64,000 bases of DNA from Exobasidium rhododendri (Eukaryota > Basidiomycota > Exobasidiomycetes > Exobasidiales > Exobasidiaceae), in contig CP110630.1 in NCBI GenBank assembly GCA_026210745.1, positions 930,001-994,000 of the forward strand, read 5' to 3'. The position numbers and the translations under genes are program-made. Within the stretch, counting starts at the first letter, position 1, and every line of letters starts with the position of its first letter. Below the pieces are notes generated by a model. The model worked only from the letters and a program-made list of their open reading frames with translations, was not told the DNA's origin and did not search any database. This document shows positions 1 through 64,000 of the stretch, one piece after another.

Positions 1-394
1 TGATATTATGAAGCAAGCTAACTATGTATACAAATCATCCAAGCGAAAGTATACAGCAACAAGTCTCGCTCGCGACGGGAGCAGGATACCTTCATCCCTT
101 TCGTCGAGTCAAATTCCAGTGAGCTCTCTCGAAGCAGCCTATGTCTAGATCAAAGGAGGCTCCTGAAGGGATGCAATATTAAGGGGCAGACTAGGCCTCG
201 GAAGAGTACACCAGGCTGTCTTGCTCCAATTGGACTGGCGAGTGAGCACCATTTTTGCTCGATACCTTGCTCGCATCAGCCAATGGTCGGTAGTAGAGAT
301 CTCCAAACCAAAGAGGGAAAAAACCTCCCATGCATTCCTGGTTGCTTTCTTATACGTCATGTGTAATGTCTTGACTTCCCTTTACACAAGATTC
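1..394. other. left edge, no supported gene
   Basis: This stretch lies downstream of the ORC5 stop codon. It contains short open frames on both strands, the longest about 71 codons on the minus strand at 145-360. None shows a recognisable domain, signal peptide or splice pattern. I see nothing else in it. Confidence 0.5.
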
Positions 395-2090
395 TCATTG
401 ATTCCAGTCCCACAGCCATTCTGCTAAGTCGAATCTCGCTCGCTGACTTACTTGACTTATGGCGTCGTAGATAACGTTTGTTCTGAATAAAGTCGTGCCC
501 TCCAATCTCTCCACAGCACCGACTCGGACCAAGAAGTTCATTCGAATCAAGCTGTTGATGTTCTCCATTATTACCACGCTCTTGCTTTTGGCTTCCCATA
601 GATCACTCTTGGCTTGACTTTCATCCTCTCCCATCCATGTTTGCACCTCTGGACCTGCTTCCGTCATCAGGGATTGGAAGATACTGAGCAGTCGGTCTAA
701 AGCAAAAGTCTTTGGTCCGAGCATCTCTTGACGATTTCGACTGCCACCGCTGACCCCTCCTCCCTTTCTCTTCCCTATGCGCCTTTTCTTCTTTCCTGCA
801 TCAGGGTGCCCGTCCGTACGCCGGTTGTAGCCTTCCGGTAGTAGAGCGGACTCATCTCGAACGAAGTATCGTACGTCCAACCGAGCCGGATTGTATGAAG
901 CCAGAAAGGAAGCCAAGAGTAGAAAGGAGGATATCGTAGGAAGAATGATAGGCCTGATAATAGGACGAGGTCGCTTTGTTGCAGCGAGCGTAGCTTCTTC
1001 TGCATCCTGCCACTCAAGCTTGACTCGGGCCACCATCTGGTTGATCCAGTCTGATGGACCGACTTCCCTTGTGTACAAGCGTGACAACGCATCACGAAAG
1101 AGGTAGGAGCCCCTCGTCAGAAGAGCGTGAAGCTTGGTGACCGGCACTGCACCTTGAAGTACCGGTTCGATAAAGGGGTACCAGACGCAGCATGCCAGCA
1201 ACCGGATCTCTCCCAAATCTCGAATATCACCTGCGAAGGAATCATACGCTACTGCTACATAAGTAGAGTGTAGGCGAACAAGTAGACTCATGGTCTCTGT
1301 ATGCCTTTTGTCTGATTTGATCAGGTTTTCTGCATCCAATTCCAGCGAAGCGAGCGCTTCCGCCTTGGTAAGTCGAGGAAAGGGAACGACGAGGGCATCA
1401 TCCAAGCCAACACCTCGTGTCATTCTGAAGTGCGAGATAGCGAGGCTGCTGATAGTGACGAGGGTGAAGTGACCTCGTGCATGGATCTGATAGTAATAAG
1501 GAAAGCGGAAGTAAGTATGTCATTTTCGGGGAAAGGAAAGAGTGGGTATCGAAGTCTCACTGTTTCGGCCATACTGTAGACGGCTTCCATAAGTGGCTCC
1601 GGCCAGATATCTCTCATCCGTTCTGCTCGATGTATGATGAAGATAAGTTTACCGTTGTCCCTGACGATCCCTTCGACTACTCTTGTAAGGAAGCCGAGGA
1701 ATTGATCGAGGGAGTCGTCAAAGTGAGCAGGGACAGAAGCTGCTTCTGCCTTGCTAAGACTGTCCCAGACGTGAGTGAAAAGCGATCGAGATGTTGAGCA
1801 GACGAGGGGGTCAATCTCGACTACTATAGTGGGCGAGGCGATCACTTCACGAAGAAGTTGAAGCGTTGAATCAGGACAGTTCGGATCGTAGAGGTGGATT
1901 AGCGCTGGTAGTGACTGACCAGGCTGTTTCGAGTTCTCGTCAGTGTCACTTTGAATCTGAGTGTCTCTATTTTCCTGCTCACCTGAAGCAGCACGTCTGC
2001 TAGAGCCTTGATCTGTACTTTCCGACCGGGAAAGCGTCTGTTGAGTGTTTCCACTCTTCCGACTCCTCTTTCTTGAGCCTCTGCACTCAT
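395..2090 (-). CDS. ORC5: origin recognition complex subunit 5
   Basis: Three exons: 2090-1983, 1914-1561, 1486-395; 518 aa. The protein is a subunit of the six-protein nuclear complex that marks replication origins and loads MCM helicase. The N-terminus has the family box FPGRKVQIKALADVLLQ. Splicing then gives LIHLYDPNCPDST where the P-loop should be, and joins AETIHARGHFTLVTISSLA across intron 2. The C-terminal ORC5 domain has FLLLASFLASYNPARLDVRYF, here cited as SYNPARLDVRYF, followed by a basic stretch (KKKRRIGKRKGGG) and a final LAEWLWDW. Both introns have GT-AG ends and keep phase 0. Walker A lacks the GxxGxGK[ST] lysine and the Walker B-like strand reads LIFIIHRAERM with no Asp-Glu, so ATP hydrolysis by this subunit is doubtful. 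The start Met is the one just before the family N-terminal box. It diverges from the F-box gene over 229 bases. Confidence 0.88.
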
Positions 2091-2319
2091 CCTCGGCCAC
2101 GACGCAAGGAGGAAGGAAGGAGCGAAGGTGGACGACAGAAAGCAGTTGCCATTTGCCCTGAAGTAAAGAGACGCCGCCCACTCTACGCGTTTTAGAGTAC
2201 ATATTCTGTCTGTGCGCACCTTAATTTCGAGTGGAGTGGTCCGAGCATAGGACAATTGTTCTCCTCTCAGAAGCTTGCAACACACCCACTCACCCTTCGC
2301 CATCGAGGGAAGATAGGTC

Positions 2320-4686
2320 ATGCTAGTGGTTGTGGCCCAGCTTGGGAATTTGCCGACAGAGATAGTGCTACTCATATTCTCCCACTTGAACCCGCCATCC
2401 TTAGCAAGGTGTCAAAGAGTATGCAGAAAGTGGAACAAGCTGGCAAAGGAGGATGACGTTTGGAGGCGTATCGCGATCCAGCATGCGTATGCAGACGAGA
2501 GCCATAGACAGGCGAGTGATGTCATGAGAAAATGTGCAGACGATACACTATATCTCGAGTCAGCCACCAGCAAGCACTGCCTGCTGAAGGAACTCCCCGA
2601 AGAGACGCTCACTTCTCTCCGAACAAGATCCCGCAAAAACGCACACGACTTTGACAGCAACTTGACCGACGTCTCCGCGTTTGCCATGTCGTCCGCGAGT
2701 GACTACTACCCTCGAACTATCCAGAGCTTCCAGGCGCTGTGTGGAGGAAAGTGGTGTCTGGATGAGAAGTGGCAATGTCGCACCGACGCAGTCCAATTGG
2801 GCATGCACGTCAATGTCAAGCTGGGCGACTCGCATTCAAGACCGACTCAACTGACACCAGAAATGAGAAATTTGGACGCTGCCCCGCCATACGTGGGCGC
2901 AGGCTGGAATCAGAATGGCGGCCTCATAGAAGAGGTAGGGCGGGACGTGTGGAGGATCAAGATTGAGTGAGTTTGGTGCTGCCGCCATGGGAGCAGACAA
3001 GTATCAAGCGACTCACTCATATTCACTTAGTCCGATCGCAAAGGTACTCATTTCGAGTGGCCAAAGGGGAGGAATTCGAGTCGTCGACATTTCGACAGGC
3101 GAAGTACTATGGCGACTCGATCGTCATATGACAAGGAACTTTCCACACATTGAATACGATCGCGGGCATCTTGTCTTTGATCGGGTTGGTCATGGGATCG
3201 AGGTCTGGAAGACTCCGTACTCGATTCTGAATCCTGTTGGAAGGGGTTGCTTTGCATTACACGCCACACTAGACAGTAGCCACCCTACTCGAGCTTTTCG
3301 GTTGCAATTCCCGATTCTGGCTGTGGCGACGCAAGATAATCTTGTGCTGCTGTGGGACATACTGCTGGAGACGATCGTCTCTGAATACTCCATCCAAGAT
3401 ACAATACACGTTGATGGGAATATCAACTACATTGGTGGGTGCAAGCTCTTTTTTTTGCGTACTTTCCTTCCCCTGAACTGACGATGCCGTCCTAGATTTT
3501 GATGATGACTTCATCTTCTTAGCTGGGACAGGTGCAAAAAGCGTAACGATCATATCGAGAAAGCTTGGCGTAGTCATCTGGACATTAGCGGATCACTTTG
3601 CAGCTGATCTCGAAGCCCCGCAGACATACGCTTTGGTGGACGAATTACCGTCCGTTCCTGGCCAGTATGCATCGCTGGAACGACGCAGACTGAAGAGATC
3701 GTGAGTGCCAGCACGACCGTACCTTGCATGGCAGTGTCTGGACTTCTGTACTGAGATATCTCCCTTCCCCTTTACTGTAAAGGGGGGCGAGCCCTTGGCA
3801 AAGGGCTTCAGGGCAGCAAAATCTTGCTCAACGAACGATGACTCCCATTCAATCTTGGTCAGCCATCCACCCTGATTTTCGCAGTCGCACGCTCGTCATT
3901 CTAGGTCAGACGAATGTCCTCATCATTCGAGACTACTTGACTTGCTTTCTGGCGTGGCAAAGAAGAAAGGAGCAAGATTTGCGGGGAAAGGCTGGAACAC
4001 GAGAGAGTCTGGCGCCAGACTTGTTTGCCGATCTTCAATTCGGAGTGAACAAAGAAGGAGAGGCTGACTTTGCATGGGATGAAATCCCCACCAGTCAATT
4101 GGCCGTGGCAGAAAGCAGAGCAATGTGCATTGTGGTGAGTGTAGCATATGATTTGAGATATGTCCACACAACATCAGTCTCTTCATTTCCTTTCCTCGAA
4201 CTGATCGTCCCTTCGTCACAGGGCAAGCCGATGCTGCTTGATCTTGATCCACTTCGGCTGATACGGAACGATGTGAGGAATATCGGTGCGCCAAAGCAAC
4301 GTCCTTCGGCTCAGCTTGGAGAAATTGTCAGCGATGAAGAAGCCGGCTTCGCAGTGTACAATAATGTGATTTGCTCTGCCGACAATCGGTGAGTTCTTGT
4401 ATAGAGTTACGATCGGATGCTTGATCTGCTCAAAACTATTTCATGCCATCTGATCGGCTTTGACTTCTCCAGATATTCGGACGACGCACGAAGCTCTTCC
4501 CTCGAGTCGTGTTCATGTGTCATGATGGACAGCACTTCTGCTTACGCTGTTCAGGTGCACGAAGCCAAAACAAACATGTTCGATGGAGGTCTTACCGCCA
4601 ATAATCTCGCCATGACCGAGTATCACGATGTCCTCGTCTGGGACTTTTCCCAAGGATTAGCTCCTAGTAGAGATGAGATGACCTGA
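2320..4686 (+). CDS. F-box protein with propeller-like C-terminal region
   Basis: Six exons: 2320-2966, 3031-3434, 3496-3700, 3783-4134, 4222-4388, 4473-4686; 662 aa, all GT-AG with phase kept. Residues about 8-50 form an F-box (LGNLPTEIVLLIFSHLNPPS then CQRVCRKWNKLAKEDDVWRR), the Skp1-binding element of SCF ubiquitin ligases. The rest contains repeated short beta-strand-like stretches such as VLISSGQRGGIRVVDIST and LAGTGAKSVTIISRK, which suggest a WD40-like substrate-binding propeller. No clean GH...WD pairs are seen, so that part is inference. The substrate is unknown. The gene converges on VMA9 with 96 bases between the stop codons. Confidence 0.75.
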
Positions 4687-4782
4687 GTATAGTTGTAACA
4701 TAAAAATTGTATAGTACAGTGGGATGAAGCAGTCGGTCGTTGCTAGTACACCTCAGAGGCTCTTCTGTAAGGTCGATCTTCT

Positions 4783-5168
4783 TTAGTCCAGAATCCGGAC
4801 ATCTCCTCGTATGGGAGCTGAGATGGAGTTCAGAAAGCATGACGAAGCAGCGGCATTGCATTGTCTGCCAATATATCAGTGACCACTCACATATGATAGG
4901 ATGCAGTTGCGCCATATAGACAATCATCCACATCATGATGCAACAGGTGATTGTTAGTGCTCCCATTGTTCGAATGAGACTGTCAGAGCAGAAAGGTAGA
5001 AACCGTCAGCACTCTCTCTGAAACTCATCTCTAAAATAAGTTGGGCCCTTGGATGAAGACGTCCCGAAATACGCACACCTGGTTCGGTCCTTTGGGTGTG
5101 ATAAACCAGCCGCCAGAACCAGCCAGAATCGATGAGAGAACCACAATGATGACGGTCCAGCCCGACAT
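4783..5168 (-). CDS. VMA9: V-type ATPase subunit e
   Basis: Three exons: 5168-5077, 4979-4891, 4817-4783; 71 aa, the usual size for this family. Subunit e is a tiny two-helix membrane protein of the Vo sector of the vacuolar proton pump, needed for its assembly. Helix 1 is TVIIVVLSSILAGSGGWFI followed by the conserved TPKGPNQ. Splicing at the second of two nearby donors gives QVLIRT, then helix 2 with ITCCIMMWMIVYMAQLHP, matching the family pattern CCYLMWxIVYLAQLHP. The 35-base last exon gives SPIRGDVRILD. No single open frame covers the gene. Function rests on family motifs; exon joins are my own reading. Confidence 0.85.
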
Positions 5169-5709
5169 TGGTGAACGGTTTGGTGAGTGAAAGGGTCGGT
5201 CAGGAGCAGCGAGACAAGATTGACCTTGACCTGCGATCTAGAGCAAGTTCAGCAAGCTTGATCCAGGCTTGTACACACGTGTCTCTGGCCACGTGGGAGA
5301 TTTGCTTCACCCCGGTCTCGTCTGGGCAATTAGGACAATTCCACCTCGAGGCTCTTGGTCGCCTGGGGAATATATTTCCTTTGTGTGGAGTGGAAGACGA
5401 AGGTACCATGATGGAGAGAGCAGACCCTTTCACAGGACCTGCCAGCATCGAAAGCAAGCATTGAAAATGTTCGGGGTTAGCCATGGTGATTGATTTGGCG
5501 TCCTACGTGGATTCTTCGGACTCTGGCTCTGCTCGCGCTCTGTTTCAAGGACCGTGCACGATCTGCTTGGATTTAACGTCGCCGCTTTGCCTCATTGAGA
5601 CGCATCTCGAGGCGACGTCTATATAAGAAGCGGAATTGCTATAGGGAGGCTAAAGGGCTGCCGATCTTTGTTGCTTTTCCCGCACTTGGATCTTACACTC
5701 CATCTCGTG
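5169..5709. other. divergent promoter region, VMA9 / pirin-RIB7
   Basis: This 541-base gap separates two diverging genes. A TATA-like element lies at 5620-5626, about 85-90 bases before the pirin-RIB7 ATG. No gene is supported. Open frames here on both strands lack recognisable content. Confidence 0.5.
5619..5628 (+). promoter_or_regulatory. TATA-like box of the pirin-RIB7 gene
   Basis: The sequence TCTATATAAG sits about 85 bases upstream of the ATG at 5710, compatible with a start site near 5650 and a 5' leader of about 60 bases. Assigned by sequence and position only. Confidence 0.4.
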
Positions 5710-7527
5710 ATGACTGTCGAGACTATATCAGCAGCGGCCGCAACAGGACAGATTACTCCCAGCAAAGCATCTATGCCGTCCACCCAGGCAATCGCTCGAA
5801 GGTGGTGGCAGCGAGGGTCAGCTGATCACGGCTGGCTCCGATCCTTCTTCTCCTTTTCATTTGCAGGATACTACGATCCGAGCTATATGTCCTTTGGACC
5901 TTTGCGGGTGATTAACGAAGATCGTGTCTCACCTAGGACTGGATTCCCGACACATCCACACTCGAACGCTGAGATCTTCTCGTACATCTTGGAAGGCGAA
6001 CTGACGCACAAAGATAGTTTGGGAAACATAGAGATACTGAAGCGAGGCGAAGTTCAGTTCACAAGCGCAGGAAGTGGTATTCGACACTCGGAATACAACG
6101 ATAACAAGAAGAGAGAGTGTCACTTCCTACAGATCTGGTACATTCCCGACACGAAGAATTTGACGCCGAAATACTACACTATACCGCAAGTGCCCGACGA
6201 AGACAAGACGGACAAGTTCATGACGCTGATACGAGATGTAAAGACCTTTTCCAGCGAGGAACTGAAGCTTACAGGGCTGCTCCCAAAGGGTCGAGCGATT
6301 CCGGCTCACTGTTCCTTGACGACGCGAGCAAGTATTCTTACACCAGGCAAGGTGATTAGTCATTCTTTGGGAGGAGAGTCAAAGCAGACAAGTGGAGAGC
6401 GATGGGCCTATCTACACTTGGCAATGACGAGTGGGTACAAGAACCCCGGTGAATTTGAAGCGAGACTGCGGAAGGACATTGTTGGCTATACTCGACACGA
6501 GGATCAGCTAGCCAGGGCTGCTCGATTTTGCAGGCAGATGTACGGCTTCTCACCTTACAGCGGCACGAAGCTCCAGAGCAATGCGGAGAAGCCTAGAGTG
6601 ACGCTGACGTACGCTCAAAGCAAGGACGGCAAGATCGCAGGCCCGGAAAAGAAGATGGTGACCCTGAGCTGTGATGCAAGCATGATCATGACACACAGTC
6701 TTCGTACCATGCATGAAGGTATTCTGATCGGCATCGGCACGCTTCTCAATGATGATCCTCAACTGAACGCTCGACGTTTGAATCCACTGCCGGAAGGAAA
6801 ACCAGTCTCGAAAGACCTCTTCCCTCGGCCCATTGTGCTGGATAGCAAATTGCAGACGCCGCTCTCTTGCAAGCTTTTGGAGAACGTGAAGGCTGGAACG
6901 GGCAAGTCACCTCTCATCATCGCTGCCAAGGACCACGATGAGGCGAAAGCAGATGAATTGAGAAAAGCTGGTGCAGAAATCCTCGAAGTAGAGGCAGAGG
7001 GGAATATCCTCCCGTGGAATGATGTCATGGCTCGCATCACACAGGCTGGGATCAAAAGTGTCATGATAGAGGGGGGAGCTACGGTCATTGAGACACTATT
7101 TGCTGCACACGAAACTTCACCCATCATTGATGAAGTCATTGTGACAGTGGCGCCTGTGAAGCTCGGCAGTGCAGGCCTGGGCTACAAGCGACCTGCCTGG
7201 ATCAGTAGCGTGCTCAACTTACCTGTCACATCAAAATCGGATACCTCCCCTGCTGCCTCGGAACTCCAACCGGTCAATCTGGATCCAGAGATCTTCAACA
7301 AGGACTTTGTCTTCGCTTGGTCTGCTAAGCCCATTGTAAACGAAGCACGCATCAAGGTAGAGGGTCAGACACTTCAGGAAGGAGATGGCTTGTTTATCAA
7401 ACGGGGCAATGTTGGACACGAGATCATCATCGAGAATGTAGGAGAAAGGAATGCCGAGTTCATCTTGTTCGATGTCGAACCAAGCAAGGGCGGCAAGGTC
7501 GACGACGACTACGATGATTCAGACTAA
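5710..7527 (+). CDS. pirin with an internal RIB7-type riboflavin reductase domain
   Basis: Single exon, 605 aa. Residues about 28-246 are a pirin (bicupin): HADHGW-type start (RGSADHGWLRSF), FGPLRVINEDRV, THPHSNAEIFSYILEGEL and SAGSGIRHSEY, keeping metal ligands His82, His84, His126 and Glu128. The second cupin begins with AYLHLAMTSGYKNP (233-246). It is then interrupted by about 295 residues of RIB7/RibD-C reductase (TLTYAQSKDGKIAG, HEGILIGIGTLLNDDPQLN, PRPIVLD, SVMIEGGATVIETL). The cupin resumes at ARIKVEGQTLQEGDGLFI (546 on) and ends EFILFDVE. RIB7 reduces 2,5-diamino-6-ribosylamino-pyrimidinone phosphate in fungal riboflavin synthesis; pirins are nuclear or redox cupins of mixed function. 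The longer open frame upstream begins with TTG, so I chose the ATG at 5710. Both halves look intact. Confidence 0.88.
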   Translation: MTVETISAAAATGQITPSKASMPSTQAIARRWWQRGSADHGWLRSFFSFSFAGYYDPSYMSFGPLRVINEDRVSPRTGFPTHPHSNAEIFSYILEGELTHKDSLGNIEILKRGEVQFTSAGSGIRHSEYNDNKKRECHFLQIWYIPDTKNLTPKYYTIPQVPDEDKTDKFMTLIRDVKTFSSEELKLTGLLPKGRAIPAHCSLTTRASILTPGKVISHSLGGESKQTSGERWAYLHLAMTSGYKNPGEFEARLRKDIVGYTRHEDQLARAARFCRQMYGFSPYSGTKLQSNAEKPRVTLTYAQSKDGKIAGPEKKMVTLSCDASMIMTHSLRTMHEGILIGIGTLLNDDPQLNARRLNPLPEGKPVSKDLFPRPIVLDSKLQTPLSCKLLENVKAGTGKSPLIIAAKDHDEAKADELRKAGAEILEVEAEGNILPWNDVMARITQAGIKSVMIEGGATVIETLFAAHETSPIIDEVIVTVAPVKLGSAGLGYKRPAWISSVLNLPVTSKSDTSPAASELQPVNLDPEIFNKDFVFAWSAKPIVNEARIKVEGQTLQEGDGLFIKRGNVGHEIIIENVGERNAEFILFDVEPSKGGKVDDDYDDSD

Positions 7528-7661
7528 AGATCGCGAGCGGTAGACCATCTATGTATGCCTGTCATACGTGATACATCCTTGTACTGTCAAGCTCTATCTT
7601 ATTTTCCCCCTTTTCCCTTTCCCCTTTCCCCTCTCTCCTTTCCTTTAGCTGCCATGTAAGA

Positions 7662-8776
7662 TCAGGCTTGATCGAGATCCCCTAGACTATTCAGAACGTA
7701 ATTTGGGTAAATGTCTTCCTTTTCGCAGTCCTCGACTGTAGAGATGCCTGTCAAAACGAGTAGACTGTCGAGGTTCCCGTTGTTGGCGAAGGCAATGTCT
7801 GTGTCGAGTCGATCACCAATGAAAAGAGACTTCCGCTCTTCTAAGTGGAAGAGTTCCTTGATGGTATCTAGCATTGGTGCGTTTGGCTTTCCGACCACGA
7901 TTGGCTTTCTTTGTGAAGCAGTGAGTAGAGGCGCCGAAATGGAACCAGCGCCTGGAGTAGTAAGGTGTAAGCAGCCTGCCTTTCTCTCCATCTTTCCACC
8001 ACATCATTGCATCTACTCACCGGGCCATGGACCACCTGTAGCGGGAAAGGTGGTATCGGAATTTGTCAGGATGAAATGACATCCACCGCCCTTCTCGTTG
8101 GCTTTGACTGGCCCTTCTGCTCCTGGTCTTGTGATGTGTTTGAAAGCTTTGCACAATTTGATGTAGTTGATGTTCATGTCGAACCCACACATGACTGCAC
8201 CAATGGAGGGATCGATTGCTCCCTCTCCTTGCAAAGACGAGAAATCTAAAGGAGGCAAGAATTTCAGATCATCCGAGTCAGTCCCACCACAGTGTTTGAT
8301 CCCAACAGCATCCAATTCTTCCTCGATTCCATGCATGCCAATGACAAACACTTTGCGATCCGACGGGAACTTGAGAACGTCTTTGAGGTACGCAGCCGCT
8401 GCATACGAGCTCGAAACAATCTCCGACTGTGAATTGTCGGATGATCAATGGAGAGATGGTCGGTCAATCTTAGGTGGAAGGTTATGCCCAGCAGACATCA
8501 TCCCATCAGACAATCGACCAGACTCACCTCCTTGGCTTCAATGTTGAGCTTGTCGAACTTCACCTTGATGGCCTTCCTGCTCTTACTGGCGTTATTGGTG
8601 ACAAAGATGATTTGCTTTCCCGTCGAACGCAGCTTCTCCAGGACGGAGATCGCGCCAGGGATGATCTCATCTCCAGACCACAGAACGCCGTCACAGTCAA
8701 AGAGGAATGTGTCATACCTTGCAATAAGGTCGCTGTACTCTTCTTTGCTGCTCAATTTTTTCGGTGGGCTGCTCAT
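7662..8776 (-). CDS. HAD phosphatase, PHO13/phosphoglycolate phosphatase type
   Basis: Three exons: 8776-8528, 8426-8021, 7951-7662; 314 aa, typical for the 4-nitrophenylphosphatase family. HAD motif I is FLFDCDGVLW (DxD nucleophile), motif II is FVTNNASKSR, and the C-terminal motifs are VVGKPNAPMLDTI and FIGDRLDTDIAFANN (motif IV acidic pair). The C2 cap lies between and has GGTDSDD and CHFILTNSDTTFP. This family repairs toxic phosphorylated metabolites such as 2-phosphoglycolate and side products of glycolysis in the cytosol. Introns are GT-AG and preserve phase. It converges on the pirin-RIB7 gene with 134 bases between stops. Confidence 0.9.
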
Positions 8777-9162
8777 GATGTGGTGCAGGGTCGAGTACTC
8801 TTCTACGAGGCGGGAATCATACACTTCTCCATCAACTCGAATACCCCTGTAGCTCGCCTACTCCACCCTCTCAAGACATCAACCTGGGCACACGTGCGAA
8901 GAGAGACACCAAATATCTTCAGCAGACATGATCATATCAATCTTATCAAAGCTGGACCTCCTTAAATACATCCCGAACTCAGATCAACAGTGGAATAAAG
9001 ATAAAGACCTAGTAAGACATGACATTTTGAAGACGAATAGAAAAGATAAAGAAACATAAAGGTGATTCGCAGCGAAAGCAGAATGTTGCGCCTTGAAGAG
9101 AGAGGGGGAGGGGGTAACTGCGTCGATGGCTGAAGCCGAGATGAGGAGGACTGGTGCAAAGA
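8777..9162. other. intergenic region
   Basis: This 386-base gap lies between the start of the phosphatase gene and the stop of the PMP3-like gene, both on the minus strand. It must contain the phosphatase promoter. Nothing else is recognised. Confidence 0.4.
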
Positions 9163-10189
9163 CTAGAATTGGTGATTCTCAAGCATCACATCACGCACAG
9201 GAGGTGGAGCATAGGCAGGCTTCAGAGGTAGAATTTTGCTGTCCAGGGGGTCATGATCGCGACGGTTTCTTCCAGTGTATCGCTGGCCAACAGTTGCATC
9301 AGCATCCTCGGGGCCATCTGCCAAGCTGTCGCGTCGACTGCTGCTGCCTGGACTATCATCCATGGAATGATTATAATTCGTCCTTGGAGCATATTCTGAT
9401 TCATCGCCCATTCCCATCACTTGCTCACTGCGAGCATGTCGATCTGCTTTGCTACTCTTTTTGGTGCCCAGGAAACCTCTCTTTGATTTGCTCTTTGCTT
9501 TACGTAGCTCTGCATCTCCAGCACCAGGTTCACCTCCTCCACTATAAGTGCTTCGTAGACTTCTGCTGCTCCTCGTGCGATTGAGAGAAGATCTGTCGCC
9601 ATTTCCACCTCGATCTTGATTGTAATAATTTTCCTCTAAGCCATCCACTCGATTGCTTTTGGCTTCTTGTGGCTTTCTAGGTCCATCGCCATCTTCAAAG
9701 CGATGTTCGTGATCGTACGTGAAAGCGTTTCCATCATCATCGTACATTCTCCTCTCAGGAGCTTGATCGTTGTACCTGCCAACCCAAGCCCGTTTCCTCT
9801 CCTTTCTCTTATCGGCAGAGTCATCCACCAGACCATATCTCTTCGCCCATTTTGGTGTTCTGTTCTTGTTATCGTTATTACGAATGTTCTGTATGAAAAA
9901 GTTATGACCATGACCTGGAAAGTAGCCACAAATGGTGCAGACCACGTTGATGGCAAAATCCTTGCCGATGCCAAAGCGAGCAGCTACTGCGAGGGGAGGC
10001 AGAAAGAACCCCAAGATGAAGATTACTCCAGTCCATCCATGGTGCTTCTTAGGAGCGCTGCCATCGGAACAAAGACGTCAGTATTTGTGTATGGTGAGGA
10101 TCTCCAGTGACAACTCTAGATGACACTCACAAGTCGATGCGGCCATCAGCCTTTCGCGGCACCACCTTGCGCATATAATTGGAGGCCAT
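9163..10189 (-). CDS. PMP3/UPF0057-like small membrane protein with long tail
   Basis: Two exons: 10189-10131 and 10057-9163; 317 aa. Exon 1 encodes the start MASNYMRKVVPRKADGRID. After splicing a two-helix PMP3 fold follows: VIFILGFFLPPLAVAARFG and DFAINVVCTICGYFPGHGHN. The FLPPLAV and GYFPG blocks are the family signature. Classical PMP3 proteins are about 55 aa and modulate plasma-membrane potential; this one has an extra tail of about 230 residues that is charged and low in complexity, like the fungal SNA-type members. The tail ends LKPAYAPPPVRDVMLENHQF; I see no exact PPxY sorting motif. Function beyond membrane location is not clear. Confidence 0.78.
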
Positions 10190-10703
10190 GGTGTTATGTA
10201 CGTTATGTCTGCGCGCACAAAGAAGGAGAAAATTCCTAGGGGATCCACGCACTACTGTTTCGAGCAGGATATGATCCTATAAGTTGGAGCTCTGTCAGTC
10301 GCTGAGCAGGGAAGCGCCAGCGGGGATTTTGTTGATGAGATGCTTGACAGGGAGAATGGGGGGGAGTCGACAAAGTGCGACGTGAGAACGCCTAGACCGG
10401 ATGAGGCGCATCAGACGCTTTTCTAATGATCATGCATGTTTCGATTATCTTCTACAACAATAAGAAAATTAGAGTTACTGTACTTTAATTTACGTGGGGC
10501 CTCTCCTTTGAATAAACAAAGCTGCCCTACCACTTCCAGCGGCAAGCGTGCCTCCAAGCTTTTGACTGTGACTATTAAAAGAAGGTGTCGCCCTCGTTTG
10601 CCTTTCCTCTCCTCCCATCAATATATACTGCAACGTCTTTTTCATTGAATGGTGGATAGGGATGTCAATCAGAGAAGAGAGAGAAAGAGATGTTACAAAG
10701 TTT
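10190..10703. other. intergenic region
   Basis: This 514-base gap lies between the PMP3-like start and the beta-MPP stop, both minus strand. It should hold the PMP3-like promoter and the beta-MPP 3' end. No gene, RNA or repeat is recognised. Confidence 0.4.
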
Positions 10704-12366
10704 CTAGAAGATCATACTGCTCATATCGGCTCTAATTCGATCATAACTTAGAAGTCCTTCAACTCTACCAGTTGCAGCCATGGCGATGTCCTTGTCCCAC
10801 AAGTACGTCTGAGCTACGCGTTGAATCTCTTTGACGTTGACTGCTTCAATGGCAGTTTCAATCTCTTTTGGTGAATACCGCTTGCCAGCAGTGACCAGTT
10901 GTCGACCGATGTCTTCAGCAATGGCAGTGGTTCCGTCCAAACCCAAGAGCAGACTTGCCTTCAGTTGTGATTTAGCACGTTCCACTTCTCCTTCCGAAGG
11001 GGAAGTCGACATTCTTTGCCATTCTCGCAAAGTGAAGTGCACCATGTCGTCCAAATTCATCAGATTTTCCGATACCATGTAGACGCCCCAAAGACCAGTG
11101 TCTGAGTAGCTGGTGCTAAAGTGCATATAACTGTTGGCCAAGTTGTTGCTGCTGATAATGTGACTCAATCGAGAGCTCAAGAGAGGGCTTGAACCGAGCG
11201 ATCGGTCCCAATTACCCATGATGCTCTGGAGCACGAGCATTGGGAAATAGTCGGGGGACTTCCAGCTCACTCCCTCGACGGCAATCGCAACATTGACAGT
11301 TGGTTGCGTGTCATCTCGAATTCGAACTTCACTTCCAACAAATTTGGTGGGTGCAGTTGTTTGTTGACCCAATGGAATAGGGTTGGAAGAGACGGGAAGG
11401 CTTGAAAAGTGCTCTTCTGCTAATTTGACAAGCTCTTCGTGCTCCACACCACCCGTTCCAACAAGCACCATGCGGTCCGCGGTGTAGTTGGTTTGGATGT
11501 ACGAAGCTAGATCCTCGCGTCTGATCGACAAGATGTTGTCCTTTGGTCCAAGGATAGTTCGTCCAAGTGCTTGGCCTGCAGTGATGAAGGAGTAAGATAT
11601 TCAGCGCTGATATAAATCACGAAACCTCTGCGATTTCTTCTCTCACCTTGGAAAGCGACAGAGTGCAAGTGGTCGAATACGACCTCTTCGATCTGCTTGT
11701 CGACCTCTTCTTGCTCTCTCAAGATCACGTCTCGCTCCCTCTCAATGGCACTGCTCTCCAATTTCGAGTTTTGCAAAATGTCAGAAATAATGTCAACGGC
11801 CTTGCCAACATCTTTTCGGAAAGCTTTAGCATAGTAGACGGTTTGTTCTCGAGAAGTGTAGGCATTCAAGTGGGCACCCATGTTTTCCACCTCGAGCTCC
11901 AACTTTCGCTGATCTCTCTTTCCAGTGCCTGGTGAAAAAGATTAATGAATCGAGCACTGTCAGCAACGTTGTTCCTCTCTCTGCTGCCGTTCGACTGTCG
12001 TCGCTCTCACCCTTGAAGGCCATGTGCTCGAGGAAGTGAGCAGTACCGTTTGTTCGGTCAGTCTCTGCTCGAGAACCAGCGTCGATCCAGGCGCCGACGG
12101 TAGCTGTCTGAGAAGTAGGGTTCGTTTCAGTAGCTACAGTGAGACCATTTGATAGGGTTGAAGTCTTGGTGATGGGCTAGAAAGTGGGAGGGTGTTAGAG
12201 CTAGCTTTGTCACAACAAAGGGCAGTCTTTGCAAACGTTTGGGACTTACGCTGTGGTGAATAGCTGTGGCCAATGACCTGGGTAGCGACAAAGATGGCCT
12301 TGTCGGCTTCAGAACGGCCGAGCGAGATTGCCTGGCAGCGCTATTAAGAAGTAGGCGCGCAGACAT
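10704..12366 (-). CDS. MAS1: mitochondrial processing peptidase beta subunit
   Basis: Four exons: 12366-12250, 12176-12011, 11928-11647, 11575-10704; 478 aa, normal for the family. It is the catalytic zinc subunit of the matrix enzyme that removes presequences from imported proteins. The N-terminus [20 protein letters not shown] is an arginine-rich presequence. The inverted zinc motif HFLEH (His86, Glu89, His90) is followed by MAFKG and, after splicing, [20 protein letters not shown] with the downstream metal Glu. Intron 3 removal gives [20 protein letters not shown], another family block. It shares a divergent promoter of 305 bases with the mitochondrial ribosomal protein gene bL21m. Confidence 0.95.
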
Positions 12367-12671
12367 GTTGGATTGTACGGAGAAGGTCTAAGGGAGAGAA
12401 AGGCAAGTAATGAGAAGTGGATTGGATCAGGCCGACGACACGCTCTGTCCCAATTGAACGATGGCGGTTGCTTGCTTCCCTTTCTTCTCCGAATCAAAAG
12501 ACACGTGACTCGTGAGAAAACTCACTCCAGAGGCCGTTCGTCAGAAGATGTGTGACGGTGATTTCAACACCTTCTGCAAGGCCGTCTCGGTAGTCAGGCC
12601 AAAAGATAGACAATGGGTAGGTGCAAGCGTGTCAAGAAGGTCGAGAGATGCTGACGGCTGACAGTACAACG
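12367..12671. promoter_or_regulatory. divergent promoter, MAS1 / bL21m
   Basis: This 305-base interval separates the start codons of two genes for mitochondrial proteins, transcribed apart. Shared control is inferred from the arrangement; no specific operator is recognised. An in-frame ATG at 12648 lies inside it and could be an alternative start for the ribosomal protein. Confidence 0.4.
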
Positions 12672-13554
12672 ATGTTCATTTCTATTCCAGCATTTCGCGC
12701 GGCATGCTCGAGTTTGAAAGGAAAAGCGAGGGCGATATGTCCAGCGGTGCAGGGTGAGGATGTTTGAGAAGTCGGGGTAGGAAAAGCGTGCTCTGGCTTA
12801 CTGATCGTGACTCGTCCCCATCTTCAAAGACATACAAAGTCAAGGCCTCGCATTGTCTCGTCGCATTCACACGACTTCGGTGGCTGAAGAGGCGATCTCG
12901 GCGGGAACATCTTCCACCTCGTCTTCGTCCTTTTCATCAACGCCTAGGTTGTCCCCACAAGCCATTGAAGACACCACGTCAGCTTTGGCGCTTCTCAAAT
13001 CACAGCCCACGCATTACGTCGTTGCTTCCATCGCGGGGCGTACCTTGATTCTACATTCTCGAGATGTCTTGACCATTCCAAGGCTCAATGATGTGGAAAT
13101 TGGCGACGTACTGGAATTGGATCGGATCCACGAGATTGGCTCTCGAGACTACACATTGCGAGCACAGGATTCGATGAGTACACGCTCTCGAGGTGCTGTG
13201 GCGCTCATGAGAAGAAGTGTCAAGTCACATGAGTCAACTCTTGTCGAACGTCTACGGCAAGTAGCCATCGAAGAGCAAATCGAAAGCCCCACTCTCGACG
13301 CCATCATGAATGCTGCTGGAGAAGTGAAGGAGTCGCAATCTTGGGGTGCCAGGCTCAAGCCGAGTGGTTTGGGTCATGTTGGAGCTGTTCTAAATCAGAA
13401 CACTGTCCGAGTTCGCTGCACCGTAGTCGAGCATACGAAGGGAAAGATGGAATACATTGTCAAGAAGAAGAGGAGAAAGGGTTACAAGAGGACCATCCAG
13501 CACAAGCAAGCCTACACTCGATTGCGAGTCGAGGGAATTCAGTTGGGTCAATGA
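12672..13554 (+). CDS. mitochondrial large-subunit ribosomal protein bL21m
   Basis: Two exons: 12672-12753 and 12830-13554; 268 aa. It is a structural protein of the mitochondrial 54S ribosomal subunit. Exon 1 starts MFISIPAFRAACSSLKGKAR, a good presequence, and the intron join keeps frame to give QDIQSQGLALSRRIHTTSV. The conserved L21 parts are HYVVASIAGRTLILHSRDVL, PRLNDVEIGDVLELDRI, and the C-terminal VEHTKGKMEYIVKKKRRKGY with RRKGYKRTIQHKQAYTRLRV. An ATG at 12648 in the same frame would add eight residues. I prefer 12672 because it begins the amphipathic presequence directly. Confidence 0.88.
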
Positions 13555-14037
13555 GTCCTCTATTTTTGTCTTTCCATCTTTGTTGCAATAAAGTATGATT
13601 CTACCCTCCCTTCTATGAGGATGTAGCTTTCCGCATCCTTCGCTTGAGACCTCTAACCCCATCCCTCCGCACCCTGAGGCATGTCATATTATCAAATTTT
13701 GAGCAAAGTGAAGTCGCGCGCCTTTCACAAGCGCCAAGTGCTCCTTTCCTGATCGTGCTCGAGAAATATAGTCAGTCACTGAATCAATTTGTGTTGATCT
13801 CTCCAACACTTGCGCAAGCTACACCGACGACATCTACTCCTTAGATTGTGGTTCAGTACTACGCTGCCGTCCCGCCTTCGGCTGTGCCATCTATCATACG
13901 AGAGCCATGGCTAGTACGCGAGCTCAGGTATCATCACTATAGACGTCAAGTGATCGACAAGTCAACAAGATTCACCACTTCTACGATCATGTTTGTGGCT
14001 TCGAGCCTGTACAACTATGGTGAGTCCTTGAAGCTGC
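13555..14037. other. intergenic region
   Basis: This 483-base gap lies between bL21m and the J-protein gene, both plus strand. It contains a short upstream ATG at 13989 followed by a splice-donor-like GGTGAGT, so a 5' leader intron or upstream reading frame is possible. No gene is supported. Confidence 0.35.
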
Positions 14038-15589
14038 ATGACGATGAGCCATGATCGGGACATTGAGAGACATGCCTCTCTCTCAGCGACGAGCTCCTCT
14101 GCGCCTATGAAGCCTGAGACTGCCACTCCAAGCAACACGCGGGTGAAGCGACATCCCAACAAGAAGCGAACAGCAAACGGTAGCCAGGCCAGCCTTCCCA
14201 CGTCTCCTCCACCGTCGTATGCCTCTGTAGCTTCAGGTCGATCTCGTGTGCTCAATCCTGCTACAGCTGAAGCACATCAGGAAGCGGGCGAAGAGACAAC
14301 TCGTCTGAGAACCACTGCTGAAGCAGCCAAGATTGCAATCATCGACGCCATTATTGCACAAGAGAATCTGTATGAAGTGTTGGGCGTGAAGCGCAACGCT
14401 AAGAATGATGAAATACGGAGAGGCTTCCTCAATCGAAGTCGAGTGTGTCATCCAGAGTGAGTGCAGATCATGTAAGGTGAGATGGGAAAACGAACTCAGA
14501 AGCTGATGCTTTGACCGCCATGTTTCTACCTTCAGCAAATTTCCTTCTTACGCACCATGCGTAGTAGCATTTCAAAAGGTATCATTCGCCTATCAGACGC
14601 TGTCTAAACCATCTTCGCGAAGGATGTACGACGTTTCAGGAAGGATGGATCTTGCAGCTGCTCTCAATGACCAAAATGGATCGGGTCTGGCCGCTTCACC
14701 AGGCTTGGGGGGAGATGAAACGTTGAACAGTGTCTTGTATAGTGTCTTTTGCGAATTCCTGGACGGGGACTTTGAAATGATTCGAGTTTTGGTCAGTGCT
14801 ATGAACGAAAGTAATCCAGGACTCAACCTAGGTGGGGATGCGGTAGACAGCATTGAAGGTGCTTTTGCAAAATTGCGGGAAATGATGCTCGGTAAGTGCA
14901 TTCTTCCGGATACCAGAGTCAGTGTCCCCTTCTCTGATTGGTCTTACCTCTTTGCAGCGGGGAAAAAGTACCTGGGTATCATACGCTTTGAGCTGATTCG
15001 TCTCTACGAGATCCAGCAATCTCTGCGACAGTTGTCCTACTTTGATGTGTTTGGGAGACTACGCTTAACACTTCAATTGGCTAGAGTGACTTTGAGCATT
15101 CCAATGGCGATCGACCAAGCTATGAAGGAGTCTGAAGAGGGCGAGGCAGGAGACGGCAAGGACTCGGCAAATACAGCTCGATCGACCGAAGAGACACAGA
15201 ACAAAAGAGTTGACGAAGAGGATGATCAAGATGGCGACGATGGCGAGAGTAGTGGCAGCAATACAGAAGATGAGGGTCCCACTGCTGGAGAGGAATTTGG
15301 TATGCGAGCTGAGCTAGAAGACAGCGAAGATGAAGACGGTCTCTCCGGTCCAAGCATCTCATCAAGTCGTCAACGCAGACTTGCCCGAGCAAGAGATAGA
15401 ACACTGAAACGAGCTCGCCTAGAGGCAGCGAGAAAGGCTCGAGTGGTAGAACAAGAAGAAAGAGCTCTTCAGAAGAGGGGACTACTCGGACCCACCGCTG
15501 CTAGCTTGCTCAAAGGTGTCGTCAAAGTCTTGGAGACTAGTGAGGGATGGGTACCGGGCAGCAAAAGGCGGACCGACATCGATGATTGA
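14038..15589 (+). CDS. J-domain co-chaperone
   Basis: Three exons: 14038-14456, 14536-14891, 14958-15589; 468 aa. A J-domain occupies about residues 115-190: LYEVLGVKRNAKNDEIRRGF, then the first splice join restores HPD (the donor cuts the Asp codon) followed by KFPSYAPCVVAFQKVSFAYQ, cited as FQKVSFAYQTLSKPSSRRMYD. HPD stimulates Hsp70 ATPase. The rest has no zinc-finger or G/F region; it contains a helical middle part and a very acidic stretch (EEDDQDGDDGESSGSNTEDE) and basic helix RRLARARDRTLKRARLEAAR. No signal peptide or membrane segment is evident, so cytosol or nucleus is likely. The client is unknown. Confidence 0.8.
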
Positions 15590-15817
15590 TATCCTCACAC
15601 AAACACAACTTTACTACCCTCCCTTTCCCCCTCCCTCTTTCCTCTTGCCCATTCATTATTTCCTTACAGTCTTCAAAGTACGTAACATTCTTTATACCCA
15701 CTTTTGCACAATTCCCATCTTCTAAGCTTGTTCAGAACATTTTCCCTTCCGTAGGATGGTTTAATAACACATGTTCGCATACATCTTTTGCACGGTCGCT
15801 TAGCAGCCGTCAGCAGC
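15590..15817. other. convergent 3' region, J-protein / nitronate monooxygenase
   Basis: Short gap of 228 bases between stop codons, pyrimidine-rich at its start. No gene is recognised. Confidence 0.35.
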
Positions 15818-17000
15818 TCACAACTTTGAGGAAGGAAGAACGAGCAGTGAACTTTTATGGAGTGCATCTGCCGCCTCTCTAATTATCTCGTCTATGATGT
15901 CCTTTGCTGGTTCAATCTTGTCGACGACTGCCGCTACTTTTCCAGCAAACCAATGTGATAAGACCCCGTTGATCTTCTTGTCTTCCTCCTCTTCGCTCTC
16001 ACTGGGCTGTTCCAAATCCCACTCGACTGGAACAATACCATTTCCTTGCAATTCTTTAATCTTCTCTGGCCTTTGTTCTTCCCACGATCGAATGTAGTCT
16101 GAATTAATGATATGCAATGGTCTTCCGGTAAAGATGGTGCTCTTTACGACCGATTCAAAGTTGGCGTCGACGATGGCTTGCTTATGGGCCGGAGGAGCTC
16201 CGGCCTCCTTTGCACAGACAAATCGAGTCCCTATCCAGACAGCGCTTGCCCCGTGACAGAGAGCCGCTGCTAGCCCCCTGCCGTTGTAGATTCCCCCTGC
16301 TGCAACGACTTGGACTTGCTCGCCAGTCAAAGAAGACTTGTGACCTTTCACTGCTTCCACCACTGTTGGGATCAGGATCGAAAAAGGTACCGTTCCTGTA
16401 TGTCCGCCCGCTGTGAAGACATCCCCTTTAGTATCTTTTACGGGTAGATCAGTCTACCAATCAGAGCTCACCTTCGCCTCCCTGAGCAATGATAAAGTCA
16501 ATACCGGCTTCTAATGCTTTCTTGACATGTTTCGGATGTCCAACCATGTTTGCGACCAAAATTCCCGCCTTGTGCAGCTTCTCCACAACAGCAGGAGGTG
16601 GTACGCCGACGGCTGAAACAAAAATCGTAGCTTGTTCTTCAACGATGACGTCAATGAGCTCGTCCAACTTTCCCTTTGTATAGTCTTTGTTGGTTTTTCT
16701 CGCACTTCCTCCAACTTGAGGCAACAACAAATCTACGCCCCAGGGTAAGTTCGGCTCTCTGAGTCCCTGTTTTAGATCTTGAATCATGGTCTTGAGCATC
16801 TTTGGAGTGTAGCCTACTCCTCCGATGATGCCCATACCTCCTGCATTCGTGACGGCAGCAGCAAGCTCGGGGCTAGCAGCAGCATTCATCCCGGCAAGGA
16901 GAATAGGGTGCCTGATCTTGAAATGCCGTGTGAGTGGTGTTGACAGCAAAGCCGGCGAACATGTGATCGCTTTGATCTCCTCGAAGGGACTCTCCGACAT
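15818..17000 (-). CDS. nitronate monooxygenase (2-nitropropane dioxygenase family)
   Basis: Two exons: 17000-16472 and 16410-15818; 373 aa. These FMN enzymes oxidise toxic alkyl nitronates such as propionate 3-nitronate. Seen motifs: HPILLAGMNAAASPELAAAV near the start, AGGMGIIGGVGY, FIIAQGGEGE joined by splicing to AGGHTGTVPFSILIPTVVEA with the conserved His, then VVAAGGIYNGRGLAAALCHG for FMN phosphate binding and GASAVWIGTRFVCAKEAG. These are the class I signatures. The chosen Met begins just before the family N-terminus; the frame continues open upstream without homologous content. The gene diverges from the GNAT-like gene over 301 bases. Confidence 0.92.
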
Positions 17001-17301
17001 TAAGACGAGGGTGAACGAAGCTGGAAGGAGGGCGGTATACAAGTGAGGTGAACAAAAATGGGTGGACGAGAGTGAGTCACATTCGGTCGAGACTCCCAGA
17101 GGCGTTCGGATCCTTCCTCGGTCGTTTCCTGATAGTAGCAGCAGTGCGGGGAAGCGCACTATCCATTCACGCGTACCCAGACACTGCAGCGTAAAGTCCA
17201 AGGGCACCAAAAAAGATCAACGTTGAACGGGCTAGTCCGAAAATTAAGCTCGCAACGCCTCTTGTCCTTATCACTACGACTGACTTTATCCGACACTTGT
17301 G
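17001..17301. promoter_or_regulatory. divergent promoter, nitronate monooxygenase / GNAT-like
   Basis: This 301-base interval lies between two diverging start codons. No TATA box or known operator is recognised. Confidence 0.35.
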
Positions 17302-18051
17302 ATGGCGAACCCTCTGATGAATGCATCATACAGTGATCTGTCTATCGATGCGATGAAGGAAGAAGACATCCTCGAGAGTGCGACTCTAGCCTACGATGGG
17401 TTTGGGCAGCTGTTCGATCGCTTCCTGTTGCCCAACCTCGTCCTCACACCACAAGAATGGAAAGAAAAGCAGATGGCATACCGTGTCAAGTCGATGGGCT
17501 CTTTGTATGCTTCTACCATCGATCCTCAGTCGGGCACAAGCTGCAAAGTACTGCGCGTTACATCTACTGCGGAGATCATTGGCTTGGTGGCATGGGAAGA
17601 CGAAGGACACCCATCAGCTCTGCTTGCCCGTGAGGAGGAGGCCCGTAGGAAGACGAAAATCTCAGGAGGTTTAGAAGGGGAGGAGCCAGAAAACAATCCC
17701 ATCCTCCCGACAGAGATCGACGAGCAATCATTCTGCAACTTTCGAGACGGACCAGACATCTACAAGCAGAAAGAGGGACCGGTGGCTAAAGTTCTCATGG
17801 TGGTGATAAAATCTAGTCAACGCAAACGGCAGCTCAGTAATCTACTGCTTGAAGAGTTCATGCACTCTACTCAGGGGAGAGCTGCCTTTCTTTGCGCCTC
17901 GAAAAGAGCGGTGCCCCTGTATGAGCGACATGGGTTCAAGATCGTCCCCGAATCGCTCGCTTCAGGTGGAATATCAGTGCCGACGAGAGCGGAGGAAGAA
18001 ACAGGGTCGGAGAACAGCTGGCCAATGACTCGTCTTGCCACTGCCAATTAA
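17302..18051 (+). CDS. GNAT-like acetyltransferase, divergent
   Basis: Single exon, 249 aa. The region VLMVVIKSSQRKRQLSNLLL followed by AAFLCASKRAVPLYERHGFK resembles GNAT motif A and B (acetyl-CoA binding, then the YERHGF end of the fold). The usual R/Q-x-x-G-x-G/A pyrophosphate loop appears as SSQRKRQLS, lacking the glycines, so binding may be altered. An insert of about 50 charged residues (113-163) separates the N-terminal and C-terminal halves. The open frame begins with GTG one codon earlier; the ATG at 17302 is the likely start. Substrate unknown; no targeting signal seen. Confidence 0.65.
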   Translation: MANPLMNASYSDLSIDAMKEEDILESATLAYDGFGQLFDRFLLPNLVLTPQEWKEKQMAYRVKSMGSLYASTIDPQSGTSCKVLRVTSTAEIIGLVAWEDEGHPSALLAREEEARRKTKISGGLEGEEPENNPILPTEIDEQSFCNFRDGPDIYKQKEGPVAKVLMVVIKSSQRKRQLSNLLLEEFMHSTQGRAAFLCASKRAVPLYERHGFKIVPESLASGGISVPTRAEEETGSENSWPMTRLATAN

Positions 18052-18372
18052 GTCTCTTCCTCGATACAAGCAAGAGTGGCATCAACGACACATGTTACGA
18101 CGGATTTTCACTTCAGCCTCAGATTCTGGACGATCGGGGTACCACCCCACTTCTTTCATTACGCCGTGCCAGGACGGAACTGCCGGAGCATCGACGCCCT
18201 CTGAAATACCTTTTAAAACTCCTGCGATTTGAAGCACCACCCTGATATGTTCGCAGCAAAGTCTTGTGCTTGCAGAGAGCATAAAAGGAAAGCTCGGCTA
18301 TGGAGTCTCTTCCCTTCCCCTCATTCCTCCCCTCTCGTCCATCTCGTCATCTTCTCCTCTTCCTTTCCCAAC
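18052..18372. other. intergenic region
   Basis: This 321-base gap lies between the GNAT-like gene and the secreted esterase. Its last 80 bases are strongly pyrimidine-rich (TCTTCCCTTCCCC-like), as often seen before start codons of well-expressed fungal genes. Nothing else is recognised. Confidence 0.4.
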
Positions 18373-19527
18373 ATGCGCCTTTCTCTTTTTCTTCCCCTGC
18401 TCTTATCTTGCTGCTTACCTTTCTGCTTCTCCTTGCATTCCCCGAGAGATGAGGTGCATCGCCACCCAAGGATAGATACCATGGTGAAGGCTGTCAAGAG
18501 AAACGCAGCAAATACTCCCACAGTATTCCTCATCGGTGACAGGTGAGCTTCGCTTTTGCTTGAGGTCAAGGAGAGTGTACTTTGGGACATGCCCTGATCA
18601 CTACTTTCACTTCCTTGCAGTACGATGTCCGACTGTCGAGCATACCCGATCGACTCCTCTACAGCTGGGTGGGGGACAAAGTTAGCAGGCTGGCTTACCA
18701 TTCCAGTCGTTAACATGGCAAAATCAGGCTACTCTGCACGGATGATGGAGAGGGAAGGCTATTTTGAGGAAGTCCTTCAAAAGGCTCAACAGGGCGATTT
18801 CCTTGTAGTCGAACTCGGTCACAACGATGGTAAGTCGGTGTAGTCCTCGTCCTCTCTTCCCTCTTCATATCTGACAGCTACTATATAGAAACACCCGAGA
18901 ACAACGACCCGAGTGGCAAAAGACCTTGCGATCCTAGCAACGGGATCAGTGCGCCGTGTACGAAGATGTTCAAGTGAGTCTCTTGATTTCGTAGAGGAAG
19001 GAACATCGCCTGACCTCCTCTTAGAGGGAAACAAGAGACAGTGCAGACCTTCTCAAAGTATCTAGAAGACGCTGCATTGAAATTTAAAGCAAAGGGAGTC
19101 CATGTCATTATTTCGAGCTTAACGAGCACAAACACATACTTGACGGGTAAGTTTAGGGGTCAAGATCGGATTTTCTGCTACTGTGTCAGCGCCAGCTGAT
19201 CCTCCCTTCTTCTCTGCCTCTCTTCTCTCAGGATCATTCAGAGCCGATACAAACGTCTTTGTAGGGTACGCTCAGGAAGCAGCTCGACTTGCTAGTGTCG
19301 ACTATGTAGGGCATCACGAGGTCATGACAGATTGGTGGGAGAAGCTGGGCAAGGAACAAGTTTTGAGCTTCTACCCGCCGCAACAATGGACACACCTGAC
19401 CCCATCAGGAGCCGTCTACACTGCCGCTGCTTTTGTCCACGGATTGGATGCCACTCAGAGTCCACTGAGACAATACAGAATCAAGGGTAACCCGACACAC
19501 TACGAAACAGCAAAGTGTCCCAAATAA
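18373..19527 (+). CDS. secreted SGNH esterase, rhamnogalacturonan acetylesterase (CE12) type
   Basis: Five exons: 18373-18542, 18621-18829, 18889-18973, 19025-19146, 19232-19527; 293 aa, phase kept throughout. A signal peptide is clear (MRLSLFLPLLLSCCLPFCFS), then a kexin-like basic region. Block I is FLIGDSTMSD with the nucleophile Ser57, block II is VVNMAKSGYSAR, block III is VVELGHND with the oxyanion Asn. Block V holds His250 in QQWTHLTPSGA. CE12 enzymes remove acetyl groups from pectic rhamnogalacturonan. The canonical catalytic Asp three residues before His (DxxH) is Gln247 here. So either another acid serves or activity is reduced. The gene is tail to tail with the zinc-finger gene, 51 bases between stops. 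Confidence 0.83.
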
Positions 19528-19578
19528 GGCGTGCGCCCTCCTCCCCTTTAGATCTGTCGTAGTATACATGTATCGATG

Positions 19579-22024
19579 TTACGGCTGTTCTGCCGCATTG
19601 TGATGACCATCTTTGTAGTGTGTTTTCTTGTGTCTTGCGACTTGATCTGGCCTGCTGAATGTCTTTGAACAGCCAGAAAAGGGGCATGAGAACGGCTTCT
19701 CACCCGTGTGAGTCCGGAGGTGTTTCGTGAGATTGGAGCTCTCGGAAAAGGCCCGTGGACAACCTGGCCAAGAGCACTGGAAAGGCTTTTCACCGGTATG
19801 AATGCGTTTGTGGATCGTCAGACTACCTGCTACGGCAAATGACTTGTTGCAACCAGGCTCATCACATCGATACGGCTTCTCATTCGTGTGGGTCCTTCGA
19901 TGTTGACAAAGTGTGTTTGCTTCTGAAAACCGCTTTTGACAGATTTCGCATTCAAAGGGTCGATGACCGGTGTGCGTCTGTAGATGTCGAAGGATCTTCT
20001 GCTTTTGATTGAACTTGCGGGATGGTCCTCTTGTGCATCCTTTCCAGTGACACTCGTAGTCTGACTTTCCACTTCCAATGTGGTCTTTATTGATGTGCAG
20101 AGTGAGGTCCAGATGACAGGTGAATCGGAGGGAGCAACCGATCCACTCGCAAGGATGTTCTGCAGCTACAGTACCATTGCTGGGCACAGGACAGCCGCAA
20201 TCTTGAGAGGGCGATGTGTCATTGTGAGACAGCAAATTTTCTTTCTTCTCCCGTTCGCCTGCTCTCCTCTTCCGCTTTCTCCCACCGACCTCTGTGAGGG
20301 AGTCATCCCCCATGCAAACGTGTGCTTGCATAATGTGCTGCAAGATGAGATTGCTGTCGTCCATTCCCATGCCAGCGTCGCTTCGTTCCACTTGACACGA
20401 ATCCCAAAGACACTTCCAGGCTTGGTCCTGCGTCCATTGTATTGCTGTCGTCTTCTCCCTTTCCTCTTCCACAATATCGATGGGTCTCACGTTCGGTATC
20501 TGACCAAACCCGGCCAAGTGGACGTGATTGACATGTGCAGCAAGTTCACTGATCGACATGCACTGTATTCCACACCCAGCCCAGTGGCAGGTGTGAAAAT
20601 GACGATGGTGATCATCGTAAGCATTGCCCTGCCCAAAGGAGCTATGAAAGTCGAGAGCAGGTGCAAGACTTGAGTCATGTTCGCTGCTGTGTGAGTGGTC
20701 TTTTTGAAAGAGGCACTGCATCAAACGTTCTTGATGGAGGCCTTCTCCGCTATGACCTGTTCTGCGCGGCCATACAGGAGTCGATGAAGACATCTCGCCT
20801 CCTTTGAAGCTTGTGAGATGCGAACTGAACGAAGAAAGGCTGATGGAGCTAGTGCGAGACCGAGAGAGCGATAACGGAGTCTCTTGTGTAGATGTAGGAG
20901 TGACGGAAGGTGGGGTGATCTCTACAGCGCAGCATTCATTGCAATCTTTAGTGACGCTGCTATAATCGGCACTCTTCGTGTCGCAGCATTGGTCGAAATC
21001 GTGGTCTGAACAGCACCAGCAATCGAGCTGTAGAAAATTTGACATAAGACGCATCCGTTGATTAGCTTTCGTCGAGTCCAGAGCCCACCGACTGCCACCG
21101 CTCATGACTCACCAATTCTTGGAAGCTTGAGAATCGCCTCGCAGAATTATCGTCATCGACATTCCTCACGCAAGAGGAACACGATTTGGGATCTTGCATC
21201 GGGTTCGCGGAGATGGCAATCGTAGCTTTGTCCCATACCGCTTCTGCAGTGTGACAAGCGACTGGACACTTGTCGACTGCGACAGTAAGATCATCTGCAC
21301 ACCTTTCACCACTGCAAGGCGCGTTGCAATCTATATCCTGACAAGGAAGCACACTCGATCCTTGATGTGGAAGCTTAGAGATCTCGTGCTGGCCTTCATC
21401 GCAGCAACCGACGATTGCCGAGCAAGAAGACGCCATACTCTCTGAACTCGATGGTGAACAATCGATAGTGCAAGGAGCGGTGCAGCATTCATCGTACGTT
21501 GTTAGATCGGCACTCGTGAGGCAGACGGCATCATTCCGACAATCGATACATGTCGAAGCAGTCGAGCAAGAAGACACTCTACGTGACGACGACGACGACG
21601 ACTTCTTGTTTGCTTGAGACGAAGATGCCACCATTGCAGTGTCGACTAAAGACGACCAATCGTGTGCAACAGACGCCAAACATGAGGCCCGCTGCTGCCC
21701 GCGTCTCTTCCTCTTGCTACTGATGCCCTTGGCGTCACCTCCGTTGCTGTGATCAGATAGGTGTGTTTCTGCCACCCGAACTAGTTCCGCAAGCTTATCC
21801 TGATAATGCAGCTCATCCAGAAATGGTATTTGCCTCTCTTTACCCTTGCTCGACATCTTTATCGTGCCCGCCCTGTCGTCGCTGGTCAACAAATTCTTCT
21901 GCGCTCTGATGTCGTCGCGAGTGACCGTTCCAGTGGTGGTCATTTGCTGTGGTCTTTTCCTCCTTCCGTCCACTCTCCACAATAAGCTATGATGGGTGGA
22001 AGTTAGACGCCCCTCTTCATGCAT
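19579..22024 (-). CDS. Zap1-like C2H2 zinc-finger transcription factor
   Basis: Two exons: 22024-21113 and 21027-19579; 786 aa. The C-terminal third holds a run of C2H2 fingers: two atypical early ones (CHWAGCGIQCMSISELAAHV and CLWDSCQ...HIMQAHV), CEWIGCSLRFTCHLDLTLHI, CHWKGC...LRHLQTH, then four regular fingers joined by TGHRPF, TNEKPY and TGEKPF linkers. The order and the paired atypical fingers resemble yeast Zap1, the zinc-homeostasis regulator. Exon 1 and the start of exon 2 are unusually cysteine-rich (CTAPCTIDC, CWCCSDHDFDQCCD, CNECC), as expected for zinc-sensing activation domains. The open frame begins with TTG five codons earlier; I took the first ATG. Direct zinc control is inference. 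Confidence 0.78.
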
Positions 22025-22491
22025 CGTACTGCTGCCCAAGCTGTTTGCACAAGAGTAGAAAGGGCGGCGGCGGCAGGATACTATAGATTAATTGAGTACC
22101 TCGAAGGTTATCTAAATCAACTGTCCCTCTCTACACATGGCCTCCCAAAAAAAACAATCGAACGGATTTAGGCTAAATGTATAAGTGGAAAGCTTTGACT
22201 TCCTCGTGAACAGACGGTTCGTGACCAATCAAGACACAAGCAGGCATGCATGCATGATCATCAATATTAACAGCCAGGAAGCGACTTGGACAGCATCATG
22301 TAGAAAAGAATCAGACAGGGGAGAAGGAGAAAGAAGCAGGTGTTTACAACGAGCTGAGCGACGGACAGGAAGAGATACAGCGGTAAGGGTAGCACGAAGA
22401 GGATCATGGAAGAAGAAAAAGGGGGGGTGGGGGGTAGAAGGGGGCATTGCGAACATGCTTGAGTGAAAGAAGACAAGGGCGCACGATACTC
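22025..22491. other. intergenic region with G-rich run
   Basis: This 467-base gap lies upstream of the zinc-finger gene and downstream of the kinase gene. It contains a purine-rich segment with several G runs at about 22417-22445, which could form a G-quadruplex. No gene is supported. Confidence 0.4.
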
Positions 22492-24882
22492 CTAAGTGTT
22501 ACGATTGAAGATGCCATTCTTGCGCTTTGCCTCCTCCGACGACACTACCTTGACATGTGGATGATCTGATTTCTGACCTTTGCCATCACTGACAATGTGA
22601 GCGCACGTCTTGATACCTTTGAGCCAGTCGTCCCCCGTGTCATCGTCATCTTCGAACTCAGAGTGGTTCAGTGAATGAAGGCCAGAGTCCCCCTCGTGAA
22701 TGTGACTGGGCATAGTGACACCGGACTTTGCCGCACTTTGAGACGTCAGCTTGTCCAGTCCATCGATGCTGTTCGTTCTACTCATCACGGGAGTCCTGGT
22801 TAGAGGACTATCTGTTTCACTGAAACGTCTTCCACGCAGTAAGTCACCCAACGTGCAGCGAAGACTTGGTTCGACGGCCATCATCCGAGACAGAGCTGAT
22901 CTTGTCTCTCTAGGTAGAAGTCTGAAGATGCTATCTGCGGCACCAGAAGTGAAGGTCGTTTGAGAGGAGTTGGAAGCTATGCTGTCACTGCGTGTCGGTC
23001 GAGGTCGGCTCTGTTCAAAACCGCCTTCCGATTGATCAGGTGACGAAGTGATAGAATTCAGCGTACTGCTCCTAGAGTGATCAGCAGTACTTGCTGTACT
23101 TGCCATAGTCGCATGCCTCCTGTGGCTTGTGCTACCTTCGCCATTGTCTTCTGTGTCGGAAGAGATGGGTGAATGAGCGCGAGATCCCGCAAAGTGAGGC
23201 GTCATGTACCCGGCCTCGGAAGCAGTAGGAATCTTGGGGCTATCTAGGTCATCCGGTGAAGTCGTCTTCTGGACAGTGCTGGAGATTGGCGTACTCTGAA
23301 CGGCAGCAGAAGAAGCTTTTGAATTCATCGTTTCCGACCTTTCCGTCTTCTCTGGTGGAGAACACAATTCCGGATGAGAGTTGACGTACAGGCGAAAGCT
23401 GGGATCAGTCTTCAGGTCCGGCAACTTCCACGGGAATCTGCGGAGTATCATGCAGAGGAAGATGATCGCACAAGACCATACATCCGTCAGACGTGGATCG
23501 TACGTTTGCTGCGATAGTACCTCCGGTGCCAAATAAGGGTCAGACCCTACTACACCGGTGGCTACCACCTTGGACTTTCCGGGAGAGTGGAACACCGTTG
23601 CTGTACCGAAATCAATCAATTTGACGATATTGCTGGCGTTCATGACACAATTATCCAGCTTCAAGTCACGATGAGCAAGACCCATACTGTGCAGGTAGTC
23701 TACCCCATCCACAATCTGTCGAAAGACGCAATAAATCTCTTGTCGACACATCTTTCCACTCATGACGACACTAAATAGATCGTAAGGAGCGTACTCCATG
23801 ACTTCGTAGTAATGTCCATGATCACTGATAATGTCCAGCGTATTGATGACATTGATGTGATGCAGTGTAGATCCAATGCAAAACTCAGCAGTGACCTTCT
23901 TAGTATATTCCTTTTCCGATTCGCCTGCACGCCTTTGACGGAACTCCTTGACGGCAAACGTGGTGTGGTCCTTTGATCTCTTGATCAATCGCACCGTACC
24001 ACCGGCGCCTGATCCTAACACCTTTCCCCACTTTCCGTACTTTTTGGCCAAGTGTGCATGCTCTTCCCCAAGAGGCGGGGAGTCATGACCTCTTCGCTTG
24101 GTACCTCCCGGGGTCGAATGACCGGATCGAGTGCTGTGATCATCACTGTGGTGACCGATGTGACTGTGTAGAAACCTTCTCAAATCCACTAAAGGATTGT
24201 GGTGATCCTTCTTCTTGTGCTTGATGGAGCTAGCCGCACTACCCTTTTCATGTTCTGGAGTGGTGATACCGCTTGGCTCCGTGATAGGAGATTGATGGCC
24301 CGATTGTGTCAATCCACCTCCCATTGCTTCACTCATACGTCTAGTACCCAATTTTTGGAAAACAAATTGTGATGGTGTGCCAGACTGAGAGTCCAAGTTA
24401 TCTACCCCGCGCGCACTTGCTAGTCCAGATGCTCCAGGTCCCACTGCTTGGGCAGGACTATATGAATTGCCCAGGATACCAAGCGTGGACAACTTGGTGG
24501 GATTAGCGGCTGCAGAGGAAGGACGCTCTTGAGGAGTGGGGCTTGGAGCCCCTACATTTGTCAGCCTGGCCGTATGTGCAGCCTGACTTGCTCCCCCTAG
24601 CGACTCGGCGTTGGCCAATTCAGCTCCTCCTCCTGGAATCGGTGCTTTATTGGTGAGAAAGCCAGTCGACTTGACCACATCCGCTACCATATCTGTCTCT
24701 TCTGACGGGCTTTGCGGTGAGCTCTCTCGTGGTGTGACTACTTCATACCCCGGAGCTGCATCGTTCTCTCGAAGCTTCATGTTCCCTGTTTGAGTCGACA
24801 GATGGACTATGCTGTTATCATCACCCTTGCTTCCTGCATCATTGTTGGCGATGATCGGGTCCATAGGTCGAGACGACAGCAT
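22492..24882 (-). CDS. serine/threonine kinase, HAL4/SAT4-NPR1 family
   Basis: Single exon, 796 aa. A long Ser/Thr/Pro-rich N-terminal half is followed by a kinase domain from about residue 285: [17 protein letters not shown] (P-loop), FAVKEFRQ (VAIK lysine), [13 protein letters not shown] (His404-Arg405-Asp406), [10 protein letters not shown] (DFG), and [12 protein letters not shown]. The [10 protein letters not shown] block and the domain layout are those of fungal HAL4/SAT4/NPR1-type kinases, which control potassium and nutrient transporters at the plasma membrane. The kinase C-lobe is interrupted by a Ser-rich insert of about 170 residues before the final helix ([20 protein letters not shown]). 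Catalytic residues are intact. Which transporter it controls cannot be told. Confidence 0.9.
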
Positions 24883-25800
24883 GAGGACGTATCAATCGAG
24901 GGGAAATGAGATATAATGCCAGATGCCGACGTAAAGGTCGAGTTGGGATGAGCTGCAAGAAATTCGTCAACGCCTGTGAATGCTGATAGTCAGACACGAA
25001 GCTTGTAGGAACGAACCGATAGCACGGGAGCTTGGGTAAGACGGAAGGTGATATCGTCTATCGGGCTTTGAAATGTCAACGTGAGGTGTGGGTCAAGGGC
25101 GGATGAAGGCGTAACGGATGGACGATGGCGACGAAGAAGTGGACGTCTTTGCTTCGACGGATGCGCGCCCAGGTACAGGAGACTGAGGGAGGGGGAAAAG
25201 GAAAGTGTCAAAGATTGATTGAGTAGATATCTCTCCTTTGCGTATGGAGAAGAATGTCAAAGCCAGCATGTGCTAGGCTAGGTGCGTGCATCTGCATGCC
25301 TACTGTAGGAACTCCTTTCGGGCTCGCCGGCTTATGGACGGGCCCACATGGGCGATTACTAAGTGCGCTCGGACTTAGTCTTTATCACTGTAGGGAGCTT
25401 GTGCGCGCATACACCACCCCTTACCATTATTGTATCAAAGGGATAGTAATGACTATACAAGAATAAAACAAGATTCAGATTTTTCTTTTTTTTTAGATGA
25501 CGGACAAGGAGGACATGTCCTTTTCAGCCTGCACAAGTGAATGATCACAGATCTCGACCGGAACAAGGGCAAAGGGACGTGCTCGACCGAAGCATTGCCG
25601 CGAAGTAATGGCGAGAATGATTCTCTCTCATGTATGTGGTAAGCTTGGAGATCATCGCTGGAATCATCTGAAAGAATGGAGTGGGATGGCCATGACGGAA
25701 AACCTCAAAGGACTGCTTCAAGAGGTATCTTTATTGTAAAACATTCGAATGTACGATGAAGGCAAGCTTCACACATAATATAGAAACGTTGGGGACGGAC
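24883..25800. other. long intergenic region upstream of the HAL4-like kinase
   Basis: This 918-base gap holds the kinase promoter and the 3' end of TPP2. Short open frames at 24990-25211 and 25254-25466 have no recognisable content. A T run lies near 25483. No RNA gene is recognised. Confidence 0.4.
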
Positions 25801-28800
25801 TCAGAATCCTTCGTACTGACTTTCTTCGTCAAGGACACGATGCCGGTCATTGACAGCTGACCACAATTTCCAGCCAAGCTTCTGCAGCAGCTCCCTCTCT
25901 AGTGCTTGTGCCTGCTTCTTTTCTTTGATAGTCTCTGCTGTACCTGCACCCACGTCCTTGATCAACTTTCTAGCAGCTTGAAGAGCAGTACCAAGTCGAT
26001 TGTGAAGAATAGACCAGGTAATGTAGACGTTTGCAAATGCCTTGTCGTTAGAATCGACCAATCGACGGTATCTTTCAAAGGTCTCTTCAAACTCGGCACT
26101 CGCACTTCCTTCTTTTCGTAGAAGTAACGCTCTTGCCTTTCGATTCAATGCTAAGATGAGAGCCGACCTTGCTTTCTCCAAACGCTTGCCCTCTTCTTTC
26201 TCCTTGGAACTTGCTTCCGATGTTGGCTTCTTCTTGCTGCCGGTGTGAATGAGGATTTGATCTTCATCCACCTCTTTGTGAGCGAGAACAGCTTCACAAG
26301 CGACTAGCACTTCGTCGACCTTGGTCTTGTCTTCAGTCGAAAGAGACTCCAACTTACTTACCAGTACACCCAGGTCGTTGGGAAAGTCCTTCAACAATCG
26401 TGCCAAAAAGTCTGGCCTTTCCTTTTCTGGCAACTTCTTTACCAGACCCGTCATGAGATCTGCTACACTCTCTTCGCTCTTCTTCTCGCCATCCTCGTCC
26501 ATTGGTGCCTTTTTCACGGCAGGCGGGACAAGATATCGTAATTGCTGCTTATCGGTAGGACCAACAAAGCTGATCGTGCCCAGCAGCAGGTCGCCTGGCA
26601 CGGCTTCCTTGGGCAGCGCATCTCCCTCCAAATTTGTGTCCAAGCAGAGAATCTTTCTCTCGCCTGGAAATAGCTTCACTGCCTCGAAACCAGCTGACTT
26701 GCTACCGAATTGATCCATATGATCTTCATACAAATCCACCTTCTCCACTGGTTTACTCAACTTCTGATCGATTCTCAATGTCATGTTCTTCAGCTTGTCT
26801 AGCACGCTTACTTGGTCGTTCAACAGCTGCACCTGCACGACGAAAGATCCTTTCTCCAAGCCTTCAATCGCTTTGGGGTACACGTCGCCAAAGTACCGTC
26901 GCTTCTTTTGAATGTCGAAGAGTTGAAGGAGCATCGGTACTGCCGAATCATACAAGTGATTACTGAGAGGAAGAGACAGCGTGATATTGTTCTTTTCCTC
27001 CTTCAGCTCCAGTGCGTACGTCAGGATCAGCTCGTTCATTTGCCTTCCATTGGGGTGTACATCGCGAGCAGACGGTAGAGGTCGTAGCGTAGAATTATGA
27101 GGTCTCGCGAAACTTCTGCGTTGATCGAATGTTATTGTCGGCTTCAGTGTTTCGATACGTAGGTTGGACATACATTCCAATTTAGCGATCCCATCTCCTC
27201 CAATAATGGTCAATTCATCGCGGCCAGTGACTATTCTCGAGACGGTGATGCCGTGAAATTCAATGTCAGCTTCCAATGTAAAAGCACCCGCGTTGGTGAA
27301 GAATTGAGCCAAGCAGAGCTCCATCGTCATGCCGCCTTTGACCCTCATCTTTTTGCTGATAGGCTCGCCTTCATTCAGTGCCAAGACATAGGCATGCTCG
27401 GCGTCGGGTAGCCTTTGTTGAGGCTCAAGTTGAACAGTATGAACCCAACAACGGACGCTTGCACCGGGCACCTGATGCTTGGTGCTCTTTAATCGTAACT
27501 CAGCCCATGTCGCTCCTTCCGGCACGGCAATGAAACGACGATCGACCTTGCCCTTTGACAGTTGCAATGATGGCAACTCGAAAGTAGGTCCATCTAGAAG
27601 AACAGGCTTGGCTACAGTGACAGGCACGTCGAACAACTTGCGACCCGGCGTGTCTGAATCGTACCCTGAAATGGTAGCAGAGTGAAGACCAGGAGGCAGC
27701 TGTGTGGCATCAACGCGTACTTCGAATGTCCTGCCATTTCCACCAAGGAAAAGATACTGAGGCGTCTTTATCCAAGGCTCGCTGGCGATCAAGGTGACTG
27801 GAAGCTGAAGATCGTACGCCCGTTCCGTCTCCCCGATTGTTTTAAAGGTAGGTTGCACAGTGACATTGTACTGATTCAATCGATAGGCGCTCTGTTTTTC
27901 ACGTATGTAGATGCCCCTCTCTGTTGTCCCCGCTCGACCTGGCACTTTGCCTGGTGGAATGACCGACACGCGGAATTCTGCATCTTGATCAGGTCTGTCC
28001 TTGTGAGCTACAAGGTAATCCCATGCTTTGTCGACTTGGATGAACGGAACACTCATGTCATCGTTGACGTCTTTGGCAGTTGCACGAATCGCCTTGTAAA
28101 CCCGTGCGGCAGTGATGGGGATCTCTTCCTTCTTCATGCCCGAGAGCAGCAACGCAATGGCACCACACGCATTTGGTGACGACATCGAGGTACCATTCGC
28201 CAGCATGGTCGCCTGTAGACAGTAACGTGGAATAGAGGTAACGGCAGCTCCAGGGGCATACACATCGACACCTTTACTTCCATCAGCAGAGGGACCGCGA
28301 CTGCACCACGTCGTTACGGAAGAAGGGACATTCTCCTCAACAAGAGCATATTCCGCCTCTTGCATCGCCCCGGCATCGACGTACGCTCCTATGCTCAAGA
28401 CTCCAGTCGTTGTACCACCTGGTTGCCCGACTGTACTGATAGCAGGTCCATTGTTACCTGCACTTGAGATGAAGAGTATGTCCTTCTTTCTTACGACGTA
28501 ATCGCGAAGTGTTTCGGCAAATGCTCCCTTGTCTTCGACACCAAAAGCTCCACTTTCTCCAAAGGACATGTTGGCGATATCGCAATCTGAGGCAATCAAT
28601 GCTTGCGCTGCCCTGAGAAGAGCCTGCTGGGTTTCCATGCTGCCCCTATAGGAGTAAGGGGAAAGGGAGGACCTTGTCAGACAAACCTCATCGCAGAAAG
28701 GTATAGCCTCCGCCAACACTTACAGCCTCGTGTCGCCGATCTTCATCGAGATGATTTCGCACCCCTTGCTTACACCGCTCTTGACCTGATCGTCCTCTCG

Positions 28801-29868
28801 GTTGGCTCCCACAATACCAGCCACATGTGTAGCATGACTGCCAGAGGTCACGACCAAGGACAATGCCACTGCATTTCCCTTGGGCGACTTGTAAGCCTGC
28901 TCGATATCGATATCGTCGGTGAGCACGTTTACGCTATACGTGAGCAGATCTACTTCGCCAAATTGAGCATGTTGCTGCTCAAATCGAAAGTCGGCAAGAG
29001 CGGGTGACTTGGTCATGTCTACTGTTGCATCCTTGAGAAGCAAAGTCTGATCACTAGGTAGGCCCTTGGCAGGGTCCCAATTGTCGCCTTCTGCTCCTCC
29101 CACAACTACACGGTAATGATCACCATCGTGAAAGACGACAGCTTCAATGATTGGTCCAGGATCAGCATATGCGCCGGCAAGATCCTTCAATAGTGACAAT
29201 TGAACCTTCAGCTCTTCGATTTGCTTCGCTTTTTCAGCACTCTTATCTGAAGCCTGCTCGACTCCACCCTTGCCTGCTTCTTCTCCATTGGCTTCCCCAG
29301 TCTCGACACCTTTCGGCACCGTCAAGGAAGACAGCCGAGACTGTACGCTGTCTACAAGCTTACTATTCTCTACGTCGAATTGAGCTTTCCTCTCCGCCTT
29401 TCGACGCTTGATCAGATCACCTGGCCACAGCTTGTAGGCTGCTTGTGAGCCAATGAGCCACTTGCCTGAGGGATTCTTCAGCGATGAAGACAGTAGAAGC
29501 TTACGTTGCGTTCCGGGAGATATGAGCACAATTTTCTTCGATTCCGCCTCAGCAGGCTTGACCTCAGTCAAGCTGATGTCACCAGAGCCAGCTATTTCCA
29601 TGAGGAAATTTGACGGTTTAGAGTGTTTCCCAGCATTTACTACAAGAATTGCCTACTCACTACAGTCGATGACGTCTACCATCTTGCCCTTACCATCGAG
29701 TCCGATGGCCGCTGGGTCAACACCTGTGTCAAGGATGGCTACCCGTACACCTGTGCCATCGTACTCTGGATACTTCTTCACAAAGGAAAGTGCCTGGGTC
29801 GTCTCTTTCGGTAAGAGTCCGTTGGTGGGAAAGGGTGACATTGGCGGTAATGATCGGGCTGCAGGCAT
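25801..29868 (-). CDS. TPP2: tripeptidyl peptidase II
   Basis: Three exons: 29868-29661, 29591-28724, 28645-25801; 1306 aa, the usual size of this giant subtilisin. It removes tripeptides from peptides released by the proteasome, in very large cytosolic spindle-shaped assemblies. Catalytic triad: Asp47 in [10 protein letters not shown], His325 in [12 protein letters not shown], Ser512 in [12 protein letters not shown]; the oxyanion Asn lies in [11 protein letters not shown]. The insertion between Asp and His is the family hallmark. Splicing restores DCTGSGD and [16 protein letters not shown]. The long C-terminal half ([12 protein letters not shown] and similar) is the TPP2 oligomerisation region. 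No signal peptide. It diverges from the DCAF11-like gene. Confidence 0.95.
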
Positions 29869-30385
29869 GCTTGGTGATGTTTGCGACGTAAAAATTCGTG
29901 GCGACTCAATAGATGATACGTTAGACGTATGAAGTATACGTCTCGGCGCGGGGTGGGGTGGATAAATGCGTGTTACTACAATGGGAGACGTATTGCGACC
30001 AATGGAAGTGAAAAGAAACTGGTAGAAAAGAAGATGATGACGACTAAGCTACTCATTCGCTCCTCCTGACACCCACAGCGCTACACTCACCCTCCTACTG
30101 ATCATTCCAGACTGCTTCGACAAGCAGCTAAGGACAAATCTGACCGTTCAAGCCCCGTAGAGCAGCAGACTTAGTTGAAGACAGAAGAGGTATTAAGGCT
30201 AGGAACGGCATCATTAGATGTCATCGGGGGCATCCCCATTTTAACCGACGTGATTCAAGCACACTCGCGCACGGACGCGGGAATGGCCAAGTGTCTTAGT
30301 AAGGTAAGCCTCGCAGTGGCATCCAACATCATCATAGCGATTGCGTTCACAAGCACAAGGCCGTGTCGACCAGGTGTAGATCAGT
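29869..30385. promoter_or_regulatory. divergent promoter region, TPP2 / DCAF11-like
   Basis: This 517-base gap separates two start codons. Both partners are linked to protein turnover (peptidase and probable ubiquitin-ligase adaptor), so shared control is possible but only inferred. A plus-strand open frame at 30175-30513 overlaps the start and shows no motif. Confidence 0.35.
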
Positions 30386-33349
30386 ATGTCTACGTCAGAG
30401 CAAGAAGCGAACGAGGGAGGATCTCAAGAACTTCAAGACCGTCGAAGAGTCATAGAGGAGTTAGAAGTAATGATGGGGGAGCTGGAGGAAGAGAGCGACC
30501 AAGAGGGCAATGATGACGATCCCAGAGTAGATTGGCTCATGAATCCGGTTTCTGGAGAAGGCGATGCTATGCAGGATGGTCTGTGGGTCGATGAAGAAGA
30601 GGACGACGATGAGGACGACGATGAATTTTACGGCGATGAGGAATACATTGATGAGGATGAGTGAGCATATCTCGGATGTCTTATGATAGCGAGAAAGGGA
30701 AGGTAGGGCTGATTGAATGCTCTTGCATCCTCTTCTTTCTTCCTCTCTCTCTTTGCGCATCAGCGACGAGATCTACGTGGAAGGCGATGAAGCCGAAGAA
30801 GGAGAGGAGGACGAGGATGATGAGGGAGAAGTGATAGATCTTCAAAGTGAGCTCGCCACGCAAGCTGCTCATCTTCACTTTTGCTCACAACGCTGATCCT
30901 GTTCCATCTGACATTGCAGCAATATTCCGCGCCGCAACGCAAGGTGTCACCGAGGGCACAGATGGCGAGGAGGCGTCAAGGACAGCCAGAGCTCTCAACG
31001 GGATCGGACTGGAAGGTCTGCGAAGACTGATTAGTACAGGACGACTACAAATCAGAACCGTAGGAGAAGATGATGATGAAGAGGAAGACGACGTGAGTAT
31101 GAGCAGAACTTTGTCTGAAAGCTTGCATTTATCTTACGTACCCGCCCTTCAGGACGGTACTCTCTACACCGGCGGACCCAACAGACGTGGACCTACGAGA
31201 ATGTCTGAATTCTGGGAGCCGATCAAGGAACCAATCCGGGCTGGAAAAGAGATACTTAATGGAGGCGAATTTGGCAGACCGGCATCACGACCAGATTCAG
31301 CACCAAAAAGCTGCTTTGCCCCCTCTCGAAATTTGGCGGACACAATAGCGAAAAGGAGGAAAGCTTTGCGTAGGATCGAAAAGCACGAATTATCTGTCAG
31401 TGCTCGATGGCTTTCCTGTCGATATTGGTCATGCTGATCGTACTCCTCCTTTGTTGCCCCCCACAGAATTACATTCCCAACACGAACGGTACAGAAGTAG
31501 CCAGGTATCCTACGAGAAGTTATTGTGGCCAGTACTCGGAAGGTGAGATTAATCGCTGTGAGGGGGCAGAAGATCAGGTAGACGTCCAGGGGCACTGACC
31601 TTCCCTGCGACTCGCAGACTCCTCCTTCTTCTACACCTGCACACAGGACTTTCGAGTGCACATGTACGATACAACAGCGAATCCGTACAAGCGGGTTCAT
31701 CGCTACGAGGACACGCCAAGGTTCTCTCGCTCGCGGTACTATGCATCGGCCAGCACTACGCATCTGACTTCGCTCAAGTCAATTAAAACGATCCAGGGGA
31801 GACAGGGTAGCTGGACAATCACAGGTGCGTGGCGGTTAATCATGACAATTCATCGGAGAAAGAGGGCTTTGCTGATCCTGTGCAAATGATCCTTCTCCCC
31901 CCCCCCTCCCCCCACACCCCGACAGACGCCAACCTTTCGCCTGACAACCAGTGGATGATCTACTCGTCCATCACACCGTATGTCTATTTGGTACCTACAC
32001 GACAAGAAGTGGAATCTGGTGGAACTACACAAAACGACAATCAGGTCATGTTGGATTTCAGCAACCAAGGCAGCGATGATGCAGGGGTGAGATGGCGAAG
32101 CGGGGTGAGGAAGGGAAGGAGTAAGAGACGACACTGGCGAATGCCTTGACTGAATCATTGGGATTTTTTTTTCCTCTCCTTCCTCAGATCTGGTCCATTC
32201 GATTCTCTGGCGATTCGAGGGAGATCGTAGCAGGAGCACACTTTGGAGATATTTACGTATACGACATCGAAGCTCGTAGGAGGGTGTTGAAGGTGGAAGG
32301 ACATACAGATGATGTGAATGGAGTTGCCTTTGCTGATTCGGCCAGTAGTCACGTCCTCATTAGTGGGAGTGATGATACCTTTGTCAAGATCTGGGACCGA
32401 AGATCGTTGTCGTCTGGTAAGCCAGCTGGAGTCTTGCCGGGTCACACGGAAGGGATCACCTTTGTCGCTCCCAAAGGAGATGGACGATATTGCATCTCCA
32501 ATGGAAAAGACCAAAGCACGAAGCTGTGGGATCTTCGAAAACTAGTCGAGAGCGATGTTTTCGATCGCTCCGAAAAGCTTGACTACGGAAACAAGAATTT
32601 CGATTATAGGAACATGACTTATTCAAAGCCGCGATACAATAGCCATCCAGATGATTGTTCGGTCATGACGTATCGTGGTCACGCTGTGTTGCGAACGTTG
32701 ATTCGATGTCACTTCAGTCCCTTGGCTACCACCGGGCAGCAGTATATCTATTCTGGCTCAGCGGATGGTCGTATCCATGTAAGTGTGTGTGGCGTGACGG
32801 CGAGAGAGAGTGTGACCAGAGGCGGAGAGATGTTCGAGCAGCTCAACTAAACAACATCCTCTCATCTCTTGTCTCTACATCAGATTTGGTCTTTAGATGG
32901 ACGAATAGTGCAGGTCTTGGACCGTTCAAAGGTCGTGCCTTTGTGTAGTCCCGGGAGTACACAGGCTTCCGATCCCTCTGAAGGAATTGCGGCATCTCCG
33001 ATTGCGTCGTCAGCCTCTCAAGGAAGAGCAGAGGCGGAGGCATCTCGCTACGGTCGTTCACACATGTGGAATCAGAGAGCGTCCGAAGTGTGCACTGTCA
33101 GAGACGTCAGCTGGCACAGCTCAGAACCATCGATCATGAGCACTGCTTGGGATGGACCTGATGGCCAGCATGGTAGTATCGCAAAGCATGTGAGTTCTTC
33201 GTGTATGGTAGAAGTAGGGCAAATGTACCTCCCAGCACTGATGCGCGGTGATCTGTGCCTTTCTCTACCAGGAATGGAAAGGGTACGGCAAGAATGGCCT
33301 GTCACTTGAAGACGCCATCGAGAAATCGATTGCAGAGGCCGCTCGTTGA
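30386..33349 (+). CDS. WD40 protein, DCAF11/WDR23-like
   Basis: Ten exons: 30386-30660, 30764-30846, 30920-31092, 31153-31395, 31467-31542, 31618-31824, 31926-32086, 32188-32778, 32884-33189, 33272-33349; 730 aa, every join in phase. An acidic N-terminus leads to family blocks: RSYCGQYSEDSSFFYTCTQD, LSPDNQWMIYSS, IWSIRFSGDSREIVAGAHFG, and WD repeats EGHTDDVNGVAFAD...VKIWDRRSL and PGHTEGITFV...TKLWDLRKL. The WDRR and WDLR motifs are DDB1-contacting WDxR boxes, so it is probably a substrate receptor of a CUL4-DDB1 ubiquitin ligase. The last repeat starts IWSLDGRIV and the C-terminus is EDAIEKSIAEAAR. The relation to human WDR23 (stress-factor turnover) is family knowledge, not shown here. Confidence 0.87.
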
Positions 33350-33699
33350 ATACCTTTCCTGCTGCACTCTCTATATGAATACGACCTGCAGTGCTCCTGC
33401 TGCACACCACCATCAAGACGCCCGCTCACTCTCTCACAATCCGCATCCAGATTCACACACGTACAAAGATCCATTGCTCCATACTTCTTACACACTTTCT
33501 TTAATTCTTTGCTCATCTCTCCGTCTGTCTCTAATAGCTCTTTGCAGTCAGCAATGGCAACCTAAAAACGCCGAGTCGACTTGTAGTGTGTGAAGACAAA
33601 AGAGAAGGTGGCTTTTGCTCAAGAAGAAGTCTGTGTGAATTCTTACTCGTGCCGTGTGGGCGAAGGACGGCCGGTCGCATCTCTTCCGTCCTTCTTCGG
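33350..33699. other. convergent 3' intergenic region
   Basis: This 350-base gap lies between the stop codons of the DCAF11-like gene and SHY1. No gene or RNA is recognised. Confidence 0.4.
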
Positions 33700-35133
33700 T
33701 CATCTGCCCCTACGAATGAGGACGGCAAACATCACGCTGGTAGCTGCAGAGAGTGAGAACCTGCCAGGAGCAAGGAAGTCACAGGGTGTCACTATCGCTT
33801 GGACTTGCTTCGCTCTTTGATCAACCAGAAAACTCACCATGTCGCAGCATAGACGGCGTGTTGGTTCCTCAATTCGACCGTTGCTGCTCTTCCAATCGGC
33901 AGTCCTTTCTGGAAATACCTAGCTGCGTCTGCTGCTGTACCCTCTGCATAATCGGTAACATTCGAATTCAATGTCAGTGAGAATGAGCGCGAGATCCTCA
34001 GCCAGTCACCTCCCCCCCTGTGACATCTCCATGCTCACCAAAGATCTCTTCGAGGTATACCGGTAGGATCTGCCTCTCTGATCGTTCCAGACCCAGTAAT
34101 TCTTTCACACTTCGTCCTACTCCAGCAGATGGTGTATAGGTATCTTCCTCTTCTTCGCTCCTGCCACGAGAAAAGTATTGGACCATCTCGGACACGTCCG
34201 CGAAGAACCAGGTGTGTTTCAACGCATTGTTGGTTGGAGTAAAAGAGTTGCGTTCCTTTGGCCTTGGAAGAAGGACCAGGTGAGTATCTGAGCTGCCAAA
34301 GGATGCATCGAATGCAGACTGAAGAAGAGATTCGATACGTGAGCTTGAGTTCTTGTCTCAGCACTTTGAAAAATACTCACGTCCATCAAACGCCAGGTGG
34401 TGGGGTCACCTTTGAAATTGATGATCTTGCTTACGGGAATAAAGCCTCGGTCGACGATCACCTGTCCGCCGCCGACGCTCCTTTCCAAAGGCTGCACTAT
34501 GTGGTAGCCCATTTCACCTTCTCTCACCCGAGGCCCTAGGAAGATCATATTCCCCGGTGTCGGGCTTGGAAATCTACCTGAAATCGAAAAGAGGCGATTG
34601 GTGTAATTTGAAAGCAGCATATCAAGACTAATTCGTGTCACGCAGACAAATGATGAATATGGTGAGCTCATACCATGAAAAGTAGAGGCAAGACAAGCTT
34701 GTAGGACCACTCACTCGATGTTCTTGGGAAGACTTAGAGGCTCCTTCTTTAGCTTACTTTCCAACTCGTCGATCAATTCCAGCTTCCACTGCAGTCGCTG
34801 AATTTGCCAGCATCCTAGACCAAACGTAAAGACCGGCATGAATGCAAGCAGAAGAACTATAGGCCGCTGAAACCACCTAGGTGGTTGACGAGGTCTCCTG
34901 TCTGCATCTTCGTCCTCTCCTTCTTGCCCGAAAGCGGCTCTAGTAGAAGTGTGTCTTACGAGAAGGTCTTGATTTGGTAAGCGGCATTGACGAGAAATTG
35001 GAAAATGCTGCTTCTTCTGCGCCCAGATCTCCGTGTGGCGAGCAGAGCTGAGGGACCGCGTCTGACCGAAGAGGGAGACTACGTTGATACTGTTACGTGC
35101 AGCGGCAAGTACAGCTATGCTGCTGCGAAACAT
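33700..35133 (-). CDS. SHY1: cytochrome c oxidase assembly protein SHY1/SURF1
   Basis: Five exons: 35133-34715, 34627-34381, 34318-34039, 33943-33838, 33760-33700; 370 aa. SURF1 is a two-helix inner mitochondrial membrane protein that helps insert heme a into Cox1. The presequence [19 protein letters not shown] is followed by helix 1 [20 protein letters not shown] and the family [17 protein letters not shown]. Later exons give [50 protein letters not shown], and [20 protein letters not shown]. The second helix ends the protein ([19 protein letters not shown]). All joins are GT-AG and in phase. The upstream open frame lacks ATG, which fixes the start. It diverges from the small gene at 35375. 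Confidence 0.93.
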
Positions 35134-35374
35134 GATCAGATCACTTCTTGGGAGAAAAGAAAGATCCCCCTCCCAATCACCACCACCATTCAACGCGACT
35201 ACAAATTTGCAGCCATTTTGTTTTGTTAAATTTCAGCCTTGGCCCGTGCGCGAGGGGCGCTATAGGACGGTGAGAATGATTGAGGATCGCCGGCCATTCA
35301 TTTGTATTGCCTCACGGCTTGAGCGTGGGCAGGTACGCCCTTCCCTTTGCTTTCCGTCAACGATCTACTGGAGA

Positions 35375-36167
35375 ATGTCAGCTGGTAGGAGCAGTGCCAA
35401 GCGAAAGGCCTTGAGTGAGGTGGAAGATGACACAGCGTGAGTAGAGACGAATCGTTCGTTCAACGTGTGGATTATTTGGCAGCATACAGAATGCGATACC
35501 CTCTTCCTGTATTCAAATTCATCAGCGGAGTGAATGCATTCGCATCGGACAACAAGGCCCTCCACGCACAATTAGGTGAGTCCATTGCCTGAGAAGACCG
35601 ATAGACTACTAATCTCAAATCCTTTCTCCGCTGTAGATCACTTCGGTAAGAAGAAAAGTGTAGCGAGGGAGAAAGCGTACAAAGAAGTTACCGAGCATCG
35701 AAGGCAACACGAGAAGAATTTTGAGCAGTGTGATGCACAATTTCAAGAGACTGTCAGTAAAACATTCCTAAGCTTCCAGGAGACTGAGTCTTTCTTCAAC
35801 GATAGTATCATCAAGTACATCAAGTTGGCCTCATGCAATCTAGCTGCCGTCGATGTGAGTGTATCAATTTCGTCGTGATAGTATCAGTACCTCCACCGAT
35901 TCCTCTACTATGTGGCTCTTCCTAGAACTCATTTGAAAGCGTCATACAGTACCTCGATGCAAGACACGGCAAGAAATCCGCAGATCAGCTCCACAAGGCA
36001 ATCAACCACTTCAGAAGCTTACTTTTAGGTAGGCAATCTTAATGAGATCTCGTAATATTATCACGTCGAACCAGTATATCGGTCTCACTACCTCTTCTTT
36101 AAATCGTTCTGCAGCCCAGAAGGATTTACTTGACTCGGCCACTGCTGAAACCTGCAATTCTACATGA
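35375..36167 (+). CDS. unknown small charged, probably coiled-coil protein
   Basis: Five exons: 35375-35436, 35490-35575, 35637-35854, 35926-36028, 36115-36167; 173 aa. I do not recognise the family. The start MSAGRSSAKRKALSEVEDD has a nuclear-signal-like SAKRKALSE and is followed by PLPVFKFISGVNAFASDN. A strongly charged helical part follows (KKKSVAREKAYKEVTEHRRQ, then HEKNFEQCDAQFQETVSKTF). Residues about 85-150 include FNDSIIKYIKLASCNLAAVD and SVIQYLDARHGKKSADQLHK. Exon 2 phase works only with the acceptor after CATACAG. The unbroken phase over five exons argues for a real gene. Diverges from SHY1 with 241 bases between the start codons. Confidence 0.6.
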
Positions 36168-36334
36168 ACGCTGAACCTCTCTGTATGCGTAGGGGCAAGG
36201 AATGACGCCTCGCCAATCCTTGTGCACGCGCTAGTTTTTTCTCTTTCCCTCGAAATCTAATTACCGATACAAGCAACAAAACGCGTCTGCCTCTTGTACT
36301 TTCTTCTCTTGATTTCTCGTTTCGGTGACTTCGA

Positions 36335-38100
36335 ATGGTGGAGCCGAGCATGGCTACCGACCACACCCCTCCCGTGCCAGTTTTGTCACACAAGACAATT
36401 GTGATCAAGCTCGGCACATCGTCGATCTTGTCAGAAACGACGCATCAGCCCAAGCTTTCCATCCTATCCTCACTTGTTGAGACCTGTCATGCTCTTCGAG
36501 TCAAGGGCCACAAGGTTGTCCTGGTTTGTTCAGGTGCAATAGGAATGGGCAAGGTTCGGATGGGCATGATGAATCAAGACGCTCCTTCGAAGGGATCCTT
36601 GGGCGTCGGAGAGAGACAAGCTTTGGCTGCTTTGGGTCAATTGCGCCTGATTGCTTTGTGGGACAGTCTATTTGGGCAACTGGGGATCAGCGTTGCTCAG
36701 GTCCTCTTGACAAGAAATGACATCGCAGATGTGAGTAGATCATGGTATTCGTTATCGGGAAAAGTAGGAATGCAATCTGATACCAAAGATGATTGCACAC
36801 ACTACACCTCACTTAGCGACCTCGTTACCTTAATGCAAGGACAACCTTGCAAACACTTCTCTCCCCGAAATTCAATGCTATACCCATTGTCAACGAGAAC
36901 GATACGGTCTCTGTTTCAGAGCTACGATTTGGAGATAACGATACCCTGTCGGCCATTACAGCTGGTCTGATCGACGCTGATTTTCTGTTCTTGCTTACCG
37001 ATGTAGACGGTCTATACACTGGGAATCCTCGATCAGATCCTCTAGCGAGGAGGTTGGGCGTGGTAGATAATGTCACCAGAGTCCGGCGTCTGGTCAACGT
37101 ATCCAGTCTGGGGAGCCAATTCGGAACAGGTGGAATGATGACAAAGCTGATAGCGGCAGAGTTGGCCACAGCAGCGGGAGTAGCGACGGTCATCATCAAT
37201 GGTACTAGACCTGAGAATATCATCAAAGTGGTGGAAGGCGGAATCCCAACTTTGTCGCCCAAAGAAAGTGCTGATCAAGACAATCTTGGATCCTCCATCT
37301 CTTCGTTGATTGTCGAAGAAGAAAAGGATACCATCGGATGGCCTGCTCTGGATGAACCACCTCATACCATATTTTTACCCCTTCTCAATCCTCTCAAGCC
37401 AGGTAAATGGAGCATCCTTCATGCTCTACATCCTGCTGGAACTATCATCATAGATCAAGGAGCATTTGATCGGATTGCCAGGCCTGAGAGTGGGGGTAGA
37501 CTGCTACCGGCGGGTGTCATTGGCGTGGACGGAACGTGGGAGAGAATGCAAGCTGTCCGAGTCGTTGCGAGGAGGAAGAGAACGACGCATGAGGAGGGCG
37601 ATCAAGTAGCACTATCTAGCTCGGTGAACACTTCTGCTTCATCAAAGAAGCTACATGCATACCTGCAAAGGACGTTCAATAGCACACCACTATCGTCTAA
37701 GCCTAGTTCGGGAGCAGCCACACCGCCCTTATCCGTCAGCAATCTCATTGATGCACCTACTACCACCAAATCGTCTACTCTACTCGACTTAGCACAGACT
37801 GATCCCCTCACAGACACTCACAGTGCGCCAGAAGAAGAGTGGGAACTTGTCGAAGTAGGCAGAGGATTGGCCAACTACAATTCCATCGAGAGCGAACGCA
37901 TCAAGGGCATCAAGAGGTGAGCAAAGGTACCTTTGGAATTACGAGGCCTAGCTTACCATCAATCTAATCTCCCTTTCCCCTTTTATATCTGTCCACTTTA
38001 CAGCTCAAAGATCGCCACGGTGCTCGGCTACGCTGACAGCGATTACATCGTAGATCAACTTGCTCTCCACTCTTCCCCATCTGAGCTATTGCGATTCTAA
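36335..38100 (+). CDS. PRO1: glutamate 5-kinase
   Basis: Three exons: 36335-36730, 36817-37916, 38004-38100; 530 aa. It catalyses ATP-dependent phosphorylation of glutamate, the first step of proline synthesis, in the cytosol. Motifs: TIVIKLGTSSIL, KVVLVCSGAIGMGKVRMG, LGVGERQALAALGQLRLIAL, LTRNDIAD joined by splicing to RPRYLNARTTLQTLL, then IPIVNENDTVSV, FGDNDTLSAITAGLIDADFL, LLTDVDGLYTGNPRSDP, and GTGGMMTKLIAAELATAAGV. A PUA RNA-binding-like domain follows (AGTIIIDQGAFDRI) with a Ser/Thr-rich insert, and it closes with YNSIESERIKGIKSS spliced to ATVLGYADSDYIVD. Feedback inhibition by proline is family knowledge. A second Met six codons in could also serve. Confidence 0.96.
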
Positions 38101-38215
38101 TGCGATCTCACAGATTGATCCTCACATGTAAAAGTAATCGGATTCTTACTATTCAATTGTATAAAGTGACAAGTCTTTGGGTTTTCATGCGAAACGTGGA
38201 TACTCTACCCGTCCG

Positions 38216-41200
38216 TCAGATGGTGCTGCTGGTCGTGATTGCTGTGTTCGTGCTCGTTGTCGTGCTGCTGTTTGTTGGTATTGTTGCCGTCGTCGTCGGT
38301 GCTGCTGCTTGTTGCACGCCTGCCGTACTTCTATACTCCTCCTTGATCACCCATCTGGCGCCCATCTTCTTGCTCAGCTTTTCTGCATACACGTTGATGC
38401 ACGCGTCAATGTTGGCCTTTGTCACCGTCTTGCCCAACGATGCAAACTTAGTCTTCAGCTCTTCCACAAGCACGGGTCGGATGGACGTGCTTCCTTCGAT
38501 GTTCTGCAAGAGTGTTGGGAGGTGTTGATTAGGGAAGGTTTCGGCTTTCAGTTTGCTACTCGTCGACGCTGGTTGAGGCCCCGCCTTGCACGCCTTTGCG
38601 ATCACTTCTGCCTCTCGCTTCACGACGGAGAGACCACCCGTCAGGTCCGGTCCTGCGACAAAGGCATGCTCGCTGGATACAAACGTGAATGGATTGAGAC
38701 CAGGTCGAGCGTCTGCAGGAACAAAGATGAGAGGGCTTCAGAGAGTCGTTCTTGGCTCTAGCTTCTCGTATTTCATCCCTCATCTTTCTCGTCGACTCAC
38801 CATTGAGGAAATCAATCTGATAGCCCTTGAAGCCGTCGTAGCTCGTCTCGCCGACATGCTGTTGCCAGTGTGGCCCGGTAGAGAAAGGCACGAGCTTCGC
38901 ATCGAACCTACGTCCAATAGGCTTTATTTTCTTCTTTCTAGGTTGAAGGAAGTTGATCAGACCACCTCCTCCTGTTCTAGGGTCCTTTGATGTGGTGGTC
39001 TTGACTGCAGTCGGCGCGACGACGTTTCCCTTGGCATCTATCTCATACACCTCCAAGTCTTGTAACAGTGGTGCTGTGGCCTTTGCCTGCCCAACGCCTT
39101 CCTCCTCCTCCTCCGCCTCCGCCTCCTCTTCCTCCTCTTCTTCCAGATCATCTACCAGCCAATCATCCATCTCAGAATCATCGTCAGATCGTTCTCCATC
39201 CTCGTCCTCCTTCTCGTCATTGTCCATCAAGTCATCACCGTCGTTCGGATCCTCATCCTCCCATTCCGCATCTGAATCATACGAGTAGTCTAATGCGACT
39301 GGATCTTGCCCCAGTGGCCTGCGAGGTCCTACCAGATTCGTCGTTCTCGTCCAGGTTCCTAATGTACGGAAAGGTGCAGTGTCGTCAGTCTTTTCCGAGC
39401 AGAACACACACCACATCACTACTCTTCACCCGTGCACTCACCATACCAAGCTGGCCTTCGATCGGTTGCAAAGTGGAGCAGCTTCATCGGAATCTTGCTG
39501 CGATCCGACAGATTGTGCAGCCCTCGCTTGCCATTCTCTTCCAGCTTCTCGTCATTCAATACGCTGGCTTCTGTGATTAGCCGCATACTCTCTCGAACGC
39601 TAATTGGTGGATGAATGCCCTTCCGAGGACGTCTGGCATGGGATCTCTTTGTAGAAACCTGTGCTTTGAATAATTGCAACAGGTCTACAGCGTTTTCTTC
39701 GGCTAGCCTACCAACATGAAGAGCACAAGGGCTGCCCGTCCTGAAGGAATTGATGGGAGCCACATCCTTGTAGAGACAAGCTTGAAACGCCTTGTCGAAA
39801 TCCGAAATGGATGCATCCTTTTGTTCTGCCTTGATTGGTGAGACTGAACGAGGTCTTTGAATGAAGCTGGACATGAAGCTGGCCGCTTTGGAATTCGCTT
39901 GCGCTTCTCTCTTCTTCTTTGCCTCCTTGTCTGCCTCCTTCTTCTCTTTCTCTACTCGCTTTAGCTCTCTTTGCCTCTTCTTCTCCTCTCTTTCGGCTTG
40001 CTTAGCCTCTTGTTCTGGGCTCAAGGCCACCGCTTTCTTGACTTCACTCCGTTCCTTTGCTGGGCCAACAAGTTGAGAAGTAGATCCTTTGGAGTCGCCG
40101 TTCTCTATTGGCGATGCTGCTAGTACTGCCTTCTTCTTTGGTGAAGGGGTGGAAAATTCATCCTCCGTTGGCTTCACATCCTCTTCATCATCTTCGATGA
40201 CGATGGCTGCTTCCTTTTCTTGTTGTCGTTGTTGGACAGTAGCATCAGGCGCTCGAATACCAACTTTACTTGCGTCTCGTCTCCACGTATTAGTATGGCA
40301 AAGCACACCATTCTTCATCAAGTCGACAAGCCTGCTTCTCGGCGCAAGGAGGTCATATCTCACATGAGCGGGCATTTCTTGGAACGTCTGTTCGATTTCC
40401 GCTTTCGCCCGAACTCGCTCTTCCCTCCTTGCCAAGATCTTCTCTCGATTGTCAGCAGCGAGCAGTCCTACATCTTTTATCTCCCATCGCCAAATATGAA
40501 TAGGAGAATGCTTGAGATGCGATCGGACCGAGGAATCAGTAGCACCGGCATCGTCGATGGCGTAATTGACCCTCTCTGCCACCTTTTCGATTGCTTTGAC
40601 AATGGAACTTGTCGTGAGTATTTCCTGAACGGTGAGGACAGCGTCTCCGTCCACGTCTTCATCTGCTACTGGTACAACGAGTTCTTTGATTTTGTTGGCC
40701 GCATCAAAAAGGCTTTTGTCGCTGTTGTGAGTGAGGGGATAAGAGTGAATCTGATGTCAGTACCACGCCTCTCCTAATCACATAAGGTGGGACTTGTTCT
40801 TGTCCTCCTCACCTCTCCTGTGTCAGCTTTGCGATCATGTGTAGATGCTCATCCGGTATGTCCGTCAATGGCTGCTTGCAAGTTTCCAGGAATGAGTTGA
40901 ATGCAATTATAGTACTGAGCGTCGACATGCTCCTTGACCATTCAATAGTCTTCTGTTTTAGAGTGAAACGTTTATTCTTGAATAGGGTGAGCGTGGCCGG
41001 TTTGGCCATCTGTGTTGGACTCTGTGCATCTGTGGAGCAGCAATTCCCTAGTAAGCCTCGAAGCGATCTACTTCCTTGTGTCGAGAAGTGTAGAGAACTC
41101 ACCTGCCTTCATCTTCTTGGAAGTGTCTGACCTATCAATCTGACTTCTCTCTTCGGACTGTGGTAATGCACGCTTGCTGGCCTGGTGGGAAGTCTGCGTC

Positions 41201-41295
41201 GTGGCCCCGTTGTTCATTTTCAAGTCAGGCATGGCGTCCAGTGGCTGCGAAGACGATTCTCCTAGCACGCTCATTGGCTTTTGGAATTTGAGCAT
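38216..41295 (-). CDS. RLF2/CAC1: chromatin assembly factor 1 large subunit
   Basis: Five exons: 41295-41103, 41047-40813, 40721-39442, 39358-38801, 38712-38216; 920 aa. CAF-1 deposits H3-H4 on newly copied DNA together with PCNA. Features in order: a phosphomotif-rich start, FKNKRFTLKQKTIEW, a helical N-terminal region, the KER-type charged stretch at 39900-40020 (EEKKRQRELKRVEKEKKEAD), SKAASFMSSFIQRP, the ED region, MKLLHFATDRRPAWYG spliced to TWTRTTNLVGPRRPLGQDP (family core), DYSYDSDAEWEDEDPNDGDD, a long acidic run, and a winged-helix-like C-terminal part. An unstructured Thr/Ser/Asn tail ends it. Every intron is in phase. It converges on PRO1 with 115 bases between stops. Confidence 0.9.
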
Positions 41296-42078
41296 GCTCT
41301 AATCAGCACCTCTCAGCAAAAGCGACGAGAGCGGCAAAATCAAGGTAGCGAAAGAAAGGGAGAGAAGTCCGGCTCTTCGTAGGTGGACAGAAGTTAGGGG
41401 AGGAATCAATCTAATTTCGTGACGCAAGCCGTGTCGCGTCGCGAGAGAGAGAGAGCAACAAAAAAGACTATATCCCTTGAGTATTGATTGTATCGTAATT
41501 GCGAAGATAAGAAAACAGAGGACCGTGATTCGTATTAATTTTCGTGTTGCTCTCAATGGCCAAAGTCAAACAACGTACACTAGACGACCAACGCAAGCGC
41601 TTATTTTCACGCATGCCCTTCCCCCTTCTCCTCTCCAGGGAAGAAATCCTTCGGGTACACCAAAGGAGACTTCGGTCTATTCTTTTGCGCTCATCATGCA
41701 ACCTGCAGCACCCTCACATCAATCATCGTGTCCCACTAACGGGCAGAGAACGGGCCACTGCTCGTCCACCTAATGCACATATCTCATGAGGACCAATCGA
41801 CGTGAGAGAAATGATATGTCTCAGGAGTAACTGTATTTCTTTTTAGATTTAGCTTGGTGTCGATCTTCGCCAAGAACCTTGAGCTGAGAGAGACGTCGGG
41901 GTACCTTTCCGCGATCAAACAATCAAGTCTCTGATTGTGAGAAAAAAAGCTCAGACTGACGGAGTCCAAAACGCTTGTCTGTCCTCTTGCTGCGCCATAC
42001 CAATCCCTACGTTTTTGCACCTTGCTACACCTCGACGCTCACCTTCTGATCAGACCTCTACAATTAAGTGCTCAGAGG
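41296..42078. promoter_or_regulatory. divergent promoter region, CAF-1 / GH105
   Basis: This 783-base gap separates the two start codons. It has short open frames on both strands without recognisable content, and a GAGAGAGAGAG stretch near 41445. No gene is supported. Confidence 0.4.
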
Positions 42079-43574
42079 ATGAACACATTCCTCCTACATC
42101 TCTTGCTCTTTCTTTCTCTTCATCATTTCTCAGAAGCCCACAAGGTCTCTCGAACTCACTCATACATAGACGAGTCTGACATTGGCTTTGACCTTGCTCA
42201 AGCCGTCGAAGGCGCGAAACGCCTATCCCGTCACTCCTGGGAGTACGGAGCAACCGCTCAAGCGTTGCTCGAGGTATACAATCCCGAGCTTTCTGTCTTC
42301 TCCAAGCATGCATTTCCTTCTGGCTCAATACCAAACGTGAGCAGTGAAGACGTCGAAGCGCTTCATTACCTGGCGCCCCACATCCTAGTGAATGGTGACA
42401 CGCTCGCAAATGGAGATGGTGCCAATGGAGACCCCGCTTCTCTGGGTGTTGGTGCTCTTCTGCTGGGAGTCAGAAGTGACAGCGTCAAGCATGCAGCCAC
42501 TCGCCAAATAAAACACCTCTACAAAGCTCCTCTCTACTTCAATGGCGCGATTAGTCAGCGAGAAGGAATACCGGAGCTATGGGCAGATGGCATGTTCATG
42601 ATTCCTCCCTTTCTGGCTTACTATGCAGTTGCAACTCAGAATGAGAGTCTCCTCAGAGATGCCATCCAGCAATGCAGACTATATCGGCAAGTACTGCGAG
42701 CAAACACGAGTCAAGAATGGAACGGCCTGTGGGTGCATATTGTAGGACCTGCATCCCAATCTCTTGGCATTTGGTCTACTGGTGAGACAGCGATGTGGCA
42801 GATTTTGCGTACGAAGGAGCAGGGTTTAGATACGTTCACTTCTTCTGTCTCATAGGAAACGGCTGGGCTGCTTTGGGCCTAGCGCGGGTACTGGGTACGG
42901 TGAAGCATTGGAAGAGGAGCGCTGATTGGGAGGACGAGCAACACGAGCTGATCGGATATATGATGGAAATCTTTACTGGACTCAATGGTGTTTCTGTGAG
43001 TTTTTTTTTAGTCCTTTCCCGCATTAAGATGCGATACACTGAAAGACATTATGATCTTCAGGCAGAGCCACAGACTGGTTTGCTAAGGAACTACCTCGTA
43101 GGCGGGTCAAGCAGCCAAAACGACAGAAGTGTAAAGTGGTTTGGCGAGGGAGCCGGTTCGGCAGCTCTAGTTGCTGCAGCTTTACGATTGGCCGTCATGG
43201 AGCCCGCGATCGCCAGGCCTCTTTTGGGGGATTTGAAATCGATACGAGAAGCCGTCATCTCTCGTGTTAATTCGACCGGCTATCTTGAACCGACAGTGAA
43301 CCCTCTAGATTGGTTTACAAGTGTTCCTGACACAAACGGTGAGTGTGTGGGAGGACCGTTACACTCGAAAAGGAAAGAAGGGGGCGGAGGAACGGATAGA
43401 ATCGGAGCGGAGTAAAGATTGTCTGACGAAGAATGTTGCATTGTTTGCAATCGCACAGGCAGTCCGGAAGGCCAAGCATTCATCAGCATGATGGGAGCAG
43501 CATGGCGAGATTGTGTGAAGACACATATTTGTACGACCGAAACCTTGTCCGCCGATCGAAGGAGAGAATTATGA
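42079..43574 (+). CDS. secreted GH105/GH88-type glycoside hydrolase
   Basis: Four exons: 42079-42781, 42856-42995, 43062-43338, 43459-43574; 411 aa. A signal peptide is seen (MNTFLLHLLLFLSLHHFSEA). Family motifs include ELWADGMFMIPPFLAYYAVA with the catalytic-region Asp, GIWSTG joined by splicing to NGWAALGLARVLG, and SPEGQAFISMMGAAWRD at the end. GH105 enzymes hydrate unsaturated rhamnogalacturonides released by pectate lyases. The expected activity is thus in pectin use, like the CE12-type gene 23 kb away. The usual LWHQ substrate motif is seen only as QTGLLRNY, so substrate range may differ. N-glycosylation sites are present (for example NES, NTS). Confidence 0.83.
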
Positions 43575-45543
43575 TGACGCAGAATATTTGGTTCGACCCA
43601 AAGAGGAAGGTCAGGGCCGTTCCTTATTTTCCCAAGCCTGTCCCCTCTCATACTCAACTCAGCCCCCCTGTCGGCAATGGCGGTCAACGATCGTCCACAT
43701 TTACGATAGAAGCTCTCCCTTCACCGCCTCCCGCAAGCCACTCCTTAAACTTTATCTTGTAAGGTAATACTTTTATCAACTTTATTTCATCGAGGAGGAT
43801 CTTGATTTTACTCAACGTGCCGCAAACTAGCCGGGCTCTCCTCGAGACCGCTCTGCGGATCGCAATAGCCATCATTAGACTCGAGATATGACGAAATACC
43901 ACTCGAGACTGCCCGACGGGAAACGCAATTTAGAATGGCGATGGACCGACGAACATCTACGTGTGTGTACTTCCGCGTGCTGTCCAGTACAAGTGGAGTG
44001 GAGGGAGCGACACGTTGTGAAGAGATTAGAAGTGGATAAACACTAATTCAACGCGAGTTATGACTACAGTGGCTGCTCTCCCAGCCTATCTCACACTAGC
44101 TTCGAATGGTGCGTAGATTAAAAACAAAAAGGTAAAGAAAAAGCGTCGGTCTCACTCCAAGTCCGATCTTATGGTAGAGACAATCATACAAACAATTAAG
44201 CCCTGAGAACGACACTCTTTTCCTTTTCGAGACGTCGCGAAGGGGTATTGTCAAGATTGCAGCATGGGCGGACATCGAACACAAAAGATACGATTTCCTT
44301 TCCACGATCCGAGAGGTGCTTGTCTTCTGAACTTAAATGTAGACGGAATTCTTCCAGGAGGGGGGAAGACGAGGTGGCTTGTGTTTCTTGAACTCTAAAT
44401 AATGCTACACTCACACTAAAGACAGAGGGATAGGTTGAGATGCACATGCATGTACGCAGCTGATACTGTCCCTGTGACGGTTCAAGTGACCAAACCTTAA
44501 GCCCGGACACAGCCAATCTACTACCTGTCTGTCTCCGCCACCCTGTATTCCTCCTTTACAGCCTGGCTTGCAGCGGAATAAAGCACTCTAAGAAAGACTT
44601 ACTGGCGTCTTTGCCGCTGCTGGCAATCTATCTCGTCGTCTTGCATCTCATAGCCCCCCCCAAAGTAAGCAATGATACTCTCTTGTGAAGTCGTCCCCTC
44701 CATCGAAGTAGTAATGACACATGCACTGTCGATTGTGAAACCTTACCATAGATCCAACAGACTAGGAGAAGTCTCAAGGGGAATTATATAGTCTATACCT
44801 CGCCCAGTGGGGCCCATTGTATTCGTAGTGCCAACGCTTTATCACCTCGGCACATACAGTCATACAACGCAGGAACTTGAAGAGGACGACGCAGAGCACA
44901 GCGTCAGTGTCACACGCGTTTAGGCCACCTCTCAGTCCACTACGCACGACGACTAGCGTACTTTCTGTTGTATCTGTACTTCTAAAGACCAATAGCAAAC
45001 ATTGATGTGCTCGCTGTGTTTGAAATTGGGATTCTATCGGCGAAAAAAAGAGAAAAGTGGGAAAAGTTAATAAAATATTCCCACCAAACTTTGGCAGAAA
45101 ATTCAGGTGCCGCCAGGGGAATATGTGCCAGCCACCACCCCACTTACTTGCTTGATTGCCCTTTTAGTAAGAAAGGCGCTAAAGGACTTCCCTGCGTACT
45201 GCGTTTTGTTATTGTATTCAGAGCCCGCCCATCCTGTGCCAATTCGATCAGCGCTCAGATGCCTTGTCGGGTAAAACCGATGATGATTTTCCCTTTCCTT
45301 ATACTCACAAAGTGGAAGAGACGTTATGCGAATGTGTACATTTGTGTATCTCACATGTGTGCGTAGGCAACGGGTGTACCTACCGGGGTGGCTGGGAGGA
45401 CCAAGCTTAAAAGGGGAACGATTCCCATCCACCACATTCCAAACATTCCCCATCTTCACACTCTTCCTTACCCTCCTCCTCGCCTCTAACCTCTACCTCC
45501 ATCACCCGACCTTCTTCGATTGGGCCTGTTGTATATCGCAAAA
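43575..45543. other. 2-kb region without recognisable gene, upstream of the repeat-peptide gene
   Basis: The longest gap in the window. Open frames here are short (74-119 codons), without known motifs or consistent splice joins. I searched by eye for tRNA B-box patterns and found none convincing. Near its right end a TATA-like CTTAAAAG lies at about 45405 and a strongly pyrimidine-rich tract at about 45440-45535. Both fit a strong promoter for the peptide-precursor gene. Confidence 0.45.
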
Positions 45544-46562
45544 ATGCGATCGTTCAACACCATCTTGGCATTTGTTTTGCTCTCGGTCACCTTAGTTGTG
45601 TCAAGCCCTGTTCCTATTGTGAGTCTTTGACACTCTTGCTTGTATCCAGGCTACACGCCGGGAGCGTATCGTTCTGAGGGACTGATCGAAGTTTTCTTTC
45701 ACAGGGATCATCGGCTGCACTTGAGGAACGAGCACCTTTCAGCCCCCCCGGCAAGGCATGGAAGCGAGAGGAGGCTCTTGAAGAGCGATCACCCTTCAGC
45801 CCCCCTGGCAAGGCATGGAAGCGAGAGGAGGCTCTCGAAGAGCGATCACCTTTCAGCCCCCCTGGCAAGGCATGGAAGCGAGAAGAGGCACTTGAGGAAC
45901 GATCACCTTTCAGCCCCCCTGGCAAGGCATGGAAGCGAGAGGAGGCTCTTGAAGAGCGATCGCCCTTCAGCCCCCCCGGCAAGGCATGGAAGCGAGACGA
46001 AGCTCTCGAAGAGCGATCACCTTTCAGCCCCCCTGGCAAGGCATGGAAGCGAGACGAAGCTCTCGAAGAGCGATCACCTTTCAGCCCCCCTGGCAAGGCA
46101 TGGAAGCGAGACGAAGCTCTCGAAGAGCGATCACCCTTCAGCCCCCCTGGCAAGGCATGGAAGCGAGACGAAGCTCTCGAAGAGCGATCACCCTTCAGCC
46201 CCCCTGGCAAGGCATGGAAGCGAGAGGAAGCTCTCGAAGAGCGATCACCCTTCAGCCCCCCTGGCAAGGCATGGAAGCGAGAGGAGGCTCTCGAAGAGCG
46301 ATCGCCCTTCAGCCCCCCTGGCAAGGCATGGAAGCGAGAAGAGGCTCTTGAAGAGCGAGCACCTTTCAGCCCCCCCGGCAAGGCATGGAAGCGAGAAGAG
46401 GCTCTTGAAGAGCGAGCACCTTTCAGCCCCCCCGGCAAGGCATGGAAGCGAGAAGAGGCTCTCGAAGAGCGATCGCCCTTCAGCCCCCCCGGCAAGGCAT
46501 GGAAGCGAGAAGAGGCTCTCGAAGAGCGAGCACCTTTCAGCCCCCCTGGCAAGGCGTACTAG
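45544..46562 (+). CDS. secreted tandem-repeat peptide precursor, kexin-processed, alpha-factor-like layout
   Basis: Two exons: 45544-45618 and 45705-46562; 310 aa. A signal peptide MRSFNTILAFVLLSVTLVVS is followed by SPVPI, the intron, then GSSAALEER. From there come 14 exact 57-base units (19 aa each) plus a final partial one. Unit: (S/A)PFSPPGKAW-KR-(E/D)EALEER. Copies 1, 12, 13 and 15 start with Ala, the rest with Ser; the spacer after copies 5-8 is DEALEER. The 15th copy is APFSPPGKAY followed at once by the stop. Lys-Arg sites are kexin targets, so decapeptides, or 17-mers with the spacer, would be released in the secretory pathway. No CAAX box. Third-base differences between units all keep the protein, showing selection on it. 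Role (mating, signalling or RiPP) is not known. Confidence 0.87.
45732..46562 (+). repeat. 57-bp tandem repeat array, 14 full copies plus one partial
   Basis: The unit is exactly 57 bases, in frame, with a near-invariant core TTCAGCCCCCCYGGCAAGGC. Differences are mostly synonymous (CTT/CTC, TCA/TCG, CCC/CCT) or Ser/Ala and Glu/Asp changes. The pattern of shared variants in neighbouring copies (for example GACGAA in copies 5-8) suggests spread by unequal exchange. Confidence 0.97.
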
Positions 46563-47035
46563 GTTGAAAAATTGAAGCGCTACCACTGGCAGTGCAATGA
46601 ACGACCACGACCTACGAACGAATGACCCGGTAAACTCCCTTTTAATGGTTCCATTAGGCTTTGACCTCGACTTGCTTTCCAAGCCTTAATCCGTCTTCCC
46701 TATTTGCCCTTTCTCCTGTCTCTAACGTCTCTTTACGATCCTCTACTTTTATCCTCGGTCTGTTCTTTTCATGTATGGATGAATGTCCCTCTACCTTGAT
46801 GTTTTTTAATTTCACGTTCTGCAGTTCTTGAGTAATTGATGTCCAACATAAGACTGAGAGTGAGAGATTGTGGACGGCCCGTGATGGTCAGAATTTGGGG
46901 TTTATCCATCCATGGCCTTGATCGAAATGAAGACACACATATACTACCCAACACGTCATGGTCACGCAATCTGTGAGCAGGACATATGGAGTGCAATGAA
47001 AGCAGCGGCAAGGGTATTGGGCGGCTTTCTAGTGA
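46563..47035. other. convergent intergenic region
   Basis: This 473-base gap lies between the stop of the peptide precursor and the stop of the membrane protein. No gene or RNA is recognised. Confidence 0.4.
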
Positions 47036-49091
47036 TCAGTCCAAGCTGAGACGATTTGCCCCGTTGATTCGATCAACATAGTCCGTGGATTGTCGTTGTT
47101 GTTGTTGCTGCTCTTCCTTGCCTACCTGGATCATAGCAAGAGCGTTTGTCTTTGTGGTGGCATGACCATCGAAACTTTTGTGATCGTTCGTCCTTTGACG
47201 ACGATGACCTCCCAGATGCCCAATAGCGTCATGAGCTTGGCGTAGACCTGAATAGAAGTGAACAAAAATCCACCGGTGGGTGAGATGAGTGAGATAAGAA
47301 GGGAATGAAGGCTGTGTATATGCAGACGAACCTTTGCCAAAATTGAAGAGACATAGCACAGCATTGACGAGAGTCAGGAGCAAAGAGAGCTAATAAATTC
47401 CCAGCAGGGAGGGTACTTGAGCAGCATCAGTCAACGCTATAGCCTGCGCGAAAGATCAGATCTTGTCACTTCTCCACTCTGTCACTCACAGTTGCAAAGA
47501 TGGAGAAGAAGGTCAGCGTAAGTCGAACAGTGCGGTATGATGCAGCACTCGCAGGGTCGTATATGCGGGTGATCTAGAAGGGATAAAGGGGAGTGAAGGA
47601 AGGATAGTAAGATGATGATCGTAGGCAGGGGTCTGTCTACGCTCGAGATGTTTCTCACCTTGTAGATAAAATATACACCTCCAGCTATGAAGCAGAGAAT
47701 GCTTAAGATCATGGTCGAGATGATCTCTCTTCTTGCGGAGAAAGCACAAAGGAAGAGAAGCAAGACAGCGACTGGAACAGCTGCAATAGTGATACCATAT
47801 TCCCATTTCCTTCGATCGACGACCAAGATCAGGTAAGACATGGTGAACCCTGAGCCGAAGAAGAAGTCGAATTTTAGAAGTACGACTAGGACTTGGTAGC
47901 AGAGATAGTAGCGACGTATGTTGATATCTGCTCCAATCAACTAATGAGATCTTTACAGGTCAGCACGAAATGCTCCTCCGCCTCGACATTTTCGCTTACA
48001 GCCCACCTTGTATATTCTCCAACCCCATTCTGACCACAATTTGAATGCTATGAAAGTCCTGTACAGGGCCCGAGATTGGAGGCGCTTGCCTTAGCAGTGA
48101 TTACTTCCAAGCACTTGCTCTCTGCACTCACAAGGGTATCTGTGCAATGCCGACAACAACGGGAACCACAATGAGATACTTTTCTACGGAAGGAAAGAGA
48201 TCGTTCAAGCCACTGCAGATAGCACCTGTGTCTTCTGAACATTCAACGCCTTCACCAGAAGCATCCTGAAGTCGAAGAGCATCACGGACTTGACTGATTT
48301 CTAAAGCTGCCGTGACGAGCAAGGCAATGTTGAAGATGGTCACACCAATCTGATCGCATCACCATTTTTTTCCCCATTGCCCTTCATCAGTACAGGATGA
48401 CAGGTTGCATTACCGCTAACTTCACGGAGCACTCACAACTTGAATCGTGTTCTTCAGTCGATTTGCGTCCAAAGCAATCAAGACGATGAAGATCATTCCG
48501 AACATTGTCAACGAGAAGAAGACGGAGACAGTCTTGAGGTCTTGAACCCGATGATTCTCAAGCGTATGAAGCTATACTCATACAGCAGATAAGAGTCAGA
48601 GACCCTGATGGTCATCTCCCAGCTTGTCTTTACCGTCCTTGTCCACTCACTCGTATCATTCCGAAGACAATGCCTACCATAGAAATAACCACGGCGGCCT
48701 CGAGCACGACCGTAATGATTAGAGCGCCGGCCCATCTACCTGGAAGCCACGGGTTCTTAGCCACCGAGGAAGTGCGATTTGTGATACCTGAGAATATTGT
48801 GTCTCTGGATGCCAATGTCTTCTCTCCCCTCTTTGCATCGCTGCTGATTACTTCCTTTAAGATTTCATCATGCAAGATCGGTTCCGAGGTGTCAGTTGCT
48901 GTTGGAGTGAAGGGTATATCATCATTAGTGTGGGGGAAGACAGGTATGTGCGACCTCTCCGTGTCTTCTGCTTGATCAATAGTAGCATAGATTTGTGTTG
49001 GATGTAGGCTGAAAGAGGGATGGCGCTGTTGATACGACTGGGGAATCTCATCGAGCTTAGTGATTTCACCTCGGTATATTTGGGCGGCCAT
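47036..49091 (-). CDS. unknown fungal polytopic membrane protein, about eight helices
   Basis: Eight exons: 49091-48651, 48571-48437, 48349-48132, 48058-48007, 47940-47659, 47573-47490, 47389-47332, 47247-47036; 493 aa, all joins in phase. A polar N-terminal region of about 120 residues is followed by hydrophobic segments: LIITVVLEAAVVISMVGIVF, VFFSLTMFGMIFIVLIALDA, IFNIALLVTAALEI, YLIVVPVVVGIAQIPL, FGSGFTMSYLILVV, TIAAVPVAVLLLFLCAFSA, ILSILCFIAGGVYFIYK and LSLLLTLVNAVLCLF. A conserved-looking loop holds YDPASAASYRTVRLTL, and NFGKGL follows the last helix. The cytosolic tail is His/Gln-rich. I recognise a fungal-specific style but no named family; no Ste2 or Ste3 signature is seen. It converges on the peptide-precursor gene. 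Confidence 0.7.
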
Positions 49092-49442
49092 TTCGTTCTA
49101 GTGCATACTGACTCAGGTTTGCTTGTATTATAAGGGACCGGTGTATAGTATTATGGGGGCTTAAAACATATAATGGAAGGAGCGTTGATGATAGGAGGAA
49201 GAGGCGTATTGCGACATTGAAAGTGAGTGATGGTATGGTGAGATGGTCTACGGAGTCGCTGTAGAAACTTTAATTTGGATCTGCAACAATTCACTTCTGG
49301 CTCTTCTTATCACGCGCTAGATCTTTCAAGGCCTAAATAGCGGAGCGAGCAACTTCGCCGGGCTTTTGGAAGTACAGCATGCAATGATTAAGATCCGCGT
49401 ACCTTTTAGACATCGATCGCGCAGGAAAGTTGAAAGCAAGGC
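49092..49442. other. intergenic region
   Basis: This 351-base gap contains the promoter of the membrane-protein gene and the 3' end of the carrier gene. Nothing else is recognised. Confidence 0.4.
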
Positions 49443-50777
49443 TCACTCTGTTACATACCGCTCAAGCTTTTGTGAGACGTATTCGTACACGACAAAAGTA
49501 GCTGCATTCGCAAAGGGGGCCTGGGCAGGAATAGAGGGAAAGAGAAAGGGCGATTAGCGGTAGAGTGGAGTAGCGACACTGAAGGGAACACGACTCACTC
49601 GGACCAGCGTAGGTGTGAGCCCTCGAAGGAAGCCGGAGAATCCAGCAGTCTTGTAGATTTGCTTTGCGCAATCCAGTGAGCTCCGAAATTGCCTTTGAGA
49701 AGGGCCAATGTGGTCTGTTTGCATTCGAGACTTGACGACGCTATGAGAAAGGATCAAGTGGGCAACCACAGTGAGCGGAGTCAAAGGTAGAAGATAGGTG
49801 GAAGCACTTACTCAAGTGGATACGCAGACAGCCAGAGCTGGAAGAGATAAATGCAAAAAGAGGGATGAGATTTTCATCTTGTCATTCCACTGATCTGACT
49901 CACCGCGACACCCGCCGAAGCACCAAAGAGCATGGCCATTGTGGCTGGTAGGTCTTTTCGCTCCTTTCCACTTCGTTTGAGCTGCTGTTGTACTAGTGCT
50001 TCATACGTCAAGAAATAAACACCTAGCCCGTGGCCTTCTCTCAGTAGTGTCGGGGTGATGCCACGGAAAAGTCCACTGAAGCCAGACTGCTGAACAATTC
50101 TATGATATATGGGGCATTGGCAAGGAAAGAAGGAAAGTCAATCGATCTGGTATCGCCAACAGGAAAGCAGAGGTAGTGCTTACTTTCGAGCGCAATCAAG
50201 CGGACCACTGAACGAACGATTCTGTTGTGTTTGCAGTCGAATACGGATCTGTTCCACCGGGCCTGTTAGGGTCCACACGCAGGCATATTCAGAAAGGTAG
50301 GACGTGCGGCCTGGAGAGCATACACTACACACCTGCAATGAAGCTATTCGCAATACCTGCAGCAGCACCCGCTTGATAAAGCTGGAAGCCGCTCAATCCA
50401 CCCTCATGATTCTTCTTGTCGTTGACCTCTTGAAAGTAACGCTTCACAGCTTCTACCACGCCGAATTGAATAGACACACAAGCTCCTACACCTAAGAGAG
50501 GTGTCAAGGTGCCCTGAAGAGTTTGGATGACGGGTGATGAAAAGGTCAGTATTCGCCCCAAATCTTTCTTGTGCTTCCTCTTTCTCACCCTATAGAAACC
50601 GATCGGACCCTCTGCTCGGAAGATCTGTGAAGCACAATCGACCAGGCCAGTGTACGTACCTTTGGGAGCGGTCTGCAACCTGACTTTGCATATGTCGAGG
50701 GGCTGACCTACGAACACCTGTGCAACTCCTCCCGATGTTCCAGAGAGCACATCTTTGGATGTCCTCGAGAGACCCAT
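49443..50777 (-). CDS. mitochondrial carrier, YMC1/YMC2 type
   Basis: Seven exons: 50777-50589, 50513-50333, 50262-50184, 50099-49904, 49837-49812, 49740-49599, 49520-49443; 296 aa. Three carrier repeats are seen: QPLDICKVRLQT, a degenerate GPVEQIRIRLQT, and YPLDVVKSRMQT. Blocks GTLTPLLGVGACVSIQFGV, ITPTLLREGHGLGVYF and RKDLPATMAMLFGA match the YMC1 family, which moves amino acids such as glutamate or glycine-linked substrates across the inner membrane. The 26-base exon 5 splits the third PxD motif (the Asp codon is completed by exon 6). The alternative start upstream adds a phenylalanine-rich tract and is not used. Confidence 0.9.
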
Positions 50778-51010
50778 CAATAATGATATTAGAAGATCCG
50801 AGAAGGGCTTAGCGGTGCGTGCGAAAAGTAAGAAGAAGAAGAAGAAGCTGCCGCACAAGGGAAAACAACCAAAAAAAAATCCCTAAGACCGGAACATTTA
50901 ACACATCCCATAGAATTGTGGCACGGCCCACCTGCGAAGAGTTAGAGAGACGCTCCAAGACCCGACTTTCGAATGACAGGACCTTCCTTGTTCTTAGCCT
51001 TGCGCGCAGC

Positions 51011-52149
51011 ATGTCGACTGCTCAGTATGTATCGCTTTGGAGTGAGTCACCGGCTCTCCCCATGCTGCAAACCAACCCAAAAGGCAAAAATACACTCATT
51101 TTCTTAGCTGGATTAAGCGACACGCTCGCAACTGTACCTTACCTACCTCTTCTTGCGAAAACTGTGGCTCCTCTTGACTTCGACTTGGTTCAACCTCAAT
51201 TGTCGTCGTCGTTGGGCGGCTACGGGCTATCTTCCCTGGAAGCTGATGCACAAGAGGTATGTCTACTTATCGAACATCTCCAAAGTTGTCAAGCCGATCC
51301 GAAGCCCAAAGACGGAAAGATTGTGTTGATGGGGCACTCGACCGGCACGAACGATATCATCAGACTACTATCTCAAGATAGGCATGGCATCATCATTGAC
51401 GGCGTGATCTTGCAAGCTCCTGTTAGTGATCGAGAATACTTTGAAGGAACTTACAAAGAAGGCAGCAAAGAGCTGGCACTGCTGAAGCAAGCGATTACAC
51501 TGGTGGAAGAGGGAAAAGGTAGCACACTTTTAGAAAGGCACACAGACGCACCGAACGCTTCCACCGCCGCAGACTACAGGGTGAACAGTGCAGCTTTTCA
51601 GAATCCTGCAATGACAGCCTATCGATACTGGTCTCTGAATGCAGTGGGAGGGGATGATGACTACTTTTCATCTGACTTGCCCGAGGGGACAGTGGCAGAG
51701 ATGTGGACTGGGGCGATCAAGCGCGGTCATCACATCCTAGCTTTGCTTGGTGAAAAGGAGTAAGTCGTAATTCGAAGCGGACTGCGCATGCTAGAGCTGA
51801 TCCTATCATGCTTCAAAGCGAGTATTATCCCTCAAATGTCACTCCGCAGCAAATAGCTGCCAAATGGAATCGTGTTGTGAATCAGACTTCTGGACTAGAA
51901 TCGCACAGCTTTCGAGCCCTCGTCCTGCCCGATGCAGATCACAAGGTGGAAGAAGGAGGAGCGCAGATCGAGTTGGTGCGACATGTCGTAGCATTGTTGC
52001 ACAAAACGTTGCAAGACAAGCGTCAAGCGCAAGAGGAGTCCCCTTCTTCTTTTGAGCAGGTAGTCGAATTGATCACAAATGGCAAGGCAGATAGTATCGC
52101 GGGAGTCAAACAAATCCCGCTCAAGGTGGGTGTGCCGCAAGAGAAGTGA
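51011..52149 (+). CDS. DUF1749 alpha/beta hydrolase
   Basis: Two exons: 51011-51759 and 51819-52149; 359 aa. It has a serine-hydrolase fold: NTLIFLAGLSDTLATVPYLP, then the nucleophile elbow IVLMGHSTGTNDIIRLL (GHSTG), LQAPVSDRE, and the C-terminal acid and base parts GEKDEYYPSN and LPDADHKVE. This is the DUF1749/UPF0613 family, some members of which hydrolyse siderophores. The acceptor after CTTCAAAG restores the DEY motif; an earlier AG would insert nine residues. No signal peptide, so cytosolic. It diverges from the YMC1-like gene over 233 bases. Confidence 0.87.
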
Positions 52150-52516
52150 AGAGGGTTGTGCTTCTCCATGCTGAAATCATCACACACACACTCTCTCTTA
52201 TCTTGTTGGCATATCAGATCAACGAAGCAAAACCCAGTACTTCACAGATGCAGAGGCCCGTCAAACCATGGGAAAACGCCAGCGAGATCGAGAGAGCAAG
52301 CTCGGTAGCAGACCAGTAGACAGGAGAAAGACTTTTCTCAACAAATGTTGTATCATCCAATTACGAAACTCTCTTCATGAAAGACTGCCTTTACAATTTG
52401 GCTCTGAGAAATAAGGCAAACAGAAAAGATCATTGTTAGAGTTAAGAGGTCAAACACCGAGGCGGACTCGGATATGTGTTTATTCTCCTTTAGCCTCACG
52501 TAGACAGAGCATTTGC
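52150..52516. other. convergent intergenic region
   Basis: This 367-base gap lies between the stop codons of the DUF1749 gene and GAPDH. No gene is recognised. Confidence 0.4.
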
Positions 52517-54666
<2,150 letters not shown>

Positions 54667-55622
54667 ATGGCCGTCCGTGTCACCTTTGAAAACTCGTCAG
54701 AGATTGGCGTCTTTGCTCGCCTCACCAATTCTTACTGTCTGGTGGCCATCGGTGGCAGTGCGAACTTCTATTCGACCTTCGATGCGGAATTGGGCGACAT
54801 CATTCCAGTCGTCCATTGCAGCATCGCTGGTACACGTCTTGTTGGGAGACTGACTGTTGGAAACCGACATGGTCTTCTTCTTCCTAGCACAACTACTGAC
54901 CAAGAATTGCAACATTTGCGCAATAGTTTACCGGACGCTGTCGCCATTCAGCGGGTGGACGAGCGATTGAGCGCTTTGGGAAATGTCATTGCCTGCAACG
55001 GTTAGTGTTGGCGTTTGAAGAGGCAATGTAGATTATTTCTTACCTGAGTACCTCAATCTACAGATTACGTTGCTGTGGTGCACCCCGACTTGGACCGAGA
55101 GACAGAGGAGATCATCGCAGATGTTCTTAAGGTTGAGGTATTTCGACAAACGATTGGGTGAGCAAGAAGAAGCGATGATGTGCGCCGAGTAATCATGAAT
55201 GTGGGGCTGACCTCGACCATATTGCTGCAGTGATAACGTCTTGGTAGGATCTTATTCGGCTCTCTCGAATCAAGGTTGCCTTGTCCACCCAAAGACTTCG
55301 CTTCAAGACCAAGATGAGCTTTCATCCTTGCTACAAGTGCCTTTAGTTGCCGGTACAGTGAATCGTGGTAGTGAGCTGGTGGGAGCTGGTCTGCTTGTGA
55401 ATGATTGGGCTGCCTTTTCAGGAATGGATAGCACGGGTGAGTCTAGCATGTGCATCACAGAGTTGCGATTGTCAATATGCTGAAAGGTGATGGGCAACAC
55501 TGCTTTGGATTTGAACAGCGACAGAACTCTCGGTCATTGAAGCGACGTTCAAGATCAGCCAAGGGGGAGGATCCGGAGTGGTCGACGAGCTACGAGATGC
55601 ACTCGTCGATACGTATGCTTGA
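54667..55622 (+). CDS. TIF6: translation initiation factor 6 / ribosome anti-association factor
   Basis: Four exons: 54667-55000, 55064-55157, 55231-55436, 55519-55622; 245 aa, the exact usual length. eIF6 binds the 60S subunit in nucleolus and cytoplasm, supports its biogenesis and blocks premature joining with 40S. Motifs: [73 protein letters not shown] (spliced), [15 protein letters not shown] (spliced), [20 protein letters not shown], and the end TFKIS plus DALVDTYA. The pentein fold appears complete. Confidence 0.98.
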
Positions 55623-55865
55623 GCGTCGATTCAGTTCGCCTGCCTTTCTACGCTTGCATGCCATCAATACTTTCCCATCCCTCTCTTCTACCTCTCTTTT
55701 TCGATTTCGTTGTCTTGGTTTCCATTGTATTACCACAAGATAGTCACACTTGTAGATTTCCTGTAATGCCAAATATCACGCTCAAGCGAATGTGTGCGGC
55801 CGGCCACAAGTCAATTTTGATCAAAGAGCGCCGAAGTATCGCGTCTCTCCTTGCCGACAGTAATC

Positions 55866-56589
55866 ATGCCAGTGTCCACTCTCTCTCATTTAGGACGTCG
55901 CCCGCTATCAGCTCGCCCATTGGACTGTTTTTACATCCTCTTCTTCGCTTTCCACATTCTCAACTTTCTATGCATCGATGGTCAATCTTTCTGGCCGGCG
56001 TGGATTGTTCCCAAGGTACTGCAAAACGTAAAGAAGGACTACGTTCGCGATTCTGGAGATCCTTTCCTCCAAGCGTTTGACGGAAGAGACCCTCACTATC
56101 TATGGTTTAGTGTTAGCGTGTATGGGTCGGTACTTTTCCAGAATCCAGTATTCCTTGCGGGAGTCTTGTATCTGTGGAAGGGTGAGTTTCGATCGCACCG
56201 CTGCCTTCTTCTTTTCATGTCAGGGATAAGATCCTGATACAGACACACCGATAAATGCAGATGACAGACGGATATATCCGTTATTGGCAGCATACGGCAT
56301 GTTGGGTCAGTGGGTTGCGACTGCGAGTAGTAAAGCATTCGCCATCTCGTGTGCTAATTCTCCACCTTTCCGCCTTCCAGCCTCTACAACAACGATGCAG
56401 TGTCTCGCAGCTGTTCTATACGGCTCGGAAGGTCAATCTTTAAGTGAAGCGAACATCAGCTTTCTAACAAAGGCGTACACACCCTTCATAATCATACCGC
56501 TTTTCATACTGGCGGATATGTTGCTTCGCAGCATCAAGCTGATTCATGAAGCAGTCGAAAGTGACGTAAAGAAGACCAAGCGACAATAG
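55866..56589 (+). CDS. EXPERA-domain membrane protein, TMEM97/sigma-2 receptor-like
   Basis: Two exons: 55866-56181 and 56261-56589; 214 aa. Four membrane segments: DCFYILFFAFHILNFLCI, WFSVSVYGSVLFQNPVFLAG, GMLGQWVATASSK, and TPFIIIPLFILADMLL. The DGQSFWP and GDPFLQAFDGRDPHYLWF stretches match TMEM97 (PVEFRNLLKWY...FKDPLL..PPAWF type), an ER sterol-linked protein of the EXPERA superfamily. The acidic residue after helix 1 (CIDGQ) is kept. The C-terminus KKTKRQ is a dilysine-like ER signal. Function in sterol handling is inferred from the family only. Confidence 0.8.
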
Positions 56590-56737
56590 ATGACATAGTA
56601 ATGCAGTGGTGGTGAGTTGACAATGAGAAGAGGTAATGTAATAGTGTACAGCGGTGTTGAATGTGAGACGTGAGACTTGGATCGCTGCAACGACGGGATG
56701 CGTCGGGGGGAAAGTGCTGCTGTAATGACACTCTTCG

Positions 56738-58262
56738 TCAGACGTGGGCTTGGTGGGAAAATGAAAGCATGGACTCATACACAACAAACATGATGGCGGC
56801 GTTCTGCACAAGGAACGTCGGGCACAGAGTGAGCAAGAGGGTCGTCTCGCTCAACGTCGATGCATTCCAGCGACTCACCGGTACGACACGCAAGAGATGG
56901 GCGCTTAGGCCACCGTAGAAGGCCGCCGCACCCTCCTCTCGTAGCACCAGACGGAAGGTCTGAACAAGGCCTGAGTACCTGCGTGGCTGACCAGACGCAG
57001 GTTCTTGACGCAGACGAGTTCGAATGACCTGCTCATGAGAGTAAAGAGGATAAAGATGAGTGACTTGGTGCTTGTGCCAAATGCAAATCGGAGGGACGAT
57101 GCCCCTTAGCACAACGTACCTCATGAGGATATGTGATGAGACTAGCTATCATCTTGGAGGCGCCTGCTGCTCCCACTGTGCCGGTCCATTGTCGTAGTCT
57201 ACTAGGCGGTCTGTCGTGGATGGAATGTACTTGTAGATTCGTAATCTTCTTCAGCCTTTCATACAGTGTCCATTGAATCGTGCCTTCTGCGACACCCAAG
57301 TAGCTGGCACTCATCCCCTTGTAGAGTCCACCGATGCCTTCACTCCTTAGGATTCGTAGCGTCATTTGGAATGAATTCGTCGAAGGTCGAGGCGGGCTAG
57401 GCAACGGCTTGAAGTACTTTGTAAAGCCAGACGGTGAAGTGCTCTTTGAGTGCACAGCTCCAGAGTGAGCATTCGAGGCCCAGCTCTGTCTGGCAGAAGT
57501 CGAGAATGGAGCACGAGCATGACTTTCAGGTGCTTTACGAATGGCAGCTTGTCTATTGATTTCTACTGCTCTTTGCGCTGAATGACTTTCTAATTGCAGC
57601 CGTGTCTTGATTACCCAGATCGGATTCGTTGCCGTAGCTGTCACCATCCCAGCAGAGGCAGCAGCAAGCAGGTGGACTGCTGGCGACTCAACGCCTCTAT
57701 TGAAGTGATCTGCGATGTAGACCTTTCCGTTTCCATATGTGTAAAAATTGATCGATCGAGCGGGAATAACACCAGCCAGTGTTGGCCCTAGACCTTTGAA
57801 TAGGGCTCGAGGACTCTCCTTGACTGCGATATTGCGCAAAATTTGACCCGTTTCTACGAAGTGGTAGGCCAGCCTTTTTGTGTGCGATACGAAACCAGGT
57901 TTTACTGGCAGCTCTGGGACTTTTGATTTGAAGAGGTCAGATTGCAACCTTGTCTTGACCACGTCCAACGGTGAGGTAACGATAGCGCCACACATTCCTC
58001 CCACACCTCCAGCAACAAAGTGCGACAGTCCCTTGGGAGACTTGCGAGTCTGCTGTCCTTGCTGTCTAGCTCTCATATCTTCCACTCGCAAGTCCACTTG
58101 TGCACCTGCATCTGAATCTACCTCGGCTGACCTCTGCCACTCCATTTTTCTGGCGTCATTCAAACGAGATTGCGACTTGGTCACTGCGCTTCTCGATGGC
58201 ATGACTGCGCTCACTGTTGAAGACTCTCCCTCTCCAGGTGACGCTGTGCCCGGGTACGGCAT
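56738..58262 (-). CDS. RIM2: mitochondrial pyrimidine-nucleotide carrier, RIM2 type
   Basis: Three exons: 58262-57120, 57028-56879, 56803-56738; 452 aa. Three carrier repeats: SPLDVVKTRLQSDLF, NPIWVIKTRLQLESH, and YPHEV spliced to IRTRLRQEP. The W in PxW (NPIWVIKTR) and FKGLGPTLAGVIPARSINFY plus WTLYERLKKI identify the RIM2/SLC25A33-36 group, which imports pyrimidine nucleotides and iron-linked substrates into the matrix. A Ser/Pro-rich insert of about 60 residues lies between repeats 2 and 3, and the N-terminus is extended by about 75 residues. Introns are GT-AG and phase 0. The ATG at 58262 follows a TTG-initiated extension I did not use. Confidence 0.92.
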
Positions 58263-58775
58263 GCTGAACAACTTACTCGGCCGACGACACTGCTGCCTCT
58301 ACTGTCTTGGGCGATGATGACGTTTCCAAGCCTCTCTATTGTACCCTTGCGCATCCCCAGAATTCATGTCCAAGAGCGAGACTTGCACTTATCCGATGCA
58401 ATTGACGCGTGAGTCAATCCGAGCCGAGCCCGCAAATTTGCAAAATCTTCCCAGCCAAAAGGGCCATGTTGTACGCGTCAGAGTGTTTGGGAGATGTTTG
58501 CCGCTTCAAAATGCAAAGTCAATCCAACAGGGCATATGTGCTTATTTCCCAAAATGCCTGCGTAGCAGGCCAAAAAATATGCTGCATATGCCTCCAGGAT
58601 TGACTTTTAATGCAGAAACTGGATTGACCCGTCTCATTTCACTACTTGACTGGATTGACCTGACTTTGTGCGCCCTGAGGAACTCCACCGTCTCACAAAT
58701 CACAATAATAAGCAAGACCATAGCTGGTAGCAGGCAGGGAAATCAACGCAATCAGCTGAAGCGTCACACCAGAAC
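58263..58775. other. RIM2 upstream region and left flank of the Crypton island
   Basis: The first part is the RIM2 promoter. From about 58390 the sequence becomes AT-richer. It holds five copies of GGATTGAC or its complement (58413, 58518, 58597, 58621, 58652), the motif ATGCAATTGAC at 58396, and the 14-mer AAATTTGCAAAATC at 58434 that recurs at 62244. No separate gene is supported. Confidence 0.55.
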
Positions 58776-60767
58776 ATGTCCAGTCATAGAGGAAGGATTA
58801 CTTGTGCCGCTGAGCACTTCTTGGCAGAAGCTAATCTGCAGCTGGGAATGGTCATTGATATGGAAGATGATGTTGCACCGTCTAGCACAAAAGAGACCGT
58901 TGGCAACATTGAGTCAGCAGAGATCAATAATACAACAGAAGCAATGCCCAACGCAGAAATTGCAGATGAATGGGATGATGCATTTGGTGATCAGTACGTT
59001 CAAGATCATTTGTTGTCGAGTGGAACAATTAAATCATACAAGCAGAATATTGTACGCTTCAGGAAATGGATTGCAACATTAGGCAGCTCTTGTACATTTA
59101 AAGACGGCCTAGACATGCTTGGTGAGCACAGTGAAAGGCTCTGCCGCACTTGGTTACAAGAGCGTGTGAGACTGGCCAATGCCAACTCAAGCACACTGCA
59201 AAGTATGCACGCAGCGCTCAAATGGCACTTCCTTACTGTACACAACTGTGATAGCGCTCCGCAAACTGGCTGGCACAAGACCACAGAAGGAGAATGGACG
59301 GGCAATCCTGTCTTCAGTAAGAGGTATCTGAACCTATTCAGAAGCAAGATGCGTGAAGTGAAGCGCTCTCTGGTTGCAAGCAAAAGCTCTCTACCAATGC
59401 TTTATCAGTATCTGTCTGTCATCCTAAAGGACATCAAGACAAAGCTACTTGCCTTTGACGCAACACCACATCTCATCACAAGTGAGCGTACACAATTGGA
59501 GTTCATGCATTTCTACATGATCCTGGCTTACAGGCTTTGGGCACGTTGTGATGAGATCTGCTCAATGCTATGGCGTCACATACATTCAACGATCAAATTC
59601 TCTTCTCCGGGAAACAATCCCTATCTGGAAGTGACAATTGCATTCCGCAAAACAAATCAGTATGAACTGAACAAAGCCAATGTATACCAGCTCTACTTCC
59701 TGCCTGGACGACCACTGGTAGATGCCGTCTCATCATATCAACGGTGGCATGCTTACTGGAAACTTGTTTGCGGACATGAGCCAAGGCCAACCGATCACAT
59801 CTTTCCTGCACCAGACAAGAAGGTGGGCCGTCTGCAGACTGGCACAAGGATGGAAGCAGCACAGATCAATTTAATGTTGGGTCAGATAGAGAATATCAAC
59901 AGCATGCTGAAGAATCAGCAGGGCAGATTTACGTCTCACTGTTTCCGACGCGGCGGAGCTCAAGACGCGGTATTACACGCACACCTGTATGGAGAACAGA
60001 GGCAGTCCATTACGCGTGCCCTGTGGTGGGGCGGCTGGTCTAAAGGGGAGCGTACCAACATGTTGGCTCACTACCTCTTAGAAGAGGTTGCTATGCAAGA
60101 AGAGTATCATGGAGATATGGAGGATCCAGGTGGAGACAACGTCCGAGGTAGCTACTTTGCAGGTGCACAAATGTCAGGACAGGACCGCATGATAGAGTCT
60201 TTCCAGTACGCCCTTGGAAAGCTTGAGAAACAACTCAGTATAATGCAACAGACCAACGTCAGCCTTGTAGAAGCACTGTTGCAGGGTTCACAGAGAGTGC
60301 AGGCACAGGCTGGCACAGCAAACACAGCAGCAACACCCAGTGTAGTCAACAGCGTCAACAGTCAACTGGAACACCTTGCCGGCACCTCTGCAGCTGTTGC
60401 TATTGGCGCCAATGCTGCTTCTGCTCTGGCAAGTGGGACGCCGCACATAGCTCCTGGCAGGCCGCTGCCACTGAGAATACCATCTGTAAAGACAGTAGAG
60501 GAGGTTGTTAAGCAATGGGAATTGGGCAACGCAAGTCAGAACCTCCTGGCTTTGTGCCGTTGGACCCCCGCTATGCGCAAGAAGGACAAGGGGGGGAATG
60601 CTCAAGTGTACAGTCTACGCAAGAAGATCTATGATGGGTATCTCAAGCGTAACAAGGATCTAAAGGCATTCTATGAGGCATATGGTGGTCCTGGCTTGAC
60701 GTTGCGTAGATACATTGATGCAATAAAGGCTGAAGAAAAAGATATACGAGTAGCGCAAAGAGGCTGA
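58776..60767 (+). CDS. Crypton tyrosine recombinase with GCR1_C-like DNA-binding domain
   Basis: Single exon, 663 aa, uninterrupted. An N-terminal SAM-like core-binding region (about 85-150: LSSGTIKSYKQNIVRFRKWI) is followed by a tyrosine-recombinase catalytic domain: Arg257 in LWARCDEICSMLW, His388-x-x-Arg391 in TSHCFRRGGAQDA, GGWSKGERTNMLAHYLLEE with Tyr433 as nucleophile. The C-terminal part (about 565-650: SVKTVEEVVKQWELGN, LCRWTPAMRKKDKG, FYEAYGG) resembles the GCR1_C DNA-binding domain found in fungal Cryptons. A Gln/Ala-rich linker lies between. All catalytic residues are present and no stop interrupts, so the enzyme may be active. Base composition differs from neighbours. Confidence 0.86.
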   Translation: MSSHRGRITCAAEHFLAEANLQLGMVIDMEDDVAPSSTKETVGNIESAEINNTTEAMPNAEIADEWDDAFGDQYVQDHLLSSGTIKSYKQNIVRFRKWIATLGSSCTFKDGLDMLGEHSERLCRTWLQERVRLANANSSTLQSMHAALKWHFLTVHNCDSAPQTGWHKTTEGEWTGNPVFSKRYLNLFRSKMREVKRSLVASKSSLPMLYQYLSVILKDIKTKLLAFDATPHLITSERTQLEFMHFYMILAYRLWARCDEICSMLWRHIHSTIKFSSPGNNPYLEVTIAFRKTNQYELNKANVYQLYFLPGRPLVDAVSSYQRWHAYWKLVCGHEPRPTDHIFPAPDKKVGRLQTGTRMEAAQINLMLGQIENINSMLKNQQGRFTSHCFRRGGAQDAVLHAHLYGEQRQSITRALWWGGWSKGERTNMLAHYLLEEVAMQEEYHGDMEDPGGDNVRGSYFAGAQMSGQDRMIESFQYALGKLEKQLSIMQQTNVSLVEALLQGSQRVQAQAGTANTAATPSVVNSVNSQLEHLAGTSAAVAIGANAASALASGTPHIAPGRPLPLRIPSVKTVEEVVKQWELGNASQNLLALCRWTPAMRKKDKGGNAQVYSLRKKIYDGYLKRNKDLKAFYEAYGGPGLTLRRYIDAIKAEEKDIRVAQRG

Positions 60768-61207
60768 ATTATCTGTATCTTCCAATGTACAACTGAGCAG
60801 TGACATGACATGCAATTGACAAACTGTTTAACCCACATAATATGCTCCTTATGAACTTCCTAAAACATCATCAAGCGTAGTCCTACCTAGAGATGCAAGC
60901 ATTTGGCTCCCATTCCCTATTTTACATGGCTCTAACTAAGCAATAATATTTGCTCACATATGCCCCAATTTTCTCGAAGCAACACTTCTTTGACGGATTA
61001 TGAGATGAATTTGTATCATGCAATTGACACAATATTAAGACCATAAAATATACTTCTTCTGATCTCTTGATAGTGTCCTTGATCATATCTCTAGCATGTC
61101 TGAGCAAGTCACCATCAGGCTCTAGATTGTCCTTGCGTGTAAGGATCCATGCATTTTAGAAATGTGAATTCCTTGCGCGTACGCGTTAGGGTATTGCATA
61201 TATTGCT
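60768..61207. other. spacer between the two Crypton-island genes
   Basis: This 440-base AT-rich gap lies between the convergent stop codons. It carries two copies of ATGCAATTGAC (60810-60820 and 61018-61028), which also occurs at 58396. A GCGCGTACGCG stretch is near 61175. No gene is supported. Confidence 0.5.
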
Positions 61208-62128
61208 TCATTTGGGTACATGGGCTCTATGTTGTCTCACTCTTGTCCCTGTGGCTGAAGGTCCAGCATGACTTCCATCTGCCCGCACCACGGTATTTGC
61301 TGTATCCACCATTGTCACTATATCTTTCCTCACTGACAAACTTACAGCAAACCTTCTTGAGATCTCTGCAGCTGTTGCTCCATCCACCGCTCTTGCTTTG
61401 TGCCAGAGTGATGCTCTGAAAAATAGGACGTTGCCAGGATGAAGGCATACAGATGATCCATCAACTTCAAAAATGACCTTACACCCAAAGTTGATGAGGA
61501 TACTTGGCTCAAAATCCCTGCTATTGGGATGTCTTGAAGTGGTAATACCAGAAATGACTGCTGCCAGCGTCCACCATGGATGCAAAAGGTCACAATGTCC
61601 ATCTGGCATCTTGCTTTGCAGCCATTCAAAACCTTCTCCCCGCTTGTCAAGACTGGCTTTGAAATCCTCTTTCAGCAGCGGCTCCAAGGTAGCAACATAG
61701 GAGTGGAAGTATTGAGAAATCCAATCCAGCATCTTGTCTGACGCTGGTTTGCATCTATCATGCTCCGTAGTCCATCCAATTTGCCAATGCATGTTGTACC
61801 ACATACCCAAATGACAGACCACTGCTCCGTGCCGCTCAGCATTTCCCATCCCATGTCCCACAAAATCAAAAAGCTCTTTCATGAGTCTGCTGCCCACCTC
61901 TAAAAGATCATTGATGCTGCTGATAGAGCGTGCTGATGTTGGAGAGAATCTCTGAAGGACAGTAGCATTGGTGTCTTCATTATAGATACTGATGTTGGTA
62001 CGATCTTCCAGATCAACAAAGACCTGTGGATGAGCATAGTAATGACCCTCTTTGCGCTGTTGAACAGCTGCTCTGTAATCTCTATCCCACTTTGCCTTCA
62101 TACACTGTCTTTTTGTTCTAAAAGGCAT
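61208..62128 (-). CDS. TET/JBP-like double-stranded beta-helix dioxygenase, candidate
   Basis: Single exon, 306 aa from the first ATG (the open frame begins with TTG six codons earlier). The part from about residue 190 fits a 2-oxoglutarate/iron dioxygenase core of the fungal TET/JBP style: HPNSRDFEPSILINFG, then VCLHPGNVLFFRASLWHKA with a likely distal iron His, and RRFAVSLSV with a possible 2-oxoglutarate Arg. The first iron box would be His-Pro-Asn rather than His-x-Asp, so the Asp ligand may be lost or misaligned. The N-terminus (RTKRQCMKAKWDRDYRAAVQ) is basic. Fungal TET/JBP genes are known to travel with DNA transposons. Enzyme activity is inference; an unrelated cupin is the alternative. 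Confidence 0.5.
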   Translation of the reverse strand: MPFRTKRQCMKAKWDRDYRAAVQQRKEGHYYAHPQVFVDLEDRTNISIYNEDTNATVLQRFSPTSARSISSINDLLEVGSRLMKELFDFVGHGMGNAERHGAVVCHLGMWYNMHWQIGWTTEHDRCKPASDKMLDWISQYFHSYVATLEPLLKEDFKASLDKRGEGFEWLQSKMPDGHCDLLHPWWTLAAVISGITTSRHPNSRDFEPSILINFGCKVIFEVDGSSVCLHPGNVLFFRASLWHKARAVDGATAAEISRRFAVSLSVRKDIVTMVDTANTVVRADGSHAGPSATGTRVRQHRAHVPK

Positions 62129-62251
62129 AGTATTACAGTATACCAATGCCAGGGTGGTGGTGTTGGTAGATGAGGTCTTCCGTAGGGGGAAAAGCCCAAT
62201 CTAAAAAAGGGGTTCAACGCGCGCACAACCAGTCAAAAAATAAAAATTTGC

Positions 62252-62277
62252 AAAATCACGAAGATCTTTGTGATTTT
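62252..62277. repeat. 26-bp near-perfect palindrome
   Basis: The arms AAAATCAC and GTGATTTT flank GAAGATCTTT; only one base pair breaks the symmetry. A second, inverted partial copy lies at 62298-62311 and matches 13 of 14 bases of the left arm, so a longer hairpin is also possible. Confidence 0.9.
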
Positions 62278-62330
62278 GGAAGTCACGAGAACACGAGAAT
62301 CTTCGTGATTTCAAAGTCTAAATCCAGGGC

Positions 62331-62530
62331 CAAAATCGAGAAACATTGACGCGCGCGCGCCAGTCAAAACGAAAAGTCAAACGATGGGAAATATATTCTA
62401 CTTTCCTTGCTTCAGTTTGAAAAATAGCAGCAAAATCGAGAAACATTGACGCGCGCGCGCCAGTCAAAACGAAAAGTCAAACGATGGGAAATATATTCTA
62501 CTTTCCTTGCTTCAGTTTGAAAAATAGCAG
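62331..62530. repeat. exact 100-bp tandem duplication
   Basis: Bases 62331-62430 and 62431-62530 are identical at every position. Each unit contains ATTGACGCGCGCGCGCCAGT and GTCAAACGATGGG. The next five bases (CAAAA) begin a third unit that breaks off. Perfect identity implies a recent event or an assembly effect. Confidence 0.95.
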
Positions 62531-62741
62531 CAAAACGTGCGAAAAAGAGGGCAGGGCTTAGGTAAGCCAGCTTTCTCCCGCGTCTCACAGGTACACGCTA
62601 GGCATGATAGATGACAATTTCCTCCATCGATGTTGGCGAGATTCTAATTGACGTTATTTCAATCTTTGCTCTTGCTCCTTTGGCGGATTAGGAGCAAGAT
62701 AGGGATGCTCGCTTTGATAGTATCTTTCCTAAGAAGATTAA

Positions 62742-63856
62742 ATGAAATCTCGAGATTTCGTATCGCTTATCGATTCGGCCGTCCTATTGACGCCCTATCA
62801 CTCGTCATCGTACGACCCAGCGCTCAAAGGCTTTCCTGTGCGCTCTCTCTCCTTCTCTGCCCGCCTAAGGTCTGCTTCTCTGTTTTGCTTCGCTGCATGT
62901 ATGCTCGCTGGTAGTCAAGGATTCAGACGTCTATCTGCCACATTCCACACTGCATCGAGTTCACTTCACCTCGCTAGGACGAGCATCATTCCTTATCGCC
63001 CCGTCGTACTCTCTTCCAGGAACATCACCTTCACAATGCCTACTCGTGGACTCAAGCCAGCCGAATTATTGGCAAGGAACGTGGAATGGTGCGAAGACAA
63101 GAGTGCTACCGATGCTGAATTATTGAAACAAAACGCTCTTGGTCAAAATCCTTCAATTCTCTGGATTGGATGCTCCGACTCTAGAGTGCCGGAGAGTGTG
63201 GTAGCAAAGTGTAATCCTGGTGACATCTTCACCCACCGAAACATTGCCGGTCAATTCTCCGAGACAGACGATAGTGCCATGAGTGTACTAACGTACGCTG
63301 TCGAAGCATTGGGAGTTGAGTATAGTGAGCATTTTTCGAGGAAAGGATAGGGCACAGATGATCAGTACGTTACTGATGCTTTCTACCCTTCGCAGTTGTC
63401 ATTGTCGGGCATACCTCTTGCGGAGGTGTTTTGGCATCGCTGGCGAGCGCAAAAGACGTCTCTACGCCCTTGCCAAGCCCGGAATTAGAACGCTTTTTGA
63501 AGCCATTGGTCGATTTGTGTACCTCCGTTCGAAAGGAGTTGGGGATAAAGGAAGGTGAGGAGCCATCCGCAGAATTGCAAGCTACTCTTCTCCGAAAGGC
63601 CACCGAAGCCAATGTCCAAGCTCAGGTGGAAAAGGTGGTCGCCAGCAAGATTGTCCAATCTAACTGGGCTGGCAAGAATCTTTCCTTTCCCGGGAAGCCA
63701 AAACACAAAGTGAAAGTGCATGGGTAAGCGTCTGAGAATACAAAGACCACCAGAGGAAAGGCTAGGGCTGACAGACTCTATCTACACAGGTGGCTGCACG
63801 ACATCTCTGCTGGCAAGCTGATCGATCTCAACGTCGCTCGAACCCCACCTGAATGA
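62742..63856 (+). CDS. NCE103: beta-carbonic anhydrase
   Basis: Three exons: 62742-63324, 63396-63723, 63790-63856; 325 aa from the first ATG. It interconverts CO2 and bicarbonate. Zinc ligands are clear: WIGCSDSRVPES (Cys, with the Asp-Arg dyad), and VIVGHTSCGG (His and Cys), the second box being completed by splicing at the Tyr-Ile join. The enzyme core begins near GLKPAELLARNVEW. Before it, 98 residues hold two further Mets: 62901 (MLAGSQGFRRLSATFHTASS, mitochondrial-presequence-like) and 63036 (MPTRGLKPAE, cytosolic form). The first 53 residues have no clear signal. Which start is used decides location. Its promoter abuts the duplicated 100-base repeat. Confidence 0.93.
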
Positions 63857-64000
63857 AGCGAGCAATCGTGTCTCCAAGCCAACGTCTGGGTGAAGAGATG
63901 TATTGAGTATTGGTGGATAATTCTGCAGTAGGTTGGCAAATATATAGAATACATCGTCTTGGGAAGCAAAGAGAAATTATAAATGAAGAGTGAACTGTGT

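Follow-up and report, generated by a model that had tools for sequence, protein, structure and literature searches.

The gene at 45544-46562 on the forward strand of the window, the whole 64,000-nucleotide stretch of Exobasidium rhododendri DNA analysed here (C1:930001-994000), probably encodes a KEX2-processed repeat protein (KEP) that yields a linear signalling peptide ending in Trp, released by kexin cuts at both of its ends and most likely serving outside mating. The parts of this reading differ in strength: we are confident of the processing scheme as such, while we place the signalling role slightly below an even chance. The precursor would belong to an established class, and what seems particular to it is its core, for which the protein collection searched gave no relative. 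It is an extreme and clean case, carrying 15 copies of one core that is absent from that collection, in a host that is a plant parasite, and the predicted masses (e.g. m/z 1073.54 for SPFSPPGKAW) make it directly testable. The passages cited from the KEP papers PMC6339444, PMC7329392 and PMC9769878 give no established function for the alpha-factor-like precursors of basidiomycetes; judged against those passages, if the peptide did serve gall formation or cell signalling, this would be the first signalling function for basidiomycete KEPs.

The overall gene consists of two exons (45544-45618 and 45705-46562, forward strand) encoding 310 residues, which in translation are laid out as a signal peptide, a short pro-region and 15 cores. 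Exon 1 (product MRSFNTILAFVLLSVTLVVSSPVPI) contains the start codon, the signal peptide MRSFNTILAFVLLSVTLVVSS, with probable cleavage after VVS or VVSS, and the residues PVPI of the pro-region. The signal-peptide core is hydrophobic, with mean Kyte-Doolittle values of 2.59-2.95 over the 10-residue windows starting at residues 6-11, and by reading and hydropathy (peak 2.95) residues 1-21 look like the N-terminal signal peptide expected of a KEP. A predicted phase 0 intron of 86 nt (45619..45704, forward strand, GTGAGT...CAG), in which a branch-like CTGAT stands 18-22 nt ahead of the final base, separates the exons. This intron is needed, since without splicing the frame from the ATG reaches a stop after 28 codons and the frame of exon 2 contains no Met. 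An earlier note on this DNA had placed a signal peptide ahead of the repeats, and the signal-peptide-like start agrees with this.

Exon 2 opens with the remainder of the pro-region, GSSAALEER (45705..45731, forward strand), which closes with the first LEER. It is followed by 14 units of 57 nt (45732..46529, forward strand), recognised by translation and repeat analysis, each comprising the core (S/A)PFSPPGKAW, the dibasic pair KR and the spacer (E/D)EALEER. The 15th core, APFSPPGKAY (46530..46559, forward strand), is without KR and abuts the stop codon TAG at 46560-46562, so that the C-terminus of the core is set by the stop, as the earlier note had argued. Repeated, near-identical peptide units (15 cores, 14 full units) separated by kexin sites of the KR/RR/KK type are hallmarks of KEPs, and both are present, confirming the repeated core and Lys-Arg sites of the earlier note. 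Specifically, LEER precedes all 15 cores, the first included, KR follows 14 of them and the stop follows the last. The core types are 11 SPFSPPGKAW, three APFSPPGKAW and one APFSPPGKAY. The precursor contains no dibasic pair besides KR, no Cys and no N-glycosylation sequon, and its 30 Arg residues comprise a single one of the signal peptide, the 14 of KR and the 15 of LEER. All 30 Arg codons (45544-46559) are CGA, compared with the use of all six codons in a TPPII exon of the window (CGA 11/54); this uniformity may come from repeat homogenisation and was not counted as evidence. Tandem Repeats Finder describes the array with a period of 57, 14.5 copies, 94% matches and a score of 1367, the top of five rows for the window. 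Elsewhere in the window, an exact tandem duplication of a 100-base unit (62331-62535, 2.0 copies, 100% matches) lies outside the listed open frames.

Variation among the 14 full units follows the codon frame. Ten of 57 DNA columns are variable, nine of which fall on the third base of a codon (Fisher p = 8e-5), and only 2 of 11 distinct substitutions alter the residue, where the null mean is 7.7 (p = 0.0002). At the protein level, S alternates with A at position 1 and E with D at position 13, while the other 17 residues are invariant; the number and location of the 14 19-residue units given in the earlier note hold, and its description of them as exact is slightly off. One antisense frame is also stop-free and keeps 17 of the 19 residue columns, so the codon test alone leaves the strand unfixed. 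The sense strand is favoured by its ATG, its signal-peptide-like start and a stop placed exactly at the end of a core, whereas the antisense frame (45617..46558, reverse strand, 314 codons in the open reading frame list) has no Met; it spans the same repeats and is read as a by-product of the stop-free 57-nt unit. Substitutions are common to runs of copies, with GAC at position 13 in all of units 5-8, a pattern which points to unequal exchange combined with purifying selection.

From the sequence we infer splicing, both cuts, trimming, secretion, expression and the signalling role alike. In the proposed scheme, each precursor molecule would give rise to one linear peptide in as many as 15 copies. 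Signal peptidase would free the pro-protein, and kexin would then cut behind every KR and every LEER, with LEER as an LxxR form of the kexin motif, releasing each core on both sides from the acidic 7-residue spacer. The KR would be trimmed by a presumed Kex1-type carboxypeptidase. Optionally, a Ste13-type dipeptidyl peptidase would take off (S/A)P to leave the octapeptide FSPPGKAW (or FSPPGKAY), a step that is possible because the decapeptide begins with (S/A)P. The calculated [M+H]+ values of the predicted products are 1073.54 for SPFSPPGKAW, 1057.55 for APFSPPGKAW, 1034.53 for APFSPPGKAY, 889.46 for FSPPGKAW and 866.44 for FSPPGKAY. The secreted product would act as a non-mating signal, either between fungal cells or toward the plant host.

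In the genome searched (17.65 Mb, four contigs), at least two open frames at about C2:4777.7-4780.8 kb make up a kexin gene, with matches to Peptidase_S8 (E 9.1e-39) and to the P-domain (E 1.7e-25), the one P-domain match found in the genome, and with a hydrophobic stretch read near the C-terminus. The genome also has one gene of the DPP IV family (Ste13-type), in which the single genome match to DPPIV_N (E 1e-84) has a Peptidase_S9 match (E 9.4e-48) behind it in the same frame and a hydrophobic stretch is read upstream. For plant-pathogen effectors, LxxR is described as an expanded form of the Kex2 motif (PMC8528282, PMC10942635), and LEER fits it, so a second kexin site is proposed before each core; the occurrence of LEER before every core and its fit to LxxR agree with the earlier suggestion that LEER is part of the processing signal. 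The bracketing of the cores by LEER before and KR after appears tidy. Additionally, cleaved Kex2 sites show an excess of acidic and small residues at P1' and P2', and a moderate one at P4' (PMC2515848), a preference with which EEAL after KR agrees. Products of Coprinopsis KEPs made in Pichia possibly arose from cutting after a single Arg, and single kex knockouts of C. cinerea, which has three redundant proteases, still produced KEP peptides (PMC9769878). Kexin might cut the LEER site more slowly on account of the Pro at P2', in which case the product would be the 17-residue EEALEERSPFSPPGKAW, with a calculated [M+H]+ of 1929.93. As for Ste13, the alpha-type precursors described in the same paper have XA/XP runs following the dibasic site (PMC9769878), while in the Exobasidium precursor (E/D)EALEER follows KR and a single XP pair stands only after LEER; Ste13 trimming is therefore a guess.

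The earlier note had supposed that such a precursor would be new if the host were a basidiomycete. The host is one (Exobasidium rhododendri; Basidiomycota, Ustilaginomycotina, Exobasidiomycetes, Exobasidiales), but the novelty falls away, since alpha-factor-like KEPs of basidiomycetes were published between 2019 and 2022 (PMC6339444, PMC7329392, PMC9769878). Among the passages cited, Le Marquer 2019 describes alpha-type KEPs in Basidiomycota (PMC6339444), Umemura 2020 counts 7878 KEPs in 1345 of 1461 strains, with a mean of 5.30 per Basidiomycota strain (PMC7329392), and Vogt 2022 reports KEP peptides detected by mass spectrometry in the mushrooms Coprinopsis, Lentinula and Pleurotus (PMC9769878). 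Several of the latter products end in Trp. A Coprinopsis KEP expressed in Pichia gave QMRPPSW and QYKAPSW, from which XA/XP had been taken off; Pleurotus gave SGVAADW, Lentinula SGTGEASAADW, and KEP 447393 the peptide GPPAPSW, whose source is a non-repetitive C-terminus (PMC9769878).

No homologue of the precursor was found among the 8000 candidates scored per query from a collection of about 5.8 billion proteins. One query was the 310-residue protein, at E up to 1, the other a 120-residue construct of five cores, at E up to 10, and candidates were limited to proteins of 0.55-1.75 times the query length; EALEER-type words, if common in unrelated proteins, may have crowded out diverged relatives keeping only the spacer. 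A control query, the TPPII exon at 25804-28719 on the reverse strand, matched Exobasidium rhododendri CBS101457_000409 with 100% identity over 97% of its length. Further matches reached 85-87% identity, those of Ustilago and other smut fungi about 54-56%, and the smut relatives matched include Tilletiaria, Ceraceosorus, Tilletia and Jaminaea; no second Exobasidium was named in the best 120 of 667 matches. The collection contains at least one other protein of Exobasidium rhododendri together with smut relatives, perhaps not their whole proteomes. Because it holds a protein of the same species and gave no self match, the precursor gene would seem to be unannotated there, or annotated at a very different length.

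Within the genome, protein search found no paralogues, and the exact core-KR and spacer patterns have 14 matches each in 17.6 Mb, all inside the array, with no copy of the spacer pattern elsewhere; the core-KR pattern also had 0 matches in viral contigs. One candidate paralogue, C2:1947441-1947590 (E 0.07), was rejected, being antisense to a 765-codon open frame. The 120-residue construct was assigned to no Pfam or NCBIfam family, its one match (E 0.14) lying below the cut-off for that family. The precursor gene does not appear among the matches listed for literature on Exobasidium, on KEPs since 2019 or on basidiomycete signalling peptides since 2019, nor does the string FSPPGK among those listed for it, and the main texts of PMC6339444 and PMC7329392, supplementary tables aside, do not contain 'Exobasid'.

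What the peptide does can be argued from several sides, and a role as a signal would be the best reading. It draws on the many near-identical copies, on the conserved core and on the expression changes of KEPs of U. maydis, where 4 of 5 were differentially expressed in a host time course, as were 6 of 9 in Magnaporthe (PMC6339444). Against it stand the lack of a homologue in our searches and the report, in the passages cited, that six C. cinerea KEP knockouts had no detectable phenotype, where synthetic peptides also had no antibacterial activity (PMC9769878).

In a narrower form of the KEP reading, whose probability overlaps with that of the whole, the deca- or octapeptide would be a secreted effector or hormone-like signal that acts on Rhododendron tissue while galls form; we regard this as unlikely, though the best placed of the more specific proposals. 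Exobasidium species parasitise plants, in the case of E. rhododendri Rhododendron, and a GH88-like protein encoded upstream (41941-43412; partial GH88 match, E 9.9e-8) has a start that reads like a signal peptide. On the other hand, we know of no plant peptide hormone with a likeness to the core, and fungal self-signals also usually have identical repeats. The host time courses in which KEPs of U. maydis and Magnaporthe change expression (PMC6339444) would speak for a host-directed role as well. Quite unlikely, in our estimate, is a lineage-specific Exobasidium peptide hormone released by kexin through two motifs (LxxR before, KR after), which would direct gall formation or density sensing through a receptor or importer of its own with no kinship to Ste2.

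The cut products could instead coat hyphae and alter surface properties, like the repellents of Ustilago maydis, but this is improbable. Ustilago is placed in Ustilaginomycotina, so Exobasidium and Ustilago share one subphylum, and Rep1, compared here by description, is likewise a kexin-cut repeat protein. Rep1 peptides, which have a surface function, are longer, at 37 residues (PMC6339444) against 10 for the Exobasidium core and 19 for its unit, and a core rich in Pro and Gly with a Lys would presumably be a poor amyloid former.

A mating role, hinted at in the earlier note by the yeast alpha-factor-like layout, the Pro-Gly and the aromatic C-terminus, is unlikely, and an alpha-type mating pheromone in particular is very improbable. 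Genome-wide, Ste2 (PF02116) has 0 matches, as in the control genomes, which are prokaryotic, while the same profile method gave seven matches to STE3 (PF02076) in two sets at C2:1308.6-1311.8 kb on the forward strand, read as two neighbouring genes. About 1.2 kb from these matches, on the reverse strand, is a CAAX pheromone open reading frame of 53 codons (PF08015, 24.1 bits against a cut-off of 22), containing two tandem copies of ERNPKPTTSASCVI, of which only the second closes with a terminal CAAX box (CVIA). By its profile matches this mating locus (C2:1307241-1311807) looks like the usual basidiomycete system, and it lies on a different contig from the precursor gene on C1, to which it is unlinked.

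Equally little weight falls on a precursor of a cyclic, dikaritin-type RiPP, whose plan with nearly identical repeated cores is alike; this too is unlikely, and we would be surprised to find it true. A Tyr in the core is usual in dikaritins for cyclisation, and here it occurs in 1 of 15 cores. The earlier note had proposed a search for DUF3328; the corresponding UstYa profile (PF11807) has 0 matches genome-wide, and the prokaryotic control genomes are without a match either. From 36 kb on, 34 open frames reach 110 codons or more; 20 of them were given to Pfam, and the 12 that matched include no peptide-modifying oxidase or methyltransferase. They comprise an amino acid kinase in two pieces, one with PUA, which is probably glutamate 5-kinase, as well as CAF-1 subunit A, GH88, DUF1749, KPWE (with a weak DUF1749), GAPDH, two mitochondrial carriers, eIF6, EXPERA and carbonic anhydrase. 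In sum of likeness and difference, dikaritin precursors (ustiloxin, phomopsin) have the KEP layout with repeated cores (PMC9769878), whereas Exobasidium has no UstYa match and 14 of its 15 cores lack Tyr.

Other frames of the window were recorded alongside. Downstream of the precursor, frames at 47039-49097 on the reverse strand have hydrophobic segments by reading and are perhaps one small membrane protein; the two of the three that were given to Pfam had no match. A 678-codon open frame at 58731-60764, with no Pfam match at E 0.001, may by its reading encode a tyrosine recombinase (Crypton-like). One open frame at 5599-7524 combines Pirin and RibD C-terminal domains, possibly as a fusion protein or as two genes run together.

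Scarcely to be expected is a functional relative of Qsp1, the imported quorum-sensing peptide NFGAPGGAYPW of Cryptococcus neoformans, although both are short secreted basidiomycete peptides with an F-x-x-P-G-x-A-aromatic pattern. FSPPGKAY of the last copy, in register with FGAPGGAY, shares F, P, G, A and Y (5 identities of 8, shuffle p = 0.026), but this likeness was singled out post hoc from many peptides. With the majority core there are only 4 identities (p = 0.087), and Lys replaces the second Gly of PGG. Matches to the oligopeptide transporter (OPT) number 10, in about three places on C1 and C3, yet transporters of this kind are widespread among fungi. After secretion, Qsp1 undergoes maturation outside the cell by Pqp1, a cell-wall protease, in which it is unlike the predicted Exobasidium peptide, and it acts after Opt1 import (PMC7537855); NFGAPGAAYPW serves as an inactive version (PMC5959073), and the Gly altered in it is Lys in the Exobasidium core.

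The preferred reading, a KEP giving a linear non-mating peptide, can be set against the precursors it most resembles. Saccharomyces prepro-alpha-factor is alike in being a secreted tandem precursor with KR sites, an acidic spacer and an aromatic C-terminus; it is unlike in its EAEA-type Ste13 spacer, absent from the Exobasidium precursor, and in a core unrelated beyond Pro-Gly. Likenesses are also described among mushroom KEPs, namely Coprinopsis cinerea KEP 490115, Pleurotus 1091723 and 1439342, and Lentinula 2599, all of them secreted basidiomycete proteins with repeated short cores, dibasic kexin sites and Trp-ended products (PMC9769878). The core sequences of these KEPs, compared by description only, differ from the Exobasidium core. 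KEP 490115 and the Pleurotus KEPs have XA/XP Ste13 motifs after the dibasic site, in contrast to the EEALEER spacer with its LxxR-type site in Exobasidium, and KEP 490115 is further alike in its possible cutting after a single Arg in Pichia (PMC9769878).
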